64,000 nt of DNA, from assembly GCA_916048055.1 (NCBI GenBank), contig CAJZHL010000029.1, positions 962,013-1,026,012 on the forward strand, given 5' to 3'. Shown here piece by piece: positions 1 to 64,000 of the stretch. Below the pieces are notes generated by a model, which was given only the letters and a program-made list of their open reading frames with translations, was not told where the DNA came from and made no database searches. The DNA is from Pedinophyceae sp. YPF-701 (lineage: Eukaryota > Chlorophyta > Pedinophyceae). Within the stretch, counting starts at the first letter, position 1. Each line of letters starts with the position of its first letter. The translations under genes were made by a program, and so were the position numbers.

Positions 1-894
1 AACAGCAAGGGCGCGGAGGAGAACGGCCCGGCGCTCGTGCTGTCGAAGTCGCCGCAGCCGGCGATGCGCATGCCCTCGAGCAAGAACCCGGGCGCCCCCG
101 CGGCGTACGCGAGCACCACGGGCGCCGTGCACAACTTCACGTCTCCCACGCCGAAGAGCGAGAGCAACTTCGCGACCGCCAAGTCGCTCCGGCCGACCAA
201 GGGGGGCTCCGGGGTGTCCTCGAACGGCCTCGACGACGTCGACGCGTTCTCGCCGCGTTCGGGCGCCAACTCGGCCGCGTCGCCACGCCCGGTCAACAGC
301 GTGCACGGCGCGGCGCATGGGGGCTCGTCGCCCGGCGGCGCGACGCCGCAGAAGCCCGTGCAGCACTACTCGAGCATCCAGGCGAAGAGCCTCGTGTCGG
401 ACGACCCAAACGACCCGTGGTCGGCGCTGCACCAGGAGTGTGCGGCGCCGGTGCAGCCCGACCCCGAGGCGGCGGCGTCGCGGCGATCGAAGCCGGAGCA
501 GCTCGAGATGGATCTGGAGGCCGCGGGGCCGCGGCGGACGGCGGATGCGAAGACGCAGCGGGGGCCGCGGGCGGGTGCGGGCGCGGGGCGCAGCTCGCGC
601 CGCAAGGGCGGGGGCTGGGGCGAGGGGGAGCTCGCGAAGCCCGGGACGTTGATGGGCGGGGACGAGAAGCCGCAGCCGCTTGACCTGGATGGCGTGGAGA
701 GCGAGGACGGCGACGGCGGCGCGGTGCCGACGCATGCCATGCCGACGGCGGAGAGCACGGACCGCGATCTGGACATGCAGAGCTTCGACGGGGACGACTT
801 CGACATCTCGAAGGCGCCGCGCGCGGACGGCCTCAGCAACGACGTGGCGGCGAAGCTCGCCTTGTTCGAGGACGGGGACGAGGAGCTGGAGTAG
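1..894 (+). CDS. 3' end of an unrecognised disordered protein (5' truncated by window edge)
   Basis: The frame is open from base 1 to a TAG at 892-894, giving about 297 residues of the C-terminus of a longer protein. It is rich in Ser, Pro, Gly, Ala and charged residues with no recognisable domain: Ser/Pro-rich for the first ~120 residues, then a basic Arg/Gly stretch, then an acidic tail ending in EDGDEELE. This composition indicates an intrinsically disordered tail, perhaps of a scaffold or regulatory protein, but function cannot be inferred. A TGTAA, the usual green-algal polyadenylation signal, lies at 1042-1046. The next gene, IFT70, converges on it from the other strand. Other frames across this stretch are GC-rich shadows. 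Confidence 0.6.
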   Translation, partial: NSKGAEENGPALVLSKSPQPAMRMPSSKNPGAPAAYASTTGAVHNFTSPTPKSESNFATAKSLRPTKGGSGVSSNGLDDVDAFSPRSGANSAASPRPVNSVHGAAHGGSSPGGATPQKPVQHYSSIQAKSLVSDDPNDPWSALHQECAAPVQPDPEAAASRRSKPEQLEMDLEAAGPRRTADAKTQRGPRAGAGAGRSSRRKGGGWGEGELAKPGTLMGGDEKPQPLDLDGVESEDGDGGAVPTHAMPTAESTDRDLDMQSFDGDDFDISKAPRADGLSNDVAAKLALFEDGDEELE

Positions 895-1480
895 GGGGGA
901 GTGTTGTTTGGCGGTATGACTGGCGGAGGTCGTGGAGGCGGGCGCAGACGGCGGCCCGCGCAGGCGTGGCCCCGCGGGAGCCCGTTCGCCACGATGTGTG
1001 CACTGCGCGGCGTTGAGCCCGATTCAGCGTCGCGGCCCGTGTGTAACACGGAGACTACCTACCGAACGACGCGACTCGACGTCGCCTGCCCTGGAACGGC
1101 TCGGCGGCCGGCTGCCCGCACGTAATCGCGGTGAGGGTGCCTGTGAGGTCCATCAGCGGGCAGGCTTCTACCTGCGTTTGGACCACGCGCCGCAACCCTC
1201 GTGCGCCAGCGAGAGCACGCCCCGCGGGAACACGCACCGCATGTGGCGGCCCACATTTTCAGGTCCCAAAGCCTTATGGCTGACGACGCGAAGAATGTGA
1301 CACCTCACCTCACCTCATCCCGGGCGCATCACTCCCACACCTGCAGACCCCCTCTCTTTCACTGCGCACTCCTCCATCATCGCTGCTCTGCTCTCGGCCG
1401 CCCCAATTCTCGGTCGATGCGACCCGCAGTGACACGCGCTCGTCCAGATGCACGTACGTACGCTCACACCGCCGCGCGCG
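895..1480. other. Intergenic region between convergent genes
   Basis: This is the shared 3' space of the upstream gene and IFT70. It holds a TGTAA at 1042-1046 and a short CCTCA repeat near 1305-1318. I see no gene here. Confidence 0.5.
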
Positions 1481-4400
1481 TCAGTCCTGGAGCTTCAACA
1501 GCACGTGTTTGAGAATGCGCGCCTCGGTGGCCACGGACCGCTGCTCGTCGGGGTCCGTCCCGAAGTCCGTCGCGATCCCGCGCCCGGCCTTCTCCGCCTC
1601 GTCGAGGAACCGCATCGTCTCCTCGACCACCTCGTCCTTGAGCACGATCATGTGCTTCGCCAAGTTGTCCGCCATGGCCACGAGGCACTGCTTGGCGTAC
1701 ATCCACGTGTCGGTGCTCAGGCGCTTCTCGAGCGGGTCGAGCGACTTGATCACGCGCGCGATGCCGAACTCGAAGTTGCCCTTCGCGCAGTAGAGCGTGC
1801 CGATGACCATGTTGACGATGCAGTGGTGGAAGGTGCGCTTCTTGGGCTCGGCGAAGGCGATGCGCTCCTCGTCGCGCTCGATGCGCTTCATGAGCTCCTC
1901 GGCGTGCTCGTTCTGCGACGTCATGATGTAGGCCACGCACAGGTTGCCCAGCACGATGGCCGGCACGCGCAAAGTGTCCTCCTCGCGCCGCACGATGGGC
2001 TCGTAGAACTTGATCGCCTCCTTCCACTCCTCCTTCATGAAACACACGTGCGCCGCGTTCAGCTTCCACACCTCGTGCTCCGAACAGAACTCCGCGGACT
2101 GCGCAGCACACATGGAAGGGGGGGGGGGGTTGATGTGAGGGGGGGTGTTGGTCTGGAGCCGCGTCCACGCACGCGCAACACGCGCACACAGCGATCACGC
2201 AGCGGGGGGCGACGAGGGGGCGCCATTGCCGCTGCGGACCCGCTCGGCAGCACCGATACCGCCGCGCGCCAACGCACCTGCTGCAGGCACTTGTCCACCT
2301 CGGCGTAGTTCCCGATGTCCCAGTACACGTGCGCCATCCCCATGAGCACGGGGATGTACTGTTCCAGCACGTGGTCGTACCGCGAGATGCCCCTCTTGAT
2401 TGCCGCCTGGTCCCCCCGCTGCCGGCTGTCCTGGATCGTTTTGATCAGGCCGCGCAGCTCCTTGACGTACTTGTCCCGCAGCGCATCGAGCTTGTCGTAG
2501 CCCTCCTCGGGCGAGCTCTGCCGCGCGATCAGCGCGTTCAGGAAGTCGTACAGGTCGGGGGTCTTGGCGAGGTTGCTCTGAACGAGGTCCTCGTTCCCGG
2601 CCAGGACGTCCGCGGCCCACTCGTACATCTCCATGCGCGGGTTGCAGTACAGCAGCAGCAGGTTCGCGAACGCCTCGGGCGGGTACGGCGGGTTCTGCAG
2701 CAGGTGGTTGAGCTTGCGGAAGCTCTCCGCGGGGTTGTCGTCGAAGTGGATCAGCGCGTGGTTGTGCAGCGTCACCGGGTCCAGCTCCGACTCGTCCCGC
2801 GGCGGCATGTCCTGCAGCGCCTCGACCGCGTTCTCGTTCTGCTTGTTGTCGTACTCGATGGCGGCCTTCAGGTTGAACGCCTCGACGAGCGCCGTCTCGC
2901 GCAGCGCCTGCGAGTTGCCCACGGACATCGCGCCGGCCTCGTCGACGTGCGAGCCCACGCCGAGCTCCGGGTGCTCGCGCACGCCGCGCTCGATGATCTC
3001 CGCCACGAACTGCAGCGCGGGGCCGTACGCGCCCGTCTTGTAGTGGCACAGCGCGATGTTGTGCAGCAAAAAGGGCCTCTCGCCCACCGCCTGCATCGCC
3101 GCCGCGAACTTCGCCTTCGCGTCCTCATACTGCGGGCGGGGGCGGGGTGCGGGGGGGGGTCCATTGTGTTGTACTCACCGTGTCTTCAGGCGGGGGCGGG
3201 GGGGAGGGAATCGAGGTGCAGGACGCAGGCACGGCGGTTGACCCGGCGGTCGACCCGGCGGCCGACTGTGCGTCAGCAGGGCCGCGCGACGTCCGCTGCG
3301 GGCGGCCGGGGCGGCGCGGGTCCGTGGCGGGTGCGTGTGCGCGCACCTTCTCCTCCTTGTACAGGATGCAGCCCTCGTTGATGAGGCGCGCAGCATCGTC
3401 CTCGGAGAACTCCGTGAGCATCTTGCGCGCGGCCTTGAAGTCGTCCTGGTTGTACGCCACGTAGAAACCCAACAGGGCCTTGTCCGACTCCATACCTTCT
3501 ACCTGCGCGGCGTAACGGGGCGCGGACGACGCGCTCGGGTGCGGAGCGGGCGTCCCTGCGGGGCCGGCCGTCCAGGCGCGCGACCGCGGCGCACCTCTTT
3601 CGAGCCGCGCAGGGCCTCGTTCTGGTGGCCCGTCTTGGCGAGGGAGAGCGCGTGGTACATCTTGTACTTGGCCTGGTGCGGGAACTTCTCCGCGAGCTGC
3701 TCGTACATCGCCGTCGCGTTCTCGTAGTCCTCTACCTGGAAGAAGCAGTAGCCCAGCAGGGAGAGGGCCGCCTGGCTGCCCGGGGACATCTGCGGGCGAA
3801 CCAGAACGGCTCGCGCGTAGCTCAGAGCGGTCCCATGCCGCGCAGCGCCGGGGAGCGCGCCGGATGCGCCGCGGGAGGCGTCGCACGCGGGAACGTTGCC
3901 CCCATGCAGCACATGCTGAACGAGCCCGTAGCGTCGCCGGGGGCGGCGCGCTTGCGGGATGGAAGGCGGCCGCGTGCTCATGCGGTGAGCTGCGTGCCAG
4001 TCTGCCGGAAAGCAGGCTGCGGGGTGCCGCGCGGGCGTCGCTCGGGGCCCTCGCATTGAAGTCGAGCACGCGCGGCCCGCTCCAAGCGCCCACAACAGGC
4101 GCGGCCCGCCACGACGCGCGCCGCCGCTGCGACGTTCCGTCCGCGACGGCGCAGCTGCGAGCGAGATCTCGCCGCGAGGCGCGCGTCGCTGGCGTGCGCG
4201 AGCGGCGAAGCACGCACGCGGTGCGCGGGCGCGCGCCGGGGGGGCCCCGCGGGGCGAACCGTCGCGTTTCTGCGACGTTTGGGTCGCAACAGCCAGCTGG
4301 AGCGCCCCCAGTCTCTCGCATGAGTGCCTCCGGGCGCTGGGACGCGGCAACCGGCCCTCGCAGCCCGTGTGCTGGCGCACCTGCAGCTGGATGCCCAGCA

Positions 4401-4491
4401 GCTCAATAGCCTCCTGGTATCGCCCGTCCGCGATCCACCTGTACACCGTCTCGGTGTACTTCCCCTCCTGGATCTGCTGCGTCACCACCAT
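1481..4491 (-). CDS. IFT70: Intraflagellar transport protein IFT70 (TTC30/DYF-1 family)
   Basis: A TPR subunit of the IFT-B core complex, needed to assemble flagella and linked in other species to tubulin polyglutamylation in the axoneme. Five exons join in phase 0: 4491-4381, 3789-3595, 3502-3347, 3129-2278 and 2098-1481, encoding 643 residues (human TTC30A has 665). The start is the ATG at 4491; the frame extends upstream only to a TTG. Diagnostic stretches include ALSLLGYCFFQ, NEGCILYKEE, EAFNLKAAIEYDNKQNEN, PYPPEAFANLLLLYCN, LANLCVAYIMTSQNE-like NLCVAYIMTSQNEHAEELM, and the C-terminal HHCIVNMVIGTLYCAKGNFE followed by a conserved STDTWMYAKQC. All match the TTC30 family in order and spacing. 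Most donors read GTGCG. Intron 1 (3790-4380) is unusually long at 591 bp. A motile, ciliated cell is implied. Confidence 0.93.
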
Positions 4492-6851
4492 CGTCCCTCG
4501 ACCCCCCGCTCCCGCACTCAAACCTCCACACCCAACTCGGGCCAGCCACGCGCCGTCAACCCCTCGCCGGCCCCGCGCAGCGTCGGCCGAGCGCTACGTC
4601 GCAGCAGACGTCGCAGGCACGCCGCGGCAGGGCGCGCTGGTGGTCTGACCAGCTGTGGACCGCAGCCAGCTTGTGTCCGCAGCGCAACTCCTTCGCGTTC
4701 GTGGCGTGGCGCGGGCTGTGCGCTGTTGGCGTCCGGACGTCGTGGATGCCAGCGTGGGAGTGCGCGGCTCGTGCGGGCGGGCCGCGTCTTCAGGGCGCAG
4801 GGGTGCCGCGGCGCGGGGCCGTCGGACGCGACCGTTCGTCACGAGGGCCCTCTCCGCGGCGCTGCGGCGTCGTGGCGCGACGACGGCTCGGGGCAGCGGC
4901 GCTCAGCGGCACTTGGCAGCGAATCTCGACGATATCTGCGGAGATCGAGGCGCCGCTGCGCACGGAGCCGCGCGCTGCCACCACTCGAGCCTCTCTTGCC
5001 AGGCAACATCCCTGCCGTCCCCCGACGGCCCGCCGCGCGCACGCGGGACCGTCGCACGCGCCCCGGCGGCTCCGCGAGCTTCAGGTGCGCCGCGCTGCCG
5101 CCCCCGGCGCCCCCACCGCGCCGCCCGCGCGGACCCCGCGACCCGCCGTGCATGTCCCTGCGGTGATCGTCCGAGCCGTGCTGCGCTCCAGGGCCGTGTT
5201 TCCGTGCCCCTCGCCGCGCGCGCCCGCCCGGCGATAGGACTAGATGTGTCCTGGCCGCGGAGGCAAAGAAATGCGACTGAGGGCCGGGGGCTGAGCGCAC
5301 CGGGCCGGCTTGGTGCTCGCGGCCTGTGCTGGCGCCCCGGACCGCGGCCGCGCGGCCCGACGCGCTCTGAAACTCCGCGATCGCACAGAAATACCGGCGA
5401 GTGCTGCGTCCCGCGTGGTCGCGCTCGGGTCCGGCCGCGCCGAGCGACGGGCGGCCCGCTTTGGTGCCGGGGAGCATGTTAGCAGCGCCAGTGTCGCTCG
5501 CCCTGCCGCCTACCGCACCCACACGTCGCGCTTTCGACGAATTTTCGCTTCCTGCGACCCTGATACGGAAGATTCGCTGCACCAGCGGCTCCCAGGATGC
5601 CTGCAGCGCCGCGGGCGCGCGCTTCCTGAGCACCTGCTCTCCTCCTTGATCTCTTTGCCCCCGGAACCCCGTGTTACCGCGCCCGCCACCCGACACAGGG
5701 ATGAGCGTGCACTACATCCTCGATCCGCCCACACGAGCGCCCGTCGTTCCCGCGAGGTCCGCAGGAATCGCTCAACTGATCACGAAGGGAGGAAACCCCG
5801 TCGCGTCGAGCTCCTGCGCGGCCCGGGACGCTGCTGGTTGCCCGGCGACTGGAGTCTCCGTGACGCTCCGCGAGCGCGCGGGGGCGAGCAGGGGCCATGG
5901 CCGGGCAACCGCACACCTTCAGCTTGGACGAGGCGGGAGTGCCTGCGTTCGGACACGGCGTCACCAAACCAAGCTCGCTCGCGCCCGGCTCTAGGTGCGA
6001 ACGACAGAGACAGCGCACCGGACAGCGCCTGCTTGCGGCCGCCGCGTCGCGACAGGCGCCCGCAGATGGTGTCGAGCACCACCGCACCGCGCGCGCCGCC
6101 GCATGCGGCCGTGCATGCACGCGCAACCTGCCTTGATGGCGTTGCTTGCGACAGCAGCAGCGGGTTTCCGCCCTCAACGGCGCTGAAAACCGCGCCCGCG
6201 CCCCTCGCCCCTCGCGCCTGCTGCACAACCTGCGAACTGTATCGACTCGCCCCCGTTCCCATCGCGCCCGGCCGCAGGTCCGGCACGACCAAGGATGGGC
6301 GCGCGGGGACCGCGGGCAACAGCGCCACGCGGCCCAACTCGCGCGAGGTCTTCCGCGAGAACCGATCGGCGTCGCTGGCGCAGCGCGGCGACGCCGACGG
6401 CCGCCCCGGCAGCTCCGCGCAGCAAACCCGGCCCGTCTCTCGACCCAGCGGACCCTCGTCGTACGTCCGCCCCATGTCCGTCGCCGGGTGCGCACCTGCA
6501 CTGCACTGCACTCGTGCGCTCACGCTCTCATTGCACTGCCGCACGCGCGCAGCCGGCGCTCCCACGGCCGGCAACCTCCGCAGCTGGCTCTGTCGCGCCA
6601 TCGCCACCCTAGCTGCGCCCATCGCCGCGTCCCCGGCACCAGCAGCACGCTTGTCGTTCTTGCGTGCACCTTGGCCCCTGCTGTCCGACAGATCGTCCCG
6701 CGCTGCGATCGCCGTCTCCCCGAACGGCACTCTCTCTCCCACCCTTCTCCCTCCGGAGCCCCAGCCCCCGCAATAACCCCCCCACTCCCCGTGACGCAGG
6801 GTGCGGTCTGTCCGCGCGAGCGACTCCTCGAAGCCGCGCACCGCCGAGCAG
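4492..6851. other. Long intergenic region between divergent genes
   Basis: About 2.4 kb separates the start of IFT70 (-) from the coiled-coil gene (+) and must contain both promoters. Long Arg/Ala/Pro-rich frames occur on both strands but lack conserved motifs and consistent splice sites, as expected of GC-rich, stop-poor DNA. A CAG acceptor-like site just before 6801 leaves room for an upstream leader exon of the + gene. I see no recognisable gene. Confidence 0.45.
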
Positions 6852-9523
6852 ATGGTGATGGACGACGACTCCGGCGACGACGACCCGCCGACGCCGCTCC
6901 CCGCGCTCGCAGCGACGCAGCCCCGGCGCGCGCCCGCCGCCACGCACGCCCACACCCGCACGGGGCCCATCCGCATTCGGCGCGGGAACCCCGGCGCCGT
7001 CTTCGGCGACATCGGCACGCAGGACGCGATCAAGCGCCCCTGGGACGCCGCGGGGCGCGCGGGCGGCAAGGTCGACGCCCCGCTGCGCCGCCGCCCGAAC
7101 GGCGGCGGGGGGATGTTGCGGCTGGTGGAACCCAACAACATTTCGGCGGCCGCGCGCGACGCCCCGCGGATCCCGCGCCCGGACGAGGTCCCCGAGGACA
7201 TTCTCGCGCGCCCCTCCGCGGGCCAGCTGCGCGCCGCGATCATGCGCAAGAAGCGGGACCTCAACTCGGTGGGCTTCGACATGCGGCAGCGCGAGGCGCA
7301 GCTGAACGAGCTCGTGGGCGAGCTGCGCGCGATGGAGCTGGTGCAGGCGAACGAGTCGAACGCGCGCGAGGAGCTCGAGGCGGTGGAGGCGCGCCTGGAG
7401 AACATAGGGCGGCGGCACAAGGACGCCGAGCTGCAGAGCCGCACGCTGCACTACCTGCTGCAGCGGACGTCGAAGCAGTGCCGGGAGGTGCAGCACAGCA
7501 TTCAGGAGAAGCGCGCGGACATCGAGAGCGTGGAGAAGGTCATCGGCCGCGCGCGCGTGGAGGTGTCGGAGGCGCGGCTGGAGGCGTCGAACACGGCGAA
7601 GCAGCTGCACGAGGCGTACGAGGAGTGCAGTCTGAACACGGACCGCCTGATGACGGCGCTCGTGGAGCGCGACGAGGAGCTCAACACGCTGCGCGCCGAG
7701 ATCCTGGAGCTGAACAACCGCGCCGCGGACCGCCGGCGGCGCAACAAGCGCGACGCGGCGCTCAAGCGCGTCATCCAGAAGACGGGCGTCGCGGGCGCCG
7801 TCGCCGCGCAGGCCACGCACATCCGCGAGACCAAGGAGGCGGGCACGCCGCTGCAGGACCAGATCGAGCACATGTTCCGCGCGACGGGGGAGAACAGCAT
7901 CGACGGCGTGCTGCAGCTGTACGAGGACCACAAGCGGCGGCACGAGGAGGCCCAGGTCGAGGTCGCGCGCGCGCTGCGGCGCACCGAGGAGCTCCAGGAG
8001 CGCCTCAAGGACGTGCGCGCCGGGCGCGAGCAGGCCATCCTGGACGCGAGCCGCGCGCTGCACGAGGACAGGGAGGTCGCGGAGCGCATGCAGGCGATCC
8101 GGACGCAGATGGCCAAGGTCGAGAAGCGGCGCGACCGCCTGGCCGCGCAGGTGCACGAGCGCGGGACCAAGCTGGCCAGCGCCACCATGGCCATCGGGGT
8201 CCTCGGCGAGGCGCTCGGGAACGTGCTCGCCAACATCTTCAAGACGGGCGCGCCGACGAAGGCGCAGCTGGGGAAGTCGAGCTCGATCCCCAAGATCATG
8301 AGTCGGCTGAAGAGCGTGGGGCTGGGCAACGGCAGCTCGAGCAAGAAGCTGAACGTGGACGGCTCCCTCGACGGCGGCGCGAGCGGGCCGCCGCCGCTGA
8401 CGCAGACGCGCTCGGGGCACCTCAAGGCGGCGTCGAGCAGCAGGGGCATGCTGCTGTCGACCAACGGGAGCCAGGAGGGCATGCAGCCGCCCGTGCCGGT
8501 GCACCCCGCGCCAGCGCAGACGACGCTGCGCCGACAGGACAGCGGGATGGTCCCGCGGTCGCGCAAGCACACGTACCTCACGCCGAAGCTCGAGCGCACC
8601 CTGGAAGGCGCGTGCCCCCCCACGCGACTCGAGACTCCCCCCGCTGCAATCGCGGGCCTCACGTGCGCGCTTGCCCTCGCTCACGAGCCCCGCCCCCCGC
8701 GCGCGCCGTCTCCGCAGCGTTCGAGGAGCAGACCGAGGAGGGCGTCCGCGAGCGCCCGCCGTCGGGCCGCCCCGGGTCGGCGTCGGCGGCGCGCACGCCC
8801 GCCCTCTCGCGCGCGCCGTCCGCGCGCAACGTCGGCAGCGGGCTCTTCCGCAACGCGTCGGGCCTGCGGCACCTCGGCATCACCGTCCCCGAGGACGCGC
8901 TCCTCGACGGCGGCGCGGGCGAGCTGCGCGGCCTGGAGCTGCTCTTCCAGCAGGGCAGCGTGGGGATGGACGCGCTGCTGGAGCTGGTGCGGCTGCTGGA
9001 GCACGGCGTGCTGGAGGTGACGGACGCGGGCGAGCGGAAGGTCGGGCAGAAGCCGTCGCGCGTGACGCCGTCGTTCGTGGTGCGCGTCAACACCCACGCC
9101 GAGACGGTCGGGGGAATCGCCGGGGGGGACATGTCGAAGCTCATGGGGATGTCCGAGGGCGCGGAGAGCGACGAGGAGCAGACGAACATGCCCGCGAACC
9201 CGCGGCCCGCACCGTGAGTCCCCCGACACCCCCGCATGTGCCATGCGCGCGGGCCGCAGTCGGCCGCCCGGGCGGCACGCGATCGCGCCGCGGGGCGCGC
9301 GACCGCCTGCGTGTGCGTGCACGGCATTGACTGCTTCGCTGCGCCCGTGCGTCGCTCGTTCCGCAGGCTGGCGCAGAAGCCGCAGGCTGCAGGGCCGCTG
9401 CGGCCCGCCCCCACGTTGCGGAAAAAGGGGAGCAATATCTTCGCGCGGGCGGAGGCGCGGCCGCCGCAGCCCGAGGGCGGCCGGATGAACATGATGGCGG
9501 AGGACTCGGACGACAGCCTGTAG
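6852..9523 (+). CDS. Long coiled-coil protein, possibly axonemal
   Basis: Three exons (6852-8607, 8718-9213, 9367-9523) give about 802 residues. The start is the first ATG of the frame, at 6852; the frame extends to a GTG at 6801, so an upstream exon is possible. An acidic, Pro-rich N-terminus (MVMDDDSGDDDPP) is followed from about residue 130 to 460 by almost continuous heptad-rich coiled coil (for example HYLLQRTSKQCREVQHSIQE), then a Ser-rich linker and a compact C-terminal part (LRHLGITVPEDALL, LLELVRLLEHGVLEV). Intron 1 has a GC donor (8608-8609), the only choice that keeps frame; intron 2 starts with GTGAGT. The architecture resembles outer-dynein-arm docking coiled coils such as ODAD3/CCDC151, but I could not confirm family motifs, so only 'coiled-coil protein' is firm. 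It shares its upstream region with IFT70. Confidence 0.7.
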
Positions 9524-10107
9524 CGGGGCCAGTGCAGGTGATGGGTCTGCTGGCCTGCTGGGGGGCTAGTGGCGCGGGTTGTCGCGCAGGGGGGTGTGAT
9601 GGAGTCTGGCACGGTGCGGGGCCAAGGGGGTCTGGGTGGTCAATTACTACTCTGTCTGGTCCGCCGCGGCGGGAAGGGGCAGCGGAGGCGTGCGCGGTGC
9701 AGCGGCGAGGACGCCGGGCAAGGGAGGTGCATGCGCTCCAGCGGGGCCGAGATACTCGAAGGTCGACATCACAGACGCTCGGGTAGGCACTAGAGAATGC
9801 GTCGACTGTCCGGGGCAGGTTCGTCTGCGCGCGCCGGCCCGCACGAGGGCTTTTGTCAGCTGCAGCCCGGGCCTCCCGAGCCGCGTTCGCGCGACGTGCC
9901 ACGGTCTCGCAGGAGAGCGCAAACGGTGCTCCAGAATATAGGCTCCGTGCTCGCGCGGCGTTCGCCCTAGATAGCGGGTCACTGCCGAGGGATCCGGGGG
10001 GGGGGCATCCGGGATACTCTCTCGTCGGATCGCTCCCGCGACTTGGGCGAGCCCGCAGCGGCTTCGTGCGCACTCGCGACGTCTTGTTTGTAAGTCAGTT
10101 CACCATC
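9524..10107. other. Intergenic region upstream of psbO
   Basis: It contains the 3' region of the coiled-coil gene and the psbO promoter. A run of nine G lies near 9998-10006. No reading frame with recognisable content and no clear TATA box was seen. Confidence 0.4.
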
Positions 10108-11741
10108 ATGCAGGCTCTCCGTTTCAACGCCACGGCCCCGGCCGCTGCGCCGGCCAAGACCCGCAGGTACGCAGAGCCCCGATCCCGCCCGCGACGCGGA
10201 CCACCGCGGCGCTTGGTCGCCATTTCTCGACTTCTCTACTCCTCATGCGTCGCCGGGGATTGCTTTCGGGCTGAAACGCGCGCGTACGAGGTCGAACGAA
10301 CCGACGGAATCCTCCAGGGCCGAGTCCCGTCTAAACTGCTGCTTCCCGCGGCACGATGGCCCCAGACCCCGGCGATTTCGCTCCCCGTTTATCCCATCGG
10401 CCGTCTCCGCGCCGCGCACAATCACGCCCCGCACCGCGCGCTCCACGCAAGCCCTTCCCTCACACCCACCTCCTCCGCCCGCCCCCGCCGCGCTCCGCCC
10501 ACGCCCGCCCCCCCGCGCGCGCCCAGCCCCTCTCACGGCCCCCCAGCGCCCCCCACCGCGCGCGCTCGCCGCCCCGCGCCCCCACGCCCGCGTGCACGCG
10601 CTCGATCCACCCGGCGCCAGAGCCACTCACTCCGCGCCCGCCCCGCCCCGCCCCCCGCAGCGTCCAGGCCCGCGCCTTCGACAACAAGGCCTCGGCCGCC
10701 GCCGCCGCGTTCATGGCCGCCTCGGTCGTCGCCGGCTCGGCCCAGGCCCTGACCTTTGACGACATCAACTCGCTGACCTACAAGCAGGTCAAGGGCACCG
10801 GCATCGCCAACACCTGCCCCGTCATCGAGGAGGGCACCTCGGACCTCAAGGCCATCCCGGCCGGCAGCTACCGCTTCGAGGAGTTCTGCCTCGAGCCCAC
10901 CTCGATCAAGGTGGGCCCCGCCTCCTATCTCGGCTGGATCATGCCCCGCCTGCGCGCCCCCCGCGGCTCCAGGGCCGCTCCGGCCCGCTCCCGCGCGCGC
11001 GCCGCTCGCTGCGGTCCCCGCCTCGCGTTCTCCGACGTGTTCGGCCGCGACGCGGCGCTCCACGCGGCGCTTCCGGGGCCGAGCCGTGGAGCCACGCCGC
11101 CAGCGTATCGCGGCGCCCCCGCGTCCCCCGCTCGCTCTGACGCGCCCCGCGCGCCCGGAACGGCTGCTCCGCAGGTCAAGGAGGAGTCGGGCTTCAAGGG
11201 CCAGCCGGCTGAGTTCGTGTCGACGCGCCTGCTGACGCGCCTGACCTACACGCTGACGGGCATGCAGGGCAAGATGACGATCGGCGGCAACGGCGCGGTG
11301 CAGTTCAACGAGGAGGAGGGCATCGACTTCGCGCCCACGACCGTGAAGCTCCCCGGTGGCGAGATGGTGCCCTTCATGAACACCATGAAGCAGCTCAACG
11401 CCTCGGGCACGCTCGAGAACTTCGGCGGCGAGTTCGTCGTGCCGTCGTACCGCGGCGCGTCCTTCCTCGACCCCAAGGGCCGCGGTGCCTCGCAGGGCTA
11501 CGACACGGCCGTCGCGCTCCCCACGGGCGCGGGCGACGAGGAGGAGCTGGCTAAGGAGAACATCAAGTCGGTCGCGCCGTCGTCGGGCAAGGCCGTCTTC
11601 TCGACCGCCAAGTACGACCCGGAGACGGGCGAGATCGCCGGCGTGTTCGAGTCGGTGCAGCCCTCGGACACGGACCTGGGCTCCAAGGTGCCCAAGGACG
11701 TGAAGATCTCGGGCATCTGGTACGCGCGCCTGACCAAGTAA
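10108..11741 (+). CDS. psbO: Oxygen-evolving enhancer protein 1 (PsbO, 33-kDa manganese-stabilising protein)
   Basis: A lumenal extrinsic subunit that stabilises the Mn4Ca cluster of photosystem II. Three exons (10108-10166, 10661-10910, 11175-11741) encode 291 residues, the size of the Chlamydomonas protein. The N-terminus is a bipartite transit region: an Ala/Arg-rich chloroplast part (split by intron 1 after KTR), then a hydrophobic thylakoid-transfer segment ending in the AxA site SAQA, with mature LTFDDINSLTYKQVKG following. The mature protein keeps the two disulfide cysteines (IANTCP and EEFCLEP), YRGASFLDPKGRG, GEIAGVFESVQPSDTDLG and a C-terminal ISGIWYARL. It looks green-lineage by sequence. 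Intron 2 (264 bp) is a multiple of three with no stop, so unspliced RNA would still read through with an 88-residue insert. Confidence 0.96.
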
Positions 11742-12304
11742 GCGGGTGTGTTGCGACGGCGGGACTCGCGCGCGCGGACGGCGTCGCGGCGCGGGCCGGG
11801 CGGCGCGCCGCGCTGCGAGCGGCATATGGGAGGTAGGACTGTGTGAACATCAAGACGATGCAGTGAGGTTGCGAACGTGGTTGGACGGAGTGCGGCGTTG
11901 GGGGGGGCCGGGGGCGCCGTGCTGCGCGTGGAGGCGCCTCGGGTGCTGCTGGGGGAGTGCGTCCGCGCTGGGGGGAGGCATGGGCGCTGTGTTGGGATTC
12001 TGTCTTGGGGTCTGCTGGCGTGGGTCGGTGCGGCGAGGTGGGAGTGCCGCGCGCGGCCGGACCTGGCGGAGCGGGCGGCGTGGCCTTCGGGTGCTGTGCG
12101 GCCGCCGTCGTGCGCGTCCGGTTCGGTGCGGGGGGGGAGTCACGGTTGGCACCATTCTGCGTCCGTCGCGGCCTCGATGCGGCGCCAGGGCGCACGTGCT
12201 GGCACACTCATTCTCCTTGGATATCAGCGATCAGAGTCCCGTATCTCGAGCAGCAGCAGAGAGCGTTGAGGCGCGGTAGACGCGAGGTTCTGGAAGGCTT
12301 CAGC
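11742..12304. other. Intergenic region
   Basis: Tandem spacer between psbO and the Bax-inhibitor gene, G-rich on the + strand with several G runs. No gene recognised. Confidence 0.4.
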
Positions 12305-13437
12305 ATGGACGTCGGCGCCATGTTCTCCCAGGCGATGGGGGGCTTTAGCCTAGAGACCATAATGAAGAACAACGACATGTACGTCGCTCCGCGCGCCGTT
12401 TCCAGACGATTGCACCGCCCCACCCGCCCGCGCGGTGCGCGCTCTCAACTTCCGGCCACCTCACGGGGCCTCCGCGCCTCCACCGTGGCGCCGCGCTTCG
12501 CAAGGACCGGCGCGCCGCTCGAGTCTGCGCGACGAGCGCTCCTCGCCGCGACGACACGTCCCATGACGAGCGCACGCTGAGCAACCCACTTGCCTAGACC
12601 CACCTTCCGCCCCGCGCGACGCCCCCGCCCCGCAGATCCCGGCGCACCCAGCGCCACCTCGCAGCGGTGTACCGAAACCTCTTCTACGCCTCCCTCTTCG
12701 CCACGCTGGGCGCCATCGCGCAGCTCAACTACGACCTGGATGGCCTCCTGGTTCGCTTCGGCCTCCTCGGCCTCACCGTCTGGCTCTCCGTCAGCACAAG
12801 GTGCGTCGCGACGCCTTCCGCGCGCGCGTGCCCCGCCCGCGACCCCACAGCGCGCCGACGCCCGCCCGCTCACCCCACCCCCTCGCACCGGCGCTGCAGG
12901 CCCGAGAAGGACCGCCAGATGATGTTCGCGGGCGTCGCGGCGCTCTCGGGCATCACGACGGGCTCCCTCGTCGAGATCGCGCTCGCGGTCGACCCGGCCA
13001 TCGTCGTCGCGGCGGTCGGGTCCACCGCCGCCATCTTTGGCTGCCTGTCGTACGCCGCGCTGTCCTCCCCGCGCCGGTCCTACTTCTACCTCGCCGGCCT
13101 CATCTCCTCCGCCACCACCGTCTTCCTCGGCCTCTCCGTCGCCCTCTGGTTCTTCCCCTCCCGCTCCGTCGACATGTACGCCATGCACCTCTATTTTTCG
13201 CTCGCGTGCTTCCTCGGGTACGTCATCCTCGACACCCAGGTCATCATCGAGCGCTCCGAGACCTCCCCGGCCTCCGCCGACGTCGTCCGGGACTCCCTGA
13301 AGCTCTTCCTGGACCTGGCGGCCATCCTGCAGCGGATCATCGTCGTGATGCTCCGGAACAGCCAGCGGCGGGACGAGCGCCGGGACCGCGACCGCCGCAG
13401 CCGGGGGACCTACGCGCGCGCCGGGCGGGCGTGGTAG
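12305..13437 (+). CDS. Bax inhibitor-1 family membrane protein (TMBIM/LFG type)
   Basis: An ER-membrane protein of the BI-1 superfamily, which modulates ER calcium leak and stress-induced cell death. Three exons (12305-12378, 12636-12800, 12900-13437) encode 258 residues with matching phases. It shows the family entry motif (RTQRHLAAVYRNLF), six to seven hydrophobic helices, and the diagnostic LGYVILDTQVIIER segment followed by SLKLFLDLAAILQRIIVVML. The C-terminus is strongly basic (RRDERRDRDRRSR), as in many BI-1 proteins whose charged tail affects pH-dependent activity. Intron 2 (99 bp) is in frame and stop-free. Length is close to the usual ~240 residues. The exact subfamily (BI-1 versus LFG) was not resolved. 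Confidence 0.9.
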
Positions 13438-14207
13438 ACCCTCGCGGCGCAGGCACGGGGCGTTGTGACGCCGACATCGGCGCGCGCGCGCTACGTGGCT
13501 TGCCTGCCGCATGGCGCGCATGCGGAGCTGCCTGGGCGAGGCGTGCTTGCGATCGAGGTGGCTGGAACAGACACCAGCGCCGCGCGACGCGTGGTGCTTG
13601 CGCCGTGGTCAGGAATCCGCAACGTGGGGGCGCGCGCCGCACACGCAGTCCGTCGCCGCCGCCTCTGTCTTCAAGATCCGTGAGAGTCCCGCCGCTGTTC
13701 CTGCGATTCAGTCTCGAACCACAACGGGCTGGAGGGGGGGATTCCTGCGGGGCTCGCATCACCATGCGCGCGCGTGTGAGGCCGCTGGAGCGCACCCACA
13801 CCGAAGCGACTCGGTACCGATTGAACATCTCGGGTACGTAGTTCTAGAACCAAAAGGCGAGGTTTTCCGCACACGGCGGATGTCGGTCAACAGATGTAGT
13901 CACTTGAGGGTCTTGGACTGTTCGAGCGGCGGGGGCAGGCTGGGGACCCGCGGCCCTCGTTGGGCCGCGCGGGGGGCGCGTCGTGCAAGAGTCGTCCATG
14001 GGCTTGAAGCTCGGAGCGCGACGGTGAACCCAGCGTCGCCCGACGCACATCCCTGCGACTTGTGCTTTCTGCGTGAGGATCCCAGGAGGAAGTGTCTGGA
14101 AGGATGAGAAGTGCGCGCACATGACACTTACGTAGAGAGGGAGGCGCATCGACCGCGGACGTGTCGTTTGAGGGTCACGTCGGCGCGCCCGCGCCGGTCG
14201 TGTTGCC
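13438..14207. other. Intergenic region
   Basis: About 770 bp between the Bax-inhibitor and cyclase genes, both on +. It is somewhat less GC-rich than its neighbours. No coding frame with recognisable content. Confidence 0.4.
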
Positions 14208-17200
14208 ATGGCCTCTCACGCGGAGGAAGCCCGGGAACCGTACCAGACCCTCGGCGCGAAGGCCAGCATGAGGTCCGTCGTGGGGTCTCGACCAAGCTCG
14301 GCTGGAGGGCTCTCGTCCCACGCCGTTGAGCGGCCCAGGCAAGTGCTCCCTCAATACACACTGCCCCCGACGGCGCGCGCCAGCGCTACGGGCTACGTTT
14401 TCGAGTAGAATGCATAGTTCTAACGAATGTCATCAGCTGGCGCATCGATTCGACGTACGTATGCGCGCACGGAGGCGCGTCGCTGCTGCCGGCAGAGTCA
14501 ATGGTCGCTGCGCGCACAAATCCGACCCGAACAGCCGGTCAATTGTGCCGCAACTTAGACTCCGCATTATGACATGCGACTGCGTCACTCGAGCTCTGCC
14601 TCCGCGCGTACCCCCCGCGCCGCCGGCACAGCAGTGCTCGCCTGTAGCATCCGCCCCGCCGCTGGACCTGCGCGACGTCGCCCTCGCATCGACACACTCC
14701 GCTCGTGCCTCCCGTCGCCGCAGGAAACGAGACGCGGCGGACGTCCTCTCGCAGCTCCTGCAGCAGGGGGTCAAGTTCATCCCAGTGTCCTTCGGCCCCT
14801 ACGTGTGCCTCGTCTTCCTCCTCCAGACGTTCGGCGGCGTCCTCTACATCTTGCACAGCCTCAGGTTCGCGTGGAACGCCGGCGCGGTCTGCTCCAACCT
14901 GGACGCGCCCCCCGCGCCGGGGGAGCACACGTGCCACGTGCACTCGCCGGCCTGCTTCCTCGACTTTCGCGTCGTCGATGACCACCACGCGACGTTCCAC
15001 CGCCGGGAGTGCTACGATACGATCAAAGAGGCCTACACGTCCATCTTCGTCTCCCCCGCGACGATCACTGCCCTCGTCCTGGTCCTGCTGTGTACGACTG
15101 GCTCGCTGCTCAACTTGTGCGAGGCCGGGAGGCGGTTCGAGCGCACGTGGCTCGGCGAGATCGGCGCGGTCCTCGTGAGCCTCTGGTGCGTGCCCCTCGT
15201 GCTCGAGGGGACCAGCGGGGCGTGGATCAACGTCGAATTGGGAGTGCCGGCGTCGTTCGGAGTGCTGCTCGCCCTGGCGAACGCGGCGTTCATGACGCCG
15301 TCGTCGGCGCCGTTCCTCCTGAGGTGGATTCCGATCGGGCTGGTGAGCGTCAGCGTGGGCGTCATCGCGGGCGTCCAGGCGTGGGAGAAGATTGCGCACG
15401 ACGACATGCCCGCGGCCCGGCCACTGTTCGCGGCGCTTGGGGCCTTCGTGGCGCCCTACATTGCCTTCGTCGCGAGCTCGTGGATGCTGTTCCCCGGCGT
15501 GCCCGTCCTGCCCGCGCGGGGGCTGTCGTGGCTCGAGCGCTACCAGTGCAAGGCCTGGGGGCAGCAGCAGCAGAGGCGTCTGCAGTCGGCCGAGGTGGAC
15601 AACATCCCGCGCGCAGCCCTCGCTGCCGCGATTTTCCTCGGTGAGAAGAACAACCGCCGCGCGCGCCGACGACGTTGCTGCGTCTTGCACACCCCCCCGA
15701 ACAAACAGTCGACCGTGTCGCCCGCATCCTCACCTGGCACTGGCGCGGTCCGCTCCTGCAGGTCTGCCAATTATAGCTGGCATCGGTGGGAGCGTGGTGC
15801 TGACCTATTTCCGCGTGGTGGTGGACTTGTACCCCGCGCTGATATCGGGGGGGATCTTAATGATGGCGGGGGGCGCGATGCGGCTGCTCTACATCGCGTG
15901 CTTGCTGCAGAACCACGTCGTCGCGGACATCCTGCCGCCCCAGGCGTCGGCTGCGCTGCTTGCCTCGGCGATCCGGGACCAGGACGGCCTGGCGTCCGTC
16001 CAGCCCGACACGAGCCGCAACAACAGCGTGGGACACCCCCTCAGCGACGAGGGGTCCGGAACACCGCGCGTGAAGCGCCGGATGTTCGGGTCCTCCATGC
16101 TCGAGGCAGTGAGGGGGCGGGGGAAGGACGGCAACCCGACGGACTGGAGTGGGACAGACTCGCACAAACAGGTCCAGTCCGACAACGGATGGGCCGCTGC
16201 CGCCGAGGGGCCCGGCCGCAGGACCGCGAGCACCGTGGTGCGGTGGGCCGAGCAAACCCACGAGTACAAGAGAAAGGATTCCGAGGAGGACTGCCGCGGG
16301 AGCACGGGCAAGGTGCACGCGGGGGGCGCCCGCGCAAAGCCAGGTCTGAACGGCACGCACACGCTTGTAGGCTGCCTTGATGTGCGACGCGCTCGCTGAC
16401 GGTACAGCTCTCTTTGCGTGCTTTGTCGTTGTCTTTGCTGCTGGGCGGGGGTGGGCGCTGACGCAAGCCGAATTTTGCACGTTGCTTGCAGGGGCGCTGG
16501 AAGAGCAGACGATGCTTTCTGCGAGCCCGCTCGCGGGCCAGGCCGGCAAGTACATGAGTGCCACGCTCGAGGAACTCCGCAGCGACTCGGATGGCCCACC
16601 GCTTGAAGTCACGCAGAGCGCCTTCCCCGGGCACCTCAACGGCGCCGTGGGACGGGACGCCGGCGCACGCTTCAAGTTCGAGCGCAACGGCCCGTTGTTC
16701 GCCGGCCAGGCTGCGAAGAAGGCGTCGGGTTTCGCCCGCACTCGTTTTTCGAAAAACAACCGGAACTCGCCTGGCAGGCCTGGCCCCGTCGTTTCGGAGG
16801 ACGCCGTCGAGCCCGGTCGCAATCCGCCGAACCCACGTCGAGGCCTCTTCCGGGGCGGCGGGCGGGCCAAGGTGCACGTCAGCCAGGGCAGTCGGATCCA
16901 GAAGCTGACACGGCGCAGCGCCGAGGAGGGCAAGCACGGGCTCTTGCGCATCCTGCCGTGGCTGACGGAGCACGAGCCCGGCGAGCCGAACAGCGTCGAC
17001 ATCCGCAAGTGGTGGAAGCGCACGGTGGACAGCCTGATGGTCACGCTCGAGGGCTTCACGCGGGCGGGGCAGCAGCTCACGCCGGGGACCATGCGCCCCG
17101 CGCTGTGCAAGCGCGACCACGCGGAGGTCACGGTGGTGTTCAGCGACATCGTCGGCTACACGAAGATGAGCAGCACCCGGCCTGGGTCGGAGGTGCTCGA

Positions 17201-18037
17201 CATGTTGAACGAGTACTTTGGAAGACTGGACAAAATGACGGACCAGATCGGCGTGTACAAGGTGAGGCTCTCCTGCGGCCGCGGGCCGCTGTGCAGCGCG
17301 TGCGAGCGCCCCGCGCCCCCGCGTTGCGACGGCCGCAGCCCGAGCAGTGCGTGCCGACGCCCGCTGTGCAGGTCGAGACGGTGGGCGACGCGTACGTGGT
17401 GGCGTGCAACCTCTTCGAGCCGGACGAGTTCCACCAGGTGTCCGCGGTGCTCATGGCCGAGGCGATGCTGCGCGTGGCGGCGACGATCCCGGCGGGCGAG
17501 GGAGGCGAGGGCCTTCGCATTCGCGTGGGCATTCACACCGGCGCCCTGACCACGGGCGTCGTGGGTCAGAAACGCAAGCTCGTTACCCTCGTGGGCGATA
17601 CGATGAACACTGCGGCGCGCATGGAGCAGCACAGCCGCCCGGGATGCATCCGTGTCTCGGACGCGACGTTCCATGGCCTCCCCGAGGCGCTGCAAGAGTT
17701 CTTCGTCCACGAGCACATCGAGGCGAAGGGCAAGGGCAGGATGGACACGTACATGTTCACTCCAGGGATCACCGAGCACGGCGCGGACGACAGCGCGGCC
17801 GCGGCCAGAAAGCTGGCTGCAGGCACGTCGATGCTGCACCTCCTGAGCGCGAAGAGGACCGGGTCCCGCGGGCCCAACAGGCAGTCGCTCGAGCTCCTGA
17901 GGAAGACTCCGGGCCCGTCCAAGCGGTTCTCGATCGACAGAATGAGTCATTGGCAGAACCAGGCAGTGCCGGCCCGGACCGCAGCTCGACAGCGCTTCAA
18001 CAGCACCACTCCCTCCGTGCCTGAGGACTCGAGCTGA
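14208..18037 (+). CDS. Multi-pass membrane protein with C-terminal class III nucleotide cyclase
   Basis: Five exons (14208-14338, 14724-15640, 15762-16343, 16492-17261, 17372-18037) join with consistent phases into 1,021 residues. Exon 1 starts at an ATG in good context (GCCATGG) and ends at a textbook GC donor (AG|GCAAGT). Residues ~50-450 carry about eight hydrophobic helices with a Cys-rich loop (CSNLDAPP, HTCHVHSPACF), then a cytosolic linker, then the cyclase domain. That domain has the first metal Asp in VTVVFSDIVGYTKMSS, KVETVGDAYVVACN with the second metal Asp and the Glu typical of guanylyl cyclases, and GDTMNTAARME with the transition-state Asn and Arg. The second purine-selectivity position (Cys in guanylyl, Asp in adenylyl cyclases) is Thr, so ATP or GTP preference is open. 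A single such domain would work as a homodimer. An alternative is two genes split near 16377-16399, but the phase-matched intron 16344-16491 favours one. Confidence 0.8.
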
Positions 18038-19334
18038 CCCGCGTGTGCACGGCATTCGGCCCGCCCTGCGCCGACGAAGCAAGCGCCGACACCTCCAGGC
18101 TGTCCAGGTAACTGGACACATTCAAGGTTCCCTGTTCAAGGTTCCCGCGACACGGGCCTGGGCTATGGCTGTGGGCAGACACCAGGCCCGACGTCACCGA
18201 CCGAGGACATGCTCGGTCGAGCGCAGCGGACACGACGCCGCGCGCAAGACGCGCCCCGCGTCCCATGCACGGGCACGCAACAGTCGGTGTACTCAGCCGA
18301 CACACATGCGAGCTTTCTACCCGCCCGTGGCTTCCGTTGCGCCCGGTGCCCCGTCGACTGGCGCCGCGGAGGCCCATCTTGATCCATCCAAGTGCATCAG
18401 TGCCTACATCTGACGCTTTGCGGCAGAGATTCGATGCAGATCCACACAACTCACCGCACACAGCGTTTCACCCCCTGCCGCGAGAAACCCCCCTGCCCTG
18501 CCCCCCCCCCCGCCCTCGCTCTCCTCGTTGCATCCCTGGCCCGATATCGGAGCATCGAGGCCGTCGGCCTGCCCGGCACTGGAGTGTGTTGCCTGGTAGC
18601 TTTTGTCATCGGAGATGTCAGTCAACACGCAATCCAGCTTTCCGCTCAAGCTCGAAATCAGAGCCGCGTGGCTTTCGCGATCAGTTCCAGCTGGGCCGAG
18701 TCCTCCCGCAAACCCTTCACACTCGGCTTAGCTGGATGGACGAAATGCCGCATGCAGTTTCTATGTTTCCATGCAAGACCTGCGGCCCTGCAGCCCAGGC
18801 ACTCCCGCATCATCCCTCACACGTTCCCGAGCTCATCACCTCCCGAGTCCCCCACACAACCTCTGCCGTGAGGCATCAGGACCTGAAATATAGGGCTAGG
18901 TGGCGGGCGACGTAAACCCCCAGCGTAGTTGAAGTGACAGGTTCGGCAGCTGTGACAGAGTCAGCTTCCCGCAGTTCCTCGATGCCTCGAGCGAAGAGCG
19001 CCACGCCTCGCTGATACGGCAGTTTCAAAAGATAGCGCACAACACTGCACTTGAGAGTCCGAGTCGAGGGCTGCGGCGCCATGCAGGCCCTTGAAGCGTA
19101 GGCGCAGCCGGCGGGAGCGGCGGCGCTGGCCAACACTTGCCTTGGCCGGCAGGGACGCGTCAGCACTGGGCAGGGTCGGGAGCAGAAGCTGTCCAGAGGA
19201 GTCCACGGCACGTATGACGCACACACACGCGCGCGCAGACGCACCTACATTCCGAACAGCCCTAGCGGCCGTCGGAGCGACGCCGGACGCTCTGGGGCGC
19301 TCTCACTGAATGATCACACTCGACAACTTGTCCG
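18038..19334. other. Intergenic region between convergent genes
   Basis: About 1.3 kb, with a C run near 18505 and a short direct repeat (TTCAAGGTTCCC twice, ~18120-18148). Small frames on both strands carry no motif. No gene recognised. Confidence 0.45.
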
Positions 19335-22300
19335 TCACTTGCGGCCTCGCGCAGCTGTCCGACCCGCTGTCCGCCCCGCCGTCTTCGCCGCCCCCGTGCG
19401 CCCCGCCCCGGCCTTGGGCGACGGTATCGACCCCGACCCTGACCGCGCCGCCGTCGCCCCCCGAGCCGCTGATGACGCCGCGCTGCTTGTTCGGCCCCCA
19501 GACGCCGACGCCCGCGACCGCCCCGCGGCCCCCGTCGTCCCGCGACCCCCCGCCCGCCCGGCCCCGCGCCCGCCAACGCTCGAGTCCCCGGCCATGCGCG
19601 TTCGACTGTTCCGCGTGCGGTCGCACATCAGCGCGTAGCGGGCCTTGTCCACCTCGTCCTTCAAGAGCACGATCTCCTGCTCCGCGACCTCCCGCTTGCG
19701 GTCCTCGGCCTCGAACGAGCTCGCCGCGGACGAGCTGGCGGCGCGCGCCATGCGGAAGGGGCGGGCCTTGAACTTTTCGTTCATGGCCCGCGCAAACATC
19801 GACACGTCGCGGTCGTTGTCCGTCATCAGGGACGAGATCGCGGTGTTGAGGCGGTCGAGGTACTCGACGTCCTCGGGCAGCCGGATCGTCTGCTTCAGGT
19901 CCGGGAGCAGGCTGGCCACCGACAACCTCACGTTGGCCACCGAGTCGTTCATGATGTCCACGCACCAGTCGAAGAAGTAGTCCCGGAAGAACTTGGTGCT
20001 CATCGACGCGAGCAGCGCGCGGCACATCTCCACGAACACCTGCCGCTGCCAGCACGCCCGCCCGCGCCCAAAGTCCTTGACCATCTTCATGTAGACCTCC
20101 GTGCGCCACGCGCTCTTGAGCTTCGGCATGCGCAGCACCTCGACGAGCGCGCGCCCCGCGGACCCGTGCACCGCCGCCGCCACCGTCGGGCTCAGCAGCG
20201 CCGACAGCTGCGGCACCACGCGCTCGTGCACCACCTCGGGCGGCAAAAACTTGATCGTCGACGGGAACGCCTCCGCGAGGCCCTTCTGGAGCCGCCAGTT
20301 GTTCCCGGACCCCTCCCGCGCGGCGACCATCGCGTCCAGCACCCGCCGGTACACGTCGCCCTTCATGCTCGCGCTCTCCGGCTCCAGCGCCGGCAGGGTG
20401 GTCATCAGGTTCTTCAGCACGATCTCCGGCACGCGCTGGTCGTCGTCGCTCATCAGGTCCTTGAACGTGTCCAGCAGGCCCAGGCGGTGCGCGGCGGGGT
20501 GGCCCAGGAACGCGCACACCTCGTGGAAGAGCGCGGCCACCGTCTTGCGCACCCCCACCTCGGGGTCCTGCGCCAGCGTCGACAGGACGCCCAGGAGGCC
20601 GCCGGACTCCGCGAAGTCCCTCCCCAGGGCCTGCATGACCCCGAAGAGGTTGTACGCCGTGTTCTGCCGCACCTCGAGCGGGCTCCGCGGGCTGGCCATG
20701 GACCGCATGCACGACACCAGCATCCGGCGCTCCTCCTCCTCCATCCCCGGCGCGAGCTTGAGCACGATCGCGCCGTTGAGCTTGCTGAAGAGCTCCCCGA
20801 TCGGCAGCGTCGGCTGCATCATCAGGTCCTGCCAGAACGTGCACAGCCGCGGCAGGATGCGCTCCCTCTTGCACGCCGGCGACACCAGGTCCAGAATGTC
20901 CACCAGGGCGTGGAAGGCCTGCTCCTTCACGAGCTCCTCCTCGTCGTACAGCAGCTCGAGCACCTCCGCGATCACGCGCTCCTCCGTCAGCGCCGGCCCG
21001 AGCGCCCGCGACAGGTACGACAGCTGCTTGCACATGGAGCGCCGCACGACCTTGTCCGAGTCCTGGCACATGCGCAGCGCGGGGCCCAGGAGCGAGCCCT
21101 CGACCTCCGCGCGGCCCAGGCGCCCGCACACCGCGCCCGTGAGGAAGCACGAGTTCTCGCGGTCCTCGACCGTCGCGATGTCGTCCCCCATCTTGCAGGC
21201 CTTCTTGTACACCGCCTCGATCGAGGCCTGCGGCAGGGCCTTCGCGCAGGCGTGCAGGGCCTCGGCCCACTCGTCGACGGTCTGCGGGGTGCGGTGGGGC
21301 GCTGCTGTGTGGGGTCGCGGGGCCGGCAGGCGGCAGTGATGGCCGGGAGGTGTGGGGCCCGGCGGGGCGGCGGACCTCGTCGAAGCCTTCTTCGGGGTCG
21401 GTGAAGTTCTTCAGGACGATCGGGAGGACGTGGTCGCGCACTGCGACCTCGTTGACGTAGCCCTCCGTGATGAGGTCGCGCAGGCCCTGCATGCCAAGGG
21501 GGGGGCGTGCCGCGAACGGGGGTGGGCGGGGCGGACGGCGAAGAAGCGCGGAACGTCGTGCACACGGGGCGAAGGGCGTGTCGGGCTGGTTCCCGGCGCC
21601 GCAGGGCGCCGGCGGGAGGGGTAGCGGTGCGAGGAGGGAGCAGCTAGCCCGCTCGCCGTGCGCGAGGGGGGAGTGTCCGTGGGGCTGCGCGACGTACGTG
21701 TGCGACGGCTATCTGGTCTTCCTTCTCGTAAGACGTCAGCTTTTCGGAGATTATGGGCAGGAGCTCCGAGAGCGCCTTGGCGTTGAATTCCCTTGCCAGG
21801 ACGGGCAGCCTTCCCAGCGCGAACTGTTGCTGCACAGAGACGCCCCTCTCCAGAAACATCTTGGCCTTCTCGAGATCATCGAGGCTCTCGTCCACCTGCA
21901 CGATACGGGGCCGAGCGCGCGAGGAGCTCGGTGAGGGCCCCTCTGATGTGAAACGTCGACAGCCGGCCGTCTCTGGAGGGCGCACTCCTGCGTCAGGCAC
22001 TGCGCTGCGTGCTCATGCACCTCTCGCGCGCGCTCGCGCGGCGCAACCGCCGTGGCGCGCACGCGCGGCGCCGCGCAGACATCAAGTCGCTGGCGGCGTC
22101 GCCAGGCGCATGCGAGGCCGATGGAGCCCCGCTGGCGGGCGGGGACGGGACGGCGCCGCACGCAGGAAGCCTTTATGCACGGGGATCCCAAGAACGTCCG
22201 CGCGACAGGCCGCAAGCGGCCTGGGGGCGCCGCGCCGACCACCAAGACGAACGCGAGGAGCTCGCAGCGGGGGCGCTCCCACGGCGGCGGCGCGGAAGAT

Positions 22301-22429
22301 ATTGCGCCGGCGCGCGGGGCGCGTGCGCACCAGCAGTGCCTCGACCTCCTCCTGCGGCTTGGCGCGGGTCTCGGCCTCCTTGGCCTCGTTCGTCAGGCCC
22401 TCTAATAGGTCGTCAAAGGGGAGGGCCAT
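19335..22429 (-). CDS. PPP4R4: HEAT-repeat protein, PP4 regulatory subunit 4-like (PPP4R4)
   Basis: A predicted HEAT-repeat scaffold that in animals binds the PP4 catalytic subunit in the cytosol. Four exons, all phase 0 (22429-22331, 21895-21698, 21486-21376, 21281-19335), give 784 residues; human PPP4R4 has about 870. The start is the ATG at 22429. The match begins with LLVDESLDDLEKAKMFLERG and LGRLPVLAREFNAKAL, continues through HEAT repeats (DKVVRRSMCKQLSYLSRALG, DPEVGVRKTVAALFHEV), and ends with FRDYFFDWCVDIMNDSVANV followed by SLLPDLKQTIRLP. A charged helix follows, then a Gly/Arg/Ala-rich disordered tail absent from most homologues. PP2A A-subunit is the nearest alternative, but the N-terminal motif favours PPP4R4. 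Confidence 0.82.
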
Positions 22430-23023
22430 CGTTCTGCCGGCGCGGCGCCCACGCGCGGCCAGCGGGGTTTTTCACCGCCCGGCCCTGTCGCGTGCGCAGG
22501 CGACCGAACGCGCGGCTAGAGAGGGCTACTCGGCCCCTGCGGGACGGTGCGGGCGCCCTCGTGGCGCAACAATCTTGGCGGGGGAGGCGACAACCCGGGC
22601 CGGGAGGGATCGCGGGAGGCGGATCGTGCGTCGCGCGGGTGCCCCGTCTCAGTGTCTACGGTGTGGGAAGGCTCCGGGCGCGGCGTCGGGCCTTGGCAGC
22701 ATGCTCTGGCCGTCGGGAGGAACGTGACCGGGTCCAGCACCGCGCGTACGACGCGGCGCGCGCTCCGGTGGCCCCGCTGCGCAAGCTCGGTACGAATGCG
22801 GTGGCCCCGTCGCGCCGACGCGCCCTGTGCGCGCGTATCGCCGGCGTTTCCGGCCTGCATACGTCACTTCTACCACCCACACGTTGCCACGCCTGCGGCG
22901 CTCCTCGCCCGCCCCCGCGCCCTTCATCGGCCTCCCTTAATCACGAGGGCACTGACACGCGGCCAGGACCTCCCGCGAATCCGCCGGACGCTCGGGCTCG
23001 AGGAGTGGACGAACCCAGCAGCA
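22430..23023. other. Divergent promoter region
   Basis: 594 bp shared by the PPP4R4-like gene (-) and plastid L3 (+). No gene and no obvious core-promoter element was recognised. Confidence 0.4.
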
Positions 23024-24614
23024 ATGATCGCGTCCGCTTCGACGTTCGCGGGCGCCGCGGCCCCGCTGCGGGCGCAGAGCAGGCCCGCGCGGGCCACGCC
23101 CGCCCGCGGCATGACCGTCGTGGCGCGCGCCAAGGAGCTGGGCTGCGGCATCATGGGCACCAAGGCTGGCATGACCACCTGGTTCACCCCGGACGGCCTG
23201 GCGCTCCCGGCGACGGTGATCGCCATTGAGGAGGGCAACGTGGTCACGCAGGTGAAGACGGAGGAGACGGACGGATACGCCGCGGTGCAGGTGTCGTACC
23301 AGCCGATCAAGGAGAAGAACGTAAAGAAGCCCAACCTGGGCCACCTGAAGAAGGCCGGCGCGCCGCCGCTGCGCCGGGCCTGCGAGTTCAAGGTGAGGCA
23401 TTGGTTTTCCTGAGCGGGTTCCGCCGACCGCCGCGGGCCCGCGAAGCCCCTCGCGGGAGCGCGACGGCGTCTGGAGCCTGGTGGCTCGCCTGCGTGGGGC
23501 GCGCAACTCGCGCGAAGTGGGCCTGCGCGCGCCGCCGTCGCCATAATCACAATCCTCGAGATCGCGGGGCGTGCGCAAGTCCCGATCGACGCCCTCGCGG
23601 CGCGGAGCTCGCGAGGCCGCCTCGCTTCAGCCGAGTTTATCTGCCTCCGCGGCACCTCGCGCGGCCGTTTCGGCCACAAACGCCAATCCAGACGCATACC
23701 GAGTCCCTCTCAGGCGCCCTGCATGCGTCATCATGCGTCCAGAGGCCGCGACGGAGCCGTGCAGGCCGCATCAGTGCCACGGCGCCACCAGCCGTCCCGA
23801 CCCCGCCCCCTGCGCGCACCGCGTGCCGCTTTCCTCCACTCACGTCGCTTAAACACTCTCTCACGATCGCCTTGCGGGCAGTTCCGTCCCTCTGCTCTTC
23901 CCTCAGAGCGCCCGCGGGACCGCCCAAGGGGCCGCGGCCGGCCTGGCCACCACCCCGCGTGGCTGCCCACGGGCCCTTCCCCCGGGAGTTCGTAGCAACC
24001 AAACGCCTCCCTGTAGTCCAAGCCCGCCCCTGGCGCGCCTGTCCCCGCCTGCGCCCCGCCCTGCCCCTCAAGACGCGGCCACCACCCGCGGCGACACTGC
24101 AGTTCGACGGCGTCGAGGAGTTCGAGCTCGGCCAGAAGCTGGAGGTGGCGGAGATGTTCAAGGAGGGCGACCTGGTGGACATCGCGGGCACGAGCATCGG
24201 TGCGCTCCCCTACCGACGCTGCGCGCCCCCCTCCTGCGCCCGCGCACACCTCTGCGGCCTCGCGTGCAGCCCGCCGCGGCCCTTGTGGCGCTCAGGCCGC
24301 GTCCCCGTGCGCCTGGTTCCGCAGGTAAGGGTTTCCAGGGTTCGATCAAGCGCCACGGCATGGCCCGCGGTCTGATGACGCACGGCTCCAAGTCGCACCG
24401 GCAGCACGGGTCCATCGGCGGCGGGCACGCGGGCGAGGGCGGCCGCGTGATGCCGGGCCTGAAGATGGCGGGGCAGATGGGCAACACGCGCGTCAAGGTG
24501 AAGAAGCTCCAGGTGCTCGCGGTGGACACGGAGCTGGGCGCAATGGTGGTCAAGGGCAGCGTGCCGGGCAAGGCCGGCAACGTGCTGGAGATCGTGCCGG
24601 CGAAGACCGGGTAA
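23024..24614 (+). CDS. PRPL3: Plastid 50S ribosomal protein L3 (uL3c), nuclear-encoded
   Basis: Three exons (23024-23392, 24103-24199, 24325-24614) encode 251 residues. The first ~38 residues are an Ala/Arg/Ser-rich chloroplast transit peptide ([20 protein letters not shown]), after which the bacterial-type L3 starts at [16 protein letters not shown]. The core [38 protein letters not shown] and the C-terminal [21 protein letters not shown] are the uL3 hallmark; the His/Arg-rich loop reaches the peptidyl-transferase centre. It is cyanobacterial/plastid-like, not the eukaryotic cytosolic L3. Intron 1 is long (710 bp) and contains no recognisable gene. The neighbouring psbO is also a plastid gene, but no operon-like logic applies here. 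Confidence 0.94.
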
Positions 24615-25584
24615 ATATAGCCCGTCGGCTGCCGGGGTGCGGGGAGCACGGGTGACGTGTGAGCCGCTCCACTAGACGGAAGAAGTAGAACCTAGGTTCG
24701 CAGGCCTGCGCAGTCCGCGCTCGCTCGTGTTGGCCCGCGACTGCGCGTGGAGTGCGGGGCGACGCCGCCCTTGTCCGGCTGCTGGCTGGGCTGGCAGGTG
24801 GCTGCGCGGACGACTGCGAGCACGCCGGTGTGCAGTTGGACGTCCTCTCACCGTGTCGCTGCGTCTGCACGTCGTGCCCGCCGCACACGGCCTGACTTCT
24901 TTGCGCCGTCACAGCACCTCGCCCTACCATTGTAGGGAGAGGTGGAGGAGGAGGTGTGCATCTTGGACTGACGGACAAACTCGAGTCTGCGGCGGTGGAT
25001 CCTTCTCCGTGCGGGGTCGTGCAACTGCGGGGCAGCCTGGTGCCTGGGCGCATCTTGGGGCGGGCTGCCGAAGCTTGCTGGATCAGCGGCCAAGTCGTAC
25101 GCGGGCTTCTCTGCGGATCTTGGCGGTCGTGGCTGATGGGAGGGGCGGGTGCGCACTGCATTGAGCGGCGAGTGGACGGACGACCACGATTGACGCAGAG
25201 CCCACCGTGCGGAGGCGACGGTGCGTGTGCGCCACGGGAGACGGCGAACATGTCCTGCGGATGGGCTGCGACCGGGCGGGCGGCTGGGACTGCACTGCTG
25301 CAGCTGGCGATTTCCCCGCACAGGCGGCGAGAGGGTGGAGCGTTGGGGACTGCAGCGAACGGGCATGCATATCCCGACCTGGGGAGCGCCCAGGCGGGGA
25401 AGGGGATTGGATTCAAGCAAGGCACGGAGTGCACTGCGAAGAGTGTCTGTGGAAGCAACGAGCGAAGAGGGAGCCGGGATGAGTCCTTCGGCATTTGATT
25501 CTCTGAGCAAGATGCATGCGTGTGTCACGACTGCGGCAAGGCCGGGGGAAAGCGGGGAGGAGGAAGGGGGTTGCGGGGTGCATG
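24615..25584. other. Intergenic region between convergent genes
   Basis: 970 bp between the ends of plastid L3 and the LRR-cyclase gene. Frames up to ~310 aa on the minus strand lack domain motifs and overlap the L3 coding end, so I regard them as shadows. Confidence 0.4.
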
Positions 25585-28500
25585 TCAGTGTTCGAGGATG
25601 GAGAGCGACGATCTAGTCGCGTGCGACAGCCCGGGGCTGCGCGCCGTGCCCGCCACGGACCCGCGCCTCCGCGCGTCGGCGTGCGTGGTGCCTGTGGCCC
25701 GCGAGCGCGTGGTGGCCGTCGCCAGAGTGCGCGGGAGGTCCGTGGGCAGCGGAAGGGCTACGGCCGCGCGCACCGCCTCCCCGAGGCCGTCCGCGGTGCG
25801 CGTAGCCTTCTTCCCGGCGACGCCGGGCGGCGCCGCGGCGCTCCGGCTGCGCGTCGACACCAGCGAGGCCAGGGCAAACTCCCCCGCGATGCCCTTCAAC
25901 TTGAACTGACCGAGGTGGTGCGCAACGACCGTCGTCCTGGCCATGATCCAGTCGGGGATGTCCAGGTGCTGGGAACCGGATGCCGAGGCCGGGCGGCCGC
26001 GGAGGTCCGCGGGGGGGCGTGCTGCGATCGACAGTCTGCTGAGAACGGATCCTTCTCTGACTGACGGTTTGTGGGACGCGGCGCGGCCCGCATCGATGCT
26101 GCTGCGGAATGTGACGCGCGCCTGCAGCCTCGCGCCGGGCGGCGCGCGGTGCTTGAAGCGGTTGTCGGGCCTGACTTGCCTCATCTCCGCCGCCGCTGCA
26201 GACGAGGCTGTTTGGAGCCCCGAAGGCAGCTCGAAGCTCCCACGTTGCGTCGTCTTGTGGACACTTGCGTCCCCGCTGCTCAGGTGCTCGCACTGGGCGT
26301 CGGACGCGCCAGGCCCTCCGCTGCTCCGGGCCTCACGGTGACAGTTGGAACCCGCAGGGGGAGCGACAACGACGCGCGCCGCCAGCTGGGCGCTCGCAGG
26401 GCCCAGCGCCTGCCGCGCGTCGCTCGCCTCCGTAACCCACGCCACCTCCAGCGGCCTCACCCCGCCCTCGTCGCCCAGCAGCGTCGGCTCGCGGCTGCCG
26501 TCAGCGCGCGCGGCCCCCACGCACGCGAAGAAGCCCGGGTCCACCGCCGTGCGCCCGCCCAGCTCCGCCAGCCCGTCCGCGAGCTGGCCGGCCGGCGCCA
26601 CCACGTGCCCCGGCGGACACACGCCGTAGCAGATGCGCGCCGCGCGGTTCACCACCGGCCCGAAGTAGTCCGCGCGCCCCGACGTCCCGTGCGGCATCAC
26701 CGACGTCACGGGGCCCGAGCAGATGCCCACGCGCGCCTGCAGGCCGTGCGGCGCGTACGGCACGCGGTCGCCGCGCTTCGGCGCCAGGCTCGCCAGCCGC
26801 GACGGCCACGGCATCTCCGGCAGCACCTCGTTCAGGCACAGGCCCCACAGCAGCGCGTCGCCCACGCTGTGGAACGCCAACATAAACGACCCCACCATCT
26901 CCTGACACTCGTACCCGTTGAAGCGCGGCAGCGTCAGCCGCACCGCAGCCGCAAACACCTCCACCGCGCGGTCCGCGGTGCGCGCGTCCAGGCTCGCGAT
27001 GTCGTCCAGCTTCCACGCCGCGCAAAACACAATCGCCACGGGCGTCTGCGCCAGCGCCGCAGCCGTCGCCGCGCAGCACGTCGGGCACGACGACACCGTC
27101 GCCGCGCTCAGCTTGTCCACGCGCGCCGCCGCGTGCGGGCACTGCTTCAGCTGCGGCGCCACGGAGCTCCCCGCCGTCGCCGGCGCGTGCCAGTACCCGC
27201 CCTGCCGCAGCTCGCTCGACACCGGCGGGGGCTCCCGCCCAGCGCGCTCCTCCAGGAACGGCACCAGCGCCTGGTACAGCTGCACGGGCGCGTCGCCCTT
27301 GACGACGGCGTAGTGCCCGAGGTCGAGGAAGCGCAGGTCCTCGCGGGCGGGCGCGTCGCGGGCCAGCGGGAAGTGCGCGGACGGTGCGCTGGGCTTCGGG
27401 GAGAGGAACAACGGGACGCTGGAGGGGCTCTTGACGGCGACGAAGCGCATGTCGTTCTGGGACCCCGCGGTGAATGTGACGGTGGCCCTGGCGTCGCGAG
27501 AGGCCGCTGCCGTGAGGGCGTCGGCCGTGGCCTGTGACTGAGATGTGAGTGCACCGCCCAGGGACGTGGTTGTGTCCTGCCCGCCGGACGTGGCGGCCGC
27601 GACGATGCGGGGCGGTACGCAGAGCGATGGGCATCGTTGGATCTCCGCGGCCGCCGCTGCCGTCCCTGTGGACAGCTCCTGAATGTTCGGTCTCTGGTCG
27701 CCCGGGTTTGGAAAGCCCCTGGACCCGCGAGAACGATTGCTTGCGCCCCGTCCTGGCCCTGAAAATGATAGCTGCAGCCTCTGCGACGCCATGTCGCCCT
27801 CGGCAACGCTCTTGCAGGCAAGCAGTGCATGGGACTTGCGCCTCCGGAGCCCAGAGCTCGCGGACAAGCCCCGCGAGCGCTCGCTGAAAGATCGCACCAG
27901 GCCGCGCATCAGGCGCTCGACCTGCCGGTACGGAGCCTTCGACGCGATCGCGCCCCACGTGCCGGCCATGCTGCTCTGCACCCGCGCAAACGTCCGCTCG
28001 CACACCAGCACCTGCCCCCCGTGCGCCATGTCCAGCATCGCCGTCACGTAGTCCATCACCTCGCCGACGTACTGGTTGCGCCGCGTGACGCGGCTGGTCC
28101 GCACCCCCTTGCAGTGCCCCGTGGCGACGGCCATGCGCACGCAGAGCCCGCGGTACAGCGACGGCGCGAGAGCGGCGGCGAGCTCGCCGCCCGACGCCAT
28201 CGTGCCGGCCGTTGAGAGCGGTCCCGGCTCGAACGATTGTGTCGGCGTGGGCCTGGACAGACATGCAGCACCTGGCAGTTGCTCGTCTGAAGCTGGGCGG
28301 CTGTCCCGACCGCTGCCCCGCTGCCCGACCGGCGGGCGCGCAAACACCCCCTCGTCCTCCTCCGGCCACGGCGCCGCGTACAGGGCGAGCTGCACCGTCG
28401 CGCAGTACGCCACTGCGTCGCTTGCAGTGTGGAACGCGATCAGGTACGAGTCCCCCTCCGTGTTGACCTCGTAGCCGTGGAACGCCGGCAGGTACCGCCG

Positions 28501-31500
28501 CATGATCGCGTCGTGCACGGAGATGGCCTTCTGCATGGTGAGGGGGTGGTTCTCCCACGTGTCCGTCGAGCCCTCGATGTCGGTCTGCACCATCGTGATC
28601 TCGCGACCGCCCGTGGGCGGCCCCGCGCGGCGGCGGTGCTCCGCGACGGCCTTGGCGATGCGGTGCCGCAGCAGGAACGCCGCCAGCCCTGCAGTCGATC
28701 GGCGGGGCACACAGGCGAGTCAGCGCCACGTCGGCAGGTCGACAGGCCAGTGCACACGCGGGTGACGGTCGCGGCACTCACCCAGGCAGACGAACAGCAC
28801 CGCCACGCCCCCGCACACCACAATCAGGCTCACGTGCCACTGCGCGATGCCGCTGTCCTCCTGCACGCAGATCATCATGCGCGTGCGCACGTGGTCCGCC
28901 ACATACGCCTCGTCGTCCACGGGGAAGCCTGAGGCGGTGTCGTTCATCACCGCGGCCCACCGCGGCCCGTAGGACGCCTGCGCATCGACCCACGCGGCCA
29001 TGCCGCCGCCGTCGCACATGCAGCCCTCGAAGTTGTAGTAGTCCGGCGACAGGAGCGCAAACAGCGTCGTTTGCGCCACCGCCACGACCATTGGGCACAG
29101 CAGGAGCCCCTGGGTGCGATCGCCAGAGAAGGTCGTTCCCATTGTAGATGGACCCATGGGGACGGCCGTGTACATGGTCGCGAACCTCAGAAACTCCGGC
29201 AGCAGCTCGCCGCGGGAGTTCCGCCTCGACAGCGGGTGCGTCATCAGGCTGCCGAAGTTCGACAGCACCCGCAGGTCCTTCAGCACGCTCAGCGTCTCTG
29301 GGATAGCACCGAAGACGTTCGTGAAGGTCACGTCGACCTCCCGCAGCGTCTCGCTGGCGCTGAAGTCCGACGGCATCGTCCCCGTGAGGCCAAAGTTCCC
29401 GCCGACGCGCAGCTCCGCCAGGCGCTGGGTGGAGATGGGGTCGGGCAGGGTGCCGGTGAGCTTGTTGTTGCCCAGCCGGACGCTGACGAGGTGCGGCGAC
29501 GAGGCCAGGATGGCAGGGATCTCGCCGCCGATGTCATTGCCGCTCAGGTCGACGGAGGAGAAGCCGCTGACAAACATGCCAGGAACCAACACGCCCCGCA
29601 TGCCACTGTCTGCGAGAGACAGCTCTCCCCGGGGGCGGACGAGGTACGGGATGTTCTGAGGCGAGTTGTGCGGGTGCGGAGACCACGCGACGGTGTTGTT
29701 CAATGCGTCGAACTGGTGCAGCCGCGGCAGGGTGGCGAACGCGTGGATGTCTGGAATGCGCATGTGGTTTTCGGGCAGGAGCAGGCTGGTGAGGCCGACG
29801 ATTTCCTGCGAGCATGGCACGGGCGCAGCCCGACATGTGGGGCAGTCGATGACAGTGAGTGGTCGATGCACGCAAGACCGCCCCAGGCAGCCTGCCAGAC
29901 TTGGTCAGACCGCCCCGCAGCACATGGCGCTGTGTTCGTGGCGCACCTGCATCCCCTCGGGCAGGTCGCCGCTCAAGTGGTTGTGCGACAGATCCACGTA
30001 CTGCAGCCGCTGGTGTAGCGTCCACGCCCCCGCGACGCCGCTCCCCGGCAGCGTCCCTGCCATTGCGTTGTGGGCCAAGTCCAGCACACGCAGCAGGTGC
30101 GCGTCCAGGACGTCGCTCGGCAGCGCGCCGCCGACGCCCGCCGCGCGCGCGGTGAACACCTCCAGACTCGACGCCAGGTCCGCGAACACCCCCTCTGGGA
30201 TGGTGCCGCGGGCGGCATGGTCGTGGTCGTGCGACGAGGGTGCGACCACCATCGCGACCCCGCCGGGCTGGACGCAGCGCCTGCCCGACGGCGCATGCAC
30301 ACTTCCAACGTGGCCTGCGCAGCATCGAACAAACGAACGGCGTTGTGCGATCGTTCAACATGAGAGGCATCTCGGGTGCACTCACGGCCGTCGGTCGCAG
30401 CCGATCCCGAGGACGCAGCGGAAATGAGATGAGAGCCAAGTGCCTCCCTCACCGTCCTTAGTGTCGGGCAGCAGCGTCTGCGCCGCCGAGCAGCACGTGA
30501 CTCCCTCCCAGCAGCAGTGGTGCAGGGCGCCATGGTCTGCGTCGTGATGCTCCAGGAACGGAGACAGTCGCTCGAGCGCGGCGCGCTGCCGAGCCTGGCA
30601 CGCGCCGCCGCACGCGGGCGCCGCAGCGCTCAGCGACGCGTCCAGGCGCCCGAGCAACACCCCCGCCTCGTCAGGGGAGCGTGAGTTCGGCGTGTCGCTC
30701 AGGACCGAGTCCGGGACCCAGGTGACGCCCTGCGGCGGGACGGCGCGGCGGAGCGGGAGGATGAGGCCGCGCTCGCTGTGCCGAGGCCCGGAGGGAGCGC
30801 CGCCAGCACTGGGTCGAGGGCGCGGCCATGCGCGGGCAATGTGAGGGCCACCTGCGCGTTGCTCCGGAACCACGACTCCGTGATCTCTTTCGCGCCCCAC
30901 TGGAGGTCGGATCCAGTGTCCTGGAGCGAGAGTGCCCGTATTCCCGACGACTCCAAGAGCGCCTGCAACCACCACGACAGACGTCCCAGGAAATGGCTGG
31001 GAGCCCGCCCGGTGCGCCCCGCACACCCTAGACTGCCTCCTAGCACCGAATTCGCGGTTTGCCGTCCGCGTAATCGTGCTGCTGGCCGCCAATACTCGGC
31101 CGTGCCACCCACCAACCGACAGGGGTCACGGAGCTGCTGCCGACCGCTACGGGGGGATTCCCGGCCCGACGGGGCAAATTCAGGAGCGTCTGGTGTCATG
31201 AGACCCTCGTGCGACGAAGCATCGGGCGTGATTCGCACCTGACAGGAGTCCGCGTCATGGGCGAGCAGTGCCCTTCCAATAGCATGCTCGCTCGCAGCAC
31301 CTGCAGTTGTCGGGGATCAGTCGCGCCTTTTTGGATACAACGAGCTCCAAAGCTTCCGTCGCGATCGCGAGGCTCGCGTGGTGCGCCCGCATGGCGGCAG
31401 GATTGCAAGCCCTGTTTTTTTCACACAGGTGCCGCGTTGCGTGGATGCAGGGCCGCAAATTGCTCTGTCGTCCGCCGAACTGGTCGCAAGAGATCAGGGA

Positions 31501-31722
31501 ACCGTGCCGAGCGATCAAGTACGAAAGCGTCGCCGCCCGCAGGCAAGCTGGCGCAGGAACAGCAGTGGGCCAGGGCGAGCTGTGTACGGGGGCATCGCGG
31601 CGTCTCGGTTCGATCTGTGGGACGCGAGCGCCGCGGAGCCGCCACAGTGCTCGCGGGCGCGTGTATCTCGCACCTCGGATCAGGAAGGAGGCGCCCAGGA
31701 GGAGCGCCACGAGCGCTTGCAT
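25585..31722 (-). CDS. Receptor-like protein: LRR ectodomain, one membrane span, tandem class III cyclase domains
   Basis: Phase-consistent exons are 30729-30453, 30314-29947, 29805-28782 and 28688-25585; an upstream exon ends at 30852. A likely first exon (31722-31674) encodes a signal peptide, MQALVALLLGASFLIR; the link between these two (about 31079-31673) is unresolved. Predicted total is near 1,680 residues. An LRR N-terminal cap (ALERLSPFLE..., HCCWEGVTC) precedes plant-type LRRs (LRVLDLAHNAMAGTLPG, LQYVDLSHNHLSGDLPEGM, VSVRLGNNKLTGTLPD), then a span (WHVSLIVVCGGVAVLFVCLG). Cyclase half 1 has both metal Asp motifs (MVQTDIEGSTDTWE; YEVNTEGDSYLIAF), closest to fungal Cyr1-type enzymes, but its Asn/Arg helix reads YVGEVMDYVTAML. 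Half 2 has lost the metal motifs (VFCAAWKLDD; ECQEMVGSFMLAF) yet keeps RADYFGPVVNRAARI, with the adenine-type Asp and catalytic Asn/Arg. Adenylyl cyclase activity is inferred; a long disordered C-terminus follows. Confidence 0.82.
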
Positions 31723-32628
31723 CTGCTTACCAAGGCGAACGATACCGCTGCGCGCGGCCCGTACAGGTCCGCTTCGGCGCCGGCGGTCGCAAGTTGCCGG
31801 TGGGCGCGACGGCGCCGCCCCTCAAGGCCGGGCCCAGGCCCGCGCTGACCGACCGCCGGGCAACCTAGCATTACACGGCTGGGGGGGCACCCGGGGTCCG
31901 ACGGGCGGCCACGTGGGCGCCGCGCGCGACGGAGGCGGCCGCGGAAATGGCAGGGCGGGAGCATGGCGGGGCGCCAGACCGCACGTGTGTCTGCCCCTTG
32001 GCTGGTTCACTATCGCGGGGCGAGTCGGTGGCGGGGCCATCCTTGGCGGGTACGTCTGCGGCGCGAGCGTGTGGCGCGAGCCCGGGGCGGTGATGCGGCG
32101 CTGCCCTTGTCCGAGGAAGCGCATCGCCGCGGGCCACTTGCGTTGTGTTGCGCGCGCGATGGCCGCTGCATGTCGACACTGCCAGCATCTGTGTTGGGAG
32201 CACGTTTGCAGGGCTGCCGAGGCCACAGGTTGCCGACTTTGATTCGCCGCGTCGCGAGGAGCCAGGGCCGTGTGCGAGGAGCACGTGCTCTGGCGACCGT
32301 GGCTGCGCCTCGGAGCGGCTCTACAAGGGCGGGCGGGCTGCCAAACACAGAGAGCACCCTGGTTGGGTCGGGAAGATGGCGTCCCCGTCTCCGTGGGGGC
32401 GGCCTCAGGACGGCCGAGATACGCGGCCGCCCACGTTCGACGCCAACGGGCATGACGGAACGTTTCAAGGCGAGATTCTCGACCCTCAACCTGCACTACC
32501 ACTGCTGCTTCACCTCGCCGTGAAGGGCCGCGAAGCCACGCGCGGGGCACCCGGCGCGTCCTCTATGTCCGGAGGACGTCACCAGTCGTTGATCGTGTCA
32601 AGAATCGCGCCTTGCAGACGTCACGGAC
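31723..32628. other. Divergent promoter region
   Basis: About 0.9 kb between the LRR-cyclase signal-peptide exon (-) and the kelch gene (+). Overlapping Arg/Ala-rich frames on both strands look non-coding. No gene recognised. Confidence 0.4.
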
Positions 32629-35600
32629 ATGGAGCTCGGGCCGTCTGCATCCCAGAGAGAGGCCAATATGCCGGTCGCCACGTCGATGAGGGGGAACCCG
32701 CTCTACGATCAGGACGCTCCGGACCTGTACGCGTCCAATGCGAGCGGCCGTGCCTCGCGGGCGACGAAGACTGGCGCTCCTGGCCTTGGGTGGAAGGTCT
32801 GGGCGATCATCGGTGCGCTCGCATTCCGTCCCGCGACCGGCGCGGTCTCGCAGGGTCCGTTAAGTGCACAGACGCGCGAGATGCACCGCTGAGCTCGCCC
32901 CCGCGCTGCGTGCAGTGCTGCTCCTGCTGGTGATTCTCGGGCTGGCCATAGGCCTCGGAGTCGAGGCCAACAAGGATCGCAGCGCCGGCACAGGCTTCGA
33001 CCGGGGCACGAAGACTGTCAAGGTCGCACAAGCGTCCGTGGGCTCCCTCGACGGATACGAGGTGCGCGCCAACCGCCCATCACGTTTTTTCCCCGGCCAG
33101 GGGCGCGGTCACGAGCCATTTTGCCCAGTCTACGCCCACGGCCGGCCGCTCGATCACCGGCGATCAATCAGGATGCGAGCATCGCCTCCAAACCGCCCGT
33201 CCGCAGCGCCCAGCACGTCGCCTCCCTCGCCTCTCCTCCTCACCGGCCGCCCCCCCCCCGAGACCGCAGAGCGCGGGATCCCTCTTCGAGGGGGCCGGAT
33301 CCTGGTCGCTCCTGCGCGGCACGCTGCCCTCGGACGTCCTGGTGTCGGACGCCGTCGCGTTGGCCATCGGCGGCGACCGCGTGCTCTTCCCGGGGGGCAA
33401 GCGGGTCATCAGTGTGGCCAACTCGACCGCGGGGGCCTCGGCGGACACGCACATCTGGGACGCCGTCACGGGCCTGTGGACCGACACAACTGACTCCGGC
33501 GCCCCGCTCGCGTCGATGCCCGAGCCCAGGTGCGCGGCCACGCGTCCGAAAGTCGCGCCCGCTCCACGCGCTGCGCTCCGTAGCGGACGCGCCCGAGCGC
33601 ACAGCGAGCGCACCGCGACAGCAGGCCCGCCGCGCGCGCGTCCGCCGCGCTCCGCACGTCCCTGCTGCACTTGGCCAGCAACCCTGTGGCATGCGAAACG
33701 TCGCCACGTCACGTGCGGGTGCAAGGTGGCGCCTTGGCGCCCGCGTCTGCTTCGTTTCTGCTGCCGCGTTTTGACTCGTCGTGTGCCCTCGCGGTGCGCA
33801 GGATGCGCTACGCGGCGGCGCTGTTCGACGGCAAGGTGTACGTCATTGGCGGGTACGATGCGACCGAGACGCAGAAGGACACGACGTATGTCTACGACAT
33901 CGCGGCGAACACGTGGACGGCCGGGGTGCGCCCGCCTCGCCGACGGCGCGCTGTTGCCGCGCCCAGCAACCACGTTGTCCCCTGGTTGCGCCCTCTTCCC
34001 GGCCGAGTCGCCCGTCCCCGCCACCTCTGCTGTGCAGCCGCCGCTGAGTCTGGGCACGCGGGGCGACAGCTGCGCGGCTGTGGTCCGGGGCAGGCTGTAC
34101 GTGGTGGGGGGCTTCGATGCAAGCTTTACTCCGCTGGCTTCGGTCGAGCGGCTGAGCGAGGACGGGGAGCGATGGGAGCGCGTGGCGGACATGCCGACGC
34201 CGCGCGGGGACCTGCAGTGCGCCGAGGCCGGAGGGGAGCTGGTGGCGGTGGGGGGGTGGAATGACGTCACCTTGGAGGACTTCACCCCTGACTCATTCGT
34301 GACCGCCACCGAGTCGTTCGATGGAAGCCGCTGGCAGGTGCGGGTCGTGGCTGGCACCGGGCAGGCCGAGACGAGTTCGCGCGGTTGTTTGCTGACCGTG
34401 CTTCGTGTTCGAGTTGATGTTGTTGTGTCGCAGGTGCGGGCGCCGATGCGATACGCCCGCGGGGACCACGCGCTCGTGCGCGTCCCCGGGGACCGCCTCG
34501 TGGCACTGGGCGGCGAAACGCACTTCGAGGGCCGGCGCACGGAGGTGTCGCTGCACGCGGTGGAGGAGTATGACTTCGCGTCAGACTCGTGGATCCAGCT
34601 GGCCCCGATGACGCAGTCGCGCTTCCGGGCCCTCGCGGCGTACGCGGACGGCGCCGTGCACGTGTTCGGCGGTCACCAGACCTGCGAGTCTTCCTTCGGT
34701 GAGCGCGCACGCGCCACCGAAGCACATGTGCTATCACAACGCGGATCGCGTGCCCCGCCCCGCAGCCCGCGTTGCGCCACGACTGAGCACACGCCCCCGC
34801 CCCGCCTCCGCAGACCCTCCGTTCTTGAGCAGCTGCCCGTCGACCGCCGTGGAGGGCATCCACTCTCTGTTTCTGCCCGCGCACCCCAACGTTTTCGTGT
34901 ACGTCTCGCGCTCGCCCGAGACGGCCGAGGACGAGGCGAACGACATGGCCGCTGGCATCGTGTCCGACGATGTGCGCCTGAGCCTCCTCCCCGCCGCCGT
35001 GGTCCCGGAACGCGCGCCGTACGAGCACGTGGGGTTCCTGCAGGCAGGGTCCGGGTACTGGGTGACGAAGAACCCTGCGCCGAGCGGCCGTTCGGGGCAC
35101 TCCACGCACCTGCACGACGGGGCGGTGCACGTCCTGGGCGGGACTGACGTGGCGGGGGGGGTGGCGACGGGGGGACTCAAGTACACGGTCGGACTGGATC
35201 GCTGGACGGCGGACGGCGCGGGACTCCCCGCGGGCGCAGCACGCACGTGGCATGCGTCCGCGCAGATCGGTTCGAAGGTGTTCCTCGTGGGGGGGTTTTC
35301 TGCGCTGTCGACTGACGCGCGGCTCCACACCCCCGCAACAGAGACCGTCGTGGTGGACCTCGCCGCCGCCGGATCCGCAGGGAACGTCTCCGCGACACAG
35401 ACGGCCCCCGCTGCGCGCGCCGGCTGGTCGACGCACGGGTGCGCGGCCGCTACTGGGGGGGTGGTGTTTTACGCGGGGGGGTTCACGATCGACAGCGACG
35501 CAAGCAACGCCCGCGGCTTCCCCGTCCTGGTCCCCGAGGCGCACGTCGACGAGTTCGATCCCGCAGGGGGCGTGTGGCTGCGCCTGACGCAGGGGCTGTC

Positions 35601-37609
35601 CGTGCCGCGCGGGGCGTGTGCTGCTGCAGCGGTGGGGGGGTTGGTCTACGTGGCGGGGGGACTCGTGACCGCCGAGGGGCTGCAGGGCCAAGGCATCGAC
35701 TCTTACGATCCCGCCAGCTTCCTCAAGACCGTCGACGTGCTCGACCCTGCAAGTACGCCCCCAGCGCAGCACGTTCCGCGCTCCCGTCCGTCTGGCGCGC
35801 ACACGCCCCGTCCCTGCACAGCTTCGCGTGCACCCCTCGGTCGCTCACCTGCGGTATGTCCACTATTGCTGTGCAGCGGGGCGCTGGACCAGCGCGGCGA
35901 GCATGCGGCGGGGCCGCGCGGGCTTCCACCTGGCTGTGCTTCCGTCGGGGAACCTGCTCGCCGTGGGCGGTGCGTCGCACTGGGGCGCGGCGCGGACGCG
36001 CGTCTCGCTGCTCTCGGTCGAGGAGTTCGAGGTGGCGCGCAACGAGTGGGTCGAGCGCGCCCCGCTGCCGGCTGCGCGGTTCGGGTTTGCGGCCGTCCTG
36101 ACGGGAGCGGGGGTGCTCGCGGTGGGGGGCACGCCGGCGTGCGGGCCGTGGCTGTCCACCGGCACGTGCCCCGCAACCGCATCGCCCACGGTCGATGCGT
36201 TCCAGGAGGCCGAGGCAGAAGACCTCAGGCGAGTCCCCACCCAGCTTTTGCTTTCTGTGGGGACAGACCCGACAAGTGCCCTGCGTCTCCACAGCCTCAG
36301 CCGCTCGCTTGCGCGCCTGCTGCGGCCTGCCACTGACCGCTCCGTCGCCGCGCCCGTGCCCGCCCGCAGCGTCCTCGTAAGCAACACACTCCCCCGGTAT
36401 GACTTGACTGAGGACCTCATACTGCTCGAGTACCCCACCTCGCCCGTCAACTACGAGCTGCTCTCCTCCGTCTTTGTCGGCCGCGGCTACTGGGCCCACT
36501 GGTCCGAGCCCGCGCTCGCGCGCTCCGACCACGTCGCCGCGCCCGTGTCGGACACGGAGATCCTGATCGCGGGGGGAGTCTCTGCCGCCGGCACCGTGAT
36601 CGGGACCGCCGTGATCTACGACGTCACCCTGCGGCAGGTCGCGCCCGTGCCGGACATGCCCACGCCGCGCGCGCGCGCCGCCGTCGCCGCAGTCGGCAGC
36701 CACGTGTTTGTGTTTGGCGGCGTGGAGGCTGACGGCGTCACTCCGCGGATCGACGTCGACGTGTTCGACGTGAACACGCGGACGTGGTTCACGCGCCAGG
36801 CCAAGGTGCCGCCTGGCTTCCGGCCGCTCGTGGACGCCTGCGCCGCGGCTGTTCCGGGCACTGCAGACATCTTGATCGCGGGCGGGCACGTGCGCGTCGG
36901 TGGCGTTTGGACCGCACAGGCCGACGTGTACCGCGTGTCCGTGTCCCGCGCTGTGGAGGCCACGTTCACCGCGGGCTTCGAGCGGCTCCCGTCCATGCCC
37001 ACGGCGCGCGGCGATGCTGCGTGCGGGGTGGTGGGCGACCGCTTCCACGTCATCGGGGGGGCGACGCGGCCGGGGAACGCCACTGCGTCTGCGGGCGTGA
37101 CGGGCGAGATCGTCGACGCGAACGAGGCGTACAACCCCGCGACGGACCAGTGGAGTGTGCAGGCGCCGCTGCCGACGCCGCGGGCGGACAGCGCGGCGGC
37201 CGCCACGAGCGGACACCGGCTGGTCGTCGCGGGCGGAGAGGAGACGCTTGGCACGAGGCGAGCCAAGGTGCGCTCGATGCGTCAAAGCCATTTACGTTCA
37301 ACTTCACACCCCCCCCTTCAAGTTGGTCGCCTGACTAAGGAATCCGTCTGTCCCGTGCAGGCCGCGCACGACGTGCTCGAGTACCATCACGAGGCCGACG
37401 CCTGGACCCCGAAGGCGTCGCTGCCGTTCGCAGTGTACCGCGGGCAGGCTGCGGCGCTGCAGGGCGTGGTGCACGTGGTGGGGGGCCGCGCGTCCTGCGC
37501 GACCGCGGCGTCCGCGGACTGCCCCGAGCGCGCTTCGCAGCAGGTCCAGGCGCTGCACGACGTCGACCACCCCGAGGTCTTCATTCACCGCCGTGTCGCG
37601 GTGAATTGA
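32629..37609 (+). CDS. Large type II membrane protein with kelch beta-propeller ectodomain
   Basis: Ten exons join without a phase conflict (32629-32812, 32916-33061, 33270-33529, 33802-33925, 34038-34337, 34434-34698, 34814-35752, 35877-36228, 36370-37267, 37361-37609), giving 1,238 residues. A short cytosolic N-terminus precedes one hydrophobic segment (residues ~55-80, around VLLLLVILGLAIGLGV); the rest should be lumenal or extracellular. It contains well over ten kelch units with the Gly-Gly signature: KVYVIGGYD, RLYVVGGFD, LVAVGGW, AVHVFGGH, VHVLGGTD, VFLVGGFS, VVFYAGGF, LLAVGGAS, HVFVFGGVE, FHVIGGA. This is enough for two or more propellers. No F-box, BTB or enzymatic domain is visible, so a ligand-binding or cell-surface role is inference. 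Intron 8 (36229-36369) has a GC donor fixed by phase. Confidence 0.85.
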
Positions 37610-38077
37610 CCAGGCGAACTACTAACATGACATGACATGCATTCTGCATGGGTACGATGCTGCCTTAATGTCCCTTTCACAATGGCTAGAGCCTCTGTGC
37701 GAGGAGACTGTGCCGGGGGGGGCACTCCGACCCCCGAGACCCATGCTACGCGAAGATGAAGACGAAGAAGCACACATCGCAGTGCTCCGATGTTTGCCGC
37801 GAAAGTCAGCCTGGCGTTGCAGCCGCGCGGCCAGACCTTGGTATAGCAGTACTGCTGCGCTAAGTGAGCGAGTGCTGTGAGCTTTCTTTCGCTGCATTGC
37901 GTCGCCCTGACGTTAACCTTCGTCTCTGTTCGCTTCTCCGCACCCAGTTGTTGCAGCGGAACGATCGCAGCGTCACGACTCGCACGTACACACGGTCGTC
38001 CCGCACGCGACACTTCCGGCGGCAAGAATCGCGGCAGACTGCGTCAGGTCGGACCAACATCATCATCTTACAGCCCC
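37610..38077. other. Intergenic region between convergent genes
   Basis: 468 bp, lower in GC than its surroundings. It contains a minus-strand TGTAA (38068-38072) immediately downstream of the TTC29-like stop codon, suitable as its polyadenylation signal, and short ATGAC repeats near 37626. Confidence 0.5.
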
Positions 38078-39876
38078 TCAGGCCTTCTGCGCGGGCTGCA
38101 GGGGCTCTCGCGAGAGCTTGTAGCTCAGCAACTTGGGCATATCGTCGCGGACGACCTCCAGGAACTTCCCCCGCAGCAGCAGCGCGCGCGCCTGCCCGAG
38201 GTTGACGCGCGCTGCGTTAAGCATCCGCATGTCTCCGACCCGCCGCGCCGCGTCGAAGAACTCCTTGAAGTACCCCACCGCCTTGCTGTACTCCCCCTGC
38301 TCGAACGCCATCTCGCCCAGCTTGCACGACGCCACCGCGAAGCCCCCCTGGTCCATCGCGACCTGGACGTCCTCGTCCCCAGCCTGCGAACTCACGTCCG
38401 ACTCGATCGCCGACCCCATCGTCGACGCCCGCTGCGGACTCCTCCCGCTCTCCTGCTTCTCCGCGGCCTCCAGCGCCAGCCGGCGGTACTCCTGCAGACA
38501 AATCGCCGCCTCGTTCCGCTTCCCCGCCTTCTCCAGACACACCGCGAGCATGAACTGCGCCTGCCCCTGCCCGTACAGGTCGTTCAGCGTCCGCTCCAGC
38601 GTCAGGTACGCCTTGAGCGCCTTGAGCGCCGGCTTGAACCGCCCGGCCTTGAGGTGCACCTTGCCCAGGCGCAGATGCCCATCGGCCTCCGCCTCCCGCA
38701 TCCCCGCGTCCCTCGCGGCCTGCATCATCTTCTCGAGGCACTCCTCGGCCCCCGCGAGGTCCCCGTGCGCCAGCGCGTCGTCCGCGAGCCCCGAATAGCT
38801 CTTCATGAGGTTGCGGTCGGCCTCGCGCCGGTCCTCGTCCGAGCCGTGCGCGCGCGCGAGCTCCTGGTGGCGCTTGTGGAACATCATCGCGTCGTCCGCG
38901 CGGTGCAGGCGCTCGCTCGTGAGGCCCAGGTTGAGGTTCGCGTCGATCTCGCCCGCCGCCCACCCCGCCGTCGACGCCACGAGCAGACACTTGTGGTAGA
39001 AGTACGAGCCCGTCTCGTAGTCCCCGAGGCCCGCGAAGTACCGCGCGATCTTCGAGTACGACGCGTACACGCCCTCGGTGTCGCCCTTGCGCTGGAACGC
39101 CTCGGCCTCGACCAGGAGCGACGCCAGCAGGTTGAGCGCGTCCGTGTTCATCGGCTTGGCGCGCTGGGCGTGCACGTTCGCCTCGGCCGGGTCCATCTCC
39201 GCGAGCACCTCCGCGGGAGGCTGCTCCGCGAGGTCCGCGTGCGACAGGTAGAAGAAGTCGACGAACGCTGCACGGTGGCGGGGAGGGCGGTGTTGCGACC
39301 GGTGGGTGGCGCCGCCGTGGAGCTGTCGGCCTCCCCCGAGCGCCGGGCGGTGTTCGCGAGGTGCGGGCGGAGCGGGCAGCGCGGGGGCTCACCGGCGGGG
39401 TTGCCCGAGGTGAGCATTTCCATGCACAGCGTCTTGCGGTCCGCGTTGCCGTCCTGGACCTTCGCGATGGAGACCTCGACGACCTTGGTGCGGATTGTGT
39501 CCCGCAGGCTCGGAGACTTGGCCCCGTGGGTGTGGGTGTGGCGTGGGGAGCCGGGCTGCAAGTGCAGTGCATGATCGAGCGACGTCGTTGCGGTGCTGGG
39601 CGCAACGAGAGCGGAAACGCGCGGAACAGGAGGCCGTCATCATGAGTAGTGGCGTGCGCGGTGCGGCGGATCTCAGGGGGCAGCGGCGCGGCGGCGGGAG
39701 CCGTGCACAGGTGAACGAGAGCCTTCCCGGGTACCCCGCAGCGACGCGCGAGCACCGGAACGAGGGATTCGGCGACAGCACCGTGTCGCTGATGCAATCG
39801 TGGCGCGCCAGGGCGGCCAGACGGCGATTTATCAGCGCCACGTCCGCGTGTTCAGCGGGGGCTTGACGAGGGACAT
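38078..39876 (-). CDS. TTC29: TPR protein similar to TTC29 (axonemal/IFT-associated)
   Basis: TTC29 is a TPR protein needed for sperm-flagellum and cilium function in animals and protists. The secure part is exons 39595-39393 and 39267-38078. A phase-compatible first exon, 39876-39842 (MSLVKPPLNTR), would give 475 residues, the length of human TTC29, but that exon is tentative. Matching signatures are RKTLCMEMLTSG followed by FVDFF, then TPR pairs such as GSYFYHKCLLVAS, EADGHLRLGKVHLKAGRF, LNDLYGQGQAQFMLAVCLEK and SCKLGEMAFEQGEYSKAVGY, with the C-terminal NAARVNLGQARA. The final residues lack the human acidic extension. With IFT70 it supports a flagellated life stage. The TGTAA beside the stop codon could set the 3' end. 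Confidence 0.72.
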
Positions 39877-41037
39877 GTTCGTGCTCGGGACGTGCCGAGG
39901 CGACGCAGGAGCGACGTGGGGCGCGTTCGTGCATGCCAGACGCGTACACACGAGACGCACCATCGCTCCCAGGTCCTCGTTCCCTCCTTCACGCTGCCGC
40001 CCCCACAACCGCGCTGCTCTCCTCACTGCGCCAGGAAGGCGCCGGCTTCCGTCGCTGACCGAACCTCTGACTCCTCCCCTCGCGCCAGCCGCCTCCAGAT
40101 CGATACAGAGCGGGGAGCGTCGCCCTGCCGCTGCGTGCGAGCGCTGGGACGCCCCCAATCCGCGTTCTGGGCAGCTTCTAGAGCCCGAGTCTCTGCGTGA
40201 AACACTCCTGTGCACGCGAGCCTACCCCGAGCCACCTCTCTGCCTCGCCCCCGCCGCGCCGCGCCCACAAGGCGGCGCGGCAGACCGCGGCACGTGACGT
40301 GACGCCCGCTTTTGCCAGTCGGACCTCTTGAGCCCGCGTCACCCCGCGCGGTCTCGTCATCGAGCGGCCTTGCAAGGCAGCGCGCGCGGCGCTCGTTCCC
40401 ACTAGCGCCGACCTCTTCAGCACGTGATCCAGGGAGGCTGTGCTAGGCTTCTGTGCCGGGAGATCGCCCGTGGTCCTGCCGAGCAGCTTCGCTAGGTCAC
40501 CCGGGACTAGCCGCCCCGCGCGCAGGCGGCGCGTGCCGGTTTCGTCGGCCTCTCGCGCCACCTGAGGCCAGATCTTCCCGGCCCGGCGCATCGCGCTGGT
40601 TTGCGTTCCCAGGTGCGGCCGCACTCGTCGTGTCGGGGGCGCAGCAGCAGGGCAACGCGCGGCCGCGCCGTTCCAGCGCGCGCGCGCGGCGCGACGCTCC
40701 CTCCTCGCCCGCTGCGAGCCTCGCATGCGCTGTTGCCCACAGCCGCGATCCAGGGCGTCTCCCATCAGCGGGCGGCAGCGGCCGCGCCCTAGAGCTCCAG
40801 GAGGCCGCCTGGGTCTGTCCCGCGGCGCACGCGGGCTCGTGTCATTGGATACTTGGTTGGCGTTGCGGTTCCTCGGCCGCGGCGCCGCGTACCCACACGC
40901 CGCCCCCGGGCCGCTGTCGCTGGGCCGCCCCACGAGCAGCGCATCCAGCCCTCGCGACACGCCGCCTCCCCCCGGCCCCCACCGCAGGCCCGTACACCAG
41001 CAGCTCGAGAGGTCGCAGTTGGCGGCCGCAGGGCAGC
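39877..41037. other. Divergent promoter region
   Basis: About 1.2 kb between the TTC29-like gene (-) and PP5 (+). A 260-aa minus-strand frame at 40178-40960 is Arg/Ala-rich without motifs and is probably chance. No gene recognised. Confidence 0.4.
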
Positions 41038-42621
41038 ATGGCGGCGACGGATACGAAGCCGGTGAGCGAGGAGGACGCCAAGCGGGCCGATGAGCTCAAG
41101 CAGCAGGCGAACGACCTGTTCAAGGAGAAGCACTTCGCCAAGGCCCTCGACCTCTACTCGCAGGCCATCGACCTGAACCCCTCCAATGCCGTCTACTACG
41201 GCAACCGCGCCTTCGCGCACCTGAAGCTGGAAAACTACGGAGCGGCCGTCTCCGGTGCGCACCGCCCCGCTCTGTGCGTGTCGCCCCCGCCCCGCGCACC
41301 CCCTTCCCGCGGCGTCCTCCGAGCCGCGCCGCGCCCGCCCCGCGCCGCAGACGCCTCGGCGGCCATCAAGATCGACAACACCTACGTCAAGGCGTACTAC
41401 CGCCGCGCGGACGGGCACATGCGGATGCTGCAGTTCAAGGAGGCGCTCAAGGACTTCAAGCTCGCCGCGCGCGTGGCCCCGGGCGACCCGGACCTCCGGC
41501 GCAAGCTCAACGAGTGCGAGAAGGAGGTCAAGCGCATGCGGTTCGAGGAGGCGCTGCGGTCCGAGCACGCGGACGACAAGCCCGCGTCCGAGCAGGTCGT
41601 CGTCGGGGACATCGTCGTCCCGGACAGCTACCAGGGCCCGCGGATGGAGGCGGACGGGCAGGGCGGGTACAGGATCTCGCGAGAGTTTGTGCTGGCGATG
41701 GTGGAGGCCTTCCGCGCGCAGAAGACGGTGCACCCGCGGTTCGCGTACGAGATCATCTTCGAGTGCCTGCGGCAGTTCAAGGAGCTCCCGTCGCTCGTGG
41801 ACGTGGCCGTCGCGCCCGGGACGGACATCACGGTGTGCGGCGACACGCACGGGCAGTTTTACGACCTGCTCAACATCTTCGCGCTCAACGGGTGGCCGTC
41901 CGCGGAGAACCCGTACCTGTTCAACGGGGACTTCGTGGACCGCGGGTCCTTCTCCGCGGAGGTCATCCTCACGCTCATGGCCTTCCGCGCGCTGGACCCC
42001 ACGTGCATGCACCTGGTGCGCGGCAACCACGAGACGCGCGCGATGAACCGGATCTACGGCTTCGTCGGCGAGGTGTCCGCGAAGTACTCCAAGATCATGT
42101 CGGACGTGTTCAACGACGCGTTCGACTGGATGCCGCTCGCGTACGTCCTCGACAAGAAGGTCTTCATCACCCACGGAGGCCTCTTCGGGCGAGACGACGT
42201 CACGCTCGACGACATCCGCGCGATCGACCGCGTGCGCGAGCCCCCCGAGGGCAGCATCATGTGCGAGTGCCTCTGGTCGGACCCGCAGCCGCAGAACGGC
42301 CGCTCGGAGTCCAAGCGCGGCACGGGCACGCAGTTCGGCCCCGACGTGACCAAGGCGTTCCTGGAGCGCAACGGGCTCAAGCTGCTCGTGCGGAGCCACG
42401 AGGTGAAGGAGGACGGCTACGAGATCGCGCACGACGGGTACTGCGTGACGGTGTTCTCCGCCCCCAACTACTGCGACCAGATGGGCAACAAGGGCGCCTT
42501 CATCCGGTTCACCGCGCCGGACATGGTGCCCAAGTTCACGCAGTTCGACGCGGTCCCGCACCCCGCCGTGCGGCCCATGCAGTACGCCAACCCCCTGCTG
42601 TCGCTCATGGGCGGCGCATGA
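41038..42621 (+). CDS. PP5: Serine/threonine protein phosphatase 5 (TPR-PP5)
   Basis: A PPP-family phosphatase whose N-terminal TPR domain docks on Hsp90 and, with the C-terminal helix, keeps the enzyme autoinhibited. Two exons (41038-41254, 41351-42621) encode 495 residues; human PP5 has 499. Three TPR units occupy residues ~15-120 (RADELKQQANDLFKEKHFAK, AVYYGNRAFAHLKLENYGAA, AYYRRADGHMRMLQFKEALK). The catalytic core has all metal and phosphate motifs: GDTHGQFYD, GDFVDRGSFS, RGNHETRAMNRIYGF, SHEVKEDGY, and TVFSAPNYCD. The C-terminal AVPHPAVRPMQYANPLLSL corresponds to the autoinhibitory helix. The single 96-bp intron is in frame and stop-free, so it can be missed by a simple ORF call. Confidence 0.96.
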   Translation: MAATDTKPVSEEDAKRADELKQQANDLFKEKHFAKALDLYSQAIDLNPSNAVYYGNRAFAHLKLENYGAAVSGAHRPALCVSPPPRAPPSRGVLRAAPRPPRAADASAAIKIDNTYVKAYYRRADGHMRMLQFKEALKDFKLAARVAPGDPDLRRKLNECEKEVKRMRFEEALRSEHADDKPASEQVVVGDIVVPDSYQGPRMEADGQGGYRISREFVLAMVEAFRAQKTVHPRFAYEIIFECLRQFKELPSLVDVAVAPGTDITVCGDTHGQFYDLLNIFALNGWPSAENPYLFNGDFVDRGSFSAEVILTLMAFRALDPTCMHLVRGNHETRAMNRIYGFVGEVSAKYSKIMSDVFNDAFDWMPLAYVLDKKVFITHGGLFGRDDVTLDDIRAIDRVREPPEGSIMCECLWSDPQPQNGRSESKRGTGTQFGPDVTKAFLERNGLKLLVRSHEVKEDGYEIAHDGYCVTVFSAPNYCDQMGNKGAFIRFTAPDMVPKFTQFDAVPHPAVRPMQYANPLLSLMGGA

Positions 42622-42951
42622 CGGGCGCCGCGCGGCGTGTGATGTTTCCTGCGGCGTCGCTCGCGTGCGTGGCGGGCGCGGTCGTTGCGGCCGGGGCGCG
42701 TCGAAGCTTGAAGTGCCGGTCCTCGCCTGGGGGGTGTCTACTGAGACAGCCTGACTAGTGTTCTTCTTGTTGTTGTGTCAGTCGGACGGTGCGTGGGCTG
42801 GCACAGCATCGGGGGGCAACGTGCCGTGGATGTCGCAGTGTGGTCTGAAGGGTGCTGTGGCGTGTTACGCAACGCGGCGTAGTAGCGGGGACCGTGCATC
42901 ACTTCCTGCCGGTTTGCTTGCTGTACTTGGCAACGGGTGGGGGCTGGCGCC
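42622..42951. other. Intergenic region
   Basis: 330 bp spacer between PP5 and the small membrane protein gene, both on +. Nothing recognised. Confidence 0.4.
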
Positions 42952-43582
42952 ATGGGCATCGGCGCGGAAGCGTTCGCCACGCTGCAACTGATCGTTGCGG
43001 GGTTGATCGGGCTGTGGGCGCTCAAGTACATGTGCGTCGCGAGCTGCAAGTGCAGGAGCAGCGATCCAACGTCTCCTGCGCGCTGAGCCCGGCCTGCCGG
43101 CCCATCTCCGCACCGTATTTTGAGATGCCTGTCGAATGTGTTTGCAGAGCTTCGGAGGCGTACTACCGGGGGCTGCTGTGGTTCAGGGACAAGGAGCGAG
43201 AAGCCAGGGTGGCTCGTGGGCAGGTCACAGTCGACCGTGAGCGCGAGCGGTACCTCTCGTACGAGCGTCTGCAGAAGAAACAGAAGGAGTTGGAATTGGC
43301 GGTTCAGAAGGTGCGTATCGCGCCCTTCCGGGCGACGAACCGGCCCGCGAACTTCTCTGCAGCCTAGTTGCTGCCCTGGCTCCGCGAGAAACCGGAACCA
43401 TGCGCGCCCTGCCGCAGGAAAAGGAAGAGGCGGAGAAGAAGCAGCGGGAGGCGGAGATAGCGCGGCTCGATGCCGAGGCCGCGCGCCACGGCCTCACTGC
43501 CTCTACGACAGCACACAGGCTCAACCACTCGCCGGGGTCCGAAGAGCGCTTCACGGGGTACCGGCGGACCGCACGGTCGTAG
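42952..43582 (+). CDS. Small membrane-anchored coiled-coil protein
   Basis: Three exons (42952-43031, 43148-43310, 43418-43582) join with matching phases into 135 residues. The order is a short N-terminus, a hydrophobic span (residues ~9-26, TLQLIVAGLIGLWALKY), a charged region (YYRGLLWFRDKEREARV), an extended charged helix (ERLQKKQKELELAVQK then EKEEAEKKQREAEIARLDAE), and a polar tail ending in TGYRRTARS. I do not recognise the family. The layout resembles single-pass tethers of organelle or flagellar membranes, but that is only a shape argument. It shares a short, palindromic 3' region with the convergent glucosidase II beta gene. Confidence 0.65.
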
Positions 43583-43630
43583 CCTACACACATAGCCACG
43601 CAGCAATATAGCACTCGACTGTGCCCGACT

Positions 43631-43649
43631 TGTAATCATTATCATTACA
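43631..43649. terminator. Near-palindromic bidirectional TGTAA polyadenylation element
   Basis: The sequence TGTAATCATTATCATTACA presents the green-algal polyadenylation signal TGTAA on both strands, between the stop codons of two convergent genes (43582 on +, 43778 on -). It lies in a small AT-rich island within GC-rich DNA. Using it for both genes is an inference from position. Confidence 0.5.
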
Positions 43650-43777
43650 CGGCCGCGGCAGCCACAGCGCCCCCAAACCGAAGCGAGCCACGCCGCCCGC
43701 TTTCCCGCCGTCGTGTCCGCAGCGCAGGCAGCTCCAACGTGGGCCCCGCGGCCCTCCCATCACCCGACACCCCCCCC

Positions 43778-45677
43778 CTACAGCTCCGTGTGTTCCCGCT
43801 CGTGCGCGAGCGCCATCTCGCGCTGCTGCTCCAGGTCGTGCAGCTCGGCCTCCATCTCCGCGATCGCCCACGGCACGCACGCCGACGGCGTCTTCAGCAC
43901 CGCGGTGTACTCGCAGCGCGACGGCTCGTCCACGGCCTGCAGTGCATCCTCCAGCGCGCACTCGATACGGACCGTCATCGACCGCTGCGGCCCGCCCCAG
44001 CACTGCTCGCCGCCCCGGAACAGCATCGTCGCTTCCCCGCGCGGGCCCTCCTCCGGCACACTCCCCTCCCACCCGGAAAACGTCCCCAGCAACACCCCGG
44101 GGGAGGCGTGCGCGGCGCCCTCGTGCTGCCGCGCCTCCCCGAACGGACACACGCGGTACGTGTACTTGTCCGCCTGCGCGCTCGGGCACTCCCCGTCCAC
44201 CAGCGCGATGTACTCGTCGTCGGGGCCGAACCGCCGGTCCACGTTGCCGCGCAGCTCCTCCAGGCGGCCACGCACCTCCTGCGCCTCGGCCTCCACGTGC
44301 GCGAGCGTCTCGCGCGCGCTCGCGACCGCCGCCTCCTCCGCGCCCGCCCCGGGCGGCCCCGCGGCGTGCTCGCCCTCCGCGACGGGCTCCGCGGCCTTGA
44401 GGCCCAGGCCGCGACGCACGCTCGCGAAAATCTTGTCCTTCAGGCTCGGCTCGTCGACGCCGGTGCCGTCCGGGGCCTCGGCGTCCCCGGCTGCGTCGTC
44501 CGTGGCCGCGGGGGGGGTGTCGTGGTGCTTCAGGGACTCCTCGTCGTGGGTCCACCGCGCAGCGATGCGCCGCCCGATCTCGTCGGGGTCCAGGTCCTCC
44601 TGCGCGGAGCACGGCGCGATGCGGGCGACTCAAGGAGTGACGGAGCACGGCAAGTCGAGAAACAAGGTCTTCCGATGGAACGGAACGCCTGTCTTGTTCG
44701 CGGCGCAGCCCAGCGCGCACGCCGAGCAGCTGGGACCGCGCCTCCACGCGTCGGCGCCCCCAGCCCCCGACCACGCACACCTTCGCGCACGCGACAACAA
44801 CAGCGAGCGCCCTGCGCGCACCTCCTTGATGTCGGCGTCCGGCGCCTCGGGCGTCTCGTCCCCCGCGGCGCCCTCCGCGCGCTCCTGCTCCGCCACCGGG
44901 ACCCCCCCCGCGGCCTTCCACGCCTCGAACGCGCGCTCGGCTTCCTTCAGCTGCGCTTGCCGCGCATGCACCTTCTTCTCGAGGTCCGCGAGGGTCCGCA
45001 CGAGGCGGTCCCGCTCCGCCAGCATGTGCTTCCGCGCGCCGGCCGCCTTGGCGATGCGGCTGGCGCGCATCGCGACGCCCTGGCGCCCGATGTCGACCTT
45101 CGCTTTGATCGCCTGGTAGGCCTGCTCGCCCTTCTCGAGGCAGGTCGGGCGGCACGCGCCGCGGGGCTCGTCCGTGCCGTCGCAGCAGTCGCACACGCCG
45201 TCGTCCACCATCGCGGACGCCAGCCTCCTCGGGCCTGCGTGCAGAGGCACGCAGGGGCGCTGAGGCGGCGCGCCAAGGCCGGGACACAACGGTGCAGGCG
45301 GCGCACGCTCGGCATGCGTTTGGCGGGAGGAGGCGGCGCGGGATCGGGCGCGGCGCGGGGCGGGCGCGTCGGCGCGGGTCCGGGACGAGGGCGCGGCGCA
45401 CACCGTGGCCGAGGTTGCGGCAGTAGAAGGTGCCGTTGGGGCACGCGGCGGTCCCGGGCTCGTCAGACCCGTCAGGGCAGTCGCAGTAGTTGTCCTGCAC
45501 GCGGCTCCGCGCGATCTTCATGGACTTGTCGAAGCACTCGAAGTCGCCCACCGCTGGGTCGAAGGCCTGGGCGCGCTCCGGCGGGACGCCGCGCAGCGCC
45601 GGGACCGACGCGGCGCTCGCAGGCCCGACTAGGAGCGCCAGGGCCGCCGCGGCCGCGGTCTTCTTCGCCCACGGCAT
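43778..45677 (-). CDS. PRKCSH: Glucosidase II beta subunit (PRKCSH/80K-H)
   Basis: The non-catalytic subunit of ER glucosidase II, which trims glucose from N-glycans and holds the catalytic subunit in the ER. Three exons (45677-45404, 45234-44822, 44599-43778) encode 502 residues. The order is a signal peptide (KTAAAAALALLVGPASAA), the two family-specific LDLa-like Cys repeats (NYCDCPDGSDE and DGVCDCCDGTDE), a central coiled coil with acidic stretches, and a C-terminal MRH lectin domain (YTYRVCPFGEARQ, GTFSGWEGS, QCWGGPQRSMTVRIEC, EPSRCEY) with the Gln, Arg, Glu and Tyr positions used for mannose binding. The protein ends in HTEL, a variant of the canonical HDEL retrieval signal. Confidence 0.94.
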
Positions 45678-46235
45678 TCCGCACGCCCCGAAGAAGCCCC
45701 GCTGCTGCGGTTGACCTTCCCCGCAGCGCCAGCGCCGGGCCCCGAGGCGAGCGTCCGCCGAAGGTGTGCGCAGGACAAGCTAGGGAGCGACGCGCCGGGC
45801 TGCGCGCGATGCGGGCCCCGGACGCTCGCTGCTGCCAGCCTGGGGGCAGCCAGCGGACTCTGAAACGCGATCGCCGCGGACCCTGTGGCCAATACTTCCC
45901 AGACGTCGCTGATGCGGAGTGTCCGGCGGCGAGGCGGGCGATCCCACACGCGCCCGGGCCGCCTGGGGGGGCCCTCACCCGGGTACAACCCGTGGAGACG
46001 CGCTCGCCTGGGCGCCCGACGGGGCGTTCCCGCCTTCCAGGGGCGGCGCGGGTCGCCGGCGCGGCAGACTGTGCGCGGGGCGTCGTGTGGCGAGGTCAGT
46101 AGAGCGGTCCGCGCTGTCGCACGCCGCTGTAGGGAGACGGAGGGACGGGTGCTGCGTCCTGGCTGAGCTCGTCGGTGGGCAGCCGCGTTTGGCACGGTCG
46201 GCGCGGGCAGGACGCCGCGCGAATCGAGAGGAGCC
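45678..46235. other. Divergent promoter region
   Basis: 558 bp shared by two secretory-pathway genes, glucosidase II beta (-) and SAR1 (+). No gene or clear core element recognised. Confidence 0.4.
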
Positions 46236-47815
46236 ATGTTTCTGTGGTCGTGGTTCACGTCGGTGCTGAACTACCTCGGCCTGGCGAACAAGCAGGCGAA
46301 AATCTTGTTCCTGGGTCTAGACAATGCGGGCAAGACCACCCTGATGCATATGCTCAAGGACGAGCGCCTGGCCCAGCACCAGCCCACCCAGTACCCGACC
46401 TCGGAAGAGCTCCAGATGGGCGGAATCAACTTCAAGGTGCGCCGCGCCTGGTCCACACCCGCCAGCGACCTGCCCGCTCGGCGGCCTGTGGTGGGCCGCT
46501 CCCGCCCTGCAGCGCGCACAACGGCCTCGTCCAGACCGCACACGCCCACCGCTAGCCCTTTCCCCACGCGCGAGGGCCCCGGCGGGCGCCTACACGCGCT
46601 GCACCAGCCCGCACAGCACCAGGCCGCGGGTCGCTCCTCCGTGGCCGCTGGACCGCCCGCCATCCGCGGCCGCGATCCACACCGCGCCAGCCCATGCATG
46701 ACTCTTCGCTCCTGCGAGCCGCATCGGCGCCTCTCCTTTTCGGACGCGCTCATCTCGCTGCTCCTCACTGCTTGCTCGCTCCCACCGGGGCCCTCGCGCT
46801 GGCTCCGGGACAGCGCGCTTTCCGATCGCAATTGAGCGGTGGCGTCGCTGCCAGCGTTGCATAGAGCGAGGGGATGGTTGCGCGGGCGCTGGGTTTCGGG
46901 CGCCGTGCGCCCTCAGGGTTTGGTGGCCTCGAGCGGTTCCCTCGCGGCGGTTGAGCGGCGTCCGCGCTCACCTCGCGGCCTTCCGGCGACATGAATTAAT
47001 TCCATAACGCCGAGCCGATTCTCGCACGCACGCCGCGCTGCCTCGCCGCCCCAGGACGACCCCGGGGCTAGGCAGACCGCACCAGAGCACCGGCGCCATC
47101 GCGCCCGCAGCCGCTCGCCATCCCCGCGGGGTCCTCCCTCACTGTAGTCCCCCCCACGACGCACCCAGCGGCGCGCCGCCTCGCCAAGCGCGCGCAGCGG
47201 CCCGCCTGCACCCTCCCGCAGCTGCTGCACTGCACCGCGCCCCGGCTCGCGGCGTGAGCGCCACGAGCGCGCCGATCCACCCACCCCATGGCCTCCGCGC
47301 ACCGAGACACGCCGGTTCCGGTGCCGTTGCGCGCAGGCGTTCGACCTGGGCGGCCACGAGATCGCCCGCCGGGTGTGGAAGGACTACTTCGCGAAAGTGA
47401 ACGCGGTGGTCTTCCTGGTGGACGCGAACGACAAGGAGCGCTTCTTCGAGTCTAAGAAGGTCAGCTGCGCCCGCGGCGACCCCGCCCCGCCGCGCGAAGC
47501 CACCCGCACCCGCCTGCGCTGACCCGCCTGCGTCGTGGTGACCGCGTGGCCTGCGCGCAGGAGCTGGACGGGCTGTTGGGCGAGGACTCGCTGCAGGGCG
47601 TGCCGTTCCTGATCCTCGGGAACAAGATCGACATCCCGACCGCGGCCTCGGAGGACGAACTGCGCCACGTGCTGGGGCTGAGCAACTACACGACGGGCAA
47701 GGGCAAGGTCAACCTGGCGGGGACGAACATCCGCCCGATCGAGGTGTTCATGTGCTCCGTCGTGCGGCGCATGGGGTACGGTGACGGGTTCAGGTGGCTC
47801 TCGCAATACCTATAA
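46236..47815 (+). CDS. SAR1: Small GTPase SAR1 (COPII coat initiation)
   Basis: SAR1-GTP inserts its N-terminal amphipathic helix into ER exit sites and recruits Sec23/24. Three exons, all phase 0 (46236-46436, 47337-47459, 47561-47815), encode 192 residues, the normal size. Seen are the N-terminal helix ([16 protein letters not shown]), the P-loop [11 protein letters not shown], switch I YPTSEEL, switch [19 protein letters not shown] with the catalytic His, the guanine motif NKID, and the C-terminal [19 protein letters not shown]. Intron 1 spans 900 bp, the longest in the window, and separates the switch regions. A TGTAA follows the stop at 47876-47880. Confidence 0.96.
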
Positions 47816-48141
47816 TAGCAACACGCGCACGGGGCAGCAACGCGGGGCCGCGGACGCGCGGGCCGCCGCGCAGAGTGTAATTGACACTGTCGTCACGTGC
47901 CGCCCGTCGTGTGGGGCGCGGGGGGGGGTGCTGACTCCCTCTTGAGTCAGAGGACTGAACAACTGGAGCTCAACAGGTGGGGGACACGGGGCTGCCTAGC
48001 CGCCTGGACGAGCGTCCTAGGCCTAGCTGCGCCCCCCCGGGGCCTCGCTGCGCTGCCCGAGGCCCCTGCGCGGGTGTGCCGACTCTTGCCCTCTTTCTGT
48101 GTTGCTGGCTGAGCATCACACCGCGTGCGAGCCCGGGCGTG
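47816..48141. other. Intergenic region between convergent genes
   Basis: 326 bp shared 3' space of SAR1 and the NEK kinase; a TGTAA for SAR1 lies at 47876-47880. Nothing else recognised. Confidence 0.45.
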
Positions 48142-51100
48142 TCACGCCGCGCGGCCGCTCATGACGTCTTCAATGTACACGAGTTTGTCCACGAGCGCCA
48201 GCAGCGGGCGCTGCTGCGGCGGCAGCTGCTGCGCGAAAGCCTGCGTGTCGCCGGGGACGCGCCCCGACACCGCGTCGCGCACCGACCCGTACAGCCGTCG
48301 GAACCCGTCGTCCCCGATGGCCTCGGTCACGGCCTGCCGCAGCAGCTGCGCCTGGTCCGTCAGGCACGGCGCGCTCTTCGGGTCCACCGTTGTGTTGAGC
48401 CCGCGGCCCGACAACAGCGCCGGATCCTCCTCCTCGATCGCCTCCAGCGGCTCTGCAGCGCACACGAACAGCGCAACAACGCGCTCAGCACGCGATCCAA
48501 ACAACCGCACGCGGCGCCGCGAAGCAGCCGGCACCCAGCTGCAACGTCGCACAGAGCGCCCGCACGCCAAGCCCCGGCGTGGCCGTCGAGTGCCATAACC
48601 ATCAGGCTATCGCAGAGGAGCACGTCCGCGCGTGTGCGCGCACCTGTCACGCTGTGCGCCTCCTGTTCGAGCTCCTCAATAGCCTGACTCAAGAGCGACT
48701 CCTTGAGCTCGAGCGCGCGCAGCCGGTCCGTCGCGTCCGCCGTGCTGCCCGTGTTCCCGCCCACGGACCCCGCGGGCGCGACCGGGCCCGTCGACACGCG
48801 GCTGTTGCCGCCGGGCCGCCCCTGCACCGCCGCGACCGCGCGCGCCTCGGCCTCCGAGTCCGACTCCGACAGCTCGAAGTACGCCGCGCTGTCTGCGACG
48901 ATGTTCGAGGAGCGCCGCGGCGGCGGCGACGGGTCGCGCGACGGCGCCGCCGCGCTCCGCGCGCCACGCCCCCCCGTGTGGCGCAGCGGAGACCCCCCGC
49001 TGGCCGGCGGCGGGCGCGGCGGGTAGCTCGCGGCCTGCGCGCCCACGTGCGGGTCCAGCGCTGACGACGACGCGGCGGCTCGCTGCAGCGGCGCCCGGGA
49101 GCTCGGCGCCGCCGCCGGCCCGAGCAGCGCCGCCATGTCTTGCGCGCCAAAGCTGCGGCGAGCGTCGTCGCCGTCGCGCGCGGGGCGCGCGCTGCGCCGG
49201 CGCGGCGCCCGTGCGCGGGGCCGTCCGGGCCCGCTGCGGGCGGCCGCCGCGGGGGCACGTCCGGCGAGCTGCCGTACTCGTCGGGCGGCAACTCCCCCGT
49301 GGTGCGGGCTGACTGGAACCCCCCCCCGGGGCCGTGCGACCGCAGGACCCGCGCGCGGTCCCGCGCGTGCGAGGACGGCCCGGCGCCCGGCGAGCCGTCG
49401 CGCGTCGCCGGGTTCAGGCCGCGTTGGCTGCGCGACGCCATCTTCTGGGCGCGCGGGGCGCGGCGGACGCCGAAGCCGACGGGGACCTCCTCGGCGTCGC
49501 GGACGTGCTGCAGGGCGCCGATCTCGACCGACCCGCGCACGTCGTGCAAGCTGCTCGCGTGCCGCGACCCCGGCAGAGGGGGGGGTAATGGCTCGCTCCC
49601 CCCCCCGACGTTCCCGGCCTTGAGCGCCGCCAGGCGCTCCCGCCGCCGGTTGCGGTGCTCGAGAAGGCTGATCTCCGACGCCGACGACCGTCCGCCGCCC
49701 TCTCGCGCGCCCCCGCGCTCCGAGAACGCCCGCTCCAGCTGCGCGTGCCCCGCACCCCCCCCTGCGCAGGCGGCCCCTCCCTCCGCAGCCACTCCGGCGC
49801 CGCGTCCGCCTCCCGCGTGACCTGGATCTGCGCGACGGACCGCGACCGCACGCCCGCCAGCCGCGGGTCCGCGCGCAGGTGCCGCTGCTGCGGCCCGGGA
49901 GGCAGCGGCGGCGCGGGCGCGAGGCTCGCGGCCGGCTCCGACGTGCGCACGTCGCTCCGGGACCGCCGGTGCGCTGGGTCGTGGTAGGACTGGCTGTGGT
50001 GGTGGCTGTGGTGGTGGTGGTGGTGGTGGTGGCGGTGGTGGTGCCGGTGCGAGGCGGACCCCGCGGGGGTGTGTTGTTTCGCGGGGAGCTTTCCGGAGGT
50101 CCGGGGCTCGCCGTGCGCGCTCGAGGCCGCGGCGTGGTCGTGCATGCTCTGCGACCGCTGCCGGAGGACCGGCGCGCGGGCCCCGGCGGACGCGGGCGGC
50201 GGCGGCGGCGTGTCGCGCGCCGGCGTGCCTCCCTTCTTCCCGCGGCCGGCCCGCCAGACCGCGGCCTCGTGCTTGGCCTCGACGACGTGCTCGCGCAGGA
50301 ACGGGCAGTGCAGGATCTGCTCCGTCGTCGGCCGGCGCGCCGGGTCCCGCGCCAGCATCAGGTCGAGCAGCTGCTGCAGGTCGGGGGAGTACTGCGGGCC
50401 GAGGCGGTCGACCTTGCCGCGGAGGATCTTCATCACGAGCGCGTTCATGTCCGCGGCGTCGAACGCGTGCTTCCCCGTGGCCATCTCGAAGACCACGCAC
50501 CCGAGCGACCACACGTCCGACTGGTAGCTGTACGGCTGGTTGCGCACGATCTCGGGCGACATGTAGTACGGCGTGCCGATGACCGTCCGCGCGAGCTCCT
50601 GCGGCGACGACAGCACGCGCGCGATGCCGAAGTCCCCCAGCTTCGCGCTGCCGTCGCGCGTCAAGAAGATGTTTTGGCTCTTCAAGTCACGGTGCACGAC
50701 CTTGCGCTCGTGGATGTAGTGCAGCGCGAGCGTGACCTGCGCGAGCCACTCCTTGATCTGCGCGGACGGGCGCGGGGCGGGCGCGGTGGGCGTGGTGCGG
50801 CGCCACGACGCCCCCGGAACGCAGGCTGCGTTGCGGGCCCGCCTTCGCCGGTGCGGCCGGCGAGGCAGGCCGCGCCAGTTCGCGGCCGCCGTGGTGCGCG
50901 CGCGCTGAGTCGGACAGCCACGTGGGCGCGGAGACACACACACACACGCGATTCATGTGTCTCGTATGTTGGTGTGTGCACTTGCCTGCTCCTCCGGCAG
51001 CGGCTCGTTCTGCCGCTTGAGCAGGCGGTACAGGTCGCCGGCCTCGCAGTACTCCGTCACGATGCACATGTGCCCGCGGTGCTGGAACGAGTCGTGGTAG

Positions 51101-52056
51101 CCCAGGACGAATGGGTGGTCGAGCTGCGCCAGCAAGCGGACCTCCTGGTGCGCCGCCGCGCGCTCGCGCTCCGACATCTGCGACATGTTGATCTTCTTGA
51201 GGACGAACCTGCGGGCCGGGCGGGGGCGGTGCTGGGCGGGTCGGGGCCGCGGGCGCGCGGGGATGCCCGGGGCCACGGCCGTGGTTGTCCTGTGACCTGA
51301 GCGCGCGATCAGAGCCTGGATGCTATCTGCTCGCCACGGGGCGCGATACGGCGCGCCGGGGGGCGTAGAGTGCGCGGTGAGGGGTGCGCGGGACGCGCCA
51401 GTGCCGAAGTACGCCAGGCTGGCGGCGCGGGCGATAAGGTGCGCGCTGTCCGCGCCGCGCGCGCGTCCGAGGTCCAATGCTGGCAGCAGGTGTACGAGGC
51501 GTCGGGACGGGGCCGACAGCGCGCGGTAGGGCCCGATGTTGCGGCGTGCGCGGCCTGGGAACGCAGACGACGCGGAACGCGATGGGAGGAGGGATTTCGA
51601 GCGCGCGGGCGGCGTGTGGCTCGCACGGCTTGTGCGTTGCTGCTAAGCGGAGGAGGTGCGGGCCGAGGCGGGCGTCGTGGGGCGCGACGGCCCGCGTGCG
51701 GCGAGGTCGCCGTGTGGAGAGGGCAGGAAAGGCGTTCGTGGCGCCGGAACGGCGGAGGTTGCGCGTTGCAAGCCGGTTGAATTTGCCGAAGGTGGCATCT
51801 GGACACGGCTGCGATCGTGGCGAGGTCGAACGCGCCGTGCGGCGGCGTTCCAGGGATCAGGGTGTGACACATGGGCGGTACGCGCCGCTGCGAGGCCGCG
51901 GAAGGGGCCGTGGGGCCGGGACCCGCTCGAGACGTTGAGCTGCCGCACAGGGGCACGCGACGCGCACCTCCTCGACTCATCTTCTTTGAGGCACACGAGG
52001 AATGCAGACCCGTACGTTCCCGTCCCTATCCGCCTCAGCACCTGGAACGACTCCAT
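48142..52056 (-). CDS. NEK: NIMA-related (NEK) protein kinase
   Basis: Six exons (52056-51968, 51208-50986, 50757-49822, 49738-49278, 49152-48644, 48452-48142) join in phase to 842 residues. The N-terminal kinase domain (residues ~1-265) has the Gly loop RRIGTGTYGSAFLV, the lysine in FVLKKIN, HRDLKSQN, DFGIARVL, the NEK-type activation segment VIGTPYYMSPEIV and SDVWSLGCVVFEMATGKHAF. A long disordered region follows with a His-rich tract (positions ~49990-50045), a basic patch (LLEHRNRRRERLAALKAG) and acidic-Ser clusters (ELSESDSEAE), then a helical C-terminus (LVDKLVYIEDVM) like other long NEKs. Intron 2 (50758-50985) uses a GC donor (CAG|GCAAGT). NEKs commonly act at basal bodies, cilia and mitosis; the exact subfamily is unresolved. 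Confidence 0.9.
49990..50045 (-). repeat. Polyhistidine-coding trinucleotide tract inside the NEK gene
   Basis: The + strand reads repeated GTG (CAC on the coding strand), giving a run of eight or more His interrupted by Arg and Ser. It is an in-frame microsatellite in the disordered region and a likely site of length variation. Confidence 0.8.
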
Positions 52057-52450
52057 GGCGGCGTGCGCTCGGCGGAGGAGCTACCCGCGCAGGGGACGCC
52101 GCTCCATTTGAACGTCCGCCGCGTACACGCCGAATCACGTCTCTGCGGTGCGCGCAGGGCTGCTTCGCCGGGAATGCGACCCTCGGGCGGCGCCGCGGGC
52201 CCTCGTCGAGCCCGGTCGGGCGTGCGAGCGGCGCTGGTCTGTCTGGTTGGCGCCCCTCGCGTCGGTCCCGCGGAGACGAGGCGCGGAGAATCGCGTCGCC
52301 GGGCGCACAAGCCGCTCCTTGCGAGCGAGGTCGCTCAGGCGGGAGTGCGCGTGCGTGTTTCGCGGCGCCACGTGGCACGCCGACGGAGCCGTTGTGTCTC
52401 CGAGGAACCATCGCAGGGCGCGGGCGGAATAGGGGGGGTGTGTGGGCGCG
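52057..52450. other. Divergent promoter region
   Basis: 394 bp between the NEK start and the 119-aa coiled-coil gene. Nothing recognised. Confidence 0.4.
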
Positions 52451-53072
52451 ATGACGGCGCCAAGCGACCCCAGCGTGCTGGAGGCCGAAGCGGGGCGCCT
52501 CAGCAATTCTATCAGCCACCTCGAGGTGCGCACGCGGCCCGTAGAGTTGCACCACGTCTCGCTGCTCTCGGCGCGCGCTCGCGCCGTTCCGCGCCCTCGC
52601 GAGCGCTGTGCGAGCGGGGACAGCAGCCAGGAGCGCAGCGCGGGCTGAGTTTCGTTGCAGCGGTCGATCAGGGAGATCAAGCAGGCGATAGCAGAGGAGG
52701 GGCCATGCGTCGAGTACAAGGAGGCGGTGGGGGAGAACATCGTGCTGATCGCGAAGCAGAAGGCGGCCCTCGCGGCCATTGAGGAGCAGATACGCAAGGC
52801 GAAGGGCGCGGACGCGCCAATAGAGCCGCAGGCAAGTCGCGCGCTGCGTCGCTCATGCTGCGTGGTCCACGGAGGCGGTGCGCGCGCGCAGCACACGCGC
52901 TGCACGCACACGCCGCCGCGCGGCCTGACTCTCCCGTGCTGGATGCGCGCCCTCGCAGGGCATGGAGGTGGACGGGAGCGCGGAGGACCCGCATGCGCGA
53001 GGTGACCGACAGCCGCAGCACGGCGCCGCGCCACCACAGGGCGGAGCCGGGGGCGAGGGTGCGTGGATGTGA
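52451..53072 (+). CDS. Small coiled-coil protein, 119 aa, family not recognised
   Basis: Three exons, all phase 0 (52451-52525, 52661-52831, 52959-53072). The start is the ATG at 52451 (a GTG nine bases upstream is in frame). The first half is a helical pair: LEAEAGRLSNSISHLERSI, then an acidic linker, then VGENIVLIAKQKAALAAIEE. The last exon is a Gly/Gln-rich acidic tail. The pattern 'short heptad, acidic gap, GEN-x-V-x-IAK heptad' looks like a conserved small eukaryotic family, but I cannot name it. Intron 2 (52832-52958) has a perfect GC donor (CAG|GCAAGT), and only that choice keeps the frame. Confidence 0.62.
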
Positions 53073-53560
53073 CGCCGGCCTGTGTTCCCAGCGCGCGACG
53101 CCGCGCCGCGTATCGCGTTGGCGTCATGACGCCATGCATCACCGCCCGGCGTGTGTTTTGCTGTCGCTGCGTTCGCACCAGCGACGGGGACTCGGCGGCG
53201 TGGAGGAGGAGCACAGACGCGCGACCGAGGTGGGCGCGCGCAGGGGCCGCATCAGATTGCACCGCTGTGGCGTACCCCGGTCGATCTCAGGCACAAGCAG
53301 TGGCGGTGCGAGCAGCAGGCGTCGCCGGCAGCCGGCGCGCCGGCGCCCTGCTCCGCTGCCCGCTCGGCGCTGCGCTGGGGCCGTGGCGCCCGGCTGCGCG
53401 ACTGCGGCGACGCCCGAAGCGCCCAAAAGCACCAGCACATAAGACTTCCTCTCTGCCCGTGTCACAGCGCCACAGACCGCCGGCAGCGCGCGCAGTGCCG
53501 CCGGCGTGCTCTCGCGCCCACGCGCAGCGCTCCGCCCGCTCGCCTGCCCCGGGCGGCGCC
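53073..53560. other. Intergenic region between convergent genes
   Basis: 488 bp between the 119-aa protein gene and TOM7. Small frames only, without motifs. Confidence 0.4.
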
Positions 53561-53731
53561 TCAGAAGGGCGTGACAAGGGCGGCGACCGACGGCCTGGGC
53601 TCCGAGAGCATGCCGAGGACGAGGATCGAGGGGACGAGGCCGTAGTGCACGAACGGCTGGACCTTGCCGAGGACCTTCATGAGCTTGCGCTCCAGCTCGT
53701 GGTATTTCCGGATAGCGGCAGCCTTGTCCAT
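53561..53731 (-). CDS. TOM7: Mitochondrial import receptor subunit TOM7
   Basis: A 56-residue, intron-less gene that is easily missed. It starts at an ATG in a strong context (CACCATGG) and ends at TGA 53561-53563. The N-terminus is a charged helix (RKYHELERKLMKVLGKV), followed by the single TOM7 membrane segment with the family signature FVHYGLVPSILVLGM, then the plant-type tail SEPRPSVAALVTPF (plant TOM7 proteins show a similar Gly-Met, Pro, Leu-x-x-Pro ending). TOM7 modulates assembly and stability of the TOM complex of the mitochondrial outer membrane. The overlapping + strand frame is an antisense shadow. Confidence 0.85.
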   Translation of the reverse strand: MDKAAAIRKYHELERKLMKVLGKVQPFVHYGLVPSILVLGMLSEPRPSVAALVTPF

Positions 53732-55156
53732 GGTGCTATGCCTGCGCTCGAAGCGGCGCGGTCCGGAGGGAGGTTGCGCGGAGGGAGGTCGTTCCCGGGT
53801 CCTGGGCTCGATGATGTACTGCGGGGGTGCGCGGATGCTCGAAAGGGGCGGTGAGCGGGCTCCCGGAGCGAGCTAGCGGGTGATGGAGGGCATTAGGGAG
53901 GCCGTGCTGCGCGCACGCGGGGCGTTCAGGTGCGAGGGTCGGCGCGGGGCCGTGCTGCGGTGAATATCCGTGGAGTCGCGTCGGCGCACGGCGCAGGGCT
54001 GGTCGCGCGCCGGGAGGTGGCTCGATGCAAGTGTGCTCGTGCCCGGCGCGCGCGTGCCGGGCGGCGAGGGGGGTCGGGCGCGAGGCCGGAGAACGTTGGA
54101 GGTACGTCCATGCCGCACGTCGCAAAATCCGGCGGTCAGCCCCCACGTCGTGAGGACTCGCACCTGGGGACAGCGCCACAAGCTCAGCTCTCAGCGCGCC
54201 CACACGGCTTTGCTGGTCCACGCAGGGCTGTTCGAGGAGTGTCAAGTGCGCGTCTGGTGGCCCCGCGCGCGGGCATGGCGTCGCGGGCCGCGCGGAGGGC
54301 ACGGGGCGTCGGCTGCGCGCTGAGGCATCCAGTCCGACTCGGTGTCAGCGCGACGCGGGACTCGCGCGGCTGAACGGGCCCGCGGTCGCTATTGACGCGC
54401 ACTCGCTTGGCCAGCCCGGCAGACTGCGAAACACCTTCGAACACGCTGCGTGCGTTGCTGAGGGCTGTGGCGAGAGAGCACCGATCCCGGAGCGTTCGGC
54501 GCGCGCAGGCAGCGATACGGCGGACTGCACGCGGCGCTGCTGCTAGCCTTCCGCGTGCCGAAGAGGTGAGGAATGCCGCGCGCGAGGCCCACGCACACCA
54601 CATTGCTGCTCAAATCATGCCCAGCACGCTCCGCGACAGTTGCCGAGCGGCTGATTGTCAGAAAGTCCGCGGCAGCCGCCTCCGCGAGCGGCGAGGACGC
54701 TCAGACAGGCCGCCGGGAGGCCATCCTGGCGCCCTGCGGTCGCGTATCGATCGGCGGGAACCCACACCGCACCCGCCTGCGCCCGCAACGCACCCCGTTC
54801 GCCACGCAGCGCCGGTCTGGCCCCAGCAGCACCGACCTGTCGTACAACCGCGACGGCCCGGACGCCCGGACCGCGTCCCGGACTCATGCGCTGCACCGGC
54901 CGCTCGCCCTCTAGGTTTTCGCCGCAGGCTTGCACGGGCGCGGAGCCCCCGCGGAGCGCTTTGCCGCCCCGTCTTGACGACGCGGCGGCTCTGCCGTTGC
55001 CAGAACTGCTGCCGCGGCGTCCCACGCCGCCTGCGCGTCCGTGTGCGCGCCCAGCGCACCCCGCCTCGGGTGACCCGTAGCGCAGGCACTGAGTTTCGCG
55101 GCGCGGGCCCACGCGGACAGCGGCCCGTTCGTGGCGCGAGGGAGCGAGCCGGCGAG
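53732..55156. other. Divergent promoter region, long
   Basis: About 1.4 kb between TOM7 (-) and UBC9 (+). Arg/Ala-rich frames on both strands have no motifs or phase-consistent splicing. No gene recognised. Confidence 0.4.
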
Positions 55157-55919
55157 ATGAGCGAGGGCGTCGCGAGGAAGCGGCTGATGGCCGAGCGGAA
55201 GAACTGGCGGAAGGACCGGCCCTTTGGTTTCGTAGCGCGCCCGCAGACGAAGCCCGACGGTGCGTCGACGCCCGACCGCCTCGGACACCTGCGCCCTGTG
55301 CCGGCCCGTGCATGCCGCGCTGCTGTCGAGGGGTGCCGGGGCGCTGGACGTCGAGAACACGTGGTTGCGGTGCGCGTGGTGCGCGGTGCGTGCAGGCAGC
55401 ACCGACATGATGAACTGGGACTGCAAGATCCCCGGCACGCGGGGCACGCCGGGGGAGGGCGGCCTGTACACCCTCACGCTCCAGTTCACCGAGGACTACC
55501 CCGGGAAGCCCCCCATCGCCAAGTTCGACAAGGTACCCAGAATCAATACCCCCGTGCCGGCGGCCCGCCCAGCCGCGCCCCGGGGCCCTGTCAATCCTGC
55601 GCTCTCGTCCGGTGCCCCCTGGCCCGCCCGTGGCCGTCTGACTGAGCGCACGTCATTTTTCCCCACACCCCCCCAGGACTTTTTCCACCCCAACGTGTAC
55701 CCGTCCGGGAAGGTGTGTCTGTCGATCCTGAACGAGGAGGCTGGCTGGCGGCCGTCGATCACCGTGAAGCAGATCCTCACGGGCATCCAGGACCTCCTCA
55801 ACGACCCCAACGACGCAGACCCCGCGCAGGAGCGCGCCTTCTACATCTACCGGGAGGACCGCAACCGGTACGAGGCGCTCGTCAAGCAGCAGGCGCGCAG
55901 GTACCACGACACGTCGTGA
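55157..55919 (+). CDS. UBC9: SUMO-conjugating enzyme E2 (UBC9)
   Basis: Three exons (55157-55259, 55396-55532, 55677-55919) encode 160 residues; UBC9 is normally 158-160. Family-specific features are the basic N-terminal helix binding SUMO and E1 ([20 protein letters not shown]), [19 protein letters not shown] with the UBC9-type insertion, [15 protein letters not shown] containing the catalytic Cys, [18 protein letters not shown], and [11 protein letters not shown] near the substrate-binding loop. It accepts SUMO from SAE1/SAE2 and passes it to nuclear targets. It converges with an unrecognised gene on the minus strand. Confidence 0.96.
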
Positions 55920-56353
55920 GCGCCCCAGCGCCGCCTTGACGAGGAAACGACAACCATATTTGACTATGTGTTGGAACCCTCAAAAACGCCGAGTAGGCCG
56001 CCTGCGCTGCGCGCGCGCGGTCCACGCCCTGACTGACGCATGACGACACCAGCGTCGACGCCTCGATACGACTGCCCAACACCGCCTTCGGTGGGGGGTG
56101 TCTCCGCACACCCCTGGAGCTGTCAGCGCTGCCCGCGCGGTGATGACCAAGTGGGCCGAGACAGCGCGAGTGTGAACCCCCTCACCACTCGTCGCGGCAG
56201 GTATTGCTGACAGTCAACACACAAAAACGTGAAACCTCGACTCGGTACAATCCTTGACAATCCTTTCCACTATACAATGGCACGCACTCCCTGCGACAGC
56301 CGCGCGGACGCGCCCCGCACAGCCCGCAGCCGCAGCTCGCCCCTCCAACACGC
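55920..56353. other. Intergenic region between convergent genes
   Basis: 434 bp, moderately AT-richer near 55940-55990 and 56215-56280. Nothing recognised. Confidence 0.4.
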
Positions 56354-58576
56354 TCACGCGTCGCGCGCCTGCGCCCCGGCCGCGTCGGCTCCCAGCCGCG
56401 GCGTCGCCGCCCCCACCGCGGTGCCCAACAACCCCCCGGGGGGCGTCAGGAACGCAAGCCGCTTCGCACGAGGTCCCGTCGCAGCCTCCGCCTCCGCCGT
56501 CCCCGGCGTCGCCTCCTGCGCCGCCGCCACGGGCCCCGTCCCCGGCGTCGCCGTTCCGCCCCCCGCCGTGCCGCTCGCCTCCGGGAGACGCAGCAGAAGC
56601 TCCCGCAGCGCCGTCTGCGCCCGCACGTCCGCGTCCTCGACGTCGCTGTCCCCCGCACCGTCCCCCGGCGCGGCACCGATGATGTCGGCGACGTTCAGCG
56701 CCATAGCGTCCAGCGCCTTTGCGACGCGCAGCGCCTCGGCGCGGCGCCGCACGAGCCCCTGCCGCGTCGCGGCGTACATCTGCTGCACGACCACGCCCGC
56801 GCCGCCCTCGCCGGCCGCCTCCACCGCGCGCACCTCCCCGTCCACACAACGCAACAGCTGCGCGACCTCCGCCAGCTCCGTCACCTGCGCGCCGACCATC
56901 ACCTCGAGCCACCGGTGCAGCGGGGACCCGTGGCAGCTCTCAGGGAGCGCCGCGAACGCGGGCACCACGGCCGCGACGTCCGCGCCGCTGTTGCGCGCCA
57001 CCGCGGGCCCGGGCGTGTGCAGGGCCGCGGGCGACAGCTCGACGGGGCGCTCGAGCGGGCGTCCCGGTAGCCGCACGACGCGGATCTGCCCGCCCGCGAC
57101 GTTCAGGACCGTGCCGTCGGCGCGCTCGTCCATACGTACGGGCGGGGGGGGACTGTTGGTGCGCATCCGCTTCACTCCCCACCCCGGCACCTCGGGGCCC
57201 TCCCGCCAGTCGTCCCCCTGGCCCGGGAGGCCCCTGCGGGCGCGCTGCTGCTTGCTGCGAGCCTTCGGCTGGTACCGCACGGCCGGCGCAGACCGCTCCG
57301 GCGCCGGGGGGAGTGCCGGAGACACCACCTCTCCAGGGTCCCACGGGCTGCCGGCGCCGCCCTGGACGGCCGCGGCGCCCTCGACGAGCACGTCGAGCAG
57401 CGACCGCTGCTCCGGCGGGCTCGGCGAGAAGGCGAGCTCGTCCGGGCTGGGCCCCCCCGCCAGCTCAGGGGGGGAGTGCCGCGCGTGGCTCTCCGGGGGC
57501 TCCGCGTGCGCGCGCGCCGCGGCCGCCGCGGCGTGCGACAGCGGCGCCGCGAGCCGCGCGGGCACGTGCGCGGCGAGCGGCACCAGCACTCCGGCGCGGG
57601 CGGCCGGGCGCGTCGACACGACGTCCAGCGCAGACAGCTCCTCGCGACACGTCAGCCCCGAGTCATGCTCCGCCGAGCCAGACGGCTCCGGCGCGCCGTC
57701 GTCCGCGACGGCGCGCCGCAGCGCACCGACGGGGATCAGCCACGCCGACACGCTGCTCTTGAACGCCGCGGCACCCTTTCTGCCCGACAGGGCGCGCGCC
57801 AGGTCCGTCATGCGGCGCGTGCGGTGCTCCGCGAAGCCCGAGACGCTGCCGAGGAGCGAGGCCGCGAGCGCGGGCGTCGGGTGGATCATTTCCTGCGTGT
57901 GGGCGGGGTGGGATGGCGGTGGGGTGGTGGTGGCGGGCGCTCGGCGACGTGGCGCGGCGTGGGCGCGGCGTGGGCGTACGTGGGAGGCGCAGTGCTCGGC
58001 GCCGGCGGCGGCCAGCATGAGCGCGACGTCCAGGTCGTTGCCGGGCTCCTTGTCCGCGGGCGCGGGGAACTGGAGTCCCGAGACAGCTACCACGGCGCGA
58101 ACTCCATTCTCCCTGCGAGGCGGGGCGCGGCGCGTCACGGGTGAACTGGAATTCGAAATAGACGCAGGCGAGGAGCATCCGGGCATTGCCGCGGGCGCGC
58201 GCTGCGGCGCTTGCGGAGCAGCAGCGCCGAAAGACCGGGCACGCGCGCGGCGCGGCGTCATGGCCTTTCAGCGAGATCCGCCGCGCGCAGTGGCCGTTCA
58301 GTCAATGATCGCCGCGGAATCGTCGCGTCCGGGCGGCCAGGCCCGCGGCATCGGCGGTATCCGCGGTGGGGCGAGGCACCCTGCAGGAGCTGCGCACCGG
58401 TCGCTCGCCACGCTCTGCGCGAGCCGCCGCAGGAGCGCGTCCAGCGCCCTGCGCGTCGGGCGGACGATGTCGCCGGCGTCCACGTGCACGCCGAGCGCCG
58501 CGCCCAGCGCCCGCGCGACTGCCTCCGCACTCGCTGCAACTGGGCTGGCATCTGTCACTGGCCTCTTGCGCGGCAT
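56354..58576 (-). CDS. Unrecognised 622-aa protein, partly disordered
   Basis: Three exons (58576-58380, 58112-57980, 57892-56354) join with matching phases. The start is the ATG at 58576; the frame extends upstream only to a GTG. Residues ~1-65 are basic and helical (AEAVARALGAALGVHVDAGD, RRALDALLRRLAQSVA), and a second helical block follows (NDLDVALMLAAAGAEHC, HPTPALAASLLGSVSGF, MTDLARALSGRKG). The middle is Pro/Ser/Ala-rich and disordered. A last helical region (HRWLEVMVGAQVTELAEVAQ, RRRAEALRVAKALDAMALNV) precedes an acidic segment (GDGAGDSDVEDADV) and a Gly/Ala/Thr-rich tail. No catalytic motif is visible. A nuclear or chromatin role is only a guess from composition. Confidence 0.62.
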
Positions 58577-59200
58577 GGAGCCCGACTCAGCGACGCTCGT
58601 CACGCGTCTCGGATCGGCCAGTGGTCAGAGCGCTACGGACAGGCGCATGTATTTGCTGTGCCGGACTCACGACGCGAGGACGCGCTTCCAAAGTGCGCAA
58701 CTTTTGGGGAGGGCGCGCGAATGCAATGCGGCCTCGGCTTGCGCTGGGCGGACTAGTGCGAGCGCTCCTCGATGTCGTGTGCGCGCCCGTCGCGGCGGCC
58801 GGCAAAATGCCACGCGCCGCGCGGCGCGGAGGAGGGCTGACGTGGGGGGCAGAAAACATGAAGCGGGGCGAGGCTGCGCCCGCATCGAGGGCTCGTGGCG
58901 CCAGCACAGTTGGTAGCTTGCATGCGGACGGCATCTCCAAGCCATTCGTGCCAAATATCGCCCAGGACCCGCGAACCACGCGCCGTGACGCCCACCGCGA
59001 ACGCTGGAGTGGCTGCTTCTCCGCGTACCGCTGAGAGCCTGGGGTCAGTGACGCGTATCCGGCTTGTTCCGCGTAGCGTGCGTCCACGGAGCGCTGAATT
59101 CCACGCCCAGGCATCGGTAGTCAGCGCCAGGACGTGCGGGGCAGCCCTGCGCTAGCGGGCGAGCCGGGCCGCTCCCCACACCAGCTGCGGGGCGGGGAGG
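58577..59200. other. Divergent promoter region
   Basis: 624 bp between the unrecognised gene (-) and ARP7 (+). Nothing recognised. Confidence 0.4.
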
Positions 59201-61579
59201 ATGGACAACGCGGTGGTCATTGACGTTGGATCCTTCGAGATCAAAGCAGGCCTGTGCGCGAACTATCCCTGCGAACAGGAGCCGCAGCTGGTGAGTGTGC
59301 GCAGCGTTCAGCTGTCCCGCACATCGCTCGCGCGCTCCGAGAAGCTCCTCGCGCTTCCGGCGGGATGGCGTCGGCCCGTTCCTGCTCCAGCGAGAGAGTG
59401 GATGCGCATCGGCGCGTATCCGGCCTGCATGGCCCGCTCAGGAGGCTCTGTGTGCTCCGCTCGCGTCCGCAGCGACTGAAGAACGAGGTTCGCATCCTGG
59501 AGAACGCCGAGGACCGCACAGTCACGATGGCATCGCGCAAGGCCCTCGAAGCTCTCCCGGCTGCGCGCCCCATCCAGGTGGCCCCCCTTCGCCGCCCAGC
59601 ACCGGCCCACCGGGCTCCCGCCGGCTCCCCAACGAGCCCCCCTGCTCGCAGAATCCACGCATCAACCCGCTGTCCCGCCGCGCCGCGCCACGCATCCTTC
59701 GAACCGCCCCGCCCGGCCGCCTCCCTCCCCTCACCGCAGCGCGGCAAGATCTGCCACTGGGACCAGCTCGAGGCGCTGCTGGACTTCGCGATCTTCCACG
59801 GCCTGCGCTGGCCGCGCGGCCTCGGCGGGAACATGCTCCTGGCCCACCCGCTGAGCGCCACGAAGGACGACAAGGAGCGCCTCGTGCAGATGTTCTTCGA
59901 GAGCTTCGGCGTGACGGTGAGGACCCCGCGCCGCCCCCGGACGAGTGCCGTGCTGCGTGGGGCGTGCTGGGCGGCCGGGCCGGGCGGCCGCGCGCGGCGC
60001 GGGGGGAGTTGGTGGGGGGTGTTTTTTTTGGGGCTGACGCGCGGTGCCGGGGGCGTTGACGCAGGGGCTGTACGTGGTGGACGCGCCGGTGCTGGCGCTG
60101 TACGCGATGGGGAAGCTGAGCGGCACGGTGGTGGACATTGGGTACGGCGCGGTGAAGATTGGCGCGGTGCACGACGGGCGGCTGCAGGGCGCGGGGTGCG
60201 TGACGCTCGAGGGGCACGGGATGCAGGACGTGCTCGCGCGCCTCGTGGAGCTCCTCAAGGAGCACCAGGTGCGCGCGCCTCCCTCGGCCTGGAGCTGCTG
60301 TGGGCTTTTGCATGCTGGCACGCGCTTCGCTGGAAACCCGCGCGGGGCTCGCGTCTCGCATGGCCCGTGCCACGGCTGCTTGAGAGACAGCGCATCTACG
60401 GCTTGCGTCGCTGGACCGTCTCTGTGTCATCCTGCGGCCGGCGCGGCAACTGATCGATTGCGGTCGAGTGTACGTGTTGCAGGTGCCGAACTGGGAGCGC
60501 GTGCCGCGGTCCCAGCTGACGTCCTTGCTGGAGCGCGCGCTGTGCTGCATGGAGTCGCACGAGTACTTCCAGGGCGTCAAGCGGGGGGAGCTGCCCCCCT
60601 CGAAGGGGGTGTTGAAGAAGGAAAGCCTGGCAGACAAGGCCGAGCGCGAGGGGCGGGAGAAGAAGGCCGCGGAGGAGAGGGAGAGGGAGAGGGAGAAGGA
60701 GAAGGAGAACGGGGCGGGCGGGGAGGACGGGAAGAAGGGCGACGCGGCGGAGAACGGTGCCGCTGACCAGGGCGACAAACAGGACGAGGAGAAGAAGGGG
60801 AGCCCCGGGAAGGCGGAGAAGGAGGTGCGCAGCCACAGCTCACTGGCCGCCGGGCGACACGTCCTGTGCTCGCGCGGATGCGCGAATCGCACCTCACTTT
60901 CTATCTCTAATGTCGAGTGGCAATGTCACACATTTGCTGGGTCTTTCCGGCCCCCGCGTGCACGTGCGTGACGTCGCGGCGCCTTGCTCGCACGCTGCGG
61001 CGCAGGGGGGCGCCTCCAAGAAGGAGGAGGTCGCGTCAGACTTCGCGGAGTACACTCTGACCGACGGCACCGTGGTTCGAATCCCCAAGGCGCTCGGGGC
61101 GGAGGCCGTGGAGGCGCTGTTCGTGCCGCAGATGGTCGGCCTGTCCGGTCCGGGCCTCGGCGAGCGCGTGCACAACAGCGGGATGCTGTCGGTCGGCGCC
61201 ATTGAGCGGAAAATGATCGTGGAGACAGTGATGGTGTGCGGGGGCGGCGCGCTGGTGCCGGGGCTCGTCGGGCGGCTGAACAGGGAGATCCAGGCGCTCG
61301 CGCCCAAGTCGTGGCTCGCGGAGGTGCGGCCGGCGCCGCGCCGTGCGTCGCGTGATCGTCGTTGTGTTCCGCGCGGGAGTGCTGACGCTGTCGTGTGCGG
61401 GTGGCGGCGCGGTGCAGGTCGTGGACATGCCGGAGTACATGCCGAAGTCGGCGCAGCAGCACGCGGTGTGGGCGGGCGGCGCGGTGCTCGCGAAAATGGT
61501 GTTTCAGGAGCCGCGCTTCATCACGCGGCAAGACTACCACGACATCGGGCCGCGCGTGGTGCACCGGCGGTGTCCGTGA
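59201..61579 (+). CDS. ARP7: Actin-related protein 7 (plant-type ARP7, chromatin remodelling)
   Basis: Seven exons, all phase 0 (59201-59290, 59473-59577, 59740-59916, 60065-60268, 60483-60824, 61006-61323, 61418-61579), give 465 residues. The actin fold is marked by VVIDVGSFEIKAGL (phosphate loop 1), GKICHWDQLEALLDF, LSGTVVDIGYGAVKIGAV (phosphate loop 2), TVMVCGGGALVPGLVGRLN, and the ending PEYMPKSAQQHAVWAGGAVL with DIGPRVVHRRCP. That ending matches Arabidopsis ARP7, a subunit of plant SWI/SNF-type remodellers, better than other ARP classes. Unusually, exon 5 carries a highly charged low-complexity insertion of about 65 residues (EEREREREKEKENG..., DEEKKGSPGKAEKE) within subdomain 3/4, absent from Arabidopsis ARP7. 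Confidence 0.86.
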
Positions 61580-62054
61580 CGCGCGGACGTGTGACGTGCT
61601 GGCGCGCTCGCAGTCGACCGGCGCGGCGACCGGTCCGTCCCTGGGTCGGCTGTGCAAGCACCGCCGTTGCCTCCTGGCCTGTGCCGCGTGCTGGACCGAG
61701 GCCCGTGACGTGTAGGTGGCCGCACAGGCCTGCGCCTCGCTCGCTGCCTCGTGTACGACCGCTGCTGGGAGTACGCGCAGCAGCGACGTGCCTGGACCTT
61801 GCGAAAGTTTCTTGCGCTCTTGTGTCGTGATCGTGACTGGTTCGCCGTCGACTGTGTCTTGAACGGTTCTGACGGACAGCGACGCGCGTCCACAGGGAGC
61901 GGCGCGGCGTCCGAGCCCCGCGCGCTACCCTGACGCGACACTGACTCCCTGGAGGTGACGTCCCTGGGGGCCATGGCGCGCTGCAGGGGGTGATAAGAGG
62001 GCCCCGGTGCTCTTGACGGCGCCGTTGACGTCCCTGCTCGCGAGGCTTGCGATC
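61580..62054. other. Intergenic region
   Basis: 475 bp spacer between ARP7 and the beta-helix repeat gene, both on +. Nothing recognised. Confidence 0.4.
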
Positions 62055-64000
62055 ATGGCGGACCTCACCGGGCGCAGGTACATCCAGGAGCTCGTTGAGC
62101 GCGCGGGCGCGGGCACCTACCGCGACGAGGTGGAGCGGGCGTGCCGCGCACTGGGCGTAGCGAACCACCGTGCTGCGCTCGCCGCGAGTGAGAGCGACTT
62201 CAAGGACTACTGGAGGGACGCGGGCCGGGCCGTGCCGCCGTCGGTGCCCCGCGCTATCATCGCTGCCGTCCAGAGCGTGGAGCAGGAAGCCGAACAGGCA
62301 CGTGCGGCGCAGGCGGGGGCGGCGCACCAGAGCGGCACCGCGGACAGGGCACACTGCGAGACGCTGGACAAGCTCCGAGCAGCTCTGGCGGACCCCGCGG
62401 TCCTGGTGCGCCCCGCAGGTCGCTCTTGTGCTCGGAAGCCGGACGGGCACGGCGCACGGGGGCGGCGTTGGTGGGCTGCTAAGCGCTGTTTGCCACGCGA
62501 TGACGGAGAGTCGAGGACATACACCGCAGTGCCGCACTGTTTGCGCCGCTCGTCGCGCCAGCTGGCGTCGTATCCCGCGCCCTCATAATTGCGCACACAA
62601 ACTGTGGTCGCGCTTGGCGTGACGCGTCGCGTACAGCGCGCACGTGGGGCCGCGACGCCGCGCCCACATACCGACGCTGCGTGCGCGTCCTGCGCCCGCC
62701 CAGCCGTGCAGCACCATCTGCGCTGTGGAGTACCTGCCTGTGCTGACGACCATGGTGCGCGGCATCGCGGGGGTGCACGTGCAGGACATCGATCTTGGAG
62801 GCGGCACGATCACGTCCGACGCCCCCGTCTCGCTCACCATCGCGCGTGCCGGCCTGGCGCTGCGCAACGGGACGCTGGAGGGCATTCGCCTGCACGCGAC
62901 TGTGGACGCACATGGCCTGCTGCTGGACAGCCTGACGGTCCAGAAGTACACAGCTCCGAGGCGCGGGGGCGGTGAGCGCGCGTCGAGCACCCTGCACCTC
63001 CGCGGAGACGTCACGGTGCTGCACAGCTGCAGCAGGACGCACATGTGCACGAATGCTCATACTCGCCCGCTCGCTCCCACGGCACGTGCAGGTCGACAGG
63101 GCATGGTGCAGATATCCGGCGCATGCGACGTCGTGCTGCGCAGCTGCAAGCTCAACGAGTCCCATGCCGGCACGTCCGGGCTGCGGGTGGAAAAAAGTGC
63201 CAAGGTGTGAGTCGTGCCGCCAACACGCGCACCGCAGCTCGCCAGGTACGTCGCAAGGGTATGATCGTCCGCTGTCGTGGCACGTCCGATGGCGTGTCCG
63301 GACGCGCATGCGCAGGTGGAGGTGGAGGGCGGGGAGTGCTGCCGCAACAGTAAGCGCGGCATGGAAGCGTACGACGAGGGCACGGCGGTGACGGTGCGGG
63401 GCGCGACGTGCAGCGAGAACAAATACCAGGGGATAATCGGGAGTCGTGCCGCAATGGTGGAGGTGGAGGGCGGGGAGTGCCGCCGCAACGGTGGGTCTGG
63501 CGTGACTGCGAAGGGCGAGGGCACGGCGGTGACGGTGCGGGGCGCGACGTGCAGCGATAACGAAGGCCACGGGATGAAGGTGTTGGGTGGTGCGAGGGTG
63601 GAGGTGGAGGGCGGGGAGTGCTGCCGCAACCACAAGTCAGGCGTGGCTGCGTATGACGAGGGCACGGCGGTGACGGTGCGGGACGCGACGTGCAGCGAGA
63701 ACACCGGCAGCGGGATACAGGTTGGTGGAGGTGCGAGGGTGGAGGTGGAGGGCGGGGAGTGCTGCCGCAACAACAAGTGCGGCGTGGTTGCGATGGACGA
63801 GGGCACGGCGGTGACGGTGCGGGGCGCGACGTGCAGCGACAACGAACACCACGGGATACAGGGAAGCCATGGTGCGCAGGTGGAGGTGGAGGGCGGGGAG
63901 TGCTGCCGCAACCAAAAGTCAGGCGTGGCTGCGTACGACGAGGGCACGGCGGTGACGGTGCGGGGCGCGACGTGCAGCGAGAACGAATACCAGGGGATAC
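62055..64000 (+). CDS. Right-handed beta-helix repeat protein (3' truncated by window edge)
   Basis: Phase-consistent exons are 62055-62405, 62704-62971, 63092-63204 and 63316 to beyond 64000. The N-terminus (~117 residues) is helical and charged (RRYIQELVERAGAGTYRDEV, SVEQEAEQARAAQ) with no signal peptide. Then the chain turns into short beta-strand rungs (VHVQDIDLGGGTI, ISGACDVVLRSCKL). From 63316 it becomes near-identical 47-residue tandem units containing VEVEGGECCRN and GTAVTVRGATCS(E/D)N, each about two helical coils with regularly placed Cys. Such parallel beta-helix (PbH1-like) arrays occur in pectate-lyase folds, adhesins and large algal gene families. Function here is unknown; the missing 3' part may carry the deciding domain. 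The first intron border (62406/62703) is the least certain. Confidence 0.7.
63316..64000 (+). repeat. Exact 141-bp coding tandem repeat (47 aa), about 4.9 units in window
   Basis: Units start at 63316, 63457, 63598, 63739 and 63880, always 141 bp apart with no indels; the last is cut at the window end. The first ~33 bases (coding VEVEGGECCRN) and the central block (coding GTAVTVRGATCS) are nearly identical in DNA, while two short spacers per unit vary. Confidence 0.95.

Follow-up and report, generated by a model that had tools for sequence, protein, structure and literature searches.

The window, by which we mean the whole stretch of 64,000 nt analysed here, carries an LRR-receptor cyclase gene on its minus strand, running from 25585 to ~30.7 kb with a tentative 5' end. 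From the N- to the C-terminus, the product consists of an LRR ectodomain, one membrane span, cyclase half 1 (CHD1) and cyclase half 2 (CHD2). Both halves lie in an ORF of 1044 codons (25585-28719, minus strand), in which a Pfam scan detected Guanylate_cyc in two stretches (E 1.7e-15), the score for PF00211, the class III nucleotidyl cyclase family, being 57.5 bits against a curated cut-off of 21.9. Pfam LRR_1 exceeds its cut-off in two ORFs upstream (28723-29904 and 29908-30354, minus strand). Splicing out three GT-AG introns (138, 141 and 93 nt) connects the LRR cap with the LRRs and these with the cyclase ORF, and the spliced product, counted from the tentative 5' edge at 30729, comprises 1590 residues with no internal stops. 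The gene is laid out as follows, in the direction of transcription:

31255-31722, minus strand: ORF with a proposed signal peptide, MQALVALLLGASFLIRG, starting at 31722; outside the spliced product (identified by eye)
30453-30729, minus strand: exon with the LRR N-terminal cap (HHCCWEGVTCC at 30490-30522, resembling HCCWHGVSCC in paralogue C9); tentative 5' edge (splice-site join, C9 motif)
30315-30452, minus strand: 138-nt intron, GTGAGG...GCGCAG, proposed from the frame and the likeness to paralogue C9
29947-30314, minus strand: exon with the first LRRs (Pfam, splice-site join)
29806-29946, minus strand: 141-nt intron, GTGCGC...TCGCAG (splice-site join)
28782-29805, minus strand: exon with LRRs, the post-LRR signature, a juxtamembrane Cys region and the start of the membrane span (Pfam, splice-site join)
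29191-29220, minus strand: post-LRR signature NSRGELLPEF (window translation)
28663-28833, minus strand: membrane span, split by the 93-nt intron (hydropathy of the spliced product)
28689-28781, minus strand: 93-nt intron within the membrane span, GTGAGT...CTGCAG; its excision puts FVCLG next to LAAFLL in frame
25585-28688, minus strand: last exon, with the rest of the membrane span, CHD1, a long insert and CHD2; stop codon at 25585-25587 (ORF, Pfam, splice-site join)

The membrane span reaches a top Kyte-Doolittle mean of 2.77 over 19 residues in the spliced product, and all eight top hydropathy windows fall there, indicating one span only. An LRR receptor with one membrane span, as proposed in the sequence-only reading of this DNA, is thus upheld by the LRR_1 matches above cut-off and by the single hydropathy span. 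That reading had extended the gene over 25585..31722; the extent holds up to ~30.73 kb, but no verified reading frame links this part to the remaining 30.73-31.72 kb, in which the putative signal-peptide ATG occupies 31720-31722.

The gene belongs to a family. Using the window cyclase ORF and the window LRR ORF as queries against the genome (27.9 Mb, 32 contigs), we detected 19 loci with such a cyclase pair, 18 of them distinct: the C5 copy, which differs from C13 by 1 base in 5232 and encodes an identical protein, was excluded from the count, as was C31, with one short match. The LRR query matched 17 of the 19 loci, missing C19 and C8, and it also matched a 166-aa frame outside the cyclase loci (C28:2496260). 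Matches to LRR, CHD1 and CHD2 fall within one stop-free frame at nine of the 18 distinct loci (C12, C13, C17, C1, C28:479k, C4:526k, C9, C30 and C4:727k), and both paralogue frames scanned with Pfam, those of C12 and C9, contain LRR together with Guanylate_cyc. Of 13 paralogue frames examined, 11 contain the post-LRR signature NSRGExLPE, as do loci C28a and C28d, and C10 has a variant, NSRDELLPE; none was found in the C1, C8 and C19 frames. Judged from these sequences, the LRRs and the cyclase halves belong to one protein, since they share a common stop-free frame at half of the distinct loci, in agreement with what had been proposed for the window copy.

The catalytic residues are divided between the two halves. 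In the window copy, the relevant positions are the following:

27930-28611, minus strand: CHD1 core (Pfam, profile)
28579-28581, minus strand: CHD1 metal Asp 1, present (QTDIEGST; alignment)
28450-28452, minus strand: CHD1 metal Asp 2, present (NTEGDS; alignment)
28039-28053, minus strand: CHD1 sites of the transition-state Asn and Arg, occupied by Asp and Ala (alignment)
27249-27339, minus strand: CHD1 C-terminal strands, LDLGHYAVVKGDAPVQLYQAL, beyond a disordered insert of ~170 residues (structure model)
26499-27039, minus strand: CHD2 core (Pfam, profile)
27019-27021, minus strand: CHD2 metal Asp 1 site, occupied by Ala (FCAAWK; alignment)
26890-26892, minus strand: CHD2 metal Asp 2 site, occupied by Gly (EMVGSF; alignment)
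26635-26670, minus strand: CHD2 adenine Asp (26668-26670), Asn (26647-26649) and Arg (26635-26637), all present in DYFGPVVNRAAR (alignment)
25854-25929, minus strand: CHD2 C-terminal strands, including the FKLKG Lys at 25894-25896, beyond an insert of ~190-200 residues (structure model)

Inserts as long as those in CHD1 and CHD2 are unusual.

Across the family, both metal-binding Asp residues of CHD1 are present at 18 of 18 loci, while its Asn and Arg are present at none (17 loci via the residue table; C28d, which has His and Ala at these sites, aligned by hand in a separate frame). CHD2 lacks metal Asp 1 at all 18 loci and metal Asp 2 at 16, the latter still being there in C9 and C28d; it has Asn and Arg at all 18 and the adenine Asp at 16, the other two having Glu there. 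At four loci, a second frame or exon was needed for the residue table, the CHD1 Asp 2 of C28b being taken from frame C28b2, the lost CHD1 positions of C20 from C20b, and the CHD2 Asp, Asn and Arg of C8 from C8b. A full catalytic residue set is thus present only when CHD1 and CHD2 are taken together. In a joint alignment with AC5 C1 and AC2 C2, the CHD1 Asp pair aligns to the residues of AC5 that we take to be D396 and D440, and the CHD2 Asp, Asn and Arg align to presumed D1018, N1025 and R1029 of AC2. The complementary loss noted for the window copy, with the same assignment as in C1/C2, is therefore confirmed and conserved across the family. Because it is repeated at 18 distinct paralogous loci, it is not due to chance, although the loci share descent and 18 of 18 does not stand for 18 events. 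Chance or misreading was considered as a source of the split and is out on the same count.

Profile alignments, covering 13 of the 18 loci for CHD1 and 17 of the 18 for CHD2, reveal zero entropy at the CHD1 Asp pair and at the CHD2 Asn and Arg, and an entropy of 0.52 at the CHD2 adenine Asp, the medians of the two alignments being 1.55 and 1.98, respectively. The lost partner positions have entropies of 1.21-2.62 (percentiles 32-87), which is the variability of ordinary columns and not above it.

The best explanation of these sequences is a single-chain, one-site LRR receptor cyclase, with relatives of the trypanosome or bacterial type rather than animal ones. We consider it probable that CHD1 and CHD2 form one site under LRR control in a family of ~18 such proteins, with the adenine Asp indicating cAMP; activity, product, pairing geometry and ligand control are what we infer. 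The proposed receptors, ~18 in number, would each have a single span, an outer LRR ectodomain and inner tandem class III cyclase domains. Half 1 would contribute both metal-binding Asp residues. From half 2 would come the Asp for base recognition, the transition-state pair of Asn and Arg and, probably, the phosphate-binding Lys, located in its C-terminal LKG strand. The halves would pair head to tail, either in one chain or across two receptor chains, to give one working site and a dead mirror site. Ligand binding to, or dimerisation of, the LRR ectodomain might then send a signal via the membrane span that alters the packing of the halves, and this altered packing would change the rate of cyclic nucleotide synthesis. 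Counting against this explanation are the dimer pose missing from the structure model, the Gln that mostly replaces the Lys partner of the adenine Asp, the CHD2 Asp 2 of C9 and C28d, the unusually long inserts in both domains, and the variability of the lost positions, which is no higher than that of ordinary columns.

The sequence-only reading had suggested structure prediction as a way to look for one composite site; the model obtained does not show such a site, its two domains failing to superpose on known pseudo-heterodimers. In the AlphaFold model, whose input alignment had only 20 rows, each cyclase domain is well folded and the inserts have pLDDT < 50, and the known dimer pose is not reproduced. 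Comparison with single-chain tandem cyclases gave an rmsd of 15.6-17.1 over 310-336 residues, values that are to be read with the disordered inserts and the 20-row alignment in mind. Among the matches listed by Foldseek and structure comparison, both domains match cyclase structures, and the AC9 row has an rmsd of 22.9. It is possible, if doubtful, that the working site instead lies between two receptor chains, the CHD1 of one meeting the CHD2 of the other, and is switched on by ligand-driven dimerisation. The disordered stretches inside the halves would permit pairing in cis or in trans, the single-chain model lacks a cis dimer, and the closest solved relatives are described as receptor cyclases that need domain dimerisation for activation (PMC6027212). 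Nevertheless, both halves are located in one gene at every locus read, and pairing in cis is the simplest account.

For the preferred one-site receptor, the product would most likely be cAMP, because the adenine Asp is kept in CHD2 as part of a Gln/Asp base pocket. The choice of substrate is not certain, since most of the 17 aligned CHD2 rows have another residue in place of its Lys partner: Gln in 14 and Arg in two, against Lys in one. It is this replacement of the adenine-pocket Lys that speaks for a guanylyl or mixed cyclase, a reading we regard as unlikely: the adenine Asp stands in 15 of the 17 aligned CHD2 rows, with Glu in two, and the five bacterial relatives described below have a Lys/Asp pocket in every case, the Asp being partly demanded by the search pattern and the Lys not required by it. 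Guanylyl cyclases have Glu/Cys or Glu/Ala (PMC6592433), and that Glu occupies the Lys site in five of seven cyclases that the genome encodes with a single domain, none of which has Lys/Asp as its base-pocket pair. Among the aligned cyclases of the genome, the LRR family therefore appears to be the better candidate for a cAMP source. The genome also yielded 31 matches to class I phosphodiesterase and 36 to cNMP-binding domains, 31 of the latter above the cut-off, all being exon-wise matches rather than gene counts; a cNMP-binding and a kinase domain share a frame, for example, at C28:227454-229574 and C11:302404-304038. Parts to read and remove cyclic nucleotides are therefore present. An L3 ribosomal gene that seems to encode a plastid transit peptide is in keeping with an algal source.

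An LRR receptor that signals by other means, its cyclase part being no more than a dead scaffold, seems improbable. Either half is incomplete by itself, yet the one-site residues are invariant in the 13 CHD1 and 17 CHD2 rows while their lost partners vary, which is unexpected for a dead domain. Separate LRR and cyclase genes, or a pseudogene, can hardly be credited: the window copy does have at least four exons and a tentative 5' end, but its spliced product is free of internal stops, and the single-frame paralogues rule out two separate genes.

With regard to the origin of the halves, profiles of CHD1 and CHD2 searched against solved structures retrieved GRESAG4.1/4.3 first (E 4.4e-32 and 8e-17), followed by mycobacterial Ma1120; animal adenylyl cyclases were absent from these matches at E 0.01 for CHD1 and 0.1 for CHD2. 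The sequence-only reading had placed half 1 nearest to fungal Cyr1, which these matches, drawn from solved structures, do not support. When bacterial and archaeal genomes were scanned, 49 pattern matches were obtained, from which five relatives (L044-L048) emerged, all single-domain cyclases of Planctomycetota and Proteobacteria. The patterns required NRAAR or GRxDYFGP, and hence the Asn, Arg and Asp in the matches are partly there by design, whereas the Asp pair is not. Four of the five relatives have all six residues in one domain, and L047 lacks both metal Asp residues. One viral-contig scan returned no relative, and a CHASE2 search of the algal genome found nothing, the control being positive in two of 14 genomes.

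In a tree of 46 rows, CHD1 forms one clade (15 rows, 100/98) and CHD2 another (17 rows, 100/100), with a support of 83/85 for their sister relationship; six CHD1 and two CHD2 rows, intron-split or misaligned, are omitted. Both clades are placed beside the bacterial rows, and a 100/100 branch separates them from AC5 C1, AC2 C2 and the genome's seven single-domain cyclases. The AU test rejected a clade of CHD1 with AC5 C1 (p 7e-186) and one of CHD2 with AC2 C2 (p 5e-7), and did not reject placing CHD1 or CHD2 with the bacterial rows instead of as sisters (p 0.467 and 0.197). Descent from animal C1/C2 is thus rejected by tree and AU tests, within a scope of a single C1 and a single C2 sequence and of groups named after the tree had been inspected; AC5 C1 and CHD1_C8 are long branches, and the composition of AC2 C2 is odd. 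Of the parallel with animal C1/C2 drawn at the outset, the residue split survives and the shared ancestry does not. Very likely, the one-site split evolved separately from that of animal adenylyl cyclases and, in our reading, the C1/C2-like division arose once, ahead of the spread of the family. We lean towards a scenario in which the alga evolved a split-site adenylyl cyclase independently of animals and presumably also of apicomplexans, from a homodimeric domain of the bacterial or trypanosome type that was fused once to LRRs and a membrane span and expanded to ~18 receptors.

Such a family would join LRR sensing directly to a one-site cyclase and is big enough for comparison. If the reading is true, these proteins parallel the LRR receptor kinases of plants while producing cAMP, and they would offer a direct way to learn which signals are sensed through cAMP in algae. 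As the complementary loss is seen in a lineage distinct from the animal one, independent evolution could serve to test the rules by which a two-site homodimer becomes a one-site heterodimer.

Among the matches listed in a search of the open-access literature, no title or abstract opening mentioned an algal LRR-tandem-cyclase receptor. The first CAPE paper (PMC5159850) noted class III cyclases of green algae that lack a PDE domain, the second (PMC8115329) grouped them, and neither contains the word 'leucine'; 'cyclase' is absent from the text of a plant LRR receptor paper (PMC10834447). Other algae may well carry such a receptor. The bacterial relatives L044-L048 have similar motifs (TDIEDST..LWE, GYEVKTEGDAF, GRTDYFGPVVNRAAR and LKG), with the six residues in one domain in four of five instead of split across two halves.

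Animal membrane adenylyl cyclases are not known to carry LRRs and make the same assignment, with the metal Asp pair in the N-terminal half and Asp, Asn and Arg in the C-terminal half. They have two 6-span membrane domains, where the algal receptor has one span, and their described origin is a bacterial-type enzyme that was duplicated and fused (PMC9552081). The algal halves group with neither animal counterpart, C1 or C2. Fungal LRR adenylate cyclases (Cyr1) likewise combine LRR and cyclase in one protein and have one cyclase domain. Compared by domain description, they differ in having no predicted membrane helix and in carrying a PP2C domain, joined in most of them by a Ras-association domain (PMC2939053). 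The algal receptor, in contrast, has a membrane span, and six pieces of it scanned against Pfam gave no PP2C match at E up to 1. A survey of 101 eukaryote genomes described adenylate cyclases with LRRs as a uniquely fungal type (PMC2939053). The apicomplexan P4-ATPase guanylate cyclase TgATPaseP-GC is likewise a single-chain pseudo-heterodimer with complementary loss, but it differs in the inverted order of its halves, its ATPase domain and its GTP pocket (PMC6592433).

Trypanosome receptor cyclases (GRESAG4), whose cyclase domain is the nearest in sequence and fold among solved structures, resemble the algal proteins in forming a multigene family and in having a single membrane span and a large ectodomain. 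Receptors producing cAMP directly are a described hallmark of trypanosomatids, and the trypanosome proteins cross the membrane once and work as homodimers (PMC6027212). In that account, each GRESAG4 chain contributes one cyclase domain and a Venus-flytrap ectodomain to the homodimer, whereas the algal receptor has two degenerate halves and LRRs.

Besides the LRR receptor cyclase, the window carries further genes or open frames on the plus strand:

16371-18037, plus strand: second cyclase gene of the window, with a single cyclase domain interrupted by an intron and Guanylate_cyc matches at 4.7e-10 and 4.6e-27
22.9-24.6 kb, plus strand: ribosomal protein L3 gene, with PF00297 matched on the later ORF
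32952-35147, plus strand: Kelch-repeat ORF

In the single-domain cyclase, the base pocket reads by eye as Glu/Thr, which makes the gene guanylyl-cyclase-like. Directly upstream of it, visual inspection also shows a frame that contains several hydrophobic stretches. The Pfam scan gave no match for the first ORF of the ribosomal protein L3 gene. On visual inspection, the N-terminus encoded by this gene resembles a plastid transit peptide. The Kelch-repeat ORF apparently continues in later frames. At 63309-64000, a tandem repeat with a 141-bp unit (about 5 copies, 82% matches) reaches the contig end, and thus a repeat-protein gene may have been cut by the assembly here.

In the alignment, the planctomycete relative L047 lacks both metal-binding Asp residues and retains the Lys, Asp, Asn and Arg, which, judged by these residues, makes it a putative CHD2-like half in a bacterium.

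Elsewhere in the genome, one LRR cyclase locus is present in two copies (C5:357819-363050 and C13:7516-12747) that differ at 1 of 5232 bases: either the locus was duplicated recently or the assembly contains it twice. Kinase and cyclase matches were also found together in one open frame at C1:1962483-1963688 and at C5:329747-331000, which is the architecture of animal receptor guanylyl cyclases.
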